64,000 bases of DNA from Candidatus Purcelliella pentastirinorum (GTDB lineage: Bacteria; Pseudomonadota; Gammaproteobacteria; Enterobacterales; Enterobacteriaceae), in the NCBI RefSeq assembly GCF_003391335.1, contig NZ_CP028374.1, positions 186,001 to 250,000 of the forward strand, in the 5' to 3' direction. The notes under the pieces were generated by a model. The model did no database searches. It saw only the letters and a list, made by a program, of their open reading frames with translations, and was not told the DNA's origin. How positions within the stretch are numbered: position 1 is the stretch's first letter; the number at the start of each line of letters is the position of its first letter. Both the position numbers and the translations under genes were made by a program. This document shows positions 1 through 64,000 of the stretch, in pieces.

Positions 1-1
1 A

Positions 2-1951
<1,950 letters not shown>

Positions 1952-1989
1952 ATTAATTAAAATTAAATAAAAAAATAAAATAAATTATC

Positions 1990-2751
1990 TTAAATATTAC
2001 ATTTTACGCTAACTAAAAATCCTGAATTAATAAAAGATCTTTTAGGAATATAATTAATTGAGTTACCGTTCCAATCATGCAAATAAGCACCTGCAGCTAA
2101 CAAAATAGCATGACCGGCTGCTATATCCCAAATACTAGTAGCATTAAATCTTGGATAATATTGTGCTAAACCTTCAGCTATTAAACAAAATTTCAAAGAA
2201 GAACCTGATAAAATTAAATTGTGTTTTCCTAAAATATCTAAATAATCTTTAATTCTATTATCATAATGAGATCTACTAATTATAACAGTAGGTGGATACA
2301 AATTAGAAATATTAATCCTTTCTCTATGTCCATAAGCATCTTCCTTCCATGCCTTATTTTCATATGCATAATACATTATATTAATAGCTGGAGCATAAAT
2401 AACCCCTAAAATAGGTAATCCAAATTCATTTATTAAAGCAACATTAATTGTAAATTCCCCATTTCGATTTAAAAATTCTTTTGTACCATCCATAGGATCA
2501 ATTAACCAATAATTACGCCAACTTTTACGTTTATCCCATGATAATAAATTTTCTTCTGATAAAAATGGTATATTAGGAGTATATAAACTTAATTTATTAA
2601 TTATAATATTATTAGATATATAATCAGCAATAGTAATTGGAGTACAATCATATTTATGCTTAATATATAAGCATAAATTACCATGATAAATTTTCATGAC
2701 AGCATCACCGGCAATTCTAACTATATTACATATTTTATTTAAAATATTCAT
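1990..2751 (-). CDS. cysQ: 3'(2'),5'-bisphosphate nucleotidase CysQ
   Basis: Removes the 3' phosphate from PAP, and probably PAPS, a by-product of sulfate activation. The 253-residue length matches the E. coli protein (246). Inositol-monophosphatase-fold metal motifs are present: LSEENL (about 64), DPMDGTKEF (about 86) and the C-terminal WDIAAGHA. With cysK nearby it suggests that sulfate assimilation to cysteine is at least partly retained. It can also serve general PAP detoxification. It sits beside rplI as in enterobacteria. The start has no strong Shine-Dalgarno sequence but agrees with the family N-terminus. Confidence 0.95.
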   Translation of the reverse strand: MNILNKICNIVRIAGDAVMKIYHGNLCLYIKHKYDCTPITIADYISNNIIINKLSLYTPNIPFLSEENLLSWDKRKSWRNYWLIDPMDGTKEFLNRNGEFTINVALINEFGLPILGVIYAPAINIMYYAYENKAWKEDAYGHRERINISNLYPPTVIISRSHYDNRIKDYLDILGKHNLILSGSSLKFCLIAEGLAQYYPRFNATSIWDIAAGHAILLAAGAYLHDWNGNSINYIPKRSFINSGFLVSVKCNI

Positions 2752-2777
2752 TAATATACATATAAAATATAAATAAT

Positions 2778-3230
2778 CTAATAATCAGATATCACTTTAA
2801 TTAACATTTGTATTATTACTTCAGGATTTAATTTTATAGAAACATTATATTCTCCAGATTTACGTATTAAATGATCAAAAATAATCTCATTTCTATATAT
2901 TTTAATATCCATATTATTAAAATAATTAATTAAATCTGATTTATTAACAGACCCAAATAATTTACCATTCTTAGTAACTCTACGTTTTATTATAATTGGA
3001 TTCAAAGAAATTATATCTTTAGCACGTTTTTTAGCAAAATCATATTTTTCTTTATATTCCAATTGCATTTGATATTTAATATTTTTATAATGTTTAATAT
3101 TAGTATCTGTAGCAATAATAGCTTTTCCAAATGGAATTAAAAAGTTACGAGCATAACCAGATTTAACATAAACAACATTACCTAAAATACCTAAACCTAA
3201 AACTTTTTCCAATAAAATTATTTTTATCAT
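2778..3230 (-). CDS. rplI: 50S ribosomal protein L9
   Basis: Large-subunit protein with N-terminal and C-terminal RNA-binding domains joined by a long helix. The open frame begins at 3242 (MVIVMIKIILLEKV), but the family start MxxILLxKV matches the second ATG at 3230, giving 150 residues against 149 in E. coli, so that start is preferred. The conserved N-domain stretch VKSGYARNFLIPFGKA is intact. It is the last gene of the rpsF-rpsR-rplI cluster. Confidence 0.95.
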   Translation of the reverse strand: MIKIILLEKVLGLGILGNVVYVKSGYARNFLIPFGKAIIATDTNIKHYKNIKYQMQLEYKEKYDFAKKRAKDIISLNPIIIKRRVTKNGKLFGSVNKSDLINYFNNMDIKIYRNEIIFDHLIRKSGEYNVSIKLNPEVIIQMLIKVISDY

Positions 3231-3259
3231 AACAATAACCACATTATAAACTTAAAATT

Positions 3260-3487
3260 TTATTTATGATAGTCAGTATAAGGTATTAAAGATAAATAAC
3301 GAGCAATTTTAATAGCACGTGAAAGTTGTCGCTGATACTTGGAACTAGTTCCTGTAATCCTACTAGGAACTATTTTACCACTTTCAGTAATATAATTTTT
3401 CAGCATAGAAATATCTTTATAATCAATTTCCTTTATACCTTGTCTAGTAAAACGACAATACTTACGTTTTCTAAAATAACGAATCAT
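3260..3487 (-). CDS. rpsR: 30S ribosomal protein S18
   Basis: Small-subunit platform protein that pairs with S6. It is 75 residues long, as in E. coli, with the family patterns RKRKYCRF and [19 protein letters not shown]. In E. coli priB lies between rpsF and rpsR; here the 51-base gap holds no priB, so the primosomal gene is lost. A Shine-Dalgarno sequence (AAGGAT) precedes the ATG. Confidence 0.97.
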
Positions 3488-3538
3488 AATTTAATCCTTA
3501 TAGAATTTTACATAATATTAAAAATGAAAAAATAAAAT

Positions 3539-3904
3539 TTAAACAGTATTAATATTATCAATACCAATATCTATTTTATTTTCATTTACAACTTTCATGA
3601 TAGGAGAAGGTATTTTATTTATCTTTTTAATTTTAATAATTATATTACGTATAATATTTTCATTAAGACTAAATATTTTCTTTAATTTATTAATACCTAT
3701 TTCTAATATTTCAATATACATTAAAATATAATGAGATTTATGTAACTTTTTTATAGGATATGCTAATTGAAGCCTTCCCCAATCTTCTAAATAATGGAAT
3801 ATACCTCCCAAATTTATAATATTTCTTTTACAATCATCTATAATCTTAAGTATAAACTCACTTTGATCAGGATGAATCATAAGTACAATCTCATAATATC
3901 TCAT
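3539..3904 (-). CDS. rpsF: 30S ribosomal protein S6
   Basis: Small-subunit protein that dimerises with S18. The longest frame starts at 3910 (MIMRYYEIV), but AGGA lies only one base before that ATG and six bases before the next ATG at 3904. The 3904 start also gives the family N-terminus MRxYEIVxMxHPDQSE, so it is chosen (121 residues). The acidic C-terminal tail of E. coli S6 is shortened. Confidence 0.94.
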   Translation of the reverse strand: MRYYEIVLMIHPDQSEFILKIIDDCKRNIINLGGIFHYLEDWGRLQLAYPIKKLHKSHYILMYIEILEIGINKLKKIFSLNENIIRNIIIKIKKINKIPSPIMKVVNENKIDIGIDNINTV

Positions 3905-3976
3905 TATCATTCCTATTAATAAATAAAATTTAAATTATTATTTAAAACAATTTTTAAAAAATCTATTTTAATAATT

Positions 3977-4720
3977 TCACTTAAACAAACGTTGACGTAA
4001 AAGTTCATATAAACAAACACCAACTGACACAGAAACATTTAACGAAGAAATATTACCAAACATAGGAATACTATATAAATTATCACATTGATTACGAATA
4101 ATACAACGTATACCTCTATCTTCAGAACCAAAAATTAATGCTAATGGTTCATTCATATCTGCATTATATATTATATCTGTAGCATCGGAAGTAATACCAA
4201 ATATCTTAAAACCAAATCCCTTAATACAATTTATAGTTTCAACTAAATTATCAACACGTATAAAAACTACACCTTCTGCTCCACCACTGGCTACTTTTTT
4301 AGCAACTAAATTTAATTTAGCACTTCTATACTTGGGTACTATAACTACATTTACATTTACAGCATTAGCTGTACGAATACAAGAACCTAAATTACGAACA
4401 TCAGTTAATCCATCTAAAATTAATAATGAACGACATTTTCTCCTACTAAGTAAAAAATATAAATCGCTTTCTTCATATTTGATATCATCTTTAATATAAA
4501 TCAATATTCCTTGATGTAATAATGTATGATTATTTAACTTTCTATTAATCCAATTAACATCAACAAATTGTATAGAAATATCAAACCTACTTATTTCTTT
4601 TATTAATTTTATTAAAGAAAGACTATTACTATTTCTAATAATAAAAGCCATTTTTATTTTATCTGGATGATGTTTAAGATAATTATTTACAGTATGTATA
4701 CCATATAAAATTTCACCCAT
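3977..4720 (-). CDS. rlmB: 23S rRNA (guanosine-2251 2'-O-)methyltransferase RlmB
   Basis: SpoU/TrmH-family (SPOUT) enzyme that methylates the ribose of G2251 in the peptidyl-transferase P-loop. Its 247 residues match the E. coli length. It has the N-terminal substrate-binding domain (MGEILYGIHTVN) and the knotted catalytic domain: LDGLTDVRNLGSCIRTA (about 131-147), the cofactor loop IFGSEDRGI, and the C-terminal SLNVSVSVGVCLYE. It lies between rpsF and purA as in E. coli, with the intervening genes (rnr, nsrR and others) missing. Confidence 0.96.
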   Translation of the reverse strand: MGEILYGIHTVNNYLKHHPDKIKMAFIIRNSNSLSLIKLIKEISRFDISIQFVDVNWINRKLNNHTLLHQGILIYIKDDIKYEESDLYFLLSRRKCRSLLILDGLTDVRNLGSCIRTANAVNVNVVIVPKYRSAKLNLVAKKVASGGAEGVVFIRVDNLVETINCIKGFGFKIFGITSDATDIIYNADMNEPLALIFGSEDRGIRCIIRNQCDNLYSIPMFGNISSLNVSVSVGVCLYELLRQRLFK

Positions 4721-4772
4721 AACTTATTTAATTAAATAAAATTTATTAAAACCAAAAAAATGAAAAATAGAA

Positions 4773-6077
<1,305 letters not shown>

Positions 6078-6170
6078 TTAAATACCTATAATTGTCAAAA
6101 TTAAAATAAAAAAATAAACCAAAAATAAAATTAATTATAACAAATTTAAAATTAATTAACAAAAAATAAA

Positions 6171-6665
6171 TCATTTAAAAACATCTAGTACAGGTGTTTT
6201 ACCAGCTAATACTGTACCAGAATATTTTTTTATCTTGTAAAAATTTTCTACATTTGAAATAATTACAGGGGTAATAATAGATTTTGCATTTTCTAAAATA
6301 AAATTCAAATCTATTTCAATAATAGGATCACCTATATTTACTAATTTACCATTATTTAAAATCCTTTTAAAACCCTTACCTTTTAAATTAACAGTATCAA
6401 TTCCTAAATGAACAAATAATTCAACACCATCATGAGAAACAATAGAAAAAGCATGATTAGTTCTAAAAATTTTACCTATAATACCATTAACTGGGGAAAC
6501 AATTACATTATCAATAGGTTTAATTGCTATTCCATCACCAACTATTTTTTTAGAAAAAACCTTATCAGGAACTTTACTAATAGATAATATTGTACCAGAT
6601 AAAGGAGCAAATATTTGAATAGCAACCCTTGAAATATTTTTATTTCTTAATTTAGAAAAAAACAT
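6171..6665 (-). CDS. crr: PTS glucose-specific EIIA component
   Basis: Cytosolic phosphocarrier that receives phosphate from HPr and passes it to an EIIB domain; in E. coli it also regulates adenylate cyclase and transporters. It has 164 residues (E. coli 169). The conserved APLSGTI, KIVGDGIAIKP and both active-site histidines, NHAFSI (about 71) and VELFVHLGID (about 86, phospho-acceptor), are present. It is downstream of ptsI in the classical ptsH-ptsI-crr order. No EIIBC gene is in the window; a membrane partner is expected elsewhere. Confidence 0.96.
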   Translation of the reverse strand: MFFSKLRNKNISRVAIQIFAPLSGTILSISKVPDKVFSKKIVGDGIAIKPIDNVIVSPVNGIIGKIFRTNHAFSIVSHDGVELFVHLGIDTVNLKGKGFKRILNNGKLVNIGDPIIEIDLNFILENAKSIITPVIISNVENFYKIKKYSGTVLAGKTPVLDVFK

Positions 6666-6699
6666 TATGAAATACCTCGTTATAATAAATAATTAATTA

Positions 6700-8433
6700 T
6701 TAAATATTTAAAATATTATTTTTCCTAATGAATTTATTTAATAAATACATTACACCCTCAACTGTTGATTCGGATAAAACATTCTTAACTAATTTTTTTG
6801 CTTTAAAAAAATTAGTATTTCTAATAATCTTCTTAACGTTAGCAACAGAAGTGATATTTACACTAAATTTATCTAATCCCATACCCAATAATAAAACAAC
6901 AGCATTTCTATCAGAAGCTAATTCCCCACAAACACTCGTCCATTTACCTTCAATATGAGAGTAATTAATTATTCTTTTAATTAAATATAAAACAGCTGGA
7001 GAAAATGGATTATACAAATGTGATATTGAATCATTACCTCGATCAACTGCTAAAGTATATTGTGTTAAATCATTAGTACCTATACTAAAAAAATCTACTT
7101 CTTTAGCTAAATGATTAGAAATTATTGCTGCAGAGGGAGTTTCTATCATAACTCCAATTTTAATATTATTATCAAAAAAATATCCATCATTAAATAATTC
7201 AATTTTAATTTTACTTATTTCTTTTTTTAAAAATAAAACTTCTTCTAAAGAAATTATCATAGGAAACATAATATATAACTTACCAAAATAAGAAGCACGT
7301 AAAATAGCACGAATTTGAGAATATAGTATATCCTTACGATCCATCATAATACGAATGGCACGCCATCCTAAAAATGGATTTTCTTCTTTAGGGAAATTTA
7401 AATAAGATATATACTTATCACCACCTATATCCATGGTTCTTATAACAATCGGCTTATTATTCATACGTTTAGCAATATCTTTATATACTAAAAACTGTTC
7501 TTCTTCATCAGGTAAAGAAGATCTATTCATAAATAAAAACTCAGTACGATATAAACCTATAGATTCAGCGCCACTGGAAAAAACATTTTTAACGTCATCT
7601 ATCTTATTTATATTAACAGATATCTCTACCATATGACCATCTAAAGTTACAGCAGTAAGATCTTTAATCTTTTTTAATTCATTTTTTTCTATAAAAAATT
7701 TTCTTCTAAGCAACTTAAATTCATTAATAATATCAGAAGATGGATTTATATAAAATTTATTATTTATACCATCTAAAATTACAATATCTCCAGTTTTAAT
7801 CTTAGAAGTAATATTACCTAAACCTACTATAGCTGGTAAACCTAATGATCTAGCTATAATTGAAGTATGAGAAGTACTACCACCTAAATCAGTTAATAAT
7901 CCGATAACAACTTTAATATCAAATTGAGCTATTAAAGATGGAGTTAAATCTTTTGCTATTAAAATAATCTTATCTTTTATTAAACTTAAATCTATAATTT
8001 CTAATTCAAGAATATTATGTAATAAACGTTTACTAATATCATGTATATCAATAACACGTTCTTTAAGATAAATATCATTAATATTTTTTAAAGCAATTAT
8101 TTGATCATTCATCACAGAAAATATAGCAGCATCAGCTGTAAAATTTAATTTTTTAATTAAAGTTATTATTTCCTGTTCTAATTCAATATCCTCTAAAAGA
8201 AGAATATGACCTTCAAAAATAATTGCTTTTTTTCTACCAAATAACTTATTAGCTTTTTTTACAATAGATTTAAGTTGAACAATGGATTTATGACGAGCAT
8301 CAATAAACCTTTTAATTTCTTTATCTACTTCATTAATTGAAATTTTATTATAATTAATAATTATTTTCTCTTCTTTATATAAAAGAGCTTTTCCAAAAGC
8401 TAATCCTTGAGATGCCAAAATTCCTGAATTCAT
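6700..8433 (-). CDS. ptsI: PTS enzyme I (PEP-protein phosphotransferase)
   Basis: Transfers phosphate from PEP to HPr and so drives PTS sugar uptake. The 577 residues match E. coli (575). The phospho-His is in GGSTSHTSIIARSLGLPAIVG (about 188). The PEP-binding barrel shows GLYRTEFLFM, the arginine in IRTMDIGGDK, the metal/PEP region MIETPSAAI, FSIGTNDLTQYTLAVDR, and the catalytic Cys in TSVCGELASD. No decay is seen, so the phosphorelay looks functional. Confidence 0.97.
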   Translation of the reverse strand: MNSGILASQGLAFGKALLYKEEKIIINYNKISINEVDKEIKRFIDARHKSIVQLKSIVKKANKLFGRKKAIIFEGHILLLEDIELEQEIITLIKKLNFTADAAIFSVMNDQIIALKNINDIYLKERVIDIHDISKRLLHNILELEIIDLSLIKDKIILIAKDLTPSLIAQFDIKVVIGLLTDLGGSTSHTSIIARSLGLPAIVGLGNITSKIKTGDIVILDGINNKFYINPSSDIINEFKLLRRKFFIEKNELKKIKDLTAVTLDGHMVEISVNINKIDDVKNVFSSGAESIGLYRTEFLFMNRSSLPDEEEQFLVYKDIAKRMNNKPIVIRTMDIGGDKYISYLNFPKEENPFLGWRAIRIMMDRKDILYSQIRAILRASYFGKLYIMFPMIISLEEVLFLKKEISKIKIELFNDGYFFDNNIKIGVMIETPSAAIISNHLAKEVDFFSIGTNDLTQYTLAVDRGNDSISHLYNPFSPAVLYLIKRIINYSHIEGKWTSVCGELASDRNAVVLLLGMGLDKFSVNITSVANVKKIIRNTNFFKAKKLVKNVLSESTVEGVMYLLNKFIRKNNILNI

Positions 8434-8541
8434 AAATATACCTTAATTAACATAGTATAATAGATTTCATAAAAAATATTATATAGGATGATATTAACAA
8501 AATAAAAAATGATAAAAATAATATTTATTATATCAATTAAA

Positions 8542-8799
8542 TTACTGTAATTCAGATAATATTTTAGCTAAATGGTCAACAGCCTCTCTTTCATCTTTAC
8601 CATCAGCACAAATTGTAACAATACTACCATGAGATAAACCAATGGTTTGCAATTTAAAAAGACTTTTAGCATTTACAGATTTACTATTAAATATAACAGT
8701 AATATTTGAAACAAATTTTTTCGCCTCCTTAACAAATTTAGCAGCTGGACGAATATGTAAACCATGTATTGCTTTAATCGTCACATTTTGCTGAAACAT
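8542..8799 (-). CDS. ptsH: PTS phosphocarrier protein HPr
   Basis: Small cytosolic phosphocarrier between enzyme I and EIIA domains. It has 85 residues, the same as E. coli, with the active-site His15 in GLHIRPAA and the enzyme I/EIIA contact surface [16 protein letters not shown]-type ribosome site precedes the ATG. It is first of the ptsH-ptsI-crr set; the roughly 240 bases to cysK are nearly pure A/T, where a promoter is expected but none can be chosen with confidence. Confidence 0.98.
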
Positions 8800-9036
8800 T
8801 TTATTTTCTCCATTGAAGATTAAAATTAATAATAATAAAAAACAAATATAAGTATTCTTAAAAAGATTAAAATTTAAAATTGATGAAATAAAAAAAAAAA
8901 TTTAACTTATTATAATTAATTTTTTTTAAAACAATATATATTTTACATATATAAAAAAAAAATTAATATAGTTTTATCATATAATAATAAAAATACAAAA
9001 CTTAATCAAAAATATAAAATATTTAACTAATTAATA

Positions 9037-9987
9037 TTAAGATAAAAAAGAAAATAATGATGTACTTAAATAGCGTTCACCAGATGATGGTAAAATAACA
9101 ACAATATTTTTATTTAAAAATATTTTTTCTCTTTGTAACTTTAAGGCAGCATAAACAGCAGCACCGGAAGAAATACCAGATAGAATACCTTCATATTTCA
9201 TTAATCTTTTAGCCATATCCATAGCTGATTCATTAGATACCATTATAACACGATCAATTAAATTCAGATCTAAATTTTCAGGAATAAAACCTGCGCCAAT
9301 ACCTTGAATTTTATGATTACCTATTTTCATATTTTTACCAGTCATAACTTTAGTAATAATAGGAGAATCTAAAGGTTCAACAGCGACAGTAAATAAATCT
9401 TTTTTACCTTTAATATTCTTTATATATCTTGTTACTCCAGTTAAAGTACCTCCAGTACCAACACCAGCAACGAAAACATCAATAAGTCCATCAGTATCAT
9501 TCCATATTTCAGGACCAGTGGTCTTTTCATGTATATCAGGATTAGCAGGATTATTAAACTGTTGAAGAAGTAAATATTTATCAGAATTATTAGCGAACAT
9601 TTCTTCAGCTTTAGAAACAGCACCTTTCATACCATAAATACCATCAGTTAATATCAAATTAGCACCTAAAGCTTTAAGTAAATTGCGACGCTCAATTGAC
9701 ATTGAATCTGGCATAATTAAAGTCAAATTATATCCTCTAGAAGCAGATACAAAGGCTAAAGCAATTCCAGTATTACCACTTGTAGGTTCAATTAATTCTA
9801 CATTTTTATTTAAAATACCTTTATTTTCTGCATCCCATATCATATTTGCACCAATACGACATTTAACACTAAAACTAGGATTACGTGATTCAATTTTAAC
9901 AAAAATATTACCATCACCTATCCTATTCAATCTAACCAAAGGAGTGTTACCTATAGTTAAAGAATTATCCTTAAAAATATTTTTCAT
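9037..9987 (-). CDS. cysK: Cysteine synthase A (O-acetylserine sulfhydrylase)
   Basis: PLP enzyme that makes cysteine from O-acetylserine and sulfide. It has 316 residues (E. coli 323; the short C-terminal tail is trimmed). The PLP lysine is in [10 protein letters not shown] (about 42), the substrate loop is [11 protein letters not shown], the PLP phosphate loop is [10 protein letters not shown], and SSGERYLST is present. It lies upstream of ptsH as in E. coli. With cysQ it points to retained cysteine synthesis, a plausible provision product for a host (inference). Confidence 0.97.
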
Positions 9988-10136
9988 AAACTCTCCATTT
10001 AAACAAAAATATAAATATTTAAATAAATAAAATAATATTTAAATAAAAGTACAATTAAAACTAATAAATATCAAATAATATAATTAAATAATATCTATAA
10101 ATATAAAATAAATATTTGATAATAATCATTAAATAA

Positions 10137-11906
<1,770 letters not shown>

Positions 11907-11910
11907 AAAA

Positions 11911-11983
11911 TGGGTCGTGCAGGATTCGAACCTGCGACCAATTGATTAAAAGTCAACTGCTCTACCAACTGAGCTAACGACCC
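11911..11983 (-). tRNA. tRNA-Lys (UUU)
   Basis: A 73-base cloverleaf read on the minus strand, almost identical to E. coli tRNA-Lys: GGGTCGT acceptor, D-arm TAGCTCAGTTGGTAGAGC, anticodon loop CTTTTAA, T-arm GGTTCGAATCC. The 3' CCA is not encoded; a T-run follows the discriminator base directly. It is adjacent to tRNA-Val and gltX, as in the E. coli valU-valX-valY-lysV/gltX region. Confidence 0.98.
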
Positions 11984-11996
11984 ATAGTTTTTAAAT

Positions 11997-12069
11997 TGGG
12001 TAATGACGGACTCGAACCGTCGACCCTCTCCATGTAAAAGAGATGCTCTACCAACTGAGCTAATCACCC
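11997..12069 (-). tRNA. tRNA-Val (UAC)
   Basis: A 73-base cloverleaf on the minus strand with GGGTGAT/ATTACCC acceptor, TAGCTCAGTTGGTAGAGC D-arm, anticodon loop TTTACAT (anticodon TAC) and T-arm GGTTCGAGTCC. CCA is not encoded. It lies 13 bases from tRNA-Lys and is probably cotranscribed with it, divergent from gltX, as in E. coli. Confidence 0.98.
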
Positions 12070-12185
12070 ATATAATATTTAATTAAATTATACTATAATA
12101 AAAAAATAAAAAAATAAAAATTTAATATAAAATTATAATACAATTAATAAAATTAAATATTTTAATATTATAAATTTAAAATCAT

Positions 12186-13577
12186 ATGAAAATAAAAACT
12201 AGATTCGCTCCTAGCCCTACTGGATCATTACACCTTGGAGGGGCAAGAACAGCATTATATTCTTGGTTATTCGCACAAAAACATAATGGATCTTTTATAC
12301 TTCGTTTTGAGGATACAAATAAAAAAAATTCAAAAAAATATTTTGTAAAAGAAATAATAAAAAATATGAAATGGATGGGACTAAATTGGAATAAAAATAT
12401 ATATTTTCAATCTCAAAGAATAAAAAAATATAATAAAATAATAAAAAAAATGTTAATCAATAAAAAAGCTTATAAATGCTATTGTTCAAAAGAAAGATTA
12501 AAAAATCTAAAAAAATATCAATTAAAAAATAAAATAAAACCTCGTTATGATAATTTATGTAGATACAATAAAAAAAAACTAAAAAAAAATAAATATGTAA
12601 TAAGATTTAAAAATCCTGAATTTGGAGAAGTAGTATTTAAAGATCAAATAAGAGGAAAAATAAAAATTAAAAATAAAGAATTAGATGATTTAATCATACA
12701 AAGAAGCAATGGTATACCAACATATAATTTTTGTGTAGCCATAGATGATTGGGATATGAAAATTACTCATGTAATTAGAGGTGAAGAACATATAAGTAAT
12801 ACACCAAAACAAATAAATATTTTACATGCAATAGGAATAAAACCTCCAATATATGCACATCTTCCTATTATACTTAATGAAAATGGTGAAAAGATGTCAA
12901 AAAGAAAAAATACTAAAAGTATTTTTGAATATAAAAAAAATGGTTATTTACCAGAAGCATTATTAAATTATTTAATAAGACTAGGATGGTCTCACGGTAA
13001 TAAAGAAATTTTTAATATCACTGAAATGAAAGAACTATTTAATTTAAAAAAAGTTAATAAATCAGCAAGTTTATTAAATAATAATAAATTAAAATGGTTA
13101 AATCAGCACTATTTAAAAAACTTAAATGAAAAAATAATTATAAAAAATTTTAAAAATTATATAAAATTAAATAAAATTAGATTAAATAATTTAGAAATTG
13201 AAATTTTAAAAATATTCATACCTAGATGTAAAACTTTTAAAGAAATTATAAAACAATCAAATTATTTATATAAAAATATTAAATTAAAAAAAAACGATTA
13301 CCTATGTAAAAATTCAATTAAACCATTAAAATATATAAAAAAAGAATTTTCATCAATAAAAATATGGAATGAATCAAATATCCAATTAAAAATAAATAAA
13401 ATAATAGAAAAATTAAAATTAAATATAATAGATTTAAATATGCCATTAAGAATTTCAATTACTGGACAAACAAAATCTCCAAATTTATCTTTAATTATAT
13501 CTTTATTAGGAAAACATAAAGCATTAGAAAGAATAGAAAATTCGATAAAATATATAAATAAAAACAAAATTTACTAA
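12186..13577 (+). CDS. gltX: Glutamyl-tRNA synthetase
   Basis: Class I synthetase charging tRNA-Glu. It has 463 residues (E. coli 471). The HIGH-type motif is PSPTGSLHLGGA (about 10-20) and the KMSKR motif is GEKMSKRK. The zinc-site cysteines C98, C100 and C125 are kept, but the fourth position, His127 in E. coli, reads Tyr. The C-terminal anticodon-binding domain is complete to MPLRISITGQTKSP. It is divergent from tRNA-Val with a 116-base spacer. Confidence 0.97.
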   Translation: MKIKTRFAPSPTGSLHLGGARTALYSWLFAQKHNGSFILRFEDTNKKNSKKYFVKEIIKNMKWMGLNWNKNIYFQSQRIKKYNKIIKKMLINKKAYKCYCSKERLKNLKKYQLKNKIKPRYDNLCRYNKKKLKKNKYVIRFKNPEFGEVVFKDQIRGKIKIKNKELDDLIIQRSNGIPTYNFCVAIDDWDMKITHVIRGEEHISNTPKQINILHAIGIKPPIYAHLPIILNENGEKMSKRKNTKSIFEYKKNGYLPEALLNYLIRLGWSHGNKEIFNITEMKELFNLKKVNKSASLLNNNKLKWLNQHYLKNLNEKIIIKNFKNYIKLNKIRLNNLEIEILKIFIPRCKTFKEIIKQSNYLYKNIKLKKNDYLCKNSIKPLKYIKKEFSSIKIWNESNIQLKINKIIEKLKLNIIDLNMPLRISITGQTKSPNLSLIISLLGKHKALERIENSIKYINKNKIY

Positions 13578-13715
13578 AAAATATAAAAACATTAAATATA
13601 AAATTATATTTTTAATAAAAAATACATATTTAATTAAACACTAAATAAAATTATCACAACAAATATGTTATGTTATTAATATTATTAAAATATTTAATTC
13701 ATTTCAAATGAAATA

Positions 13716-14933
13716 ATGATACAAAAAAATAAAAATAAATCAAATAAACTAATAATATTAGGACCAGCATTTATAGCAGCTATTGGTTATATAGATCCAG
13801 GAAACTTTGCTACTAATATACAAGCTGGAGCAGCATATGGATACACTCTTTTATGGGTAGTAACATTAGCTAATATAATGGCTATTTTAATACAACTGAT
13901 GTCTGCAAAATTAGGAATAGCAACAAATAAAAACCTTGCGGAACATATAAGGGATAATTTACCAAAACCAATAGTATGGTTTTATTGGATACAAGCAGAA
14001 ATAATCGCAATAGCAACAGATTTAGCTGAATTTTTAGGAGCTACAATTGGAATAAAATTAATAACAAATATAAGTTTATCTAATAGTGCAATTATAGTAG
14101 GTATATTAACATTCTTAATATTAACAATACAAAAAAAAGGAAAAAAAACCTTAGAAATAATAATAGGAATATTATTACTATTAGTAGCAACTGCATATTT
14201 AATAGAATTATTTTATTCAAAACCTAAATTATCATTATTAATAAAAGGATTAATTATCCCCTCACTACCAACTACAAATTCAGTTTTTTTATCTGCAGGT
14301 ATATTAGGTGCAACAATTATGCCACATGTCATTTATTTACATTCGTCTCTTACACAATACAAAACAAATATAGGAACAAAAAAAGAATTATATGCATCTA
14401 CTAAAATAGATATAGCTATAGCTATGACAATAGCTAGTTTCATAAATTTAGCTATGCTTACAACATCTTCTGCAGTATTTTATTATCACGGTATTACGAA
14501 AATAACAGACTTAAACCAAGCATATCTAACATTAAAACCACTATTAAATCAAGCAGCTGCTACTATTTTTGGATTAAGTTTAATAGCAGCTGGAATATCA
14601 TCAACGGTAGTAGGAACACTGGCTGGTCAAATAATGATGCAAGGATTTATTAATTTTTATATACCAGTATGGATAAGAAGAATAATAACAATTTTACCAT
14701 CTTTTATTATAATTTTAATAAAATTAAATCCAACTACTATTTTAGTCATAAGCCAGGTATTACTTAGTTTTGGAATCTCATTAGCATTAATACCATTATT
14801 ATCCTTTACTGGAAATAAAAAATTAATGGGAGAATTAGTAAACTCAAAATTATTACAAAAAACAGGATGGATTATTGTAACATTTATCATTACTATTAAT
14901 TTATACTTAATTATAAAAGAAATAATAAACTAA
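13716..14933 (+). CDS. mntH: Nramp-family Mn2+/H+ symporter MntH
   Basis: Inner-membrane proton-coupled importer of Mn2+, and less well Fe2+. It has 405 residues with 11 predicted membrane segments. Metal-site motifs are intact: DPGNFATN in TM1 and [10 protein letters not shown] in TM6. It is unusually well conserved for this genome, which suggests that manganese uptake is under selection. A perfect 7+1+7 base palindrome lies just before the ATG (13698-13712), but no recognisable MntR or Fur box is seen. Confidence 0.97.
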
Positions 14934-15002
14934 AAATAAAATTTTTATTTAAAAAATAATATACTTTTAATAAATATTAAAAAAATAAAAAAGGAACTAA
15001 TA

Positions 15003-15749
15003 ATGACTACATGGGTAAAAGGTAAAATAATTAAAATATTACATTGGAATAATAGACTTTTTAGCATAATATTAAATGCACATATTAATAATTTTATAGC
15101 AGGACAATTTACAAAATTAGCAATACAAGACAATAAAAAAAAAATAATACAAAGAGCATATTCATATGTTAATTCACCAAATAATAAAAATTTAGAATTC
15201 TATATAGTTAAAATAAATAATGGTTATTTAACTACAAAATTACAAACACTAAAGATAAAAGATGAAATTTTAATCAGCAAAAATGCTATAGGAAATTTTA
15301 CAATAAAAAATATTCCAAGTTGTAAAACTTTATGGATGTTTGCTACAGGAACGGCCATAGGTCCATACCTATCAATTCTACAAACTAAAAAACAATTAAC
15401 AAAATTTGAAAATATAGTATTAGTACATGCAGTTAGAAAATATGAAGATTTTAATTATATAAAACTAATACAAAATTTACAAAATAAAAATATTAATAAA
15501 TTACACTATGTCAAAATAACAAGTAGAGAAATAAACAAAAATACAATTAATGGTCATATTCCTACATTAATAAAAAAAGGAATAATTGAAAAATATGTAA
15601 ATTTAGAAATAAATAAAAACAGTCAAATAATGTTATGTGGTAATCCAGGAATGGTTAAAGATACACAAAAATTTTTAATTGATAAAAAAAAATTAAGAAA
15701 AAGATTCAATAATAAAGAAGGAGAAATAACAACAGAATTATATTGGTAA
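15003..15749 (+). CDS. fpr: Ferredoxin/flavodoxin-NADP+ reductase
   Basis: FAD enzyme that passes electrons between NADPH and flavodoxin or ferredoxin. It has 248 residues as in E. coli. The FAD-binding RAYSYVNSP, the NADP-domain ATGTAIGPYLSIL and CGNPGMVKDTQ, and the C-terminal aromatic ELYW are all present. AAGGAACTAATAATG supplies a good ribosome site. It needs NADP(H), while nadK in this window is a pseudogene. Confidence 0.96.
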   Translation: MTTWVKGKIIKILHWNNRLFSIILNAHINNFIAGQFTKLAIQDNKKKIIQRAYSYVNSPNNKNLEFYIVKINNGYLTTKLQTLKIKDEILISKNAIGNFTIKNIPSCKTLWMFATGTAIGPYLSILQTKKQLTKFENIVLVHAVRKYEDFNYIKLIQNLQNKNINKLHYVKITSREINKNTINGHIPTLIKKGIIEKYVNLEINKNSQIMLCGNPGMVKDTQKFLIDKKKLRKRFNNKEGEITTELYW

Positions 15750-15811
15750 TTTAAAAAATAAAAATACATAATAAAGATCTAAAAAAATATTTATTTTATT
15801 AGGATAATTAA

Positions 15812-16564
15812 ATGAAAAAAATATTAATTGTAACAAATTGGAAATTAAATGGAACAAAAAAAACAATAAAAAAATTAATAAAAAAATATAAAAAAATAAT
15901 AAATAAAACTAAAAATATAAAAATAATTATAGCACCTCCATTAATTTATCTAGACTATACTAAAAAAAAAATAAAAAAAATAAATATAGAATTAGCAGCT
16001 CAAAATATCGATTTACATTTATCAGGTGCATATACTGGAGAAACATCAATAAAGATGTTAAAAGATATAGGAATAAAATATGTAATTATAGGCCATTCAG
16101 AAAGAAAAATATATCACAATGAAAATAATAATATTATTGAGAAAAAATTTAATTTAGTAAATGATAACAGATTAATACCAATTTTATGTATAGGTGAAAA
16201 TTATACAGAATATAAAAATAATCAAACAAAAAAAATATGTATACAACAGATAAAATCCATATTAAAAAATACTAAAAAAAAATTAATAAAAAAATTAATA
16301 ATTGCATATGAACCTATATGGTCAATAGGTACAAATAAATATCCAAAACCTAAAGAAATACAAAAAATAAATAAATATATAAAATCATATATATATAAAA
16401 AATATAAAGAACTACATAATAAAACTATAATACAATATGGAGGATCTGTTAATATAAATAATTTTTATGAAATAATAAAACAGCCTAATGTCGATGGCAC
16501 TCTAATAGGAAATGCATCATTAAATGGTAAAAACTTTGTATCTATGATTAAACAAATATTATAA
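15812..16564 (+). CDS. tpiA: Triosephosphate isomerase
   Basis: Interconverts dihydroxyacetone phosphate and glyceraldehyde 3-phosphate. It has 250 residues (E. coli 255). Substrate Asn/Lys lie in TNWKLNG, catalytic His in IIGHSERK, catalytic Glu in AYEPIWSIGT, and the phosphate loop in YGGSVN and GTLIGNAS. It follows fpr, as in the E. coli neighbourhood. It converges on cspC, and the strong hairpin at 16581-16607 separates the two. Confidence 0.97.
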   Translation: MKKILIVTNWKLNGTKKTIKKLIKKYKKIINKTKNIKIIIAPPLIYLDYTKKKIKKINIELAAQNIDLHLSGAYTGETSIKMLKDIGIKYVIIGHSERKIYHNENNNIIEKKFNLVNDNRLIPILCIGENYTEYKNNQTKKICIQQIKSILKNTKKKLIKKLIIAYEPIWSIGTNKYPKPKEIQKINKYIKSYIYKKYKELHNKTIIQYGGSVNINNFYEIIKQPNVDGTLIGNASLNGKNFVSMIKQIL

Positions 16565-16580
16565 AAAAATAAAATAAAAA

Positions 16581-16607
16581 AAGGGCTAACACTTAGCGTT
16601 AGCCCTT
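16581..16607 (-). terminator. Rho-independent terminator of cspC
   Basis: A perfect 10-base-pair stem (AAGGGCTAAC/GTTAGCCCTT) with a 7-base loop. Read on the minus strand it is followed by a T-rich run (16562-16580), the classical intrinsic terminator form, and lies about 45 bases past the cspC stop. With five G/C pairs it stands out in an A/T spacer. It could also slow transcription leaving tpiA. Confidence 0.85.
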
Positions 16608-16649
16608 AACAAAATAATTTATTATTAATTTTAAAATTAATAAAAATTA

Positions 16650-16859
16650 CTATATAGCTACAACATTAACAGCTGCTGGTCCTTTCTGACCATCTTGAAT
16701 TTCAAATTCAACATTTTGACCTTCAGTCAAAGTTTTAAAACCATTACCTTGAATTGCAGAAAAATGTACAAAAACATCTTTACTACCATCAGAAGGAGTA
16801 ATAAAACCAAAACCTTTAGATTCATTAAACCATTTAACTTGACCTTTAATTTTTGCCAT
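16650..16859 (-). CDS. cspC: Cold-shock-like protein CspC
   Basis: Single-domain OB-fold protein that binds single-stranded RNA/DNA as an RNA chaperone. From the ATG at 16859 it is 69 residues, nearly identical to E. coli CspC ([19 protein letters not shown] with RNP1, DVFVHFSAI with RNP2). The frame extends upstream to 16889, but AAGGA lies seven bases before 16859, fixing the start. The leader carries a decayed yobF, matching the E. coli yobF-cspC operon. Confidence 0.97.
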
Positions 16860-16899
16860 TATATTTTCCTTAAAAATTTTGTTTTCCAAAAAAAAAATA

Positions 16900-17003
16900 A
16901 ATCGAAAACAGAGATATTAATGAATAAGGCACTAATTTAAGGTTCGGCAAGGAAAATAAAACAACATCTTTACTCTGAACTTATCTACTAAAATGCCATA
17001 TAT
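16900..17003 (-). pseudogene. yobF: Remnant of yobF in the cspC leader
   Basis: In E. coli a 47-residue protein, YobF, is encoded directly before cspC. Reading the minus strand here with frameshifts gives GIFSR*VQSKDV, then AEP*ISA..NISVF. This lines up with the YobF stretches GIFSKEVLSKHV and AEPYIGASCSNVSVL as I recall them. In-frame stops and indels, and loss of the ATG, rule out translation. G+C over 16921-17040 is 36 of 120 bases, against 5 of 60 at 17101-17160, so the stretch is conserved beyond a dead spacer and may act as leader RNA. Confidence 0.7.
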
Positions 17004-17041
17004 ACATAAACAGAACTGCATCTCGTTTTACATAATATTGG

Positions 17042-17069
17042 ATTTTACATATATATTTATTAATCTCAA
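17042..17069 (-). promoter_or_regulatory. Candidate sigma-70 promoter for the yobF/cspC leader
   Basis: On the minus strand TTGAGA (17064-17069) is followed after 16 bases by TAAAAT (17042-17047), preceded directly by TG. Transcription would start near 17035, giving a leader of about 175 bases through the yobF remnant. Such matches are easy to find in A/T DNA, so support is moderate. Confidence 0.4.
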
Positions 17070-17215
17070 GAACTTTTTTATAAAAAAGAACATTTTATTA
17101 AAAATTGATAAAAATTAAATATAAATAAATTTTAATCAAAATAAACACTATAAAACTAATAGTAACATATAAATTAGAAATATAAAATAAAGATATTAAT
17201 ATTTAGTTAATATTA

Positions 17216-18109
17216 TTAAATATATGAACTGTTCAACAAAGCATTAATACGTTTATCTAAAGAAGGATGAGTCATAAATAAATTTAACCAATGATCTTCT
17301 TTTCCGCTCTTAATGAAAAGACATTGAAAAATAGAAGATGACTCAACATTACTAAAATTATAAAAAATTTTAATAGATCTTAATGCTGATATCATTTTAT
17401 CTACACCTACCAATTTTGCAGAATTAGCATCAGCATAAAATTCACGTCTTCTAGAAAACCACATAACTATAATACTTGCTAAAACTCCAAATAATATCTC
17501 TAAAATAAAAGATATAATAGAATATAATAAACTATTATCAATAGTAAATTGATCATTATCCTCTCTATTATTAACAAATAATAAAGAAATGATATAAGAA
17601 AAAATACGAGAAAAAAAAATAACAAATGTATTTAAAATACCTTGTAATAAAACCATTGTAACCATATCACCATTATATATATGACTAATTTCATGACCAA
17701 TTACAGCTTCAATTTCATCTTCAGTTAACTTTTCTAATAAAGCAGTAGATAAAGCTATTAATGAAGAATTACGAAAAGCACCCGTAGCAAAAGCATTAAT
17801 ATCACAAGATTCATAAATAACAATTTGAGGCATATTAATACCTAAAATATTAGATTGATTATAAGTAATTTTAAACAACATATCTTCCAAATTATTTTTG
17901 GGATATTTCATTATATAACCATTGATAAAATATAAAGCAATACGTTTAGATAAAAATAATGATATCAATGAACCTAAAAAACCAAAAATACCAGAAAACA
18001 AAATTAAAAAATAAAAATTATTAAATGTTATATTAAAAAGACTTAAAAATAAACCAAAAACTAACATAATCATAAAATTAGCAAATATAAATAAAATAAT
18101 ACGCATCAT
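17216..18109 (-). CDS. htpX: Membrane zinc metalloprotease HtpX
   Basis: M48 inner-membrane protease that helps remove damaged membrane proteins. It has 297 residues (E. coli 293). Two N-terminal and two central hydrophobic segments flank the zinc motif GHEISH (His139, Glu140, His143); the third-ligand region is RRREFYADANSAKLVG. AAGGG precedes the start. No sigma-32 type box is visible upstream. It neighbours cspC as in E. coli. Confidence 0.96.
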   Translation of the reverse strand: MMRIILFIFANFMIMLVFGLFLSLFNITFNNFYFLILFSGIFGFLGSLISLFLSKRIALYFINGYIMKYPKNNLEDMLFKITYNQSNILGINMPQIVIYESCDINAFATGAFRNSSLIALSTALLEKLTEDEIEAVIGHEISHIYNGDMVTMVLLQGILNTFVIFFSRIFSYIISLLFVNNREDNDQFTIDNSLLYSIISFILEILFGVLASIIVMWFSRRREFYADANSAKLVGVDKMISALRSIKIFYNFSNVESSSIFQCLFIKSGKEDHWLNLFMTHPSLDKRINALLNSSYI

Positions 18110-18192
18110 ATAATTATACCCTTAACAAAATTAACATTAAAATATAAAAAAATTATATTAGAAAATTTTATAAATAAAAAATATATCCTTAA

Positions 18193-18263
18193 TGCTGATA
18201 CTCAGAATCGAACTGAAGATGTACTCATACCAAGAGTATGTTTTTCCACTAAACTATATCAGC
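18193..18263 (-). tRNA. tRNA-Thr (GGU), shortened D-loop
   Basis: Read on the minus strand: acceptor GCTGATA/TATCAGC as in E. coli tRNA-Thr(GGU), anticodon stem TACTC/GAGTA with loop TTGGTAT (anticodon GGT), T-arm TTCAG/CTGAG with loop TTCGATT. The D-arm is GTTT/AAAC with a 7-base loop AGTGGAA, so the gene is 71 bases. CCA is not encoded. It stands alone, away from the tuf-linked position of thrT in E. coli. Confidence 0.93.
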
Positions 18264-18582
18264 TAAAATAAATGCAAAAAAATAATTTAGAACATATATA
18301 AATTAATATTTTTATTTAAATAAATTAAAAATAATAAAATAAATTTAATATAAAAATATTATTAAAATATATTCTTTTATTTTTAAAATATTAACAAATC
18401 TTACTATAATAAATAAATATATTAAATAAAAAAAAATAATATTTTATAATATAAAATCAAATATTTCTAAATACAAATATAAATAAAATAATAAAATAAA
18501 AAAATATATAAAAATTTTACTTATATAAAAAACATAGATAAAATATATAAAAATAAATATTTTAGAAAAAAATTAAAAAAAT
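18264..18582. other. Gene-free A/T spacer
   Basis: About 319 bases between tRNA-Thr and def. It is almost entirely A and T, with no readable frame, RNA gene or decayed homologue that I can recognise. It must hold promoters for tRNA-Thr (minus) and def-fmt (plus), but no single candidate stands out. Confidence 0.6.
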
Positions 18583-19035
18583 ATGTTAATACCAAAAATA
18601 TTAATACATCCAGACATAAGATTAAGAATAAAAGCATCAAAAATAAATAATTTTAATAATAAAATTAAAAATATTATAAATGATATGCTAAAAATTATGT
18701 ACCTTAATAAAGGTATAGGATTAGCAGCAACACAAATTAATATACATAAAAAAATTATAGTTATAGATATATCAGAAAATCAAACAAAACCAATAATATT
18801 AATTAATCCTCAAATAATAAAAAAAAATGGAACAATATCAATAAAAGAAGGTTGTTTATCAATTCCAAATATAAAAATATCAATAAACAGATATAAATAT
18901 ATAAAGATAAATACAATGAATTATAATGGTGAAACATATGATATAAACGCACATGATTTATTAGCTATATGTATACAACACGAGATAGATCATCTAAATG
19001 GAAAATTAATTTTAGATTATAAAAAAAATAAATAA
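18583..19035 (+). CDS. def: Peptide deformylase
   Basis: Fe/Zn hydrolase that removes formyl groups from nascent protein N-termini. All three motifs are present: GIGLAATQ (about 44-51), EGCLS with metal Cys91, and QHEIDH with His133, Glu134, His137. It has 150 residues against 169 in E. coli: the C-terminal helix after ILDYKK is trimmed, and that tail is known to be dispensable for catalysis. It is paired with fmt, as usual. Confidence 0.96.
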   Translation: MLIPKILIHPDIRLRIKASKINNFNNKIKNIINDMLKIMYLNKGIGLAATQINIHKKIIVIDISENQTKPIILINPQIIKKNGTISIKEGCLSIPNIKISINRYKYIKINTMNYNGETYDINAHDLLAICIQHEIDHLNGKLILDYKKNK

Positions 19036-19071
19036 AAAATATTAATTCTTATATTAAATATTAATAATAAT

Positions 19072-20019
19072 ATGAAAAAAAAATTAAAAATTCTTTTTTT
19101 TGGAACATCAAAATTCGCTTTATATCATTTAAAAACATTAATAAAAAATAAATATAATATAGTTGGAATATTTACTAAACTTGATAAAAAATTTAATAAA
19201 AAATATTATTCAAAAATAAAAATCATAAATAAAAAGTATAATATTCCTATTTATAGTCCAAAATCTATAAAAGAATTAAATAATATTAAAAAAATAAATT
19301 ATCTTAATATTGATCTAATAATAACAGTATCATACGGACTAATTATACCAAAAAAAATATTAAAAATACCTAGAATAAGCTCCATAAATATACATGCATC
19401 TTTATTACCTAAATGGAGAGGAGCAGCACCTATACAAAGATCAATACAATATGGAGATAATAAATCTGGTATTTCAATAATACAAATGAACAATAAATTA
19501 GATGAAGGTGATATAATATATAAAAAAGAATACAAAATTAAAAAAGAAGACAATAGTGAATCTCTAACTAAAAAACTTATGAAATTAGGTTCCAACAGTA
19601 TGTTAAAAATTATAAAAAAAATAAAAAATGGAAAAATAACATTTATTAAACAAAATAATTCAAATGCAACATATGCATATAAAATTAAAAAAAAAGAAGC
19701 AAAAATAAATTGGAATAAAAGTAGTAAAGAAATAGAAAGAAAAATACGTGCATTTAATCCATGGCCAGTATGTTACTTTAAATTAAATAAAATAAAAATA
19801 AAATTATGGCAAGCAAAAATTTTAGAAAAAAAAAACACTCAAAATATTTTTAAAAAAGGACAAATTATCTCTATTGATAAAAATGGAATACAAATAATTT
19901 TACATGATGGAATATTAAATTTAGAAATTATACAAATACCTGGAAAAAAAAAAATGAAAATAAAACATTTAATTTTGTCTAATAAAAAATGGTTTAAAAT
20001 AGGTGATATTTTAAATTAA
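19072..20019 (+). CDS. fmt: Methionyl-tRNA formyltransferase
   Basis: Formylates initiator Met-tRNA. It has 315 residues, as in E. coli. Motifs: FFGTSKFALYHL at the N-terminus, the catalytic SINIHASLLPKWRGAAPIQ and the aspartate of DEGDI, with a complete C-terminal tRNA-binding OB domain. It lies 36 bases after def. Convergent with rplQ. Confidence 0.97.
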   Translation: MKKKLKILFFGTSKFALYHLKTLIKNKYNIVGIFTKLDKKFNKKYYSKIKIINKKYNIPIYSPKSIKELNNIKKINYLNIDLIITVSYGLIIPKKILKIPRISSINIHASLLPKWRGAAPIQRSIQYGDNKSGISIIQMNNKLDEGDIIYKKEYKIKKEDNSESLTKKLMKLGSNSMLKIIKKIKNGKITFIKQNNSNATYAYKIKKKEAKINWNKSSKEIERKIRAFNPWPVCYFKLNKIKIKLWQAKILEKKNTQNIFKKGQIISIDKNGIQIILHDGILNLEIIQIPGKKKMKIKHLILSNKKWFKIGDILN

Positions 20020-20041
20020 AAAATATAAAATAATTAAATAA

Positions 20042-20404
20042 TTAATCACAACGATCCATAAATTCAATGAAGGCCATATTAGCATTATCACCACTCCTAA
20101 AATTATTTTTTAATATTCTAGTATAACCACCATATCGATCTTTATATCTAGAAGATATTTCCTTAAATAATTTAGTTACGATTTCTTTATTACGTAAATA
20201 AGCAAATATAATTCTCCTATTAGCAACAGTATCGATCTTGGCTATAGTTATTAATTTTTCAATAAAACCACGTAATTCTTTAGCCTTAGATAAAGTAGTT
20301 TGAATGATTTCATAAATAATTAAAGATCTAGCCATATTACGTAACATAGCATCACGATGGGAAGAATTACGATTTAATTTACGACCGGATTTAAAATGAC
20401 GCAT
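20042..20404 (-). CDS. rplQ: 50S ribosomal protein L17
   Basis: Large-subunit protein near the exit tunnel and last gene of the alpha operon. It has 120 residues (E. coli 127, tail trimmed). N-terminus [20 protein letters not shown] is the family signature. Confidence 0.97.
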
Positions 20405-20452
20405 AATAATTTAACCTAATTTTATAAAATAAAAAAACTAAAAAATAATAAC

Positions 20453-21445
20453 CTATTTACCATTTATATCTACAGGAGGCCAATTTTCTAATCTGATCCC
20501 TAAAGATAATCCTTTAGAAAACAATACATCTTTAATCTCAGTTAACGACTTTTTACCAAGATTAGGAGTTTTTAATAACTCAACCTCTGTACGTTGTACT
20601 AAATCACCTATATAATGAATAGATTCAGCTTTTAAACAATTTGCAGATCTAACAGTTAATTCTAAATCATCAACAGATCTCATTAATATAGGATCAAATT
20701 CAGGTTTTTCTTCTTCAACTTCTGAATAATGCATATCACGTAAATAAATAAAATACTCTAATTGATCAGATAATATAGTAGCAGCTCTTCTAATAGCTTC
20801 ATCAGGTTCAATAGTTCCATTAGTTTCTAATTCTATTATCAATCTATCCAAATCAGTACGTTGTTCAACACGAGCTGCTTCAACATTATAACTAATTCTA
20901 TCAACAGGGCTATAACAAGCATCAATTAATAATTTACCAATAGAAAAATTTTCACCTTCAATAGATATTCTAGAAGAAACTGGAACATAACCCCTTCCTC
21001 GCTGTACTTTAATTTTCATATTAATAGAAGAAGATTCATCTGTTAAATTACAAATGACATGATTTTTATTAACTATCTCTATAGTATTATCATGTTTAAT
21101 ATCTACTGCTAAAACAGTACCTATACCAACTTTATTTACAGTTAAATAAGCATTATCTTTTTCATGAATTTTAATAGCTAATCCCTTTAAATTTAATAAA
21201 ATCTCTAAAATATCTTCACGAATACCTTTTTTATTACTATATTCATGTAAGATACCATCTATTTCAACCTCAGTAACAGCACAACCAGGCATGGAAGATA
21301 ATAATATCCTCCTTAAAGCATTACCTAATGTATGACCAAACCCACGTTCTAAAGGTTCTAAAACAACCTTTGCATGAGTAGTACTTATATGTTCAATATT
21401 AACAATACGAGGTTTTAGAAAAGACATAACAGCACCATTCTGCAT
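20453..21445 (-). CDS. rpoA: RNA polymerase alpha subunit
   Basis: Assembles the core polymerase and contacts promoters and regulators. It has 330 residues (E. coli 329). The N-terminal domain shows [25 protein letters not shown]; the C-terminal domain ([33 protein letters not shown]) is complete, although few regulators that use it are expected here. AGGGG precedes the ATG. Confidence 0.98.
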
Positions 21446-21464
21446 TACAATCCCCTAAAATATT

Positions 21465-22085
21465 TTATTTAGAATAAAATTCAACAATCATATGTTCATT
21501 AATATCAGAATATAAATCATCACGTTTTGGGATACGTTTAACAATACCTTCCATATTATTTTTATTTACTTTTAACCAATTAGGCAACTCACGTTGTTCA
21601 GAAAATTCTATAGAAGCTTTTATACGTAATTGTTTTTTAGATTTATCACAAATAATAATTTTATCATTTATTAAAACATTATATGATGGAATATTAACTA
21701 TACAATTATTTACTATAATAGATTTATGACAAACCAATTGTCTAGCTTCAGCTCTAGTACAACCAAACCCCATTCGATAAACAATATTATCTAATCTTCT
21801 TTCTAAGAAGCGTAATATATTTTCACCAGTATTACCTTTTAAACGTAATGATTTTTTATAATAATTACGAAATTGTTTTTCTAAAACACCATATATACGT
21901 TTTAATTTCTGCTTTTCTCGTAATTGAATGCCATAATCAGATAAACGAGTTTTTTTAATTCCATGTTCTCCAGGTAATTGATTAATTTTACATTTACTAT
22001 CAATAGTTTTTAATCCAGATTTAAGAAATAAATCAATACCTTCCCTACGACTTATCCTCAACTTAGGACCTAAATATTTAGCCAT
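21465..22085 (-). CDS. rpsD: 30S ribosomal protein S4
   Basis: Primary 16S rRNA binder, 206 residues as in E. coli. S4 domain [23 protein letters not shown] is intact. In E. coli S4 represses the alpha operon through a leader pseudoknot; the short A/T spacer before rpsM here shows no obvious equivalent. Confidence 0.98.
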
Positions 22086-22123
22086 ATATATTACCTTTAT
22101 CTTTAACCTAACTTATAATTAAA

Positions 22124-22513
22124 TTATACTCGTCTTCTCTTTGGAGAACGACAACCATTATGAGGTATAGGAGTAACATCAGTTATATTTGTAATATTAA
22201 ATCCAGCAGAATTTAAAGCTCTAATTGTAGATTCTCTTCCAGGGCCAGGTCCTTTAACCATAATCTCTAAATTCTTAACTCCATAATCTTTTACAAATTC
22301 AGCACATTTTTCCGCAGCAACCTGTGCAGCAAAAGGAGTTGATTTACGTGAACCCCGAAAACCAGAACCACCAGCTGTAGCCCAACCCAATGTATTACCA
22401 TGTCTATCAGTGATAGTAACTACAGTATTATTAAAAGAAGCATGGATATGAGCTATACCATCAGTTATTTGTTTTTTTATTTTTTTATGAATCTTAATTC
22501 TTGATTTTACCAT
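22124..22513 (-). CDS. rpsK: 30S ribosomal protein S11
   Basis: Platform protein of the small subunit, 129 residues, full length. Conserved stretches [17 protein letters not shown] and [17 protein letters not shown] are intact, as is the C-terminal [13 protein letters not shown]. Confidence 0.98.
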
Positions 22514-22528
22514 TATTTAATTCCTAAA

Positions 22529-22888
22529 TTATTTTTTCTTAATTAATTTACGAGGGCCTTTACAAGTACGAGCGTTTGTTCTAGTCCTCTGACCATGTAC
22601 AGGTAAATTATGTCGATGACGTAATCCACGATAACAACCTAAATCAATTAAACGTTTAATATTTAAATTTACTTCACGACGTAAATCACCTTCAACCAAG
22701 TATCTAGAAACTTCTTTCCTCAAAGATTCCATTTGATTATTAGATAAATTAAATATCTTAGTATCACTTAAAATTCCAATTTTTGTACATATTTTCTTAG
22801 ATCTAGATTTTCCTATTCCATAAATCATTTCTAAACCAACAATTACAGATTTATTATCTGGTATATTAATACCCACTATACGAACCAC
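22529..22888 (-). CDS. rpsM: 30S ribosomal protein S13 (GTG start)
   Basis: Head protein bridging to the large subunit and contacting the P-site tRNA. The open frame runs to an ATG at 22900, but the bases after that ATG (GAGG) form a Shine-Dalgarno sequence six bases before a GTG at 22888. Starting at the GTG gives (M)VRIVGINIP, matching the E. coli N-terminus MARIAGINIP and a length of 119 residues. The C-terminal tail [16 protein letters not shown] is intact. Confidence 0.95.
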
Positions 22889-22953
22889 TAAACACCTCAT
22901 TGTAAAATATACATTTTATAATCATAAATTATTGAAAAAATTAATAAAAAAAA

Positions 22954-23070
22954 TCAACCTTGTCTTTGTTTATGTTTCGGATGTAATTTACAGTACACAC
23001 GAACAACACCATGACGACGAATAATTCTACAATTTTTACAAAATTTTTTAACTGAAGTACGAACCTTCAT
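22954..23070 (-). CDS. rpmJ: 50S ribosomal protein L36
   Basis: A 38-residue zinc-ribbon protein in the last position of the spc operon: it reads [14 protein letters not shown] at the start and PKHKQRQG at the end. The ligands Cys11, Cys14, Cys27 and His33 are all kept. The gene is short and easily overlooked, but its sequence and position between secY and rpsM leave no doubt. Confidence 0.97.
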
Positions 23071-23108
23071 TTCAAAACCCTAATATATAATTCAAAATAC
23101 TATGATAT

Positions 23109-24440
23109 TCAATTATTATAATGCCTTAAATTAGCTTTTTTTAAAGCAGATTCATACTGAGTAGACATTAACATAGTTTGAATTTGAGATATAAATTCTA
23201 TTATAACAACAACAACAATTAATAAAGATGTACCACCAAAATAAAATGGCACATTCATAATAAAACGCATAAAATCAGGAATAAGACAAATAAAAGTAAT
23301 ATAAAATGAACCAAATAAAGTTAATCTAACCATAATTTTATTAATATACTTAGCAGTTTGTTCTCCAGGTCTAATACCAGGTATAAAAGCACCGGATTTT
23401 TTTAAAGTATCAGAAGTATCACGCGGATTAAATATCAATGAAGTATAAAAAAAACAAAAAAATATTATAGAAATAACATATAAAAAAATATAAATAGGTT
23501 TACCAGGTTGTAAAAGATAAGATAAAGATATTAACCAATGTAAATGAGCTATTTCACCAAACCAAGAAATTAAAGTAACTGGAAAAATTATAACACTAGA
23601 TGCAAAAATAGCAGGTATTACGCCTGACATATTTATTTTTAAAGGTAAATGAGTACTTTGTGATACATACATACGTCGACCTTGCTGTCTCTTAGCATAA
23701 TGAACTAAAATACGACGTTGCCCATGTTCAATAAAAATAACAAAATATGTAATAAAAAATATTAATAATAATATTAAAAGAAAAGAAATAATACTAATAC
23801 CACCCTGCCTAAACTGTTCTATAGTATTTTTAATAGATAATGGTAATCCAGAAACAATTCCTGTAAAAATTATAATAGAAATACCATTTCCTATTCCTTT
23901 TTCACTTATCATTTCTCCTAACCACATAAGAAAAATAGTACCTGTTACTAAACTAGTTACAGATACAAAATAAAAAATAAAATTAGTATTAATAATTAAT
24001 TTTTGCATACTAGGAATACTAGATATACCTACAATAACACCAATTGATTGAAATATAGACAATATAAAAGTAGTATAACGAATATACTGATTTATTTTAC
24101 ATCTACCTAATTCACCTTCTTTTTTTAAATCTGATAAATATGGTAAAATGATAGATAATAATTGAATAATAATAGATGCTGATATGTACGGCATTATACC
24201 TAATGCAAATATAGAAGCTCTACTTAATGCACCACCAGAAAACATATTAAACATATCAATAATTGTACCAGATTGCTTTTCTAAAAGCTTACTTATAACA
24301 GATGCATCAATACCAGGAATTGGTATAAAAGAACCAATACGAAAAACAATCAAAGAAATAATAACAAATAATAATTTACTCTTTAACTCATAAAAAGAAC
24401 TCTTAACACCTTTAGTATTAGATGATAATTTTTTAATCAT
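23109..24440 (-). CDS. secY: Protein translocase subunit SecY
   Basis: Central channel of the Sec translocon, with ten membrane segments. It has 443 residues, as in E. coli. Conserved parts: plug/TM2 region [28 protein letters not shown], the cytosolic loop [16 protein letters not shown], and the ribosome/SecA-binding loop [15 protein letters not shown]. Retention implies continued membrane protein insertion. Confidence 0.98.
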
Positions 24441-24470
24441 TAGAAACTAATCCATTAAAATAAAAATAAA

Positions 24471-24905
24471 TTAAAATTTAACTTTACCGCCTATTAATTC
24501 AATAGCTTTTTTAGCACCTTTAGTTACAGGTAAAGAATTCAATACAACAGCAGATAAAATTTTTCCTGATAATATAATTTTAACATACTTTGTATTACAA
24601 GAAACTATATTATCTCTTTTTAAAACTCTAAGATCTATAAAACTAGTTTTTACTTTATTTAACTCTGATAATCTAACTTCCACTCTATATAAAGATTTAC
24701 GAGATCGGAACCCAAATTTTGGTAATCTTCGATAAAAAGGAGTCTGACCACCCTCAAAACCTCTACGTATTTTACCACCACTACGAGATTTTTGACCTTT
24801 ATGCCCCCTACCACATGTCTTACCCCAACCAGATCCAATCCCTCTACCTACTCTCTTTATTGAATTATTAACACCATGATAAACATGAAAATTATTTAAA
24901 TACAT
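24471..24905 (-). CDS. rplO: 50S ribosomal protein L15
   Basis: Large-subunit protein of 144 residues, E. coli length. Glycine/arginine-rich N-terminal part [19 protein letters not shown] and [18 protein letters not shown] are intact. Confidence 0.98.
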
Positions 24906-24912
24906 TATAAAT

Positions 24913-25092
24913 CTACCTTAAAATTTCAACCAAATATGAAATTTTTTTAATCATACCTAAAATTGATAAATTATTAACACGTTTTACAATATGACCTATA
25001 CCTCTTAAACCTAAACCTAAAATAATTAGTTTATGTTTTTTTATAACACCAATTAAACTACGTTTTTGTAATATTGTTATTTTATTTGACAT
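24913..25092 (-). CDS. rpmD: 50S ribosomal protein L30
   Basis: Small large-subunit protein. The frame opens at a TTG (25113), but the ATG at 25092 gives [15 protein letters not shown], the family N-terminus and exactly 59 residues, with AGGA about 11 bases upstream. That start is chosen. Motif [14 protein letters not shown] is conserved. Confidence 0.95.
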
Positions 25093-25109
25093 ATAATTTT
25101 TTTTCCTAA

Positions 25110-25610
25110 TCAAATCAATAAATCGTCTATCATTTTACCTCTTTTAGCAGCAATGATAGAAGGATATTTCATACTCATTAATGCATTAATAGTAGCTCTT
25201 ACCATATTTATTGGATTAGTAGAACCATAAGCTTTTGCTAATACATTATGAACACCAGCAACTTCTAAAACCGACCTCATAGCCCCACCAGCTATAATAC
25301 CTGTTCCTTTAGAAGCAGGTTTCATAAACACATGAGAGCCAGTATGTACTCCTTTTATTTCATGTTGTAAAGTATAATCTTTTAATATAATTGTTATCAT
25401 ATTCTTACGTGCTTTATCCATAGATTTTTGAATAGCTAACGGTACTTCACGTGCTTTACCATAACCAAAACCAACTTTACCATTACCATTTCCAATTACA
25501 GTTAATGCAGTAAATGAAAATACACGACCACCCTTAACTGTTTTAGATACTCTATTAACTGCTATTAATTTTTCCTGTAATTCTGTTAATTGTCTATCAA
25601 TTTGTGACAT
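25110..25610 (-). CDS. rpsE: 30S ribosomal protein S5
   Basis: Decoding-accuracy protein, 166 residues as in E. coli. RNA-binding [22 protein letters not shown] and [12 protein letters not shown] are intact. The stop lies 17 bases before the rpmD start. Confidence 0.98.
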
Positions 25611-25624
25611 AAAACATCCTCATC

Positions 25625-25978
25625 TTAAAACTTAAGACCAAATTCTCTTGCAGCATCAGCCAAAGCTTTAATACGACCATGATATTTAAATCCAGAACGA
25701 TCAAAAGATACTTTAATTATACCCTTATTTAAAGAACGCTCTGCAATTTTTCTTCCAACTATAATTGCTGCACTTATGTTACCACTATATTTAATTAATT
25801 TAAATATCTCATTTTCAACAGTAGATGCTGATGCTAAAACATTACAATTATCAGAAGAAATAATCTGAGCATAAATATGACGATAACTTCTATGAATAAC
25901 TAAACGAAAAACGTTACCTTTTTTAAATTTATGTCGTATTCTACTGGCTCTTATTAATCTAGATTTTTTTTTATTCAT
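25625..25978 (-). CDS. rplR: 50S ribosomal protein L18
   Basis: Binds 5S rRNA; 117 residues, full length. Conserved [17 protein letters not shown] and the C-terminal [23 protein letters not shown] are present. Confidence 0.98.
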
Positions 25979-25985
25979 AAAATTT

Positions 25986-26522
25986 CTACTTACTTTTTTT
26001 GGCTTCTTTCATTAATATAGTTTCATTAAAATACCTAATACCCTTACCTTTATATACTTCGGGCTTCTTATAAGAACGAATAATAGCAGAAACCTGACCA
26101 ATTAATTGTTTATCTATACTTTTTAAAAGTATATCAGTAGAAGATGGACATTCAATAGATATATTCTGTGGAACCAAATATTTTATAGGATGAGAATATC
26201 CCAAAAACATATTAAGATAATTATTTTCCAAATATGCTTTATACCCAACACCTACTAATTGTAATCTCCTAATAAATCCTTTAGTTAAACCAATAACCAT
26301 AGAATTTACTATTGATCTAACAGTACCAGCACAAGCCCAAGCATGTTTGCTATTTACTTTAGGAGAAAAACTAAAAATATTATTTAAAAAATTAACATTA
26401 ACAAATTTATTAATTTTAAATAATAACTTACCTTTATCACCTTCTATAATCAAAAAAAAATCACTTAAAGTAACTTTAAGAATATCTGGTACAATTACAA
26501 CAGCTTTTGCAATACGAGACAT
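25986..26522 (-). CDS. rplF: 50S ribosomal protein L6
   Basis: Large-subunit protein near the factor-binding site; 178 residues (E. coli 177). The C-terminal RNA-binding signature [23 protein letters not shown] is kept, and the N-terminal half is more diverged than in its neighbours. Confidence 0.97.
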
Positions 26523-26537
26523 CTAAACCTCACCTCA

Positions 26538-26921
26538 TCAAGCAATATAACATATTATTTCACCTCCAATTCTTCTTTTACGAGCATCTTTATCGGTCAT
26601 AATACCTTGAGACGTAGATACTATAGCAATACCTAGACCAGAAAGAACTTTAGGCAATTGATTACTAGGTTTATACACACGTAAACCTGGTGAACTAACA
26701 CGTTTAATATATTCAATAACAGATTTATTATTAAAATATTTAAGAAAAATTTTAATAAAATAACCGTTTGGTTCAAAATCTATTATATATCCTTCATTCT
26801 TTAAAACTAAAAGAATATTCCTTTTAATATTTGAATTAGGAACAAATATTAAAGTTTTATTTGATTTTTGACCATTATTAATAGAAACTAACATATCTGA
26901 AATAGGATCATGTAAACTCAT
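26538..26921 (-). CDS. rpsH: 30S ribosomal protein S8
   Basis: 16S rRNA binder and, in E. coli, translational repressor of spc. It has 127 residues (E. coli 130). The C-terminal signature VSTSQGIMTDKDARKRRIGGE is intact, and the N-terminus MSLHDPISDMLVSINNGQ is typical. Confidence 0.97.
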   Translation of the reverse strand: MSLHDPISDMLVSINNGQKSNKTLIFVPNSNIKRNILLVLKNEGYIIDFEPNGYFIKIFLKYFNNKSVIEYIKRVSSPGLRVYKPSNQLPKVLSGLGIAIVSTSQGIMTDKDARKRRIGGEIICYIA

Positions 26922-26946
26922 AATTAATATTAACCCTTATAAAACT

Positions 26947-27252
26947 CTACCAACTAGCTTTTTTTAAACCTGGAATATCACCTCTCATAGCAGATTCTCT
27001 AACTTTCATACGACTTAAACCAAATTTTCTTAAATAAGCATGAGGTCTACCAGTTTGATTGCAACGATTACGTATTCTAGATTTACTAGAATCACGAGGT
27101 AACATCTGTAATTTTAACATTGCATTCCATTTTTCTTCTTGTGAAGAGTATATATTAGATACAATATATTTTAATTTATTTCGCTTCCTAAAAAATTTAT
27201 TTACTAATTTAATTCTTTTTTTTTCTCGTGCTATCATTGATTGCTTTGCCAT
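26947..27252 (-). CDS. rpsN: 30S ribosomal protein S14
   Basis: Head protein, 101 residues, of the long zinc-free type found in enterobacteria. C-terminal [21 protein letters not shown] is intact, with no zinc cysteines. Confidence 0.98.
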
Positions 27253-27262
27253 AAAATAATCC

Positions 27263-27802
27263 TTATTTTCTAAAAGGAAAATTAAATAATTCTAATAAAA
27301 AACGTGCTTCATTATCTTGATTAGCAGTAGTAATTATATTTATGTCCAAACCTCTAATTTCATCTATTTTATCATAATCAATTTCAGGAAATATAATTTG
27401 TTCATGTATACCTATATTATAATTACCTCTACCATCAAAAGATTTAATAGAAAAACCTCTAAAATCACGAATACGAGGTATAGATATAGATATTAATTTA
27501 TATAAAAAATCCCACATTTTTTTACGTCTTAAAGTAACTTTACAACCAATAGGCAAACCCTGACGAATCTTGAATTGTGCAATAGATTTTTTCGCTTTTA
27601 TGACAAGAGGTTTTTGACCTGTAATATCAGTTAAATTTTTAATTGCATTAATGATTATCTTTTTATTAGATACAGCTTCTCCTACACCCATATTTAATAC
27701 AATTTTTTTAATTATAGGTACTTGCATAACAGAAGTATATTTAAATTTCTTCATTAATATCAAAATTGCATCTGTACGAAAAAATTTATATAAATTACAC
27801 AT
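27263..27802 (-). CDS. rplE: 50S ribosomal protein L5
   Basis: 5S rRNA-binding protein of the central protuberance, 179 residues as in E. coli. [31 protein letters not shown] and [18 protein letters not shown] are conserved. Confidence 0.98.
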
Positions 27803-27820
27803 CTCTTTTAAAAATTAAAA

Positions 27821-28138
27821 TTACTTAATAATTTCCCCTGTAGATTTCAAAAAACGATATTTTTTACCATTAATAAACTTAAATCCTATTCGATCAGAAC
27901 GATTATGTTTAAAACTAAAATAAGCTACATTAGATATTGATATAGGTGATTCTTTTTCTACTATCCCAGAAACAGAATTATTTAATTTAGAATTAGATTT
28001 CTGATGTTTTTTAACAATATTAATTCCTTCAACTATAACTTTTTTAGAAGAATAAATACTCTTAACTTTTCCTTTTTTACCTTTATCTTTACCAACTGTA
28101 ACAATAACAACATCATTACATTTTATCTTTAATGACAT
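27821..28138 (-). CDS. rplX: 50S ribosomal protein L24
   Basis: Assembly initiator with a KOW domain; 105 residues (E. coli 104). Conserved VTVGKDKGKKGKVK and the VEGINIVKKHQK region identify it. Confidence 0.97.
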   Translation of the reverse strand: MSLKIKCNDVVIVTVGKDKGKKGKVKSIYSSKKVIVEGINIVKKHQKSNSKLNNSVSGIVEKESPISISNVAYFSFKHNRSDRIGFKFINGKKYRFLKSTGEIIK

Positions 28139-28155
28139 TATAAAAATAATCCTTA

Positions 28156-28524
28156 TTAATAAACATCAGGAGCCAATGAAACAATCTTCATAAATTTATC
28201 ATTACGTAACTCACGAGTAACTGGACCAAAAATCCTAGTACCTATAAGTTGATCACTATTATTTAGTACAACACAAGCATTACTATCAAATCTAATCAAC
28301 GAACCATCATATCTACGTATTCCTTTTTTCGTACGCACAATAACAGCTTTAAGTACCTCTCCTTTTTTTACTTTAGAATTAGAAGATATTTCCTTAACAC
28401 TAATTTTTATTATATCTCCTATATTAGCATAGCGACGATGTGTTCCACCAAATACCTTTATACATAATACTAAACGAGCACCAGAATTATCAGCTACATT
28501 TAATAAACTTTGTTCCTGAATCAT
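28156..28524 (-). CDS. rplN: 50S ribosomal protein L14
   Basis: Large-subunit interface protein, 122 residues (E. coli 123). [17 protein letters not shown] and FGPVTRELR are intact. It is first gene of the spc operon; the 81-base gap to rpsQ is larger than others in the block and contains TATACT (28541-28546, minus), a possible -10 element, consistent with a retained spc promoter. Confidence 0.97.
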
Positions 28525-28605
28525 AAAAAATCCAAAAAATAGTATAGTAAATAACTATAACATAGAATTAAAAAAAAAAACATAATAAATATATATTATT
28601 TAATA

Positions 28606-28845
28606 TTAAACTTTTTTAAATAAACACCAAGATTTAGTTTTCGATATAGGCTTACATTCATAAATATTAACTATATCACCAACCATACATTCATTATTTT
28701 CATCATGTACATGTAATTTTGTAGTTCTTTTTAAAAATTTACCATATAAAGGATGTTTTACTAATCTTTCTACACAAACAACAATTGATTTATTCATTTT
28801 ATTACTAATTACTTTACATCTTAATAATTTAATTTTACGTTTCAT
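28606..28845 (-). CDS. rpsQ: 30S ribosomal protein S17
   Basis: Primary 16S binder, OB fold, 79 residues (E. coli 84, tail trimmed). [20 protein letters not shown] and KTKSWCL are conserved. It is the last gene of the S10 operon. Confidence 0.97.
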
Positions 28846-28854
28846 ATTAAAAAA

Positions 28855-29037
28855 TTATCCTTTATTAATAATAGTCTTTACACGAGCTATATTACGACGA
28901 TTCTCTTTTAATAAATGTGTTTTATTTAATTTTCCAGAATAAACTTGCATACGTAAATTAAATTGTTTTTTGTATAAACTTAATAATTCATAATTCAATT
29001 TGTTAATATTTTTATTATATAATACAGGTGACTTCAT
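28855..29037 (-). CDS. rpmC: 50S ribosomal protein L29
   Basis: Small helical protein at the tunnel exit. The frame opens at 29103, but the ATG at 29037 has AGGA seven bases upstream and gives MKSPVLYN...[13 protein letters not shown], 60 residues against 63 in E. coli. With this start the first 23 bases of the gene overlap the end of rplP, because the original rplP stop has been lost. Confidence 0.94.
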
Positions 29038-29446
29038 TAGAATATCCTTTTTTAATAAAAATAACTTTAACAGGCAATTTAGAGGATGCTGATCTAAAAG
29101 CACTATGAGCTAAATCTTCACTAACATCAGCTATTTCATATAAAATTTTACCTGGTTGTACATAACAACCCCAATATTCAACATTACCTTTTCCTTTTCC
29201 CATTCGTACCTCTAAAGGTTTTTTAGTAAATGGTCTATCAGGAAATATACAAATCCATATTCTACCCTGACGTTTCACAGATCTACTAATTACACGTCTA
29301 GTAGCTTCAATTTGTCTTGAAGTTATACAACCACTAGTCACAGCTTTTATAGCAAAATTACCAAAATTAATTATACTATTTATTTTAAAACCTTTATTAC
29401 GTCCTCTTTGCATTTTTCTATATTTTGTACGTTTAGGTTGTAACAT
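29015..29446 (-). CDS. rplP: 50S ribosomal protein L16 with run-on C-terminus
   Basis: Located near the A-site; 143 residues (E. coli 136). Conserved [28 protein letters not shown], and [13 protein letters not shown]. coli L16 ends KLPIKTTFVTKTVM; here [11 protein letters not shown] continues with [10 protein letters not shown], translated from the rpmC ribosome site and start region, giving a 23-base overlap with rpmC. Confidence 0.96.
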
Positions 29447-29460
29447 TTTTATTTTCCATA

Positions 29461-30162
29461 TTACTTAAGATCTGTACGAATATTATTTTTAGGCCTAACA
29501 AATGATTTATTACGTATTTCAGATGAATTCACAGAATTAAAAATTTCTCCTTTAAAAATCCAAACTTTTATACCAATAATACCATATGTCGTAAGAGCTT
29601 CTGTAAAACTATAATCAATATCAGCACGTAAAGTATGTAAAGGAACACGTCCTTCTTTATGCCATTCAGTACGTGCAATTTCCACACCTCCTAAACGACC
29701 ACTTACCTCTATTTTAATCCCATAAGCACCTAATCGCATAGCATTTTGAACTGAACGTTTTATTACTCTACGAAACATAGCACGACGTTCTAATTGTACA
29801 CTAATATTATCTGCAACTAATTTAGCATCTAACTCAGGTTTTCTAACCTCAGATATATTTACTTGTGTAGGAACACCTGTAATTTTAGAAATCATACTAC
29901 GTAATTTATTAACATCCTCACCTTTCTTACCTATAATTATACCCGGTCTAGCAGTATAAATAGTAACACGAATATTTTTTGCTAATCTTTCAATAACTAT
30001 ACGAGAAACATATGCTTTTACTAATTCTTTCTTCAAAAATTGACGAACTTTAAAATCATTATTTAAATTAATTGAAAATTCCTTGGTATTAGCAAACCAA
30101 GTAGAATTCCATTCTTTTATTATACCTAATCGCATACCATTAGGATGAACTTTTTGACCCAT
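29461..30162 (-). CDS. rpsC: 30S ribosomal protein S3
   Basis: mRNA-entry helicase protein, 233 residues as in E. coli. KH domain [17 protein letters not shown] and the C-terminal [29 protein letters not shown]-type region are intact. Confidence 0.98.
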
Positions 30163-30187
30163 TTTTTATCCTTATAATTTTATATAT

Positions 30188-30520
30188 TTAATAATCAGAA
30201 ACAATAATAGTAATATGACTAGTACGTTTTAAAATTTTATCCGCTCTACCTCTTGCACGAGGCATTGTACGTTTAATTCTTGATCCTTCATCAACAAAAG
30301 ATCTATAAATAAATAATTTACTAATATCAATGCTATTAATAACTCTAGCATTGGAACAAGCACTAATTAATATTTTTTTTATAATACGTGAAGCTTTATT
30401 ATTAGTAAAAAATAAAATATCTAATGCTTTAATAACCTTTTTACCACGTATTAGATCAATTACTAATCTTGCCTTTTGAGCTGATATTTTAACATAACGA
30501 TGTTTAGCTATTGCTTCCAT
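30188..30520 (-). CDS. rplV: 50S ribosomal protein L22
   Basis: Tunnel-lining protein, 110 residues, full length. [17 protein letters not shown] and the tunnel-loop/C-terminal region [20 protein letters not shown] are conserved. Confidence 0.98.
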
Positions 30521-30535
30521 TTATTTATAATCCAA

Positions 30536-30820
30536 TTAAACCTTACTTTTGTTAATATTTTTTTCCAATATATGTCCACGATAAGTACGTGTAGGAGAAA
30601 ATTCACCTAATTTATGACCCACCATTTCATCAGTAATATATATGGGTATGTGATAACGTCCATTATGTACAGAGATAGTTAACCCAATCATATTGGGTAA
30701 TATAATAGACCTTCTTGACCAAGTTTTTAAAAGTTTTTTATCTTTATCTCTAACAGCATTTTTCACTTTTTTTAATAAATGATAATCTATAAAAGGACCT
30801 TTTCTAATAGAACGAGGCAT
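30536..30820 (-). CDS. rpsS: 30S ribosomal protein S19
   Basis: Head protein, 94 residues (E. coli 92). [19 protein letters not shown] and [16 protein letters not shown] are conserved. Confidence 0.98.
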
Positions 30821-30832
30821 TAATATATCTCC

Positions 30833-31654
30833 TTATTTTACACGTCCACGAATAATGTACTTATCAGTTCTTTTATTATGTCTGGTTTTTTTTCCTTTAG
30901 TTTGCAAACCCCATGGTGAAACAGGATGTTTACCAAAATTACGACCTTCACCACCTCCATGAGGATGATCAATAGGATTCATAGCCGTACCTCTAACAGT
31001 AGGTCTAATACCTTTAAGTCTAGAAACACCAGCCTTACCAAAAAAACAAAGCATATGTTCAGAATTACCTACTTCTCCAAGTGTAGCATAACAATTAATA
31101 AAAAATTTACGAATTTCACTAGATCGTAATCTTACAGTGACATACTTATTATCTCTTGAAATTAATTGTGCACTACTACCAGCTGACCTAACATATTGAC
31201 CACCTTTTCCAGGCCTTGATTCAATATTATGAATATTACTTCCTATAGGAATATTATTTAATGGTAAAGAATTACCTATTTGTATAGGAACCCTTAATCC
31301 TGATAAAATTTTATCACCTATTTGTAAACCCTTAGGTGCTAAAATATAACGACGTTCACCATCACTATATAAAATCAATGCTATTATAGAAGATCTATTC
31401 GGATCATATTCAAATCTTACAACCTTTCCTAAAATATTAAATTTATTCCTTTTAAAATCTATTTTACGATATAATCTTTTATGACCACCACCTATATGAC
31501 GTACAGTAATTCTACCTAAATTATTACGACCACCTGTTTTAGTTTTTTTAAATAATAATTTATAATATGGCCTACCTTTATATAAATTAAAATTGACAAT
31601 CTTAACAGCATGACGTTTACCTGGAGTTATTGGCTTATATTTTATAACTGTCAT
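30833..31654 (-). CDS. rplB: 50S ribosomal protein L2
   Basis: Needed for subunit joining and peptidyl transfer; 273 residues as in E. coli. Signature [20 protein letters not shown] and the C-terminal [13 protein letters not shown] with the conserved His are present. Confidence 0.98.
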
Positions 31655-31674
31655 TATTTATCCAAAATATATGT

Positions 31675-31977
31675 TTACTTATTTATATTTATAAAATCTA
31701 ACTTTTGTCCTTTTTTTAAAGTAACATAAGCTTTTTTATAACCATTTCGTTTACCTATATATTTACCATGTCTTTTTTTTTTACCTTTTAAAATAAGTGT
31801 GTATACACTTTTTACTTTAATATCAAAAATTTTTTCTAAAGCATATTTTATCTCTAATTTATTAGCATTTTTCAAAACCTTAAAAATAAAAATATTATTT
31901 TTTTCCAACATAAAAGAGGACTTTTCAGATATATGTTGAGATATTATAATTTTTAAAGATCTAACAATATAATTCAT
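31675..31977 (-). CDS. rplW: 50S ribosomal protein L23
   Basis: Tunnel-exit docking site for trigger factor and SRP; 100 residues, E. coli length. HISEKSSFMLEKNN and NGYKKAYVTLKKGQ are conserved. Its ATG overlaps the rplD stop by four bases (ATGA), suggesting translational coupling; GAGG lies ten bases before it. Confidence 0.97.
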   Translation of the reverse strand: MNYIVRSLKIIISQHISEKSSFMLEKNNIFIFKVLKNANKLEIKYALEKIFDIKVKSVYTLILKGKKKRHGKYIGKRNGYKKAYVTLKKGQKLDFININK

Positions 31978-32579
31978 AATAAATATTCCTCAATTTTTTT
32001 TAACGAATCAATTGTCAAAATAATATTTTTAAAAAAAATAAGATTAACAGGATTTATATTTCTTGTGGTACATACACTTACCATGTGAAGATTACGAGAA
32101 GCTAAAAACAAATTTTTATCATAATTAGAAAGTATTATCAATACTGATTTAATTAACATATCTTTTAACTTTTTAACTAATAAAAAAGTCTTACAACTAT
32201 TAATACTAAAATCTTTTAGTAAAACTAAACGATTTTGATAAAATAATTTAGAAAAAATACTACGTAAAGCTTCCTTATACATTTTTTTATTTATTTTTTT
32301 TACGTATTTTTTAGGCTTAGATGCGAAAGTAACACCACCAGACCTCCATATAGGACTTTTTACAGATCCAGCACGAGCACGACCAGTACCTTTTTGACGC
32401 CATGGTTTTTTATTTGAACCTTTAACTTCAGCTCTAGATTTTTGTGATTTACTACCCTGACGATGCATAGCTTGAAAGGAAACAATAACTTGATGTATCA
32501 AATTTTCTTTGAAGGGTTTATTAAATATATTTTTAGATAATACAACAGATTCAAGACTATCTTTTGTTAATAATTCCAT
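31974..32579 (-). CDS. rplD: 50S ribosomal protein L4
   Basis: Tunnel protein, and in E. coli the repressor of the S10 operon. 201 residues, full length. The tunnel loop [23 protein letters not shown] is intact. Its start lies 23 bases inside the end of rplC, whose stop has moved downstream. Confidence 0.97.
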
Positions 32580-33216
32580 TTTTACTATATCCTTTTATCG
32601 ATGGTTTAACAATTAAATTTCCTCCATTTTTACCTGGTAATATTCCATTAATCAAAAGCAAATCATTCTTAGAATCAATGCTAAATATTTTTAAATTTTG
32701 AATTGTAACACGTTCATTACCTAATCTACCAGACATTTTTTTACCCTTAAATACTCTACCAGGAGTTTGATTTTGGCCAATAGATCCAGGCGCACGATGA
32801 GATAATGAATTACCGTGAGTAGCATCTTGAGTTTTAAAATTCCATCTCTTTACAGTTCCAGAAAACCCTTTTCCCTTAGATATTCCAATAACATCAACTA
32901 TCTTTAAATTTAAAAATAAATCTAAATTAATAACTTGACCTAAATAATAATTATTAATGTTAGAGACACGAAATTCAAATAATCCAATACCAACATTGAC
33001 ATTAGATTTAGCATAATGACCTATTTCAGATCTTAAAATACGATTATTTTTTTTCTTACCATAAGATACCTGTACTGCATCATAACCATCTATATGAATA
33101 TTTTTAATTTGAACTATACGATTATTCTCGATCTTTAAAATTGATACAGGAATAAACAAATTATTCATAGCAAAAATTCTAGTAATACCTATTTTTTTAC
33201 AAATCAAGCCTAACAT
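32557..33216 (-). CDS. rplC: 50S ribosomal protein L3 with run-on C-terminus
   Basis: Early assembly protein; 219 residues (E. coli 209). [22 protein letters not shown] and [18 protein letters not shown] are conserved. E. coli L3 ends DLIVKPAVKA; here NLIVKPSIK continues as [11 protein letters not shown], read from the rplD ribosome site and first codons. The overlap with rplD is 23 bases. Confidence 0.96.
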
Positions 33217-33249
33217 TTATTTTTAAAATCCTTAAAATATAAAATTTAA

Positions 33250-33622
<373 letters not shown>

Positions 33623-33694
33623 GAAAAACATCATATGAACAAAAATAATTTATTTAACATATAAAAATAAAAATACATAAAAAAATTATTTTAT

Positions 33695-34879
33695 TTAAGA
33701 AATAATCTTAGAAACAATACCAGCACCAACTGTACGACCTCCTTCACGAATAGCAAAACGTAAACCACTGGACATAGCAATAGGATGAATTAATGTAACA
33801 AACATTTTAGTATTATCTCCGGGCATAATCATTTCTACTCCTGATGGTAATTCAATAGAACCAGTAACATCTGTAGTACGAAAATAAAACTGTGGACGAT
33901 AACCATTAAAAAAAGGAGTATGTCTTCCACCTTCTTCTTTAGATAAAACATACATCTCTGATTCAAATTTCATATATGGCTTAATACTATTAGGTTTAGA
34001 TAACACCTGACCACGCTCGATATCATCACGTTTTGTACCTCTTAATAAAATACCAACATTTTCTCCAGCTCTAGCTTCATCCAATAACTTACGAAACATT
34101 TCAACACCAGTACAAATAGTTTTAACTGTTGGTTTAATTCCAACTATTTCTATTTCTTCACCAACACTAACAACCCCTTGTTCTACTCTACCAGTAACAA
34201 CTGTGCCACGTCCAGATATAGAAAATACATCTTCTATTGGTAATAAAAAGGGCTGATCTATTAATCTCTTGGGTTCAGGAATATATGAATCTAAACAATC
34301 AGCTAAATCTAAAATTTTACTTTCCCAAACAAAATCACCATTTAAAGCCTTAATTGCTGATCCTCTAATAATAGGTGTCGTATCACCAGGAAAATTATAT
34401 TTAGATAATAAATCTCTCACTTCCATCTCAACTAATTCTAATAATTCATCATCATCAACCATATCACATTTATTTAAAAAAACTACGATATAAGGTACAC
34501 CAACTTGTCTTCCTAAAAGGATATGTTCACGCGTTTGCGGCATAGGACCATCAATCGCGGAAACAACTAATATTGCTCCATCCATTTGAGCTGCTCCAGT
34601 AACCATATTTTTAATATAATCAGCATGACCAGGGCAATCTACATGTGCATAATGCCTAATAGATGTATCATATTCAACATGAGAAGTATTAATAGTAATA
34701 CCACGAGCTTTCTCTTCAGGAGCATTGTCTATCTGTTCAAATGCCCTAGCTGTACCACCATACTTTTTAGATAAAACAGTAGTTATTGCTGCTGTAAGAG
34801 TTGTTTTTCCATGATCAACATGACCAATTGTACCTACATTTAAATGAGGTTTTAAACGCTTAAATTTTTCTTTAGACAC
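33695..34879 (-). CDS. tuf: Elongation factor Tu
   Basis: GTPase that delivers aminoacyl-tRNA. 394 residues, full length. GHVDHGKT (P-loop), [12 protein letters not shown] and the C-terminal [17 protein letters not shown] are intact. It is the only tuf copy in the window and sits in the str operon. Very high conservation. Confidence 0.99.
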
Positions 34880-34931
34880 AATAAAATTCCTTAATGTATT
34901 TATTTAAAATGTAAAAAATTTTAAAAATCTA

Positions 34932-37040
34932 TTATTTAAAATGCATTTCTATTATATTTTTAGATACATAATCAGGTGCTTCAACATACTTTAAAAATTC
35001 CATACTATAAAAAGCTCTACCTTGTGTATTGGAACGTAAATCAGTAGCATAACCAAACATTTCAGACAAGGGTACTTCAGCATTAATAACTTTACCATTT
35101 ATTATATCAATCATATTACCAATAATACCCCTTCTACGATTCAAATCACCAATAACATCTCCCATATATTCATTAGGAGTTTCTATTTCAACATTCATTA
35201 TAGGTTCTAATATTATAGGATTGGCACGCTTAAAAGCTTCTTTAAATGCAATAGATGCAGCTAACTTAAAAGCATATTCAGAGGAATCAACATTATGATA
35301 AGATCCAAAATGTAACCGTACCTCAACATTAACTACAGGGTATCCAGCTAATGGACCAGCTTTTAACTGTTCTCGAATACTTTTATCTATAGAAGAAATA
35401 TATTCACTGGGAATAATACCACCTTTAATATCATTTGTAAACTTATAACTTATATTAAAAGATCTTAATGGTATTAAATCTATTACAACATGACCATACT
35501 GACCTCTACCACCTGATTGTCTAATATATTTTCCTTCTATATTTTTCACAAGAGAACAAATTGTTTCACGATAAGCAACACGAGGTTTACCAACATCAAC
35601 ATCAATAAAATATTCCCTTTTCATTCTATCTATTAGAATCTCTAAATGTAATTCACCCATTCCAGAAATAATGGTCTGATTAGATTCTTTATCAATATTT
35701 ACTCTAAATGATGGATCTTCTTTAGATAAACGACTTAAAACTAATCCCATTTTTTCTTGATCAGATTTAGTTTTAGGTTCAATGGCAATAGAAATAACGG
35801 GGTCAGGAAATTCCATACGTTCTAAAATAATTGGTTCTTCTACAGAACATAAAGTATCACCAGTAATAACATCCTTTAACCCTATAGCAGCAGCTATATC
35901 TCCAGCTCTAACCTCTTTTATTTCTTCACGTTTATTAGCATGCATTTGAACTATACGACCTAATCTTTCTTTTTTAGATTTTCTGGGATTATAAATAATA
36001 TCACCAGCTCTAACAACACCAGAATATACTCTAAAAAAAGTCAAATTTCCAACAAAAGGATCATTGGCAATTTTAAAAGCCAAAGCCGAAAATTTTTCTT
36101 TATCACTAGTACTACGATTAATTACTGTATCATTATTAATATGAGTAATACCCTTGATAGAAGGAACATCTAATGGTGATGGTAAATAATCAATTATAGC
36201 ATCAAGTAAAGACTGAACTCCTTTATTTTTAAAAGAAGATCCACACGTTAATAAAACCACTTCATTATCTAATACTTTTTTTCTTAAAGCGAATTGTATT
36301 TCATATTCTGATAATATCTCATTATTAAAATATTTATTTATCAAATGATCGTCAGATTCAACAGCTATTTCAATTAATTTTTGTCTCCACACATTAGAAA
36401 TATCTAACATTTCAAAAGGAATATCATTATAAATAAAAGTTAAACCTTGATCAACATCATTCCAATAAATAGCTTTCATTTTTACAAGATCAATTATCCC
36501 AATAAATTTTTCTTCATTACCAATAGCTAATTGTATAGGAATAACATTAGCTCCTAATTTACATTTAATTTGATCAACAACCTTAAAAAAATCAGCACCT
36601 AATCTATCCATCTTATTTATAAATGCAATTCTAGGAACCTTATATTTATTTGCTTGACGCCAGACAGTTTCAGATTGAGGTTGAACACCTCCAACAGCAC
36701 AATATAACATTACAACACCATCTAATACTCGCATGGACCGTTCTACCTCAACGGTAAAATCAACATGACCAGGTGTATCAATTATATTAATACGATGAGA
36801 TTTAAATTGATTTTTCATACCAGACCAAAATGCTGTAGTTGCAGCAGAAGTTATAGTAATTCCACGTTCCTGTTCTTGTTCCATCCAATCCATTGTAGCA
36901 GCACCATCATGAACTTCGCCAATTTTATGATTAACTCCAGTATAAAACAAAATTCTTTCGGTTGTAGTAGTTTTACCAGCATCTATATGAGCGCTGATAC
37001 CAATATTTCGATATTGTGATATAGATACAGAACGAGACAT
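34932..37040 (-). CDS. fusA: Elongation factor G
   Basis: Translocation and ribosome-recycling GTPase. The frame opens at a GTG (37049), which is part of the Shine-Dalgarno AGGTG; the ATG at 37040 six bases further gives [24 protein letters not shown], in line with the E. coli start, and 702 residues. G-motifs [13 protein letters not shown] and NKMD are intact, as is domain IV ([12 protein letters not shown]). Confidence 0.98.
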
Positions 37041-37065
37041 TTTAAACACCTAAATATATATAAAA

Positions 37066-37536
37066 TCACCAACGATAATGTGCAAAAGCTTTATTAGCTT
37101 CAGCCATTCTATGAATTTCTTCCTTTTTCTTAATTGAATTACCTTTATTTTCATAAGCATCACATAATTCATTTACTAATCGTATGATCATAGATTTTCC
37201 ATTACTATTTCTAGCAGAAGAAATTATCCAACGCATAGCTAACATATTACTACGCAATAAACGTATTTCAACAGGAACCTGATACGTTGAACCACCAACT
37301 CTTCTAGATTTTACCTCAATCATAGGACGAACATTTTCGATAGCAACGTCAAATATATCTAACTCCTTTTTATTTAATCGTTTAGATAAAATATTAAGCA
37401 CTATATAAATAATAGATTCAGCAAGAGATTTTTTACCATCAACCATTAATATATTAATAAATTTAGATAACAAAATAGATCCAAATTTTGGATCAGGTAA
37501 AACATCACGTTGTCCAATAACACGTCTACGCGACAT
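37066..37536 (-). CDS. rpsG: 30S ribosomal protein S7
   Basis: Head assembly protein, 156 residues. [20 protein letters not shown] and [14 protein letters not shown] are conserved; the C-terminal helix AFAHYRW ends as in the shorter E. coli B-type form. Confidence 0.98.
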
Positions 37537-37567
37537 AAAATAAAATTACCTCCTAAATATAAAAAAA

Positions 37568-37939
37568 TTATTTCTTAATCTTTACACCATATTTTGAACG
37601 AGAATTCTTGCGATTTTTAACACCATCACAATCCAAAGCTCCACGAACAACATGATATCTAACCCCAGGTAAATCTTTAACTCTACCACCTCTAATTAAA
37701 ACCATTGAATGTTCTTGTAAATTATGGCCCTCACCCCCGATATATGATGTTACTTCTAAACCATTAGTCAATCTAACACGACATACTTTACGCAATGCTG
37801 AATTAGGCTTTTTAGGAGTAGTTGTATATACTCTAATACATACACCACGTTTATGCGGACAAGAACGTAAAGCTGAAACATTACTTTTATAAAATTTACG
37901 AATCCTAGAATTACGTACCAATTGATTAATAGTCGCCAT
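37568..37939 (-). CDS. rpsL: 30S ribosomal protein S12
   Basis: Decoding-centre protein, 123 residues (E. coli 124). [16 protein letters not shown] and [13 protein letters not shown] carry the two loops that touch the decoding site, with both conserved lysines. It is the first gene of the str operon; AGGG precedes the ATG. Confidence 0.98.
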
Positions 37940-38249
37940 TTAATAATCCCTAATTTATTAAATTATTTTATAATATTAAAAAATAAATAATAATATCAAT
38001 GCTAAAATAAATAAATTTTAATAAAAATATAATTTAAAACTTTAAATATATTGAAAATAAAAAAAAAACAAGTTTATTAAAATGTAAAATTTCATAAATC
38101 AAAAATAAATTTTAAATAATTTTAAATAAATAAAATTTACATAAATAACAGATGATACTATCATAAAATAAAGAAATACTAAAATATTTTTAAAATAAAA
38201 AATATATTTATAAAGTTTAAAATATAAAATTAATTATGGAACAAATTAA
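37940..38249. other. Gene-free spacer between rpsL and the yciC-like gene
   Basis: A divergent spacer of about 310 bases, nearly pure A/T. It contains the candidate str promoter at 37970-37999 (minus). I see no gene, RNA or recognisable fossil in the rest; the promoter of the rightward group starting with the yciC-like gene must lie here too. Confidence 0.55.
37970..37999 (-). promoter_or_regulatory. Candidate str-operon promoter
   Basis: On the minus strand TTGATA (37994-37999) then TATTAT (37970-37975) with an 18-base spacer, placing the start of transcription about 24 bases before rpsL. A good position for the promoter of rpsL-rpsG-fusA-tuf, but sequence support is limited in A/T DNA. Confidence 0.42.
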
Positions 38250-38999
38250 ATGAATATAAACATTAAAAAAATATCTAAAAATACAATCTTTTTTTATAAA
38301 AAACAATTTATAAAAATATTACTAATTTCTATTATTGCCGCATTTATAACTATTATAATAAATAACACTTTAATAACAAGAATAGAATTCTTACAAAATT
38401 TAATTAATCAATATGAAATATTTAATATAAAACAAAATTTAATAGAATTAATATTAAAAATGACAAAAGAAGAAAAAAAAACATTCATACAATTATGTAT
38501 AGTATTAACATGTTCTCATTTAATTGGAAATACATTTTTAAATGTAAGCTTAATAAATATAATAAACAATATCCTAAAGAACAAAAAAAATAATATTCAA
38601 AAATTAATATGTAAAATATTAAATGATTTTCCAAAATCATTAATATTAACAACAATAATTAATATAATCACAGAAATAGGAATGATTATATTTATAGTTC
38701 CAGGAATAATAATTTCTTCTATTTTATCTCTATCACAAATAATACTAATTATAGAAAAAAAAAAAATAATAAATTCCATCAAACAAAGTATATTACTTGC
38801 TAATAAAAATATAAAAATAATAACTTTTGGTATTTCATTAATTTTTATTATTAAAATTATAATATTTATTTTAAGTACAAAAATAATATTTTTTTCAAAA
38901 TCAATAAATTTAATAACAATACAAACTATAAATAATTTGATTTCAAGTATACAAATAATTTATATATATAGATATTACACATTAAATAAAAAAAATTGA
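38250..38999 (+). CDS. yciC: YciC-like (UPF0259) inner-membrane protein
   Basis: Membrane protein of unknown function. It has 249 residues, as E. coli YciC (247), and shares a run of local patterns: an N-terminal segment LLISIIAAFITIIIN, the loop MTKEEKKTFIQ, HLIGNTFLNVSLI, and FIVPGIIISSILSLSQIIL. About six hydrophobic segments. It is striking that an uncharacterised membrane protein is kept in so small a genome. gmhA follows after 32 bases. Confidence 0.8.
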   Translation: MNINIKKISKNTIFFYKKQFIKILLISIIAAFITIIINNTLITRIEFLQNLINQYEIFNIKQNLIELILKMTKEEKKTFIQLCIVLTCSHLIGNTFLNVSLINIINNILKNKKNNIQKLICKILNDFPKSLILTTIINIITEIGMIIFIVPGIIISSILSLSQIILIIEKKKIINSIKQSILLANKNIKIITFGISLIFIIKIIIFILSTKIIFFSKSINLITIQTINNLISSIQIIYIYRYYTLNKKN

Positions 39000-39031
39000 T
39001 AACAAACATTAAATTAAAAAAAGGAAATAAA

Positions 39032-39631
39032 ATGTATAAAAATTTAATAATATCAGAATTGAATTCAGCGGAAAAATTAATAAAAAAATTTAAAATAAAT
39101 AAAAATAATATAAAAATTATACAAAAAATAGCTATTTTAATTGCTAATGCATTTAAAAAAAACAAAAAAATTATATCATGTGGCAATGGCGGATCATATT
39201 GTGATGCCATGCATTTCTCAGAAGAATTAACTGGAATATATAGAAAATACAGATCTCCATATCCTGCTCTAACAATAACAGATGGTGGACACATTACATG
39301 TACTGGAAATGATTTAGGGTATGATAAAATATTTTCTAGATATATCGAAGCAATTGGTAAAAATGATGATATATTATTATGTATATCTACAAGTGGTAAA
39401 TCTGAGAATATTATAAAAGCAATAAAAATGGCAAATTCAAAAGGAATGAAAACAATAGCATTAACTGGTAAAAACAACGGAATAATATCAAAAATATCAA
39501 ATATAGAAATACAAGTACCATATAAAAAATATTCAGATAGAATTCAAGAAATACACATAAAAATTATACACATAATAATTCTTTTAATAGAAAAAGAAAT
39601 GGAAAAATATAATTTTATAAAAAACACTTAA
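39032..39631 (+). CDS. gmhA: Sedoheptulose-7-phosphate isomerase
   Basis: First step of ADP-heptose synthesis for the lipopolysaccharide inner core. The frame opens at 38996, but AAGGA lies before the ATG at 39032, which gives MYKNLIISELNSAE like E. coli and 199 residues (E. coli 192). SIS-domain motifs SCGNGGSYCDAMHFSEELTG (with catalytic Glu) and STSGKSENI, and the catalytic His in RIQEIHIKIIHI, are intact. The later enzyme HldE in this window looks half-decayed. Confidence 0.96.
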   Translation: MYKNLIISELNSAEKLIKKFKINKNNIKIIQKIAILIANAFKKNKKIISCGNGGSYCDAMHFSEELTGIYRKYRSPYPALTITDGGHITCTGNDLGYDKIFSRYIEAIGKNDDILLCISTSGKSENIIKAIKMANSKGMKTIALTGKNNGIISKISNIEIQVPYKKYSDRIQEIHIKIIHIIILLIEKEMEKYNFIKNT

Positions 39632-39661
39632 AAAAATATTTAATATAATATTATATAACTT

Positions 39662-40396
39662 ATGTATATTCCTACTATTTATAAAAAAAAAAAATTAAAA
39701 CTAAAAAAAATAATAACTCTAAATAAAAATAATAAAAAATATATAATAAAAGTACTACGTTTAAAACTAGGAAGTAAAATAAAAATATTTAATAAACACA
39801 ATCAAATTTATTTAGGAAATATAATTTCTATTGATAAAAATAAATTACAATTAAAATTAATAAAACAAATAAAAAAAAAATATGAATCACCACTAAATAT
39901 ACATCTTGGACAAATAATATCAACTGATAAAAAAATGAAATGGATAATACAAAAATCTGTAGAATTAGGAATAAACACTATAACCCCTTTATTTTCAAAA
40001 AAAAACCTAATAAAAATAAATAAATATAAAATAAAAAATAAAATAAATAAATGGAAAAAAATTATAATATCAGCATGTCAACAATGTGGAAGAAATATTT
40101 TACCTAAAATAAAAAAACCTATAAAATTAGAAGAATGGATAAAAAAAAAAGAAAAAAATATAATTAAAATAAATTTTTATCATAAAACAAAAAACAAAAT
40201 AAATAAGATTAAAAAACCTAAAAAAAAATTTAAAATCTTAATAGGATCAGAAAAAGGTTTATTAATAGAAGAAATAAAAATGTTAAATAATTATAAATTC
40301 ATTAATATTTCATTAGGACCTAGAATATTAAGAACTGAAACTGCAGCAATTGTAGCAATTACAACAATACAACTAATATTCGGAGATTTAAAATAA
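39662..40396 (+). CDS. rsmE: 16S rRNA m3U1498 methyltransferase RsmE
   Basis: SPOUT methyltransferase for U1498 of 16S rRNA. It has 244 residues (E. coli 243). Conserved: MYIPTIY start, SPLNIHLGQIIS, IQKSVELGINTITPLF, ACQQCGRN, LIGSEKGLL and the knot LGPRILRTETAAI. In the second last motif the usual GPEGG reads GSEKG, a mild change at the cofactor loop. In E. coli gshB and yqgE lie between rsmE and ruvX; both are gone here. Confidence 0.94.
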   Translation: MYIPTIYKKKKLKLKKIITLNKNNKKYIIKVLRLKLGSKIKIFNKHNQIYLGNIISIDKNKLQLKLIKQIKKKYESPLNIHLGQIISTDKKMKWIIQKSVELGINTITPLFSKKNLIKINKYKIKNKINKWKKIIISACQQCGRNILPKIKKPIKLEEWIKKKEKNIIKINFYHKTKNKINKIKKPKKKFKILIGSEKGLLIEEIKMLNNYKFINISLGPRILRTETAAIVAITTIQLIFGDLK

Positions 40397-40623
40397 AAAA
40401 ATTAATTATTTAATTAAATTACAATAAATGTATAAAATAAAATAATTTTATTTATTATTACAATAAAATCAATAAAATTAATCAAAATTTAACATAACAA
40501 AAAAAAACATATTTTTAAAATATAAAATAATAAAAATATTAATAGTATAATTATAATATTCATAAAAAATAATCTATGTAAAAACAATGATTATTAATAA
40601 AATAATATCTATTGAGAATAAAA

Positions 40624-41058
40624 ATGAAATTATTAGCCTTCGATTTCGGAACAAAAAAAATTGGAGTAGCAGTGGGACAAACTATAACAAAAACAGCAGA
40701 ACCATTAAATTTAATAAAAATAAAAAATAATATGCCAGATTGGATAAAAATTAAAAAATTAAAAAAAGAATGGGAACCAAATTTAATTATTTTAGGATTA
40801 CCATTAAATATGAATAATACAGAACAAATTTTTACAAAAAAAACAAAAAAATTCGCAAATAATTTAAGAAATATTTTAAATATACCAGTAGAACTACATG
40901 ATGAAAGATTGACAACAATAGAAGCAAAAATTAATATTTTAAACAATTTAGAACATAAAAATTTAAAAAAAATAAATATAGATTCATATTCTGCAGTACT
41001 AATATTAGAAAGTTGGTTAAAAAATAATAAAAATAAATTTAAACATAAAAATAGATAA
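40624..41058 (+). CDS. ruvX: Pre-16S rRNA nuclease YqgF/RuvX
   Basis: RNase H-fold protein required for maturation of the 16S rRNA 5' end; also named as a putative Holliday-junction resolvase. The frame opens at a TTG (40612), but the ATG at 40624 matches the family N-terminus (LLAFDFGTKKIGVAVGQ) and gives 144 residues (E. coli 138). Catalytic acidic residues are in AFDFGT, LHDERLTTIEA and the Asp of NIDSYSA. Confidence 0.95.
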   Translation: MKLLAFDFGTKKIGVAVGQTITKTAEPLNLIKIKNNMPDWIKIKKLKKEWEPNLIILGLPLNMNNTEQIFTKKTKKFANNLRNILNIPVELHDERLTTIEAKINILNNLEHKNLKKINIDSYSAVLILESWLKNNKNKFKHKNR

Positions 41059-41131
41059 AACTAACAATAAATATTTTATAAAAAATAATAAAAATAATAT
41101 TTTAATTAATACAAAATATAAATAGGAATTT

Positions 41132-41683
41132 ATGTTAAATATTACAGAAACATTAAACTCTTTTATAAATTTTTATATAATAATAATAATATTAAGATTA
41201 TGGATGCAAAAATTTAATTGTGATATATATAATCCATATTCACAAATTATCATTAAATTAACACAACAAATTAAAAAAAAAACAGAAATATATATTTCAA
41301 AAAAAAAAATTTTAGATAATATATTTATATTAACATTAATTATATTAACAATAATTAAATGTTATATATCAATATCAATAAAAAATTTAAAAATAACAAT
41401 TATTTTATTAATAATAATTATATTAATATCATTAATAAAATCAATTGGATATTTAATATTTTGGATTTTAATTGCAAGATCATTAATGAATATGATAACA
41501 AAAGAAATGAATCCAACCTATTACATAATAATACAATTAACCGAACCAATTTTAAAAAAAACAAGAAAAATAATTCCAGTAATATCTAATATTGACTTTT
41601 CTATAACAAGTATAATAATACTCATATATGCTATAAACAAACTAGGTGAAGAAATAATACCTAAAATTTGGAATATAATATAA
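41132..41683 (+). CDS. yggT: YggT-family inner-membrane protein
   Basis: Uncharacterised membrane protein with two YGGT repeats; 183 residues (E. coli 188). The repeat patterns LRLWMQKFNCDIYNPYSQIIIKLTQ and NPTYYIIIQLTEPILKKTRKIIP are recognisable, as is SNIDFSITSIIIL. AGGAATTTATG gives a good start. The family is linked to osmotic tolerance or cell division in some bacteria. It keeps its E. coli place near ruvX. Confidence 0.92.
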   Translation: MLNITETLNSFINFYIIIIILRLWMQKFNCDIYNPYSQIIIKLTQQIKKKTEIYISKKKILDNIFILTLIILTIIKCYISISIKNLKITIILLIIIILISLIKSIGYLIFWILIARSLMNMITKEMNPTYYIIIQLTEPILKKTRKIIPVISNIDFSITSIIILIYAINKLGEEIIPKIWNII

Positions 41684-41737
41684 AATTAAAAAATATAAAT
41701 ACAAATTATACAAAACTAATAAAAAATAATAATAAAT

Positions 41738-41977
41738 ATGAATAATAAAATATTTTGCACATTTTTAAAAAAAAAAGCTAAAAAACAAAAAATACAACTT
41801 TACCCAGGTAAAATCGGAAAATTAATATATAAAAATATATCACAACAAGCATGGGAGCAATGGATAAAAAAACAAACTATATTAATAAATGAAAATAAAC
41901 TAAATATGAATAAAAAAAAAGATCGTGAAATATTAACAGAAGAAATGTGTAAATATCTATTCAAAAATAAAAAATAA
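41738..41977 (+). CDS. yggX: YggX-family Fe(II)/oxidative-protection protein
   Basis: Small protein that protects iron-sulfur clusters. Conserved IFCTFLKKKAKKQ with Cys7, QLYPGKIGKLIY, AWEQWIKKQTILINENKLNM. 79 residues against 91: the tail after the helix EEMCKYLF is trimmed. In E. coli it lies next to mutY. Here the next 200 bases are A/T-only without any recognisable gene. Confidence 0.94.
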   Translation: MNNKIFCTFLKKKAKKQKIQLYPGKIGKLIYKNISQQAWEQWIKKQTILINENKLNMNKKKDREILTEEMCKYLFKNKK

Positions 41978-42180
41978 TTGTTTTTATTTTATTATAATTT
42001 AGAAAACAAACATATATTATTACATATCTATAAAATTAAAATAATTTAAAATATGTAAATATATTAACAAGTAATCTATTTATCATAAAATAACATATTA
42101 AGAAAAATATATTTTTAAAAAAAATCAAAAAAATAAACTAAATATAATATAAATATTAAAAATTAATCATAACATAAGAA

Positions 42181-43023
42181 ATGAAAATATTAAAAAAAAA
42201 CAAATTATATATAGTTCCAACTCCTATAGGAAATCTAAAAGATATAACATATAGAGCAATAAATATTCTAAAAAAAATAGACATAATTTTAGCAGAAAAT
42301 ATAAAACACACAAAAATATTAATAAATCACTTTAAAATAAAAAAAACAATTTTAAAATTTAATAATGATTATGAACATAATAAAGTAAAAAAAATAATAA
42401 AATTAATTAAAACTGGTAAAAATGTAGCATTACTTTCAAGTGCTGGAACACCGACAATAAATGATCCAGGATATAAATTAATACATGCATGTCATTTATC
42501 AAATATAAAAATAATACCATTACCTGGCCCATGTGCTGCAATAACTGCTCTCAGTGCATCAGGAATGTCATTCAATAAATTTTGTTATGAAGGTTTCTTA
42601 CCAAAAAAAAAAAAATCTAAAGAAACATTATTGAAATCTTTAAAAAAAGAAAAAAAAATAATAATCTTCTATGAATCAAAACATAGAATAATAAAAAGTT
42701 TAAAAACAATAATAAAAATATTTGGTGAAAACAGAAATATATTATTAGCAAAAGAAATGACAAAAATCTGGGAAATAATTCATAAAACAACAACAATTAA
42801 CCTATTATATTTATTCGAAAATAAAAAAATAAAAAAAAAAGGTGAAATAGTTTTAGTAATTGATGGGTATAAAGAAAAAAAAGATGATATATCTGATAAA
42901 ATAATAAAAACATTTAAAATTTTAAAAGATACTATATCAATAAAAAAAGCAATTGAAATAACAGCTAAAATACATAAAATTAAAAAAAATAAATTATATA
43001 ATTTCATTATTAAAAAATATTGA
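42181..43023 (+). CDS. rsmI: 16S rRNA 2'-O-ribose C1402 methyltransferase RsmI
   Basis: Tetrapyrrole-methylase-fold enzyme for C1402 in the P site. It has 280 residues (E. coli 286). LYIVPTPIGNLKDIT, GTPTINDPG, PLPGPCAAITALSASG and FCYEGFLP are conserved. Two usually invariant stretches differ: AEDTRHT is AENIKHT and SDAGTP is SSAGTP, so activity may be reduced. The stop lies about 12 bases before rnpB. Confidence 0.95.
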   Translation: MKILKKNKLYIVPTPIGNLKDITYRAINILKKIDIILAENIKHTKILINHFKIKKTILKFNNDYEHNKVKKIIKLIKTGKNVALLSSAGTPTINDPGYKLIHACHLSNIKIIPLPGPCAAITALSASGMSFNKFCYEGFLPKKKKSKETLLKSLKKEKKIIIFYESKHRIIKSLKTIIKIFGENRNILLAKEMTKIWEIIHKTTTINLLYLFENKKIKKKGEIVLVIDGYKEKKDDISDKIIKTFKILKDTISIKKAIEITAKIHKIKKNKLYNFIIKKY

Positions 43024-43034
43024 AAAAAATGACT

Positions 43035-43413
43035 ATAAAGTTAACCAGACAATCGCTGATTAAATAATTTTAAAATTTATAAAATATTAATTATTTAAAA
43101 AGAGGAAAGTCCGGGCTCCACAGGACAAAAGTGCCAGATAACATCTGGGAGATGCGAGTCTACGAAAAGTGTAACAGAAATAAACCGCTAATTTTATATT
43201 TAGCAAGGGTGAAAAGGAGTGGTAAGAGCACACCGTGAAATTGGTAACAATTTTCAGCAATACAAACTCCACTTGGAGCAAGGTTAAAATAAAGTTTAAA
43301 ATGATATGGTCCTGTATATATTAAACTTAGGTAAACCGCTAAAGTAATTAAGCAATTAATTACTTAGATAAATGATTGTCAAAAACAGAACCCGGCTTAT
43401 AGGTTAACTTTAT
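43035..43413 (+). ncRNA. rnpB: RNase P RNA (M1 RNA)
   Basis: Catalytic RNA that matures tRNA 5' ends. Both universal core parts are readable: AGAGGAAAGTCCGGGCTCC near 43100 and ACAGAACCCGGCTTATAGG near 43385. A perfect 12-base P1 helix (43035-43046 with 43402-43413) fixes the ends. The P3 helix, G/C-rich in E. coli, is here a 10-base-pair A/T-only stem (43060-43069 with 43089-43098). Length about 379 bases, as in E. coli (377). Confidence 0.97.
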
Positions 43414-43440
43414 AAAAAAAATACTATTTAAAAGAAAAAA

Positions 43441-44781
43441 TTATAAACCAGATACTTGCATATCAGATAATAATATAGAACCACATTGAATATTACTACG
43501 TTTATCAATATCATTACTTAAGTATAATATATTCTTCCACATATCTTTTAAATTTCCAGAAATAGTGATCTCATTAATAGGATATTCAATAACACCTTTA
43601 TTAACCCAAAATCCAAAAGCTCCTTTAGAATAATCACCAGTAACTATATTAACACCCTGACCTATTAATTCCGTAACCAAAATACAATTATCAACTTTAC
43701 ATAAAAGACTTTTTAAACTTATATCACTATGAGATACAAACCAATTATGTATACCATCATAATGTCCTGTACTTTTAAAACCTAATTGCCGACCTGAATA
43801 ACTAGTCAACAACCATTTCTTTAATACACCATTTAAAACAATAATATGATCAACAGTCCTAACTCCTTCACTATCAAAATAAGAAGAAAATAAACCACGT
43901 AAAATATGAGGACGTTCATTTATATTTAACCAAGTAGGAAATATTTCCTTATTTAAATATCTATATAAACAAGTGGATTTACGATAAACATTATGTCCAC
44001 TAATAGCAATTACTAAATATTTGAATAAATGATTAGAAATATCAGATAAAAAAATAATTGGATAAGTACCAGTTATTAATTTAAGCGGATTTAAACGTTT
44101 TAAAACACGTAAGGCACAATTTTTACCAATATATTCTGGTTTATCTAAATCACTAATTTTTCTACTGACAGTATAAAAATAATCCCTTTCCATTTCATTT
44201 TTGGATTTAGCAACAACACAACAAGATAAATAATAACTACTACTAATACAAAAATTAAAAATATCATAATTATTAGCAAATAATTTAATATTCACATTAG
44301 ATATAAACTCTCCTCCTTCTGTACTAACAATTCTTGAATCAAAATTTAATGCAGTCATTTCAGCCAAAGAAGCCAATCCAATTGCTTCAGATATATTAAA
44401 TTCCCATAAATGAAATAAATCTAAATCCAAATAATTATGAGCTAAAAGATCCAAATCTGGTACTCCAACAAATGGATCATAACTAAGATGATTGGTCATT
44501 AAAATAACTTTATCAATAATATTACAAATATTTTTTAACTCTATATTATTAAAACTAATTATTCCTTTACGATTATTTAAAAATATAGTAATAACAAAAT
44601 TAGAACTATCATAAAATTCAATATTATTCATTATACCATGACGAGTAAGTACTTTTATCCCAATATCCTTACTAAGGATGATATTAACATCACATAATTT
44701 TTTATTAGATACTTGTAAAATTTTTTTAGCTATCTCATATAAATTTTTCTTATGATAATGAATTTTATTAAATATTTTCAC
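43441..44781 (-). CDS. pmbA: TldE/PmbA, non-metal subunit of the TldD/E protease
   Basis: Partner of the TldD metalloprotease, which processes antibiotic peptides and unfolded peptides. It has 446 residues (E. coli 450). Family stretches FDSEGVRTVDHIIVLNGVL, LGFKSTGHYDGIHNW, VTELIGQGVNIVTGDYSKGA and GNLKDMWKNILYLSNDIDKRSNIQCGS are well kept. It lacks the metal HExxxH motif, as expected of TldE. tldD is not in the window. Confidence 0.96.
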   Translation of the reverse strand: MKIFNKIHYHKKNLYEIAKKILQVSNKKLCDVNIILSKDIGIKVLTRHGIMNNIEFYDSSNFVITIFLNNRKGIISFNNIELKNICNIIDKVILMTNHLSYDPFVGVPDLDLLAHNYLDLDLFHLWEFNISEAIGLASLAEMTALNFDSRIVSTEGGEFISNVNIKLFANNYDIFNFCISSSYYLSCCVVAKSKNEMERDYFYTVSRKISDLDKPEYIGKNCALRVLKRLNPLKLITGTYPIIFLSDISNHLFKYLVIAISGHNVYRKSTCLYRYLNKEIFPTWLNINERPHILRGLFSSYFDSEGVRTVDHIIVLNGVLKKWLLTSYSGRQLGFKSTGHYDGIHNWFVSHSDISLKSLLCKVDNCILVTELIGQGVNIVTGDYSKGAFGFWVNKGVIEYPINEITISGNLKDMWKNILYLSNDIDKRSNIQCGSILLSDMQVSGL

Positions 44782-44964
44782 ATATTCTCCAAATTACAAA
44801 ATTATTTTTAAAATTATAAAAATAAAACATATAAAAATTGTATACTTTTAAAATATTAACTAAATAATAATATAATTATTTTAAAAATATAATCAAAGAT
44901 ATTTTTAAAATATAAAATAAATAAAAGAATATTTTTAAATTTTATAATAATAATTGGAGTAAAT

Positions 44965-45861
44965 ATGTACAAAATAATAACATTTATATTATTCAGTACA
45001 GTAACACTTACCTGGGGAACTACCTGGATTGTAATGAAAATTGTAATAAAAACAATACCTCCAATTTTCGCTACAGGAATACGTTTCATAATAACAGCCC
45101 CAATTTTAATAATAATGGCAAAATTAATAAAAAAACCTTTATTATTTCCTGTAGGAAAAAAATATTTCCAAATAATAATAACTATATTTTATTTTATTAT
45201 ACCTTTTACATTAATGATATATAGCCAAAAATATATAAATTCAGGATTAGCATCAATAATTTTCGCAAATATGCCAATTGCAATATTAATTGCATCTAAA
45301 ATATTAATAAAAGAAAAAACAAATAAAAAACAAATTTTAGGATTAATAATAGCAATAACATCTTTATCAATAATATTATTTACAGAATCAAAAATAAATA
45401 CAAATATTCATTGGCAAGGATTCATATTAATCATAATATCAATTATTCTACATGCAATATTATATGTAGAAAGTAAAAAAAAATACTCCCATATATCAAT
45501 TATAACATTCAATACTATACCAACACTATGTTCTGGTATTATATTACTATTAATAGGATGGATTATTGAACATCCAATAATAACAAATTTTTCCATTAAT
45601 TCAATATTAGCTGTATTTTATTTAGGAATAATTGGAGGGGTTTTTGGTGTAATGTGTTATTTTACTTTACAAAAAAGAATTTCTACATTTAAGTCATCAA
45701 TTGTATTTATATTATTTCCATTAATATCTATTACTTTAGAAAATTACATTTATAATCATAAACTATCAACAATATCAACCCTTGCGTTAGTACCATTAAT
45801 AATAAGTATCATTATTATAATGACTCCAAAAGATTTTTATCTAAAAAAAAATACTAAATAA
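44965..45861 (+). CDS. EamA-family (DMT superfamily) permease
   Basis: Ten hydrophobic segments in two repeated halves of five, the EamA layout; 298 residues. N-terminal WGTTWIVMKIVIKTIPPIFATGIRF and GLASIIFANMPIAILI resemble the first repeat of YedA/RhaT-type exporters. Substrate unknown; homologues export amino acids or metabolites, so a role in export to the host is possible but is only inference. GGAG-type ribosome site before the ATG. Confidence 0.88.
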   Translation: MYKIITFILFSTVTLTWGTTWIVMKIVIKTIPPIFATGIRFIITAPILIIMAKLIKKPLLFPVGKKYFQIIITIFYFIIPFTLMIYSQKYINSGLASIIFANMPIAILIASKILIKEKTNKKQILGLIIAITSLSIILFTESKINTNIHWQGFILIIISIILHAILYVESKKKYSHISIITFNTIPTLCSGIILLLIGWIIEHPIITNFSINSILAVFYLGIIGGVFGVMCYFTLQKRISTFKSSIVFILFPLISITLENYIYNHKLSTISTLALVPLIISIIIIMTPKDFYLKKNTK

Positions 45862-45882
45862 ATTCAATATAAATATTGATAA

Positions 45883-45999
45883 AACTCGGCAATGACCTAC
45901 TCTCACACAAATTACTTGTACTACCATCGGCGTAATGACGTTTCACTTCTGAGTTCGGAATGGTATCAGGTGGTACCACCACACTATAATCGCCAAGCT
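45883..45999 (-). rRNA. rrf: 5S ribosomal RNA, isolated
   Basis: Minus-strand sequence matches enterobacterial 5S closely: GGTGGTACCACCTGA, CATTCCGAACTCAGAAGTGAAACG, GCCGATGGTAGT, GAGAGTAGG; the terminal helix AGCTTGGC/GCCGAGTT pairs with two G-U. Ends are approximate by one or two bases. No 23S or 16S sequence lies next to it; proS begins 160 bases upstream on the other strand, so the 5S gene is detached from the rRNA operon. A TATAAT at 46071-46076 (minus) could be its own -10. Confidence 0.95.
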
Positions 46000-46159
46000 A
46001 TATCAAATATAATTCAATAATTATTAATTATAATATATTAAAAAAAAATAAAATAAATAATTAAACTTATATTATACGATAAATAAATAAAAAATAAACT
46101 TAAAATTTAAATTATTATATAATAAAATAATAATCAAGAAAAAATAATTATCATAAACA

Positions 46160-47878
46160 ATGAAAACAACAAAATATTTTATATCAACTTTAAAAAATAT
46201 ATCATCACAAACAAAAACAATAAGTTATAGATTAATGATTAAGTCTGGTATGATAAGAAAAATATCTTCTGGATTATATGCTTGGTTACCAATTGGAATT
46301 AAAGTTATACAAAATTTAAAAAAAATAATAAGAGAAGAAATGAATAAAATAGGATGTATAGAAATCAACACACCTATAATGCAACCAAGTAAATTATGGG
46401 AAAAAAGTAAAAGATTAAAAACATACGGATCAGATTTAATAAAATTAAAAGATAGAAAAAAAAAAAAATATATTTTAGCTCCAACACATGAAGAAATTAT
46501 AACTTATTTAATAAAAAAAGAAATAAAATCTTATAAAAAACTACCAATAATATTATATCAAATACAAACAAAATTTAGAGATGAAATTAGACCTAGATTT
46601 GGTGTAATAAGATCGCGTGAATTTATAATGAAAGATGCTTATTCATTTCATGAAAACTATAAATCATTAACAAATAAATACAAAATAATATGTAAAACAT
46701 ATAAAAAAATTTTTAATAGAATAGGACTAAAAGTATATAAAGTTCATGCTAACTCAGGAAATATAGGAGGAAACATATCACATGAATTCCAAGCTTTAGC
46801 AAATGATGGAGAAGATACCATAGCAATATCAAAAAATTCAAATTACAAAGCAAATATTGAAGTTGCAAAATATATAACACCAAAAACTTTACCAATAAAA
46901 TTTAAAAATAAAATAAAAAAAATAGATATAAAAAATGTTAATAATTTAGAAGAATTAACAAAAAAATATAAAATTTCAAAAAAAAAAATAATAAAAGTAA
47001 TAATTGTTAAATCAAATAAAAAAAATATTAATCCTTTTACAGCACTGTTATTAAGAAGTGATCATCAAATAAATAAAACAAAAACAAAAAAAATAAAAAC
47101 TATAAAACAACCCTTAGAAATAATAGACAAAAAAACAATATTAAAAAAAATAGGAATACATCCAATATACTTAGGACCAATAAAACTTAATATGCCAATA
47201 ATAGCAGATAACAGTATAAAAAATATGAATAATTTTATTTCTGGATCTAATATAACAGGAAAATTTTTAAAAGGAATTAATTGGAATAGAGATTTAGCAT
47301 TACCAAAAACAATGGATATAAGAAATGTAGTAGATGGAGATATTTTCCCAAATAATAAAGGAATAATTAATCTAAAGAAAAGTATAGAAGTAGGACATAC
47401 TTTTCAATTAAATAATAAATATTCAAAAATAATGCAAACATATGTACAAAATAAAAAAGGAAAAAAAAAACTAATATTAATGGGTTGTTACGGACTAGGA
47501 ATTACAAGAATTATAGCTGCATTAATTGAACAAAATAATGACAATAAAGGAATTGTATGGCCAGAAGAAATATCTCCATTTAAAATAGCTATAATACCTA
47601 TAAATATGTATAAATCAATAAAAGTATATAATTTTACAAAAAAAATATATAAAAAAATTAAAAAAAAAAATATTGAAATTATATTAGATGACAGAAAAAT
47701 ATCTACAGGAAAAATATTTTCAGACATAGATTTATTAGGAATACCACATATAATAATCATCAGTAAAAAAAATTTAGAAAATAATAAAATAGAATACAAA
47801 TCAAGAAAAAATCAAAAATCAAAACTAATAAATATAAAAAATATAATTGATTTTATAGATCATAAATTATTAAAATAA
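46160..47878 (+). CDS. proS: Prolyl-tRNA synthetase
   Basis: Class II synthetase of bacterial type, 572 residues as in E. coli. Motif 1 region SGLYAWLPIG, LAPTHEEIITYLIKKEI, motif 2 FRDEIRPRFGVIRSREFIMKDAYSFH, motif 3 GCYGLGITRIIAAL. The INS editing domain between motifs 2 and 3 is present (about 225-400, including VIIVKSN with the conserved Lys). Divergent from the 5S gene. Confidence 0.97.
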   Translation: MKTTKYFISTLKNISSQTKTISYRLMIKSGMIRKISSGLYAWLPIGIKVIQNLKKIIREEMNKIGCIEINTPIMQPSKLWEKSKRLKTYGSDLIKLKDRKKKKYILAPTHEEIITYLIKKEIKSYKKLPIILYQIQTKFRDEIRPRFGVIRSREFIMKDAYSFHENYKSLTNKYKIICKTYKKIFNRIGLKVYKVHANSGNIGGNISHEFQALANDGEDTIAISKNSNYKANIEVAKYITPKTLPIKFKNKIKKIDIKNVNNLEELTKKYKISKKKIIKVIIVKSNKKNINPFTALLLRSDHQINKTKTKKIKTIKQPLEIIDKKTILKKIGIHPIYLGPIKLNMPIIADNSIKNMNNFISGSNITGKFLKGINWNRDLALPKTMDIRNVVDGDIFPNNKGIINLKKSIEVGHTFQLNNKYSKIMQTYVQNKKGKKKLILMGCYGLGITRIIAALIEQNNDNKGIVWPEEISPFKIAIIPINMYKSIKVYNFTKKIYKKIKKKNIEIILDDRKISTGKIFSDIDLLGIPHIIIISKKNLENNKIEYKSRKNQKSKLINIKNIIDFIDHKLLK

Positions 47879-47915
47879 ATAATTGGTAATTATTAATATT
47901 AAAATAAAAAATATA

Positions 47916-48983
47916 TTATTTTAACGATATAGGAATTCTAGATGATAAAGAAGAAATTAATTCATAAGATATTGTATTTGACATACAAGCTACTTTATCA
48001 ATACCAATATTATTCCCCCATAATTCAACATTAGATCCAATATCTGCTTTAGGACAATAAGTTAAATCAACAATTAAAGTATCCATTGAAATTAAACCTA
48101 TAGTTTGAGTAATAACACCATCAACTGAAACAGGTGTAGAAATAGAAATATTTCTAGGATAACCATCAGAATATCCACAAGCTACAATACCAATACGTTT
48201 TTTTTCTTTAACAATATAATTACCATAACCTAATATATCACCAATATTTATATCTCTAATAAAAATAATTTTACTAGAAAATGTCATAACAGGTTTCAAT
48301 CCATATTTAGAAATATCCCTATAATTTCCAGTCGGGGATAAACCATATAATAAAATACCAGAACGAACCCAATCGTAATTAAAATATGAACTAAATAAAA
48401 TAACTGCAGAATTAGCGAAACAACATTTTATTTTATAATCATCTATAATAGAAGATATGTATCTTCTAGTGTCTTTTACGTGATTAAGATCATCTACATT
48501 AACAAAATGTGTCATCATTGTCATATCACCTATACTTTTCAATGATCTTAATTTATTCCATATTACAAAAAAATCTTTAAAATCAAATCCAAATCTATTC
48601 ATACCACTATTAAATTTAACATATATATCTAATGGTGCAGAAAATTTAAAATGTTCTAAAGCATTAATTTGCCATTCACTATGTATACAACTTGTTAAAT
48701 GATAACGATCAAAAATTTCTAACTCATTTTTTTCAAAAAACCCTTCTAATAATAAAATAGGTTTAACATAACCCATTTTTCTTAAAAACAAAGCATCTTC
48801 CAATTCAACTAATGCAAATCCATCAGCATCAGATAATAATTTCCAAATATATCTAATACCATGTCCATATGCATTAGATTTAACAACGGCCCAAAATTTA
48901 GAATTAAAAGAAATTTTACGTATAATAGATAAATTATCTTTCAAAATGGTACTATCTATAATAATACTAATTGGTCTTGACAT
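47916..48983 (-). CDS. alr: Alanine racemase
   Basis: PLP enzyme making D-alanine for peptidoglycan. It has 355 residues (E. coli 359). PLP lysine in AVVKSNAYGHG (Lys35), catalytic-tyrosine region IVACGYSDGYPR, MNRFGFD, and SMDTLIVDL. Together with glmS and glmU it shows that cell-wall precursors are still made. Confidence 0.96.
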   Translation of the reverse strand: MSRPISIIIDSTILKDNLSIIRKISFNSKFWAVVKSNAYGHGIRYIWKLLSDADGFALVELEDALFLRKMGYVKPILLLEGFFEKNELEIFDRYHLTSCIHSEWQINALEHFKFSAPLDIYVKFNSGMNRFGFDFKDFFVIWNKLRSLKSIGDMTMMTHFVNVDDLNHVKDTRRYISSIIDDYKIKCCFANSAVILFSSYFNYDWVRSGILLYGLSPTGNYRDISKYGLKPVMTFSSKIIFIRDINIGDILGYGNYIVKEKKRIGIVACGYSDGYPRNISISTPVSVDGVITQTIGLISMDTLIVDLTYCPKADIGSNVELWGNNIGIDKVACMSNTISYELISSLSSRIPISLK

Positions 48984-49741
48984 ATAAATAACCTTATATT
49001 AATAAAAAAATTAAAACCATCAAATATTCATAATAATATAATATCATTTAAAGAAAAATATAAAATTAAATAATAAATAAGAATAAAATAAAAATGATAA
49101 TAAATAAAATATTCCATAAAGTAAAAAAAATATTTAATAATAATTCAAAAAATTAAAAAAATCACAGAAAGAAAAATAAATAGCCCTATATTAAAAAATA
49201 GATGCTGTTATTACAAAATCAAAACTTAAATAAAAAAAAATAATATTAAAAAACAAAAAATAGAAAATTAATCATATAGATAAAAAAAATAAAAAAAATA
49301 AAAAAGATAAATTCTTTTATACCCCTTAATTTAATAACATAGTAGTAGTATAATATATACTTTCATAATTATTATCAATTTTAAAAAATAAAATATTAAA
49401 TTTAAAAAAAAAATATAAAAATTATAAAATTAAATAAAAAAACTAAAAAAACTAAAGATAAAACTCTAATATATAACTCATTAAACAATATAAAAAAATA
49501 AAAAAGAATTTGTATAATTAAAAATAAATTATCAACAAATTTAATATAATATTATTAAATATTATCTTGTTAAATAATAAAATAAAAAAAAATATTTCAT
49601 CTATTTAATAAAATATAATAGATTAATTAAAAAAAATAGGATTTAATAAAAAATTTAAAATCCTAACATTATAAAAAATATTTTAATAAATAATAAACAA
49701 ATATTAAATTAAAAAATAATAAATTATATAAAAATACTAAT
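48984..49741. other. Long gene-free region between alr and truA
   Basis: 758 bases without a supported gene, the longest such gap in the window apart from the nadK pseudogene. Composition is mostly A/T with a slightly richer patch near 49160-49210. A short plus-strand frame near 49094 encodes about 20 residues without homology I can name. A hairpin with an adjoining A-run lies at 49637-49665. Probably the eroded site of one or more lost genes. Confidence 0.55.
49637..49665 (-). terminator. Possible orphan terminator hairpin
   Basis: An 8-base-pair stem (TAGGATTT/AAATCCTA) which, read on the minus strand, is followed after one base by eight T residues. The nearest minus-strand gene upstream is tilS, ending about 870 bases away across truA, so it has no obvious gene to serve. 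It may be a fossil of a lost gene or chance in A/T DNA. Confidence 0.35.
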
Positions 49742-50542
49742 ATGAAAATTGCAATAGGTATAGAATATAATGGAAAAAATTATTCAGGATGGCAAAAACA
49801 AAAAAAGAAAATAACAATACAATACCATGTTGAAAAAGCGTTATCAAAAATAGCAAATCACAAAATAAAAATTATTTGTGCTGGTAGAACTGACAAAGGA
49901 GTCCATAGCATAGGACAAGTAGCACATTTTATAACAAAAAAAAAAAGAAATAACTCTGCTTGGATAATTGGTACAAATTCATATTTACCAAAAGATATAA
50001 CAATAATATGGGCAAAAAAAGTATCAACATTATTCCATGCACGTTACAGCGCAATTTCTAGAAACTACAAATATATTATATATAATAACAAAATTAGATC
50101 AGCAATTCTATTTAATGAACTAACACAATGTATACATCCTTTAAATATAAAAAAAATGTATAAAGCTAGTCAATATTTAATAGGAGAACACGATTTTAAA
50201 TCATTTAAATCTAAACAATGTCAATCAATTTCATCAAAAAGAAAAATAATACAAATTAATATTTTTAAATATAAAAATTATATCATTACAGATATTAAAG
50301 CAGATGCTTTTATGTATCATATGGTAAGAAATATAGTAGGAAGCTTAATTGAAATAGGTAAAGAAAAAAAAAACGAATTATGGATGTTAAAATTACTAAA
50401 TTTAAAAAATAACAACCTAAACATACCTACAGCACCAGCAAAAGGACTTTATTTAACATCAATAAATTATCCCAAATATTTTAATATTCCAATAATAAAA
50501 ATATCAAAACCATTAATAATAAATGAAATATTATTTATTTAA
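49742..50542 (+). CDS. truA: tRNA pseudouridine(38-40) synthase
   Basis: Modifies the anticodon stem-loop of many tRNAs. It has 266 residues (E. coli 270). Catalytic Asp in CAGRTDKGVHSIGQVAHF (Asp51), with FHARYSAISRNYKYII and AFMYHMVRNIVGSLIEIG also typical. Its last 12 bases overlap the end of tilS on the opposite strand. Confidence 0.96.
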   Translation: MKIAIGIEYNGKNYSGWQKQKKKITIQYHVEKALSKIANHKIKIICAGRTDKGVHSIGQVAHFITKKKRNNSAWIIGTNSYLPKDITIIWAKKVSTLFHARYSAISRNYKYIIYNNKIRSAILFNELTQCIHPLNIKKMYKASQYLIGEHDFKSFKSKQCQSISSKRKIIQINIFKYKNYIITDIKADAFMYHMVRNIVGSLIEIGKEKKNELWMLKLLNLKNNNLNIPTAPAKGLYLTSINYPKYFNIPIIKISKPLIINEILFI

Positions 50543-51823
50543 TTTCATAGAAATTTTCCAACAATTGATATTACAGTAACCATCAATTGTGACAAAAACA
50601 CCTAAAGCAGATATAAACATGTTGTTATAGAAAATAAGAGGTATTCTATTTCTCATCCATGGAGGAATATTAAATTCCTGCCATAATTTTTTTATTTTAC
50701 GCTTATGTTTCCTTCCAAATATATAATATTCACCATAAACCTCAAATCTAATATTAACCTCTTCATCATAATTAGGTTTTCTCAACGAAAATCCCTTGGA
50801 ATCTACCAATAATATTCCTGAAGAATAAGGTAAATAACAAATATTCCATGGTTTATTCCATAATAAAATTAAATTTTTTAATGAAGGAAAAATTTTTATT
50901 AAATATATAATATTTCTATATCTTCTAACTTCATATTTAAATATTTTTAATTTTGGATTTGAATCTAAACTACTCATAATAACTTCATTATATAATTTAT
51001 TTAAAAATGATCTACTAAAAAATTTAATTTTATGATATTCAATCCATCTTTTTAAGATTGCATTACATAATATGAAATCCATATGAAAAAAAGAAGAAAT
51101 ATTAAGAGAACCATCATAAAACAAATATTTTTTCAATTCAAGATCAATAAAATAATTTAATAAATACTTTTCATTTTTACAATGTTTAGCGCTTATAAAA
51201 CAAGATCTTGAAAAAAAAGGCCATCTTTTTAATAATATAGGTATAACTTTATGACGTAAAAAATTTCTGTCATATCTAATATCATTATTACTGAAATCTT
51301 CCACCCAAACTAAATTATAAAATTCTGCCCAAAACTTTAATTCCTTACGAGTAATGAACAAAAATGGTCTTAAAATCAAATGATAATTATTAAAATACAT
51401 CTTTTCACGAATAGCAGATAAACCAGATAAACCACTACCTCTTTTTAAAGCTAACAATACACTTTCACATTGATCATCCAAATGATGAGCAGTTAAAAGA
51501 ATTTCCTCCTTAATTAATATTTTACACATTATACTATATCTCTTATAACGCAATTCAGCTTCTAAATTACCTTTACCATTTAAAGAAATATTCAATAAAA
51601 CTAAAGGTATATTCCAATTTTTACATTGCTGAATACAATGATATTCCCAATCATCAGCATTAATACTAATACCATGATTAACATATACTGCTCTAATAAA
51701 ACGAACAAAACCAGATTCTCTTAATAAAAATAATTTATGTAACAAAACAGTAGAATCTAACCCACCACTATATGCTACTAAATATTTTTTTTTAATATCA
51801 ATTATTTTTTTAAGATAATACAT
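50531..51823 (-). CDS. tilS: tRNA(Ile)-lysidine synthase
   Basis: Converts C34 of tRNA-Ile(CAU) to lysidine so that it reads AUA. It has 430 residues (E. coli 432). ATP pyrophosphatase P-loop AYSGGLDST (about 17-25), TAHHLDDQCES, LKRGSGLSGLSAI and DRNFLRHKVIPIL are present; the C-terminal domains are divergent but full length. AUA-rich coding here makes this enzyme indispensable. Confidence 0.95.
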   Translation of the reverse strand: MYYLKKIIDIKKKYLVAYSGGLDSTVLLHKLFLLRESGFVRFIRAVYVNHGISINADDWEYHCIQQCKNWNIPLVLLNISLNGKGNLEAELRYKRYSIMCKILIKEEILLTAHHLDDQCESVLLALKRGSGLSGLSAIREKMYFNNYHLILRPFLFITRKELKFWAEFYNLVWVEDFSNNDIRYDRNFLRHKVIPILLKRWPFFSRSCFISAKHCKNEKYLLNYFIDLELKKYLFYDGSLNISSFFHMDFILCNAILKRWIEYHKIKFFSRSFLNKLYNEVIMSSLDSNPKLKIFKYEVRRYRNIIYLIKIFPSLKNLILLWNKPWNICYLPYSSGILLVDSKGFSLRKPNYDEEVNIRFEVYGEYYIFGRKHKRKIKKLWQEFNIPPWMRNRIPLIFYNNMFISALGVFVTIDGYCNINCWKISMKLNK

Positions 51824-51904
51824 ATCATTAATTATTATATAAATAAAAAAATAAAATAAAATTATTAATAAAAAAAACGATTTATTTTTAAAATATAAAT
51901 ATAT

Positions 51905-52630
51905 TTAATTTTCTCTTAAATAAATTTCATTATTTAATTTAAAAAATTTATCCTTAATTAATTTATTACAATAAACAGTTAATTCACGTACAGACATATC
52001 AATAAAATCATGTACTTCAATAGGAGATAACATTTCAACTATTACTAAACCATTATTAAATCTATTTAAATTTACTTTATTATGAATATTAGATATTATA
52101 ATAGGAACAATAGGTATTTTAGCTAATATAGCCATATAAAATGCACCGGTTTTAAAAGACAATATACCTCTACCATTGCTCCTAGTACCTTCAGGAAACA
52201 TCCAAACTGATATTTTTTTGTTTTTTAAAGCACTAACTATTTTTAATAAAGTATTATATGCTTTAATACATTTAAATCTTTCAATTAAAAAATTACCTGA
52301 CAACCAATAAAATAAACCAAAAAAAGGAATCAACAATATATTTCGTTTTCCTACAGTAACAGTAAAATCCTGTAGTATACCAGCTGCCGCAATCAAATCA
52401 TAATTATTTTGATGATTAGAAATATAAATAACATTACTACGATATTTTATATTAATAGGCTTACGTACTTCTAATGTAATACCTAATAACCTATTAAGTT
52501 TACAAATAATAAAAGAAAATTTAAATAAATTACTAGGATTTCGAGGATGAATTAAACAATAAATTATACCAAAAAAAATGAAAAAAATAGAAAAAATTAA
52601 TAAAAAAACAAAACGTAATATAAATAACAT
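51905..52630 (-). CDS. plsC: 1-acyl-sn-glycerol-3-phosphate acyltransferase
   Basis: Makes phosphatidic acid for phospholipid synthesis at the inner membrane. The frame opens at 52663, but the ATG at 52630 gives MLFILRFVFL, aligning with the E. coli N-terminus; 241 residues (E. coli 245). Catalytic NHQNNYD (His73, Asp78), acyl-acceptor site FPEGTRSNGRG, and VPIIISNIHNKVNL are intact. N-terminal membrane segment present. Confidence 0.94.
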   Translation of the reverse strand: MLFILRFVFLLIFSIFFIFFGIIYCLIHPRNPSNLFKFSFIICKLNRLLGITLEVRKPINIKYRSNVIYISNHQNNYDLIAAAGILQDFTVTVGKRNILLIPFFGLFYWLSGNFLIERFKCIKAYNTLLKIVSALKNKKISVWMFPEGTRSNGRGILSFKTGAFYMAILAKIPIVPIIISNIHNKVNLNRFNNGLVIVEMLSPIEVHDFIDMSVRELTVYCNKLIKDKFFKLNNEIYLREN

Positions 52631-52739
52631 AAAACTTTCACAAAAATAAAAATAAAACAACATTTATTGTAAAATAATAATAACAAATTTAAATAAAAAT
52701 TACCAATTTAATTAAAAAAATATCTTAAATATATAAAAA

Positions 52740-53396
52740 CTATACAAAAGATATATCATGAAAATTATAATATAAATACAAGTCATCTATTGTTAATAAA
52801 GGCATAGAATATTTATCAGATAAAATTATTAATTCTGGTAATTTAGACATCGAACCATCATCATTAATTAATTCACATAACACACTAAATGGCTTTAAAT
52901 TGGCTAATTTAACTAAAGCTATTGAAGCTTCAGTATGACCTTTACGAGAGTAGAGACCTTCAATAGATGATACCAAAGGAAAAACATGACCAGGACGATG
53001 CAAATCACTAGGTTGAGCATTATCAGCAATAGCTGCACGTATAGTTGTTAATCTATCTTTAGCAGAAACACCTGTTGATACACCATGAGCAGCTTCTATA
53101 GTAACAGTAAAACTAGTACCATAAATACTAGTATTATCTTTAACCATCATAGGTAGATCTAATTGATATCTACGTTCTTCCGTAAGACATAAACAAACTA
53201 TCCCACTACCATGACGAATAGTTAACGCCATTTGTTCTATATTCATTTTCTCAGCAGAAAATATAATATCACCTTCATTTTCCCTATCCTTATTATCTAA
53301 TAAAATAACACCGTTACCATTGCATAAAGAATCTACAGCACGTTCTACCCTATATATAAAATCTTTAAAATAATAAATAAATTTCTTACTACTCAT
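52740..53396 (-). CDS. ribB: 3,4-dihydroxy-2-butanone 4-phosphate synthase
   Basis: Makes the four-carbon unit for riboflavin from ribulose 5-phosphate, which gnd in this window supplies. Active-site [29 protein letters not shown] and the metal ligand in [12 protein letters not shown] are intact. The frame opens further upstream with ATGs at 53411 and 53396; neither has a clear Shine-Dalgarno. I choose 53396 by length (218 residues, E. coli 217). The FMN riboswitch preceding ribB in E. coli is absent from the 133-base A/T spacer. Confidence 0.95.
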
Positions 53397-53556
53397 AATA
53401 AAATTAACCATAATAAAAGACAAAATAAAATAATATTAATTTGACTAAATAATAATAAACAAACAGATAAAAATAATCAAAAAAATATTCTATTATTTAA
53501 ATATAACTTTTAATAAGAAAATATATATAAAATAATCTAAACTAAAATGCCTATAT

Positions 53557-54963
53557 TTAAACAGAATAATTTGTTATTATATTTTGCTTAATATTAAAAT
53601 TTAAAATCTTAATACCATAAGACAAAATTTGCTCATCAGCAATAAATTCATTTTCAGAAAAATTATCATATTTAATCAAAAAATCTGGTAAAATTTCTTT
53701 AATAATGAAATTTAAATTATTATCTTTAAAAGATACAATCCAATCAATATACTTTAAAGAACTTAATAAAAACATACGATCTTTTAAAGTCTGTATTAAA
53801 CTATCTTTATTACTTAATTTATTAATAGAATAGCCATTATTTACAGCAACTATTAAACGATCACCAATACTACTGGCCTTTATTATAAAATTAATATGAT
53901 TGACATGTAAAACATTAAAAACCCCATATATCATAACTATTTTTTCTTTTTGTTTTCTAGATAAATTCACTAAATATTTTAAATAATTAATATCAACAAT
54001 ATTAAAATTATTATCTATTCCAGACATGACATTATTCAATAATTCCAATAAATTTATAGATGAAGTTCTAAATTTACCAACAATAATACCAGCTGCTAAA
54101 TTTGATAAATAACAAGACCTTTCCAAAGAATAACCGCTAGCAAAACTAGTTGCTAAAACAGCAATAACAGTATCACCAGCACCAGTAACATCATAAACTT
54201 TATCAGCAGTAGAACTAAAATTTAATGGATTCTTTCCATTTCTTAACAAAGTCATACCATGTTCAGAACGAGTAATTAATAATCCATATAAATCTAAATC
54301 ATTTAATAATTTAATACCCTTAGTAAAAATTTGAGCATCATCAACACATTTACCGACTACAGACTCAAACTCAATAATATTAGGTGTTAATACAGTTGCT
54401 CCCTTATAACGTATAAAATCAGAACCCTTAGGGTCAATTAGTACAGGTATATTTTTCTTTTTTGCAGCATTAACAATAATATCTATGTCAACTAATGTAC
54501 CTTTACCATAATCAGATATAATTAATACATCATAACAAGATAAAAATTTAATTACATAATCAAAAATCAAATTATTAATATTATTATTTAATTCACTTTC
54601 AAAATCTAACCTAATCAATTGTTGATCTTGAGATAAAATTCTAAATTTAGTAATAGTACTAAAAGATTTTAAAGTAATAAAATTATAAGAAATTTTTGCA
54701 TCATTTAATAATCTTTTTAATATTTGACCATGTTCATCATCACCTATTAATCCAATTAATCTAACTTTAGCACCTAAACTATTGACATTCATTGCAACAT
54801 TAGCAGCTCCACCAGGTATATCTTTAATATCTTTAACATTTAAAATAGGTACAGGAGCATCATTAGCAACAGAATTAACAATACCATAACAATAACGATC
54901 TAACATAACATCACCAACAACCAATACATTAACAGAATTAAAATTTAAGAAAATTGATTCCAT
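53557..54963 (-). CDS. hldE: HldE: heptose kinase domain intact, adenylyltransferase domain eroded
   Basis: Bifunctional enzyme of ADP-heptose synthesis: an N-terminal ribokinase-type kinase and a C-terminal nucleotidyltransferase. GGAG lies eight bases before the ATG at 54963, favoured over the GTG at 54966; 468 residues (E. coli 477). The kinase half is well kept: PGGAANVAMN, LIDPKGSDF, and VTGAGDTVIA with the catalytic Asp. In the C-terminal half the signature TNGVFDxLHxGH reads IYGVFNVLHVNH, VNSDAS reads VNNGYS, KGGDY reads KYDNF, and the terminal GCSTT motif is gone. The second activity is probably lost. Confidence 0.94.
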   Translation of the reverse strand: MESIFLNFNSVNVLVVGDVMLDRYCYGIVNSVANDAPVPILNVKDIKDIPGGAANVAMNVNSLGAKVRLIGLIGDDEHGQILKRLLNDAKISYNFITLKSFSTITKFRILSQDQQLIRLDFESELNNNINNLIFDYVIKFLSCYDVLIISDYGKGTLVDIDIIVNAAKKKNIPVLIDPKGSDFIRYKGATVLTPNIIEFESVVGKCVDDAQIFTKGIKLLNDLDLYGLLITRSEHGMTLLRNGKNPLNFSSTADKVYDVTGAGDTVIAVLATSFASGYSLERSCYLSNLAAGIIVGKFRTSSINLLELLNNVMSGIDNNFNIVDINYLKYLVNLSRKQKEKIVMIYGVFNVLHVNHINFIIKASSIGDRLIVAVNNGYSINKLSNKDSLIQTLKDRMFLLSSLKYIDWIVSFKDNNLNFIIKEILPDFLIKYDNFSENEFIADEQILSYGIKILNFNIKQNIITNYSV

Positions 54964-55052
54964 CACATAAACTCCAAAATAAAATTTTAATTAATAAAGA
55001 AAAATAAATCAATTTTAGAATATTATAATATGAAAATATTGTAAAAATACAC

Positions 55053-56276
55053 CTAAGAAATCTTACGCCAATTATTTAAAAAATTAATTCTTGCACTAAC
55101 AAGCTTATTACGTATATTATTACCATTTAAACAAGATTTAATTATATTTTTAACACATATATTTCTTTTTAATGAAAAAAACATATTCTTAAAATGATCT
55201 CCTTGAGGATAATCATTTGCAAAATAACCACAATAACTAAAATTAATCAATTTACAAATCAAACATAATTTATCTAAAATATATGGTTTTCTCCAAACAT
55301 CAATATTATCAAATAACTTATTAATAGATTCAGATGAAAGATAATTAATATAATTAATCATAAAACAATACTTATTAGCTATTAATATTAAATTACGAAT
55401 ATAAATTGGTAAATTTAATCTTTTACACATATTTATAATAAAACAATAAAGCAAATAGTTACGATTATATCCAAAAAAATAATTTTTATAATTCAATAAA
55501 ATTCCAAAACCATGACACAATACAGCAAATCTAACATCTACTTCTGAAGTTAAATATGTAGAAATAAATAAAGTATCTAAAATAGATTCACCTAAACTAA
55601 TTGATTTTCCAAGATAAAAATAATTATTAATTTTAAATAAACTATTTATTTCTGGAAATAAAACAGATAACGCTCCACATTCTCTAAGAACTTTAAAAAA
55701 AACTTGAGGACTATATGTTTTTAAGGCTTTTTCAGTTTCTCTCCATATCATATGTGATGATAAATAAATTAATTCACCATTTTTAACTATATCACACATT
55801 AATTTCATTGTATTATGACAAATAGAAAACCCTAAATGCGAAAAATAAGCTGCTAATCTAGCAACACGTAAAATACGAGAAGGATCATCACAAAAAGCAA
55901 TAGAAATATGACGAAGTAATTTTAAATTAATATCCTTTATTCCATTGCACGGATCAATATAAAAACCATTCTTATCCAATGCAATAGCATTTATAGTTAA
56001 ATCCCTTCTAATTAAATCTTCCTCTAAAGAAATGCTAGAATCAAAACAAGTTTCAAATCCTAAATATCCATGACCTATTTTTCTTTCAATACGTGCTAAC
56101 GCATATTCCTCATGACTGATAGGATGTAAAAATACAGGAAAACTATTACCAACTTTCTTATAACCAAGTTCTAACATAATCTCAGGTGTAGCACCAGTAA
56201 CAACCCAATCCCGATCCTTTACAGGCAAATTTAGTAATTTATTTCTAACAGCCCCACCTACTAAATATACTTCCAT
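55053..56276 (-). CDS. cca: CCA-adding tRNA nucleotidyltransferase, HD domain eroded
   Basis: Adds or repairs the 3' CCA of tRNAs. It has 407 residues (E. coli 412). Class II core intact: GGAVRNKLL (7-15), metal Asp21 and Asp23 in KDRDWV, RRDLTINAIA (90-99), DDPSRILRVAR. The E. coli C-terminal HD phosphohydrolase motif CHDLGKG (His255, Asp256) reads CHGFGIL, and the following histidines (HGHG, EFHD) are missing. All four tRNA genes in this window lack an encoded CCA, so the nucleotidyltransferase should be essential. Confidence 0.96.
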   Translation of the reverse strand: MEVYLVGGAVRNKLLNLPVKDRDWVVTGATPEIMLELGYKKVGNSFPVFLHPISHEEYALARIERKIGHGYLGFETCFDSSISLEEDLIRRDLTINAIALDKNGFYIDPCNGIKDINLKLLRHISIAFCDDPSRILRVARLAAYFSHLGFSICHNTMKLMCDIVKNGELIYLSSHMIWRETEKALKTYSPQVFFKVLRECGALSVLFPEINSLFKINNYFYLGKSISLGESILDTLFISTYLTSEVDVRFAVLCHGFGILLNYKNYFFGYNRNYLLYCFIINMCKRLNLPIYIRNLILIANKYCFMINYINYLSSESINKLFDNIDVWRKPYILDKLCLICKLINFSYCGYFANDYPQGDHFKNMFFSLKRNICVKNIIKSCLNGNNIRNKLVSARINFLNNWRKIS

Positions 56277-56458
56277 AAAATACCTTTAAAATAATAAAAA
56301 TATAAATAAATATTTTATATAAAATAGATTTTATATATAATAAAAATATGAAATATATATAAATAAAATAATTAAAATTATAAATTTTACACAAAATTTA
56401 CTATATTTTAGTTACTCTTACTATTTAAAATAAATTTATTTAAAATAAGGATTATTTT

Positions 56459-57865
56459 ATGTTAAAAAAACAAATTGGTATTATAGGATTAGGTATTATG
56501 GGTACTAATTTAACATTAAATTTTGAAAAAAACGGTTATCAAATTTCAATATTTAATAGAACAAAAGACAAAATTAACGAACTAATGTTAAATTATCCTA
56601 AAAAAAATATTAAACCATACTATACATTAAAAGAATTTATTTCTTCTTTAAATCATCCAAAATATATACTATTAATGGTTAAATCCGGGAAAGCAACAGA
56701 TGAGACAATTAAAAAACTTATACCATATCTTAAAAAAAAAGATATAATTATAGATGGAGGAAATACATATTTTAAAGATACAATAAAAAGATATAATAAA
56801 CTAAAAAAAATAGGCATAGATTTTATTGGAATGGGTATTTCAGGAGGTGAAGAAGGTGCTTTAAACGGAGCATCAATAATGCCTGGAGGAGATAAAACAA
56901 TATATAATAAAATATCACATTTTTTAATTAAAATAGCTGCTAAAAAAAACAACAGATCTTGCGTTGATTATATAGGACCTAATGGATCAGGACATTATGT
57001 AAAAATGATACATAATGGGATAGAATATGGAAATATGCAATTAATTTCAGAAACATATAATATACTAAAAAATATCTTATTAATTAATAATAAAAAAATA
57101 TCAAAAATATTTAATAAATGGAATAAAAAAGAACTAAATAGTTATTTAATTAAAATAACAAGAAATATATTAAAATTTAAAAATAAAAAAAATAAATATT
57201 TAATAGATTTAATTTTAGATAAAGCTGATAACAAAGGAACCGGTAAATGGGCAAGCATAAGCGCATTAGAATTAGAATCACCCTTTTCATTAATTACAGA
57301 AGCAGTATTTAATCGATATTTATCAAACTTAAAAGAAGAAAGAAAAATAGCATCAAAAAACAAAAAAATAATAAATAAAAAAATAAAAAGAATAAAAGAA
57401 AAAATATTTATAAATGATTTAGAACATGCTTTATATTTTGGTATCATAATTTCATATACTCAAGGTTTTTTACTTATGCAAAAAGCATCAAGAAAATATA
57501 AATGGAATTTGAATTATTCAGTAATAGCAAAAATATTTCAAGAAGGATGTATTATAAAAGCAAAAATATTAAATAAAATAAGATCAATATATAAAAAAAA
57601 TAACCAAATAAAAAATTTACTTTTATCCTCATTTTTTCAAAAAAAAACAAAAAAATATCAATCATCTATTAGGAATATTATAATAGAATCAATAAAACAT
57701 GGAATACCCACACCTACTTTATCATCAGCTCTATCATATTATGATAGTTATAATTCAGATAAATTACCTGCAAATTTAATACAAGCTCAAAGAGATTATT
57801 TTGGTAATCATATGTATGAAAGAACAGATAAAAAAGGTAAATTTCATACTAATTGGAAAATTTAA
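56459..57865 (+). CDS. gnd: 6-phosphogluconate dehydrogenase
   Basis: Oxidative pentose-phosphate enzyme making ribulose 5-phosphate and NADPH. It has 468 residues, E. coli length. Rossmann GLGIMGTNLTLNF, NRTKDK (NADP-phosphate contact), GISGGEEGALNG, catalytic Lys/Glu in GHYVKMIHNGIEYGNMQL, and QAQRDYFGNHMYER are intact. AAGGATTATTTTATG supplies the start. It needs NADP+ although nadK is decayed. Confidence 0.97.
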   Translation: MLKKQIGIIGLGIMGTNLTLNFEKNGYQISIFNRTKDKINELMLNYPKKNIKPYYTLKEFISSLNHPKYILLMVKSGKATDETIKKLIPYLKKKDIIIDGGNTYFKDTIKRYNKLKKIGIDFIGMGISGGEEGALNGASIMPGGDKTIYNKISHFLIKIAAKKNNRSCVDYIGPNGSGHYVKMIHNGIEYGNMQLISETYNILKNILLINNKKISKIFNKWNKKELNSYLIKITRNILKFKNKKNKYLIDLILDKADNKGTGKWASISALELESPFSLITEAVFNRYLSNLKEERKIASKNKKIINKKIKRIKEKIFINDLEHALYFGIIISYTQGFLLMQKASRKYKWNLNYSVIAKIFQEGCIIKAKILNKIRSIYKKNNQIKNLLLSSFFQKKTKKYQSSIRNIIIESIKHGIPTPTLSSALSYYDSYNSDKLPANLIQAQRDYFGNHMYERTDKKGKFHTNWKI

Positions 57866-57914
57866 TAATATAAATATTTATTTAAATAAATAAAAAATAT
57901 ATAAAAAAAGATTA

Positions 57915-57997
57915 TGCCGAAGATCGGATTTGAACCGATATGTATTTCTACGATTGATTTTGAATCAATTGCGTCTACCTAATTTCGCCACTTCGGC
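57915..57997 (-). tRNA. tRNA-Leu (CAA)
   Basis: Minus-strand 83-base tRNA with long variable arm, closely matching E. coli tRNA-Leu(CAA): GCCGAAG/CTTCGGC acceptor, TGGCGAAATTAGGTAGACGC, anticodon loop TTCAAAA, variable arm CGTAGAAATACAT, T-loop TTCAAAT. CCA not encoded. Confidence 0.98.
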
Positions 57998-58098
57998 ATA
58001 ATATATTTTATAAAAACATTCATAACTATCTATATACTAAGTTATAATATATAATATTTAAAGATAATAAACTTTAATAAAATTAAAATATATAGAAA

Positions 58099-59466
58099 AT
58101 GTACAACAAAATTAATATAGTTATTCTTGCAGCTGGTAATAGTAATAGGATGTTATCTGCAACTAATAAAGTATTACATAAAATAGCTAATAAACCATTA
58201 ATACAATATGTTATTGAAACATCAATAAAATTTAATCCAAAAACTATAAATATAGTTCATAAAAATGACTTAAAAGAAATTAAAAAAAAATTTAATAATT
58301 ATAATTTAAATTGGATAGTACAAAAAAAACAATTAGGTACTGGAAATGCAATAAAAAGTGCAATTCCATATATTAAAAACAACGAAAAAATTCTAATACT
58401 ATATGCTGATGTACCACTAATATCTGTAAAAACATTAAATAAACTATATAAAAATAAAGCTAAAAATGGTATTTCATTAATAACAACTACAATATCAGAT
58501 CCATCAGGATATGGAAGAATAATACGTAAAAAAAATAAAATAATTAAAATAATTGAAGAAAAAGATGCTAATAAAAAACAATTATCTATAAAAGAAATAA
58601 ATACAGGTATAATTCTTATTTCAAATATTCTATTGAAAAAATATTTGAATAGAATAAAAAATAAGAATAGACAAAAAGAATATTTTATTACTGATATTAT
58701 ATCAATAGCATATAAAGATAAATGTAATATTAAAACAATAACACCAATAAAAAATATTGAAGTTATAGGAATAAACAATAAATATCAATTATCATATTTA
58801 GAACATATTTATCAAAAAAATCAGGCAAAAAAAATATCAATGAACGGAGTAATAATAAAAGATTTAAATAAATTTAATTTAAGAGGTAATTTAAAACATG
58901 GTGAAGATGTAGAAATAGATATAAATGTAATATTAGAAGGTAAAATAAAATTAGGAAATAGAGTAAAAATTGGAGCAGGGTGTATTATTAAAAATAGTAA
59001 AATATATGATGATTGTATTATTCATCCATATACAATAATAGAATATACAACTATCTATGAAAAATGCATAATAGGTCCATTCGCATACTTACATACAAAT
59101 ACAATAATAAAAAAAAAATCAAATATAGGAAAATTCATAGAAATAAAAAAAACTACAATAAACAAAAAATCGAAAGCTGGTCATCTTTCTTATCTAGGAA
59201 ATGCAAAAATAGGTTCAAGGGTAAATATAGGTGCTGGAACAATAACATGTAACTATAACGGTTTAAATAAATTTAAAACAATAATTGAAAATAATGTATT
59301 TATTGGAGCAGATAGCCAATTAATAGCACCAATTAAAATAAAAAAAGGAGCAACAATAGCAGCAGGAACTACAGTAATAAAAAATGTAAAAAAAAATACT
59401 CTTGTATACAATAAAAAAAAAGAAAAATACAAAATAGAATGGAAAATAAAAAAAAAAAAAATATAA
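58099..59466 (+). CDS. glmU: Bifunctional UDP-N-acetylglucosamine pyrophosphorylase / glucosamine-1-P acetyltransferase
   Basis: Makes UDP-GlcNAc for peptidoglycan and lipid A. 455 residues (E. coli 456). N-terminal domain has LAAGNSNRM (Arg kept, usual GT changed to SN), LYADVPLI and the GTGNA substrate motif. The C-terminal left-handed beta-helix keeps its hexapeptides, including the catalytic His in KAGHLSYLGNAKIGSRVNIGAG. Both halves appear intact here, unlike HldE. glmS follows after 50 bases. Confidence 0.96.
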   Translation: MYNKINIVILAAGNSNRMLSATNKVLHKIANKPLIQYVIETSIKFNPKTINIVHKNDLKEIKKKFNNYNLNWIVQKKQLGTGNAIKSAIPYIKNNEKILILYADVPLISVKTLNKLYKNKAKNGISLITTTISDPSGYGRIIRKKNKIIKIIEEKDANKKQLSIKEINTGIILISNILLKKYLNRIKNKNRQKEYFITDIISIAYKDKCNIKTITPIKNIEVIGINNKYQLSYLEHIYQKNQAKKISMNGVIIKDLNKFNLRGNLKHGEDVEIDINVILEGKIKLGNRVKIGAGCIIKNSKIYDDCIIHPYTIIEYTTIYEKCIIGPFAYLHTNTIIKKKSNIGKFIEIKKTTINKKSKAGHLSYLGNAKIGSRVNIGAGTITCNYNGLNKFKTIIENNVFIGADSQLIAPIKIKKGATIAAGTTVIKNVKKNTLVYNKKKEKYKIEWKIKKKKI

Positions 59467-59516
59467 TTTATTTATAAAATATAATATATATGGGAAAAAA
59501 TACTTAGGGAAAATTC

Positions 59517-61334
59517 ATGTGTGGAATTATTGGTGCTATTGCACAACGTGACATTACAAAATTATTATTAAATGGTTTAAAACGTTTAGAATATAGAGGT
59601 TATGATTCATCAGGAATTGCAATAATAAACTCTAATAAAAAAATACAAAGAATAAGAAAAACAGGTAACGTAAACAAATTAATAAAAAAAATAAAAAAAC
59701 ATCCAATAAATGGAAAAATTGGAATTGCTCATACAAGATGGGCAACACACGGAAAACCTACAAAGAAAAATACACATCCACATATATCAGAAAATATTAT
59801 TATTGTACATAATGGAATTATTGAAAATTATAATAATCTTCGTAAAAAATTAAAAACTATTGGATATCATTTTAAATCAGATACTGATACAGAAGTAATA
59901 GCACATATGTTACATAATGAACAAAAAAAAGGAGGAGATTTAAAAGAAATAACAAAACGTGTAATAAATAAATTAAAAGGATCATATAGCATTGTTATAA
60001 TGGATAAAAAAAACCCATCAATACTAATAGCAACTAAATTTAAAAGTGCATTAATAATAGGAAAGGGTATAAATGAAAATTTTATAGCATCAGATCAACA
60101 AGCATTATTATCAATAACAAATAATTTTATATTTTTAGAAGAAGGAGATATAGCAGAAATATCATGTACAAATATAAAAATAAACAATATAAACAATAAA
60201 ATTATAAAAAGAAAAACTATAAAATCAACAACAAAATATGAAGTACTAAATAAAAACTTATACAAAAATTATATGCAAAAAGAAATTTATCAACAACCTT
60301 TAGCAACTAAGAATACTATAAAAAAATATTTAAAAAATAATGAAATTAAATTAAATAATTTAGAAGATAATTATCATTTACTAAAAAAAATAATAAATAT
60401 ACAAATAATTGCTTGTGGAACATCATATCATGCAGGATTAATTGCTCGCTATTGGTTTGAAGAAATAGCAAAAATATCATGTAACGTAGATATAGCTTCA
60501 GAATTTCGTTACAGAAAACCAATTATACAAAAAAATACATTAATAATTGCTATTTCTCAATCAGGAGAAACAGCTGATACATTAGAAGCTTTAAGAATAT
60601 TAAAAAAATATAAATACCTTAGTTCAATATCAATATGTAATACTGAAAAATCATCTTTAGTTAAAGAAACTAATTTTTCATTAATAACAGAAGCAGGAAC
60701 AGAAATAAGTGTTGCATCAACAAAAACATTTACAACACAACTAACTATTTTATTAATATTAATAACAAAAATTTCTCTATTAAAAAATAATAAAAATAAA
60801 AAAATAATTAAAATAATTAAAAAAATTCCAAAAAAAATAAAAGAAATATTATTTTATGAAAAAGAAATTAAAAAATTAGCAAAAAAATTTTTAAATGTAA
60901 ATAATATGCTATTTATAGGAAAAGGCAAACAATATCCCACAATCATGGAAGGTGCATTAAAAATGAAAGAAATATCATACATACATGCTGAAGCTTATCC
61001 TGCTGGAGAATTAAAACATGGACCATTAGCAATTATAGATAAAAATATACCTATTATAATAACAGCTGAAAAAAATAAAATGTTAAATAAAATAAGAATA
61101 AGTATAGAAGAAATTAATGCAAGAGGAGGAATAATATATATATTAGCAGATCAAACAATTAAATTTAATAATAAAAAAAATATAACAATCATTCCTTTAC
61201 CACACATAAACAGTATAATATCACCTATAATATACACTATACCACTTCAATTATTAGCTTATCATGTTGCAATAATAAAGGGTACTAATATTGATCAACC
61301 AAGAAATTTAGCTAAATCAGTAACTGTAGAATAA
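59517..61334 (+). CDS. glmS: Glucosamine-fructose-6-phosphate aminotransferase
   Basis: Makes glucosamine 6-phosphate from fructose 6-phosphate and glutamine. 605 residues (E. coli 609). Cys1 nucleophile in MCGIIGAIAQ, ARM RWATHGKPT, two SIS domains (ACGTSYHAG, ISQSGETADT, STKTFTTQL) and the C-terminal PRNLAKSVTVE. No glmS-regulating small-RNA site can be judged. It converges on ssrA. Confidence 0.98.
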   Translation: MCGIIGAIAQRDITKLLLNGLKRLEYRGYDSSGIAIINSNKKIQRIRKTGNVNKLIKKIKKHPINGKIGIAHTRWATHGKPTKKNTHPHISENIIIVHNGIIENYNNLRKKLKTIGYHFKSDTDTEVIAHMLHNEQKKGGDLKEITKRVINKLKGSYSIVIMDKKNPSILIATKFKSALIIGKGINENFIASDQQALLSITNNFIFLEEGDIAEISCTNIKINNINNKIIKRKTIKSTTKYEVLNKNLYKNYMQKEIYQQPLATKNTIKKYLKNNEIKLNNLEDNYHLLKKIINIQIIACGTSYHAGLIARYWFEEIAKISCNVDIASEFRYRKPIIQKNTLIIAISQSGETADTLEALRILKKYKYLSSISICNTEKSSLVKETNFSLITEAGTEISVASTKTFTTQLTILLILITKISLLKNNKNKKIIKIIKKIPKKIKEILFYEKEIKKLAKKFLNVNNMLFIGKGKQYPTIMEGALKMKEISYIHAEAYPAGELKHGPLAIIDKNIPIIITAEKNKMLNKIRISIEEINARGGIIYILADQTIKFNNKKNITIIPLPHINSIISPIIYTIPLQLLAYHVAIIKGTNIDQPRNLAKSVTVE

Positions 61335-61350
61335 AAAATAAATTGATATT

Positions 61351-61720
61351 TGGTGGAGCTGGCGGGATTCGAACCCGCGTCCGAAAAAAACTAATATCCA
61401 AAATACTACATATTTAGTCTATATCTAAATTCATTTAAAATATGTTTATAGACAAACTATATAATAAATTAACTTTGAAATTAAATTTACGTACAATAAC
61501 CAAAGTAATTATTCATTACGTTATCTCTTTAAATAAATCCTTTATATCTTTACACACAAAGAGAATGTATAAGAAAGGAGCACAACAGCACTTTAGGCTG
61601 CTAATGCATAACCACTATTATATTTTCCAACTACTATTTTAACGGTTTTTTACAAGACCTACCGCATCTTGATATGCATTCAAAATATCAATTATCTTCG
61701 TCAAATCCATAATCAGCCCC
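61351..61720 (-). ncRNA. ssrA: Transfer-messenger RNA
   Basis: Rescues stalled ribosomes with SmpB. tRNA-like ends: 5' GGGGCTGATTATGGATTTGACG and 3' GGACGCGGGTTCGAATCCCGCCAGCTCCACCA-type arm with the acceptor G-U pair typical of alanine identity; CCA is encoded. The tag frame (61593-61631, minus) follows ATAGTA and reads GTT GGA AAA TAT AAT AGT GGT TAT GCA TTA GCA GCC TAA, i.e. VGKYNSGYALAA. The YALAA end is standard; the first codon GTT (Val) instead of GCA is unusual. Length 370 bases (E. coli 363). Confidence 0.97.
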
Positions 61721-61731
61721 AAAATATAATT

Positions 61732-62190
61732 TTAATTTCTCTTTATAAGACGTTCTTTATATCTATTCCAATCACGTTGTTTAATAGCATAACGTTTATC
61801 TTTAAGTTTCTTACCAATTCCAATCCCTATATTTAATTTACACCAAGATCTTTTCCAAAACAATGAAATTACAACTAAAGTATGTCTATTTTTATTCAAA
61901 TTACCATATAAAAATTCTAATTCATTTTTAGATAAAAGCAACTTACGATAACGACTTAAATTTAAATTATCACTTTTTATATTAAACAAAGGTTGTATAT
62001 GCAAACCTACAACAAAAGCTTCCCCATTTATTATTGTAACATAACTATTATTAATATTAACCTTATTTAATCTTAAAGACTTAACTTCCCATCCTTGTAA
62101 TACCAACCCTGCTATTAAATTATCTTTGATAAAATAATTATATAATATATTTTTATTTTTACAAATAACCTGTCTATCTAAAATCACCAT
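61732..62190 (-). CDS. smpB: SsrA-binding protein SmpB
   Basis: Binds the tmRNA tRNA-like domain and mimics the codon-anticodon helix. 152 residues (E. coli 160). GLVLQGWEVKSLR, GEAFVVGLHIQPL, KRSWCKLNIGIGIGKKLKDKR are conserved; the basic C-terminal tail (KQRDWNRYKERLIK) is kept. It lies 11 bases before ssrA, in the usual order. Confidence 0.97.
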   Translation of the reverse strand: MVILDRQVICKNKNILYNYFIKDNLIAGLVLQGWEVKSLRLNKVNINNSYVTIINGEAFVVGLHIQPLFNIKSDNLNLSRYRKLLLSKNELEFLYGNLNKNRHTLVVISLFWKRSWCKLNIGIGIGKKLKDKRYAIKQRDWNRYKERLIKRN

Positions 62191-62343
62191 ATTTAAAAAA
62201 ATAAATAAAAAAAAACTATCAAAAAAATTATGAATATAATATCACCTAAAAAAAATAAATCAATCAATAATTATATAATAAATAAATAATACATAATTAA
62301 ATATAGAAAACAAATTAATATATAAATAAATATATCTAAGATT

Positions 62344-63216
62344 AAAAATTTTTTTTAACCAATTTAATTTATTTCTTAATATATCGAAATAATTATAATT
62401 AAGAGATATATAAAATTAACACTATAATTAGTACGTTTTATTAAAATATGTAAATTATTACCAATTAATAACCTTATATCTTTGTTATCACAATAAATTT
62501 TAAATAGATATTTAGATCTATTTATGTATAAATCAATAATAATTAACACTAATAATAATTGGTCTAGTAGAAAAAATATGAAGAAAAATAGATAATATAG
62601 ATATAACATTTAATAAGGGTAAAATAATAAAATCTCCAACTGATAAAAAGTAAAAAGTAAAAACTGTAGATATAGAAACAATTAAACCATCTAATTGCTG
62701 TGAAAAAGCAAAACATTTATCTATAAAAACTTTATGTTTAATCATATGAGCAATTTTATTAGAATATAATATTAATTCATAATAATATCATAACCCAAAA
62801 AATTATTTTTTTCATATACAGATATTTCTAACATAAATCTTCTATCTAAAATAAATTTACTATCTAATACATTAATTAAATCTTGTTTATAATTAATTAA
62901 ATTTAAATCAGTTAAAAAACCTAAATCATCTTATATTTATACCAACAACTTTAATATTATATTTTAATAACACTTTTAAAACCCTTAACATACTAAAATC
63001 ACCAACAACAACTATAGCTAAATCATAAAATTTTCCTATCTTAAATAAACTTATTATCTTAATAACTCTTCTTAAAGATAATATAGAAACTGTTTTTTTC
63101 AAAAATTACTTTATACCTAAATTAATTAACCAATAAAATAGTTTTTTCATATATACCTAATGAATTAAAAAATCTAGTAATTACTATAATACCAATATAA
63201 TTACATTTGATTTCAT
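62344..63216 (-). pseudogene. nadK: NAD kinase pseudogene
   Basis: Minus-strand remnant over its full original length (873 bases, E. coli 879) in the expected place next to grpE. Reading through frameshifts gives IGIIVITRFFNSLG, DLAIVVVGDFSMLRVL, YNIKVVGIN, DLGFLTDL, RRFMLEISV, IAHMIKHKVFIDKCFAFSQQLDGLIVSI, FSTRPIIIS, YCDNKDIRLLIG and YFDILRNKLNWLKKIF, each aligning in order with E. coli NadK. The catalytic GGDGN is VGDFS, the NAD-binding TGSTAY region is VFTFYF, there are several frameshifts and in-frame stops, and the natural stop codon is lost. Not a functional gene. Confidence 0.92.
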
Positions 63217-63280
63217 AAAATATAAAAATCCTTAATTTAATTAATAACTAAATTTATTTATATAAAATAAAAATTTATTA

Positions 63281-63307
63281 TTGAAAGAAAAATTCTTATC
63301 CCCATTA
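63281..63307 (+). promoter_or_regulatory. Sigma-32 (heat-shock) type promoter of grpE
   Basis: TTGAAA (63281-63286), 13-base spacer, CCCCATTA (63300-63307): the textbook RpoH pattern (CTTGAAA, 13-15 bases, CCCCATnT). A run of four C in this A/T spacer is itself striking. Transcription would begin near 63314, so translation cannot start at the TTG at 63281. It implies that rpoH is kept elsewhere in the genome. Confidence 0.85.
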
Positions 63308-63325
63308 TTAAGCATAACAAATGGA

Positions 63326-63910
63326 ATGAAAATTATATACATGGATAATTTTATGGAAAAGAATAAAAATAAAGAAAAAAAAATAGAAAAAGAAAATACA
63401 AAAAATATTGAAAATAAAAATGAAAAAATAAAAAAAATAAAAAATAAAAAATTAATTAAAAAATTAAAAAAAAAATTAAAAAAGAAAAAAGAAAAAATAA
63501 AAGATATTCAATTAAGAACACAAGCAGAAATTGAAAATATTAATCGAAGAAACAATCAAAATATAGAAAAAATACATAAATTTGCACTAGAAAAATTCAT
63601 TAATGAACTATTACCAGTTGTAGATAATTTAGAAAGAACATTAAAAGCAAATAAAAAAAATAACAAAAAACTACAACCTATAATGAAGGGAATAAAACTA
63701 ACATTAAAATCACTATTTGATGTAATGTCAAAATTTGGTGTAAAAAATATTTCAGAAAGAAATGTACTTTTTAATCCTAAAATTCATCAAGCAATAATAA
63801 TGGAAAAATCAGATGAAATTGAAACTAATAAAATTATTAAAATAATGCAACCAGGATATATACTTAATGGAAGATTATTAAGACCAGCTATGGTTATAGT
63901 TTCAAAATAA
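63326..63910 (+). CDS. grpE: GrpE, nucleotide-exchange factor of DnaK
   Basis: Cochaperone releasing ADP from DnaK. 194 residues from the ATG at 63326 (E. coli 197). The frame extends to a TTG at 63281, but that is the -35 of the heat-shock promoter. ATGs at 63326, 63341 and 63353 are all possible; the last has GGA seven bases before it. N-terminal part is a low-complexity Lys/Glu/Asn coiled coil; then EIENINRRNNQNIEKIHKFALEKFINELLPVVDNLERTL, the DnaK-binding beta domain NPKIHQAI and QPGYILNGRLLRPAMVIVSK. Confidence 0.95.
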   Translation: MKIIYMDNFMEKNKNKEKKIEKENTKNIENKNEKIKKIKNKKLIKKLKKKLKKKKEKIKDIQLRTQAEIENINRRNNQNIEKIHKFALEKFINELLPVVDNLERTLKANKKNNKKLQPIMKGIKLTLKSLFDVMSKFGVKNISERNVLFNPKIHQAIIMEKSDEIETNKIIKIMQPGYILNGRLLRPAMVIVSK

Positions 63911-63919
63911 TAGAAAAAT

Positions 63920-64000
63920 TTATAAAACCCAGTCAATTGGATTAATATTTTTATTTACTAAAAATTTATTAGCTTTTATAAAATGATTACATCCTAAAAA
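63920..64000 (-). CDS. ung: Uracil-DNA glycosylase, 3' end only
   Basis: The last 26 codons in the minus frame read FLGCNHFIKANKFLVNKNINPIDWVL before TAA. E. coli Ung ends FFGCNHFVLANQW...TPIDWMPVL, so this is the C-terminus of the uracil-removing repair enzyme, with the last few residues trimmed. The rest lies right of the window. It converges on grpE with a 9-base gap. Confidence 0.85.
   Translation of the reverse strand, partial: FLGCNHFIKANKFLVNKNINPIDWVL

Follow-up and report, generated by a model that had tools for sequence, protein, structure and literature searches.

Heptose phosphates are usually treated as intermediates of lipopolysaccharide (LPS) synthesis, and a symbiont gene that would make one of them with no LPS to build raises the question of what the enzyme is for. 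The gene in question is hldE of a Purcelliella genome (a single contig of 479,855 bp, 21.2% G+C), of which a 64 kb stretch, referred to here as the window, was the starting point. An earlier note on this DNA had described an HldE protein that keeps its kinase half and has lost the adenylyltransferase (AT) signature of its other half, and had offered either an eroding pathway or another use for the sugar phosphate. Judging from the sequences, we consider it likely that hldE encodes a working D-glycero-D-manno-heptose 7-phosphate kinase whose fused nucleotidyltransferase domain is very probably no longer catalytic, and that the gmhA-kinase module is kept for a non-LPS purpose.

The two halves of HldE

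The features in the window are as follows:
53557..54963, minus strand: hldE, predicted fusion of a heptose-7-phosphate kinase and a motif-less nucleotidyltransferase domain, 468 aa
54031..54963, minus strand: kinase (PfkB/HldA-like) half of hldE, with GAGD and 59 of 63 family-invariant sites retained
53560..53967, minus strand: AT half of hldE, with the HxGH glycine, the K-G-x-x-R-P loop, KGGDY and STT lost, and core residues and both HxGH histidines retained
39032..39631, plus strand: gmhA, sedoheptulose-7-phosphate isomerase, starting with ATG, intact, 199 aa

The hldE frame is unbroken and lies between cca and ribB, one on each side. It starts with the ATG at 54963, or one codon upstream with the GTG at 54966, and its stop ends at 53557, so that the protein is 468-469 aa long depending on the start and the C-terminal domain is, as previously claimed, of full length and in frame. 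The protein passes the whole-protein HldE equivalog model PRK11316 (543 bits, cut-off 521), and it has the same length, kinase domain and conserved GAGD as HldE of E. coli and other Enterobacterales. A related-locus search of genome contigs returned one distant Alistipes match and nothing else.

The kinase half carries an intact DVTGAGD, in agreement with the original reading. It scores 366.6 bits with the NCBIfam model of the HldE kinase half, rfaE_dom_I (TIGR02198, cut-off 345), and retains 59 of the 63 sites that are invariant in 16 full-length HldE proteins. It also matches the structure of HldA (PDB 4e84) at 8e-62. HldA is a standalone kinase, and the symbiont protein resembles it in that no functional adenylyltransferase is attached to the kinase; organisms with HldA carry a separate HldC, whereas the symbiont genome has no HldC. 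We infer that the kinase still acts on heptose 7-phosphate.

Every change that had been read in the AT half, namely TNGVFDxLHxGH to IYGVFNVLHVNH, KGGDY to KYDNF and the disappearance of GCSTT, is present in the translated open reading frame. The HxGH motif reads HVNH, i.e., both histidines stay and the glycine is replaced. The losses at invariant sites (E. coli numbering) include T345I, N346Y, D350N, G355N, D377G, K384S, G385N, R388S, P389L, G432Y, G433D, Y435F, G442A and S463I; Lys431 and most of the core residues are retained. HxGH and the other lost motifs serve in nucleotide and phosphate binding in the nucleotidyltransferase superfamily. The AT half still belongs to the cytidylyltransferase-like superfamily (PF01467, 39.5 bits, cut-off 21), and its score with NCBIfam rfaE_dom_II (TIGR02199) is 99.0 bits, below the cut-off of 181.5. 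It retains 25 of its 44 invariant sites, compared to 59 of 63 in the kinase half (Fisher p = 7e-6), and its identity to E. coli HldE is 0.34 versus 0.50. In the functional HldE proteins compared, the AT half equals or exceeds the kinase half in closeness to E. coli, the largest deficit being 0.01. HldE of E. coli and other Enterobacterales combines the AT motifs with a downstream pathway, whereas the symbiont protein has lost the motifs, fails TIGR02199 and, as described below, has no downstream pathway. The C-terminal domain is most likely a catalytically dead yet still folded appendage; a single-sequence AlphaFold model of it was uninformative (mean pLDDT 35).

The rest of the pathway and the sister genome

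The gmhA gene is intact, as had been stated, and its full-length product of 199 aa scores 293.1 bits with PRK00414 (cut-off 265). The genome-wide search for gmhB, hldD and heptosyltransferase genes that the earlier note had proposed was run by profile search and tblastn, and all three kinds (the heptosyltransferases as Glyco_transf_9, PF01075) are missing from the genome. Likewise, E. coli K-12 proteins used as tblastn queries found no match in the genome for waaA, kdsA, kdsB or kdsD, for lpxA, B, C, H, K, L or M, or for lptA, C, D, F or G; the sole match to the lpxD query is a weak hexapeptide-repeat similarity. The genome has no separate hldC, and the one PF01467 protein besides HldE is at the ribF locus.

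With no enzymes downstream in the genome, neither ADP-heptose nor an LPS core is expected. That ADP-heptose is not made, which had been proposed from the window, is almost certainly correct, with the AT motifs gone, RibF as the only other nucleotidyltransferase of this superfamily, and hldD, gmhB and heptosyltransferases all missing. The product had been given as heptose 1,7-bisphosphate or 1-phosphate; because gmhB is missing, the bisphosphate is the expected product and the 1-phosphate is not.

Together with the genome described here, a second genome of the same genus (G001) forms a natural loss experiment. Around gmhA and hldE the two genomes are collinear, and their proteins there share about 89-99% identity. 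Three open frames of at least 100 aa here are without a good G001 match, and these are gmhA, hldE and a 214-aa BamC/NlpB-like lipoprotein. The lipoprotein gene (contig 454248-454889, outside the window) is the sole intact gene of that size, besides gmhA and hldE, that is missing in G001. In G001, gmhA has been cleanly deleted (the site measures about 124 nt versus 663 here), and numerous stops and indels interrupt hldE, which is a pseudogene. The pseudogene retains 32 of 62 invariant kinase sites, compared to the 59 of 63 here, and since the two genomes split the kinase half has lost one invariant residue here versus 27 in G001. In the AT half, G001 has lost 12 invariant residues since the split and the genome here none (binomial p = 2e-4); another 19 invariant-site losses are common to the two. 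Both genomes have the main AT motif changes, which therefore precede the split. Slow evolution does not explain the few losses here, since the fusA branch to this genome (0.048) is longer than the one to G001 (0.025).

Divergence from G001 at codon positions 1+2 is alike in the two halves (0.244 and 0.223), as would be expected if both are constrained here. At these positions, sites with G/C here and A/T in G001 outnumber the reverse by 111:21 in the kinase half and by 32:14 in the AT half, i.e., a G/C retention ratio of 5.3 versus 2.3 (p = 0.05). This base-composition test indicates that the AT-half constraint is real but weaker than that on the kinase half. The AT half here would appear to be partly relaxed, with a partial constraint remaining. 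The idea that it is freshly decaying in this genome was dropped, because no invariant residue has been lost since the split, although the constraint is only partial.

Other symbionts without LPS

The kinase was surveyed in 392 genomes of the family, and small genomes were then chosen for PF01075, gmhA and HldE searches. The AT half is present in all 14 small genomes that have a heptosyltransferase, with its motifs present in those that were read; two have an exceptional layout, with a stop codon between the halves in G094 and the AT half as a separate open frame in G116. An intact AT half is found in 14 of 14 genomes with a heptosyltransferase versus 0 of 21 without one (p = 4e-10, for rows that are not independent). 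These 21 genomes represent ten genera; gmhA occurs in every one of them, and in 20 the kinase half is unbroken, the exception being G154, whose kinase half is divided between two frames. In most of them the AT half is absent or stop-filled and the open frame measures about 304-340 aa; in the genome here and in G007, G188 and G256 the AT half is degenerate but open. HldE of the LPS-less genera g6, g7, g19, g101, g138, g151, g152, g160 and g182 resembles the one described here, in that the kinase and gmhA are kept and the AT half is lost or degenerate; however, in most of them the gene ends after the shorter frame, whereas the C-terminal domain here is of full length. Since other lineages dropped the AT half, the domain is dispensable. 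In another 17 genomes that lack an intact heptosyltransferase, neither the kinase nor gmhA is intact (one of them, G038, carries nothing more than a weaker gmhA-like gene that may be diaA), and the module is therefore not universally needed by LPS-less genomes.

A full check of the kinase-only genome G224 found no hldD, waaC, waaF, waaA, kds or lpx genes, except for a weak lpxD-like match; its gmhB-like match, at 29% identity, is probably hisB. In G006, G007 and G019 a profile search found neither hldD nor gmhB above the cut-offs. On a fusA tree (705 columns, LG+C20), the AT state must have changed four times, and at least three of these changes are forced by well-supported branches. The forced cases are the clade of the genus here with g101-like symbionts, G256 plus G163 adjoining the full-pathway G008, and G007 plus G275. 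G006 and G155 may be further AT-state changes, and g19, g101, g138, g182 and the genus here may share one LPS-less ancestor.

The dN/dS ratios (NG86) come from LPS-less lineages other than the genus here, in which the compared congener G001 has an hldE pseudogene. For the kinase half they are 0.22-0.26 in g138, 0.20-0.32 in g101 and 0.33-0.35 in g7, and for gmhA they are 0.09-0.38. Values this far below 1, with the AT half gone or ruined, indicate that selection continues after LPS loss. Module-keeping lineages also keep 51-61 of the 63 HldE-specific invariant residues. We found no report of gmhA and kinase retention without LPS in the literature searched, which lay outside subscription journals.

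The gmhA genes of two genera display some unusual patterns. In three species of g138 (L179, L180 and L181) a shared poly(A) run carries a frameshift, with dN/dS of 0.09-0.16; since both parts are otherwise conserved, the frameshift is probably rescued by slippage. In four species of g6 (L194 and the matches of G187, G274 and G342) gmhA is spread over two frames that overlap at the same position, which could reflect either a frameshift corrected by slippage or an old lesion that the species share.

Possible uses of the gmhA-kinase module

At least nine other symbiont genera have reached this state and maintain it under selection, which suggests that the half-pathway probably serves a non-surface purpose. 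Selection that keeps the first two heptose enzymes in several LPS-less lineages would point to an unrecognized use of this sugar branch. Of the two outcomes offered at the outset, another use is the better supported for gmhA and the kinase, given the purifying selection in other LPS-less lineages. Erosion fits the whole module in G001 and, in other lineages, the AT half, but in this genome the relaxation of the AT half is only partial.

Transaldolase is the usual consumer of sedoheptulose 7-phosphate. In the scheme that we propose, GmhA would convert this sugar to heptose 7-phosphate, the kinase would use ATP to make heptose 1,7-bisphosphate, and the ATP-consuming step would pull the reversible isomerization by GmhA. 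Our leading guess, a tentative one, is that the module lets sedoheptulose 7-phosphate flow out of the pentose phosphate pathway, driven by ATP. Deletion of gmhA in E. coli K-12 prevented such an outflow and lowered NADPH (PMC10671730), which indicates that the gmhA-kinase pair can serve as an outlet. Transaldolase is present in most module-keeping genomes, and G001 has neither transaldolase nor the module; this distribution leaves the outflow idea with no clean gene-content prediction and weakens it. Transaldolase loss was rejected as the reason for the module, because transaldolase presence does not track it. Neither transaldolase nor pgi is found in this genome or in G001, and tkt, rpe, rpiA and pfkA are retained. 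It seems rather unlikely that heptose 1,7-bisphosphate or a derivative is an end product with its own job (regulatory, protective or host-exchanged), kept in parallel in several lineages of LPS-less insect symbionts, and we would give a similarly low rank to a second substrate of the kinase as the use of the module.

Plain decay, in which the LPS-heptose genes are lost one by one and hldE and gmhA have no function today but happen to be the last ones left, would fit the loss of both genes in G001 and in G104 (other members of its genus retain them), as well as the ruined AT half in many lineages. We regard it as unlikely, however, because the dN/dS of the kinase and of gmhA stays well under 1 in lineages without AT half or heptosyltransferase, and because the kinase half here has largely escaped the losses of invariant residues, both in total and since the split, that the G001 pseudogene has suffered. 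PfkB-family kinases are often promiscuous and genome reduction favors multi-tasking, which would suit a kinase recruited to another sugar or nucleoside, with heptose 7-phosphate no longer needed. This too is improbable, since gmhA, the maker of the heptose substrate, is retained and lost together with the kinase, and the HldE-specific invariant residues persist. A replacement of phosphofructokinase by the kinase was rejected, because pfkA is present.

Instead of being dead, the C-terminal domain could also have been remodelled into a nucleotidyltransferase that acts on a new substrate, e.g., as a stand-in for CoaD. Its full-length frame would agree with this, as would the absence of invariant-residue losses since the split, compared to the 12 in G001, and the state of coaD, which is a remnant here and kept in G001. 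Coenzyme A synthesis is apparently lost here, with coaE also truncated (contig 122282-122452, outside the window) and no match to coaBC in the genome; G001 keeps both coaD and coaE. A CoaD substitute would therefore be without partner enzymes, and the motif changes are common to G001, which has its own coaD. Moreover, the lost motifs are nucleotide and phosphate binders in the superfamily, and the constraint is weaker than that on the kinase, so that we consider remodelling very unlikely. Even less credible is that ADP-heptose is still made, by a divergent AT half or another enzyme, for an unrecognized transferase. Both HxGH histidines and Lys431 are retained, but STT, KGGDY and K-G-x-x-R-P are all gone, the AT half scores far under the family cut-off, and the genome has no hldD, gmhB or Glyco_transf_9 protein.

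The kdsC gene (Kdo-8-phosphate phosphatase; contig 4970-5494, outside the window) scores 256 bits against a cut-off of 208, and it is retained, here and in G001, despite the loss of kdsA, kdsB, kdsD and waaA. Since the riboflavin-pathway gene yigB is missing from all Purcelliella (PMC12505427), the orphaned HAD phosphatase KdsC is a candidate to replace it.

Follow-up and report, generated by a model that had tools for sequence, protein, structure and literature searches.

A decayed NAD kinase gene beside retained NADP-linked enzymes in Candidatus Purcelliella pentastirinorum, and the recurrence of nadK loss in Enterobacteriaceae

How can a bacterium whose gene for NAD kinase has decayed keep enzymes that work with NADP? 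This question is raised by a locus of Candidatus Purcelliella pentastirinorum that lies in a stretch of 64,000 nucleotides (hereafter the window; positions 186001-250000 of contig C1, GC 22.5%) of a genome represented by a single contig of 479,855 bp that is 99.3% complete. For comparison, published values for Ca. Purcelliella of cixiid planthoppers are 481 kb, 21.7% GC and 99.25% completeness (PMC12505427 Table 1) and 481,188 bp (PMC12691624). A preliminary description of the window had recognised a full-length nadK fossil and had offered three ways out of the paradox, namely import of NADP(H), another NAD kinase gene, or NADP enzymes that use NAD. The fossil and its neighbours are as follows (window coordinates):

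62341..63216, minus strand: pseudogene of nadK (NAD kinase) spanning the full gene, with about eight frame breaks and altered catalytic motifs
63281..63910, plus strand: grpE, ancestral neighbour (PF01025, 158 bits; tblastn with E. coli GrpE)
61732..62190, minus strand: smpB, ancestral neighbour (PF01668, 152.6 bits; 87.6% identical to the copy of the sister genome G001)
61351..61720, minus strand: tmRNA, with the tag GKYNSGYALAA
59517..61334, plus strand: glmS, intact, 93.6% identical to the G001 copy, order conserved
58099..59466, plus strand: glmU, intact; the G001 gene was compared over part of its length only

The order grpE, nadK fossil, smpB matches that of E. coli (grpE-nadK-recN-bamE-ratB/A-smpB), and the claim that the fossil sits in its ancestral place was borne out by these flanks and by alignment with an intact nadK in G001, a genome of the same genus (contig of 483,447 bp). 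The comparison with a sister genome that the preliminary description had proposed has a living counterpart: the G001 gene has 293 codons (L036:228-1109), and its arrangement with smpB, glmS and glmU is that of the fossil, with grpE near the far contig end. Searching the contig collection for further related loci with GlmS returned three distant ones only (43-44%); in a plasmid collection, the best match to fusA was Ca. Stammera (72.6%), and gnd had no close record (best 64.3%). A frameshift-aware alignment of the fossil with the G001 gene spans the whole gene, with 223 of 286 aligned positions identical (78%, stop column included), one inserted codon and 10 irregular steps, from which we count about eight separate frame breaks. 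The resemblance to nadK is not due to chance, as a symbiont-trained profile built from ten NadK sequences (A1) matches the fossil with 164 bits (E 7.4e-49) and PF20143, which describes the C-domain alone, passes its cut-off of 23.7 with 37.7 bits (E 5.3e-10), while PF01513 stays at 20.4 bits, under its cut-off of 25.5, with stops present in the matched region.

Like E. coli NadK (PF01513/PF20143), the fossil shows homology over its whole length and the same gene neighbourhood; unlike a functional NAD kinase, it has a broken frame and has lost both signature motifs. The continuous frame of about 290 codons that encodes NAD kinase is absent. GGDGN reads VGDFS, such that within GGDG the second G and D73 alone remain, and STGSTAYSL reads STVFTFYFL (TGSTAY now being TVFTFY), changes that had been reported from the window and that the alignment with the G001 gene upholds. 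In fixed frames the region holds 26-34 stops each and its longest open stretch is 84 codons, but following the frame through the breaks leaves the gene free of internal stop codons, and the natural stop is altered as well. The stops thus arise from the frame breaks, so that of the multiple frameshifts and stops described previously the frameshifts stand, whereas the stops do not count as separate lesions.

Frame breaks of this kind might be assembly errors, or slippage at the RNA level might heal them. Poly(A) slippage is known in symbionts, the nadK region is AT-rich (the GC content of the fossil is 16.7%), and runs of six or seven A occur in two of the nine frame-break contexts printed. The other seven contexts lack such a run, however, and the neighbouring genes are intact, which in the case of those examined argues against poor sequence as the apparent source of the breaks. 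Nor can slippage repair missense changes: the fossil is altered or broken at 14 of the 66 columns that are invariant in an alignment of ten NadKs, 11 of them by plain missense and 3 at frame breaks, compared with 56 of 227 other sites, so the invariant sites are not protected. Because G001 is one of the ten, we repeated the test with the columns invariant in the remaining nine, and found that the sister keeps 66 of these 72, whereas the read-through of the fossil keeps 52 (Fisher p 0.004). Changes at invariant sites lead us to reject both RNA-level rescue and assembly error, which we regard as scarcely credible, and the 11 plain missense changes corroborate the earlier argument that substitutions at catalytic motifs speak against simple sequencing error. 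On this comparative basis the nadK gene is dead, and the symbiont is left without a recognisable enzyme that turns NAD into NADP.

The sister also places this death in time. Relative to G001, the nadK read-through has a dN/dS of 0.389, whereas gnd (0.167), glmS (0.129), smpB (0.159), glmU (0.199, over 342 codons) and zwf (0.137) have lower values. Since the nadK value lies between constraint and neutrality, the gene would have died partway after the split of the two lineages, and its death most probably postdates their separation.

Does another gene supply the activity? An intact nadK elsewhere in the genome was looked for with PF01513, PF20143 and profile A1 over the whole 479,855-bp contig, and all three match the fossil only; the idea of another NAD kinase gene found no support. 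As controls, PF01513 matches all 14 control genomes and PF20143 12 of them, and A1 detects the intact NadK of small genomes at E below 1e-120. A NAD kinase gene is thus absent as far as homology reaches. An unrecognised kinase of the symbiont, either outside the NAD kinase family or diverged beyond recognition, might still phosphorylate NAD, a reading invited by the seemingly retained need for NADP and by frames of about 320-350 codons in several genomes that PF01513 matches weakly and that are, judging by their length, probably phosphofructokinase-like. We consider such a kinase unlikely, as two Pfam models and the symbiont-trained profile see the fossil alone, the same profile recognises intact NadK in small genomes, and the substitute would need to have originated repeatedly across the scattered nadK-less lineages described below.

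The need for NADP is suggested by the following genes of the window:

56459..57865, plus strand: gnd, an intact gene for a 6-phosphogluconate dehydrogenase of NADP type that retains the NRT motif; dN/dS relative to the G001 copy 0.167
15003..15749, plus strand: fpr, an unbroken frame for ferredoxin--NADP reductase (303.8 bits, under the curated equivalog cut-off of 390)
52740..53423, minus strand: ribB-like DHBP synthase gene, riboflavin pathway
1990..2751, minus strand: cysQ, sulfate assimilation
9037..9987, minus strand: cysK, cysteine synthase A

Gnd scores well above its curated cut-off. In the same genome, the NADPH-using reductase domain of RibD (outside the window) and FolD are encoded by open frames, and a tblastn search with 17 E. 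coli proteins against 224 kb, or 47% of the genome, matched zwf, fabG, cysI and cysH with aligned parts free of stops. Next to cysI lies cysJ, for the NADPH-binding subunit of sulfite reductase, which is 44% identical to the E. coli protein over 586 columns without a stop; cysH, cysI and cysJ are all located outside the window. In the 47% of the genome covered, fabI gave a match at the place of fabG only, and dxr, ispH, dapB, trxB, murB, gor, folA, nadD and nadE gave none. The open frames of gnd, fpr, zwf, ribD, cysJ, fabG and folD agree with the preliminary description in that NADP-dependent enzymes are, as predicted from sequence, retained. With cysHIJ, cysK, cysQ, ribB and ribD present, sulfate reduction and riboflavin synthesis, both of which need NADPH, seem to be kept; cysteine and riboflavin are named as the main services of Ca. 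Purcelliella in PMC12505427. At the left edge of the window, gyrB seems short, its frame running off the edge.

Alternatively, the remaining NADP enzymes may have become NAD users or dual-specific, such that the cell lives without NADP. One residue points this way: at position 18 of Zwf, where E. coli has a lysine that presumably helps to choose NADP, this symbiont has N (zwf at about 13150-14610 of its contig, L114). The same N is found in the nadK-positive sister (L148) and is thus not tied to the loss, the change having preceded it here, while K is present in 27 of 30 Zwf proteins from small genomes and T in one nadK-less genome, G183. All 30 of these Zwf proteins keep R50, to which a role in cofactor choice is ascribed, and each of 30 Gnd proteins from small genomes, 14 of them nadK-less, carries NR[S/T/N] in its NADP-binding loop, a presumed mark of NADP use. 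The motif comparison gave no sign of a cofactor switch in Gnd and Zwf linked to nadK loss, and the claim that the enzymes use NAD is disfavoured for these two by the kept NRT and R50 and by their dN/dS; a life without NADP strikes us as rather improbable.

Upstream of NADP stands the supply of NAD itself. The gene for NAD-dependent DNA ligase is present in the window:

10170..11906, plus strand: ligA, NAD-dependent DNA ligase

The retention of LigA shows a continuing need for NAD+. The predicted protein has 578 amino acids, stops at about position 572 of a profile of 664 and has no BRCT match in Pfam, so it seems to lack the C-terminal BRCT part. Full-length NadE, defined by us as a PF02540 match above 190 bits (all 40 small genomes compared match at E up to 0.001), is absent from this genome and from G001; the two matches of this genome reach 31.5 and 32.9 bits and belong to frames 528 and 380 codons long, which by their length are probably GuaA and MnmA. 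Among the 40 genomes 10 encode full-length NadE, 1 of 20 without nadK (G097) and 9 of 20 with it, a difference (Fisher p 0.008) that is uncorrected for kinship and in which the nadK-positive set was hand-picked. This distribution agrees with a loss of NAD kinase that came after that of NAD synthesis.

How general is the loss? Among 392 genomes of the Enterobacteriaceae, 46 lack a match to PF20143, a tally that overstates the number of working nadK genes as it counts the genome studied here (G000) as a match through its fossil, and that rests on a profile which misses 2 of 14 control genomes. Twenty of the 46 were considered individually: 19 have sizes of 0.2-0.9 Mb, and G135 has 2.7 Mb. This last genome, 100% complete and far larger than the other 19, lacks the NadK C-domain match too. 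Our nadK-less set (n=20) consists of the 19 small genomes plus G000, with G135 and the other 26 genomes left out, and was set against 20 small nadK-positive genomes, hand-picked rather than random. Besides G000, six of the nadK-less genomes are single contigs (G033, G101, G107, G151, G155 and G174; G101 is 84% complete), whereas in assemblies of several contigs a gap could hide the gene. Profile A1 found no nadK in the 19 nadK-less relatives, 17 of which have no match at E up to 1; the weak matches of the other two (G183, best E 0.009; G076, 0.18) lie in frames of 326 and 322 codons. PF01513 found none in nadK-less G007, G030 and G033, and a single match below cut-off, in a 332-codon frame, in G011. 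In contrast to these relatives, where no remnant was seen with A1, the remnant of the symbiont studied here is still full length.

The nadK-less genomes (n=20) hold gnd in 14 cases, zwf in 14, full-length folD in 16 and the ribD reductase in 8, compared with 16, 16, 20 and 15 in the nadK-positive ones (n=20); the FolD count leaves out G107 (43.8 bits, over the cut-off, with fragments that look decayed) and G101 (22.8 bits, under it). At least one of the four is kept by 18 of 20 nadK-less genomes, and the two with none, G033 and G101, are what one would predict were cells free to give up NADP use altogether. In nadK-less G107 folD looks decayed while zwf is kept, perhaps a stepwise dropping of NADP use. 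The zwf of nadK-less G030 has a stop inside the aligned stretch. The RibD matches of G097 and G217 contain one TGA each, though the open frames have 387 and 402 codons.

Four genera hold both nadK states (G000/G001, G097/G217, G116/G228 and G155/G254). On a quick tree of Gnd and Zwf from 31 genomes, 15 of them nadK-less, nadK state changes 13 times, at least 7 of these changes being forced by starred branches, and its scatter equals that of shuffled labels; the tree is weakly supported (of its 28 inner branches 9 are starred), the composition of ten rows is odd, G116 and G228 do not group together, and the nadK-positives were hand-picked. A single loss of nadK is hard to hold, rough as the numbers are. 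Such scatter also bears on the thought that the host provides the enzyme, a native or bacteria-derived host NAD kinase being delivered into the symbiont or acting at the surrounding membrane. Some insect symbionts are known to receive proteins from their hosts, but repeated independent losses of nadK would require the host enzyme to be targeted repeatedly, and we judge this route very unlikely.

We favour uptake instead: in our estimate it is somewhat probable that the symbiont obtains NADP(H) from outside, most likely from the host bacteriocyte cytosol, via a putative carrier. In the probable order of events, NAD synthesis would have been lost first, with NAD taken up in its place; the uptake route would also have admitted NADP, or host NADP would have become available, and selection on nadK would then have lapsed. 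Ready-made NADP(H) would enter from the bacteriocyte cytosol, a co-symbiont being a less likely source, and would feed a cycle in which Zwf and Gnd reduce NADP+ and CysJ, RibD, FabG, FolD and Fpr use the pool, provided that these predicted enzymes are active. NADP is recycled rather than consumed, so uptake need only offset dilution by growth and breakdown. As a counterpoint, the open frames of the NADP enzymes could reflect a lag, if nadK died recently.

Of the three readings put forward at the outset, import is the best supported, but the search brought no carrier to light. The nucleotide transporter check that had been proposed was run with PF03219 (NTT family) and matched none of 40 genomes, but all 14 controls were silent too, which makes the result uninformative either way; with this one family searched, no NADP carrier was found. 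An EamA-family transporter (44965-45861, 151.6 bits) encoded in the window is a candidate for cofactor uptake. The bacterial carriers described in PMC8231866 are for NAD+, and the yeast carrier Ndt1p is stated there not to transport NADP. The open-licence literature that we searched yielded no description of a symbiont NADP carrier.

A close known parallel is Chlamydia trachomatis, which according to PMC3136453 lacks both NAD synthesis and NAD kinase and is inferred to import NAD(P), and whose carrier Npt1 takes up NAD (PMC10995303). Like the symbiont studied here, C. trachomatis is obligately intracellular, lacks NAD kinase and presumably takes up NAD(P) (PMC3136453 and PMC4518329); unlike it, our symbiont is probably a mutualist, belongs to the Enterobacteriaceae and has a loss that is datable by a fossil and a sister. 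C. trachomatis has Npt1 for NAD, whereas an NTT-type carrier was not found here, where the controls were silent too. A 2015 review (PMC4518329) and the introduction of a 2022 paper (PMC9208755) single out Chlamydia as the exception that lacks NAD kinase, although the review remarks on some disagreement with its own table of annotations. For Buchnera aphidicola of the aphid Sipha maydis, a 2025 paper (PMC12013274) states that the enzymes interconverting NAD and NADP are lost and that both must be imported from its partners, so the idea that an insect symbiont imports NADP has been published for one Buchnera. That Buchnera resembles our symbiont as an enterobacterial insect symbiont of the same inferred state, but the statement, in the passage concerned, is a single sentence from metabolic reconstruction, with no remnant gene, intact sister or survey. 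Elsewhere, ppnK is reported to be present in a louse Sodalis (PMC4959230) and PpnK to be expressed in a tick symbiont (PMC8754119); ppnK was surveyed in 944 proteomes in a study whose passages on it do not discuss loss in symbionts (PMC5932413), and NADK evolution is treated in PMC6675116. We found neither a survey of nadK loss in symbionts nor an account of this gene in the open-licence literature that we searched.

That a reduced genome loses genes is nothing unusual. What is noteworthy here is a datable dead nadK beside a retained NADP cycle, together with the recurrence of the loss, which makes the case less singular and more general. The readable fossil and the intact sister gene allow the loss to be dated, and having a dead copy in G000 and a living one in G001 opens the matter to testing. 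Where Chlamydia is the named exception in the sources above, this symbiont and 19 relatives lack nadK, and 18 of these 20 keep NADP-linked enzymes. It is conceivable, though we put it forward tentatively and as somewhat short of probable, that insect symbionts among the enterobacteria lose nadK regularly and repeatedly, in most cases once NAD synthesis has gone, and that their NADPH pathways, including those by which they feed the host cysteine and riboflavin, run on NADP(H) imported ready-made. If NADP is indeed imported, an NADP carrier would have to exist, and host control over the redox state of the symbiont would reach deeper.
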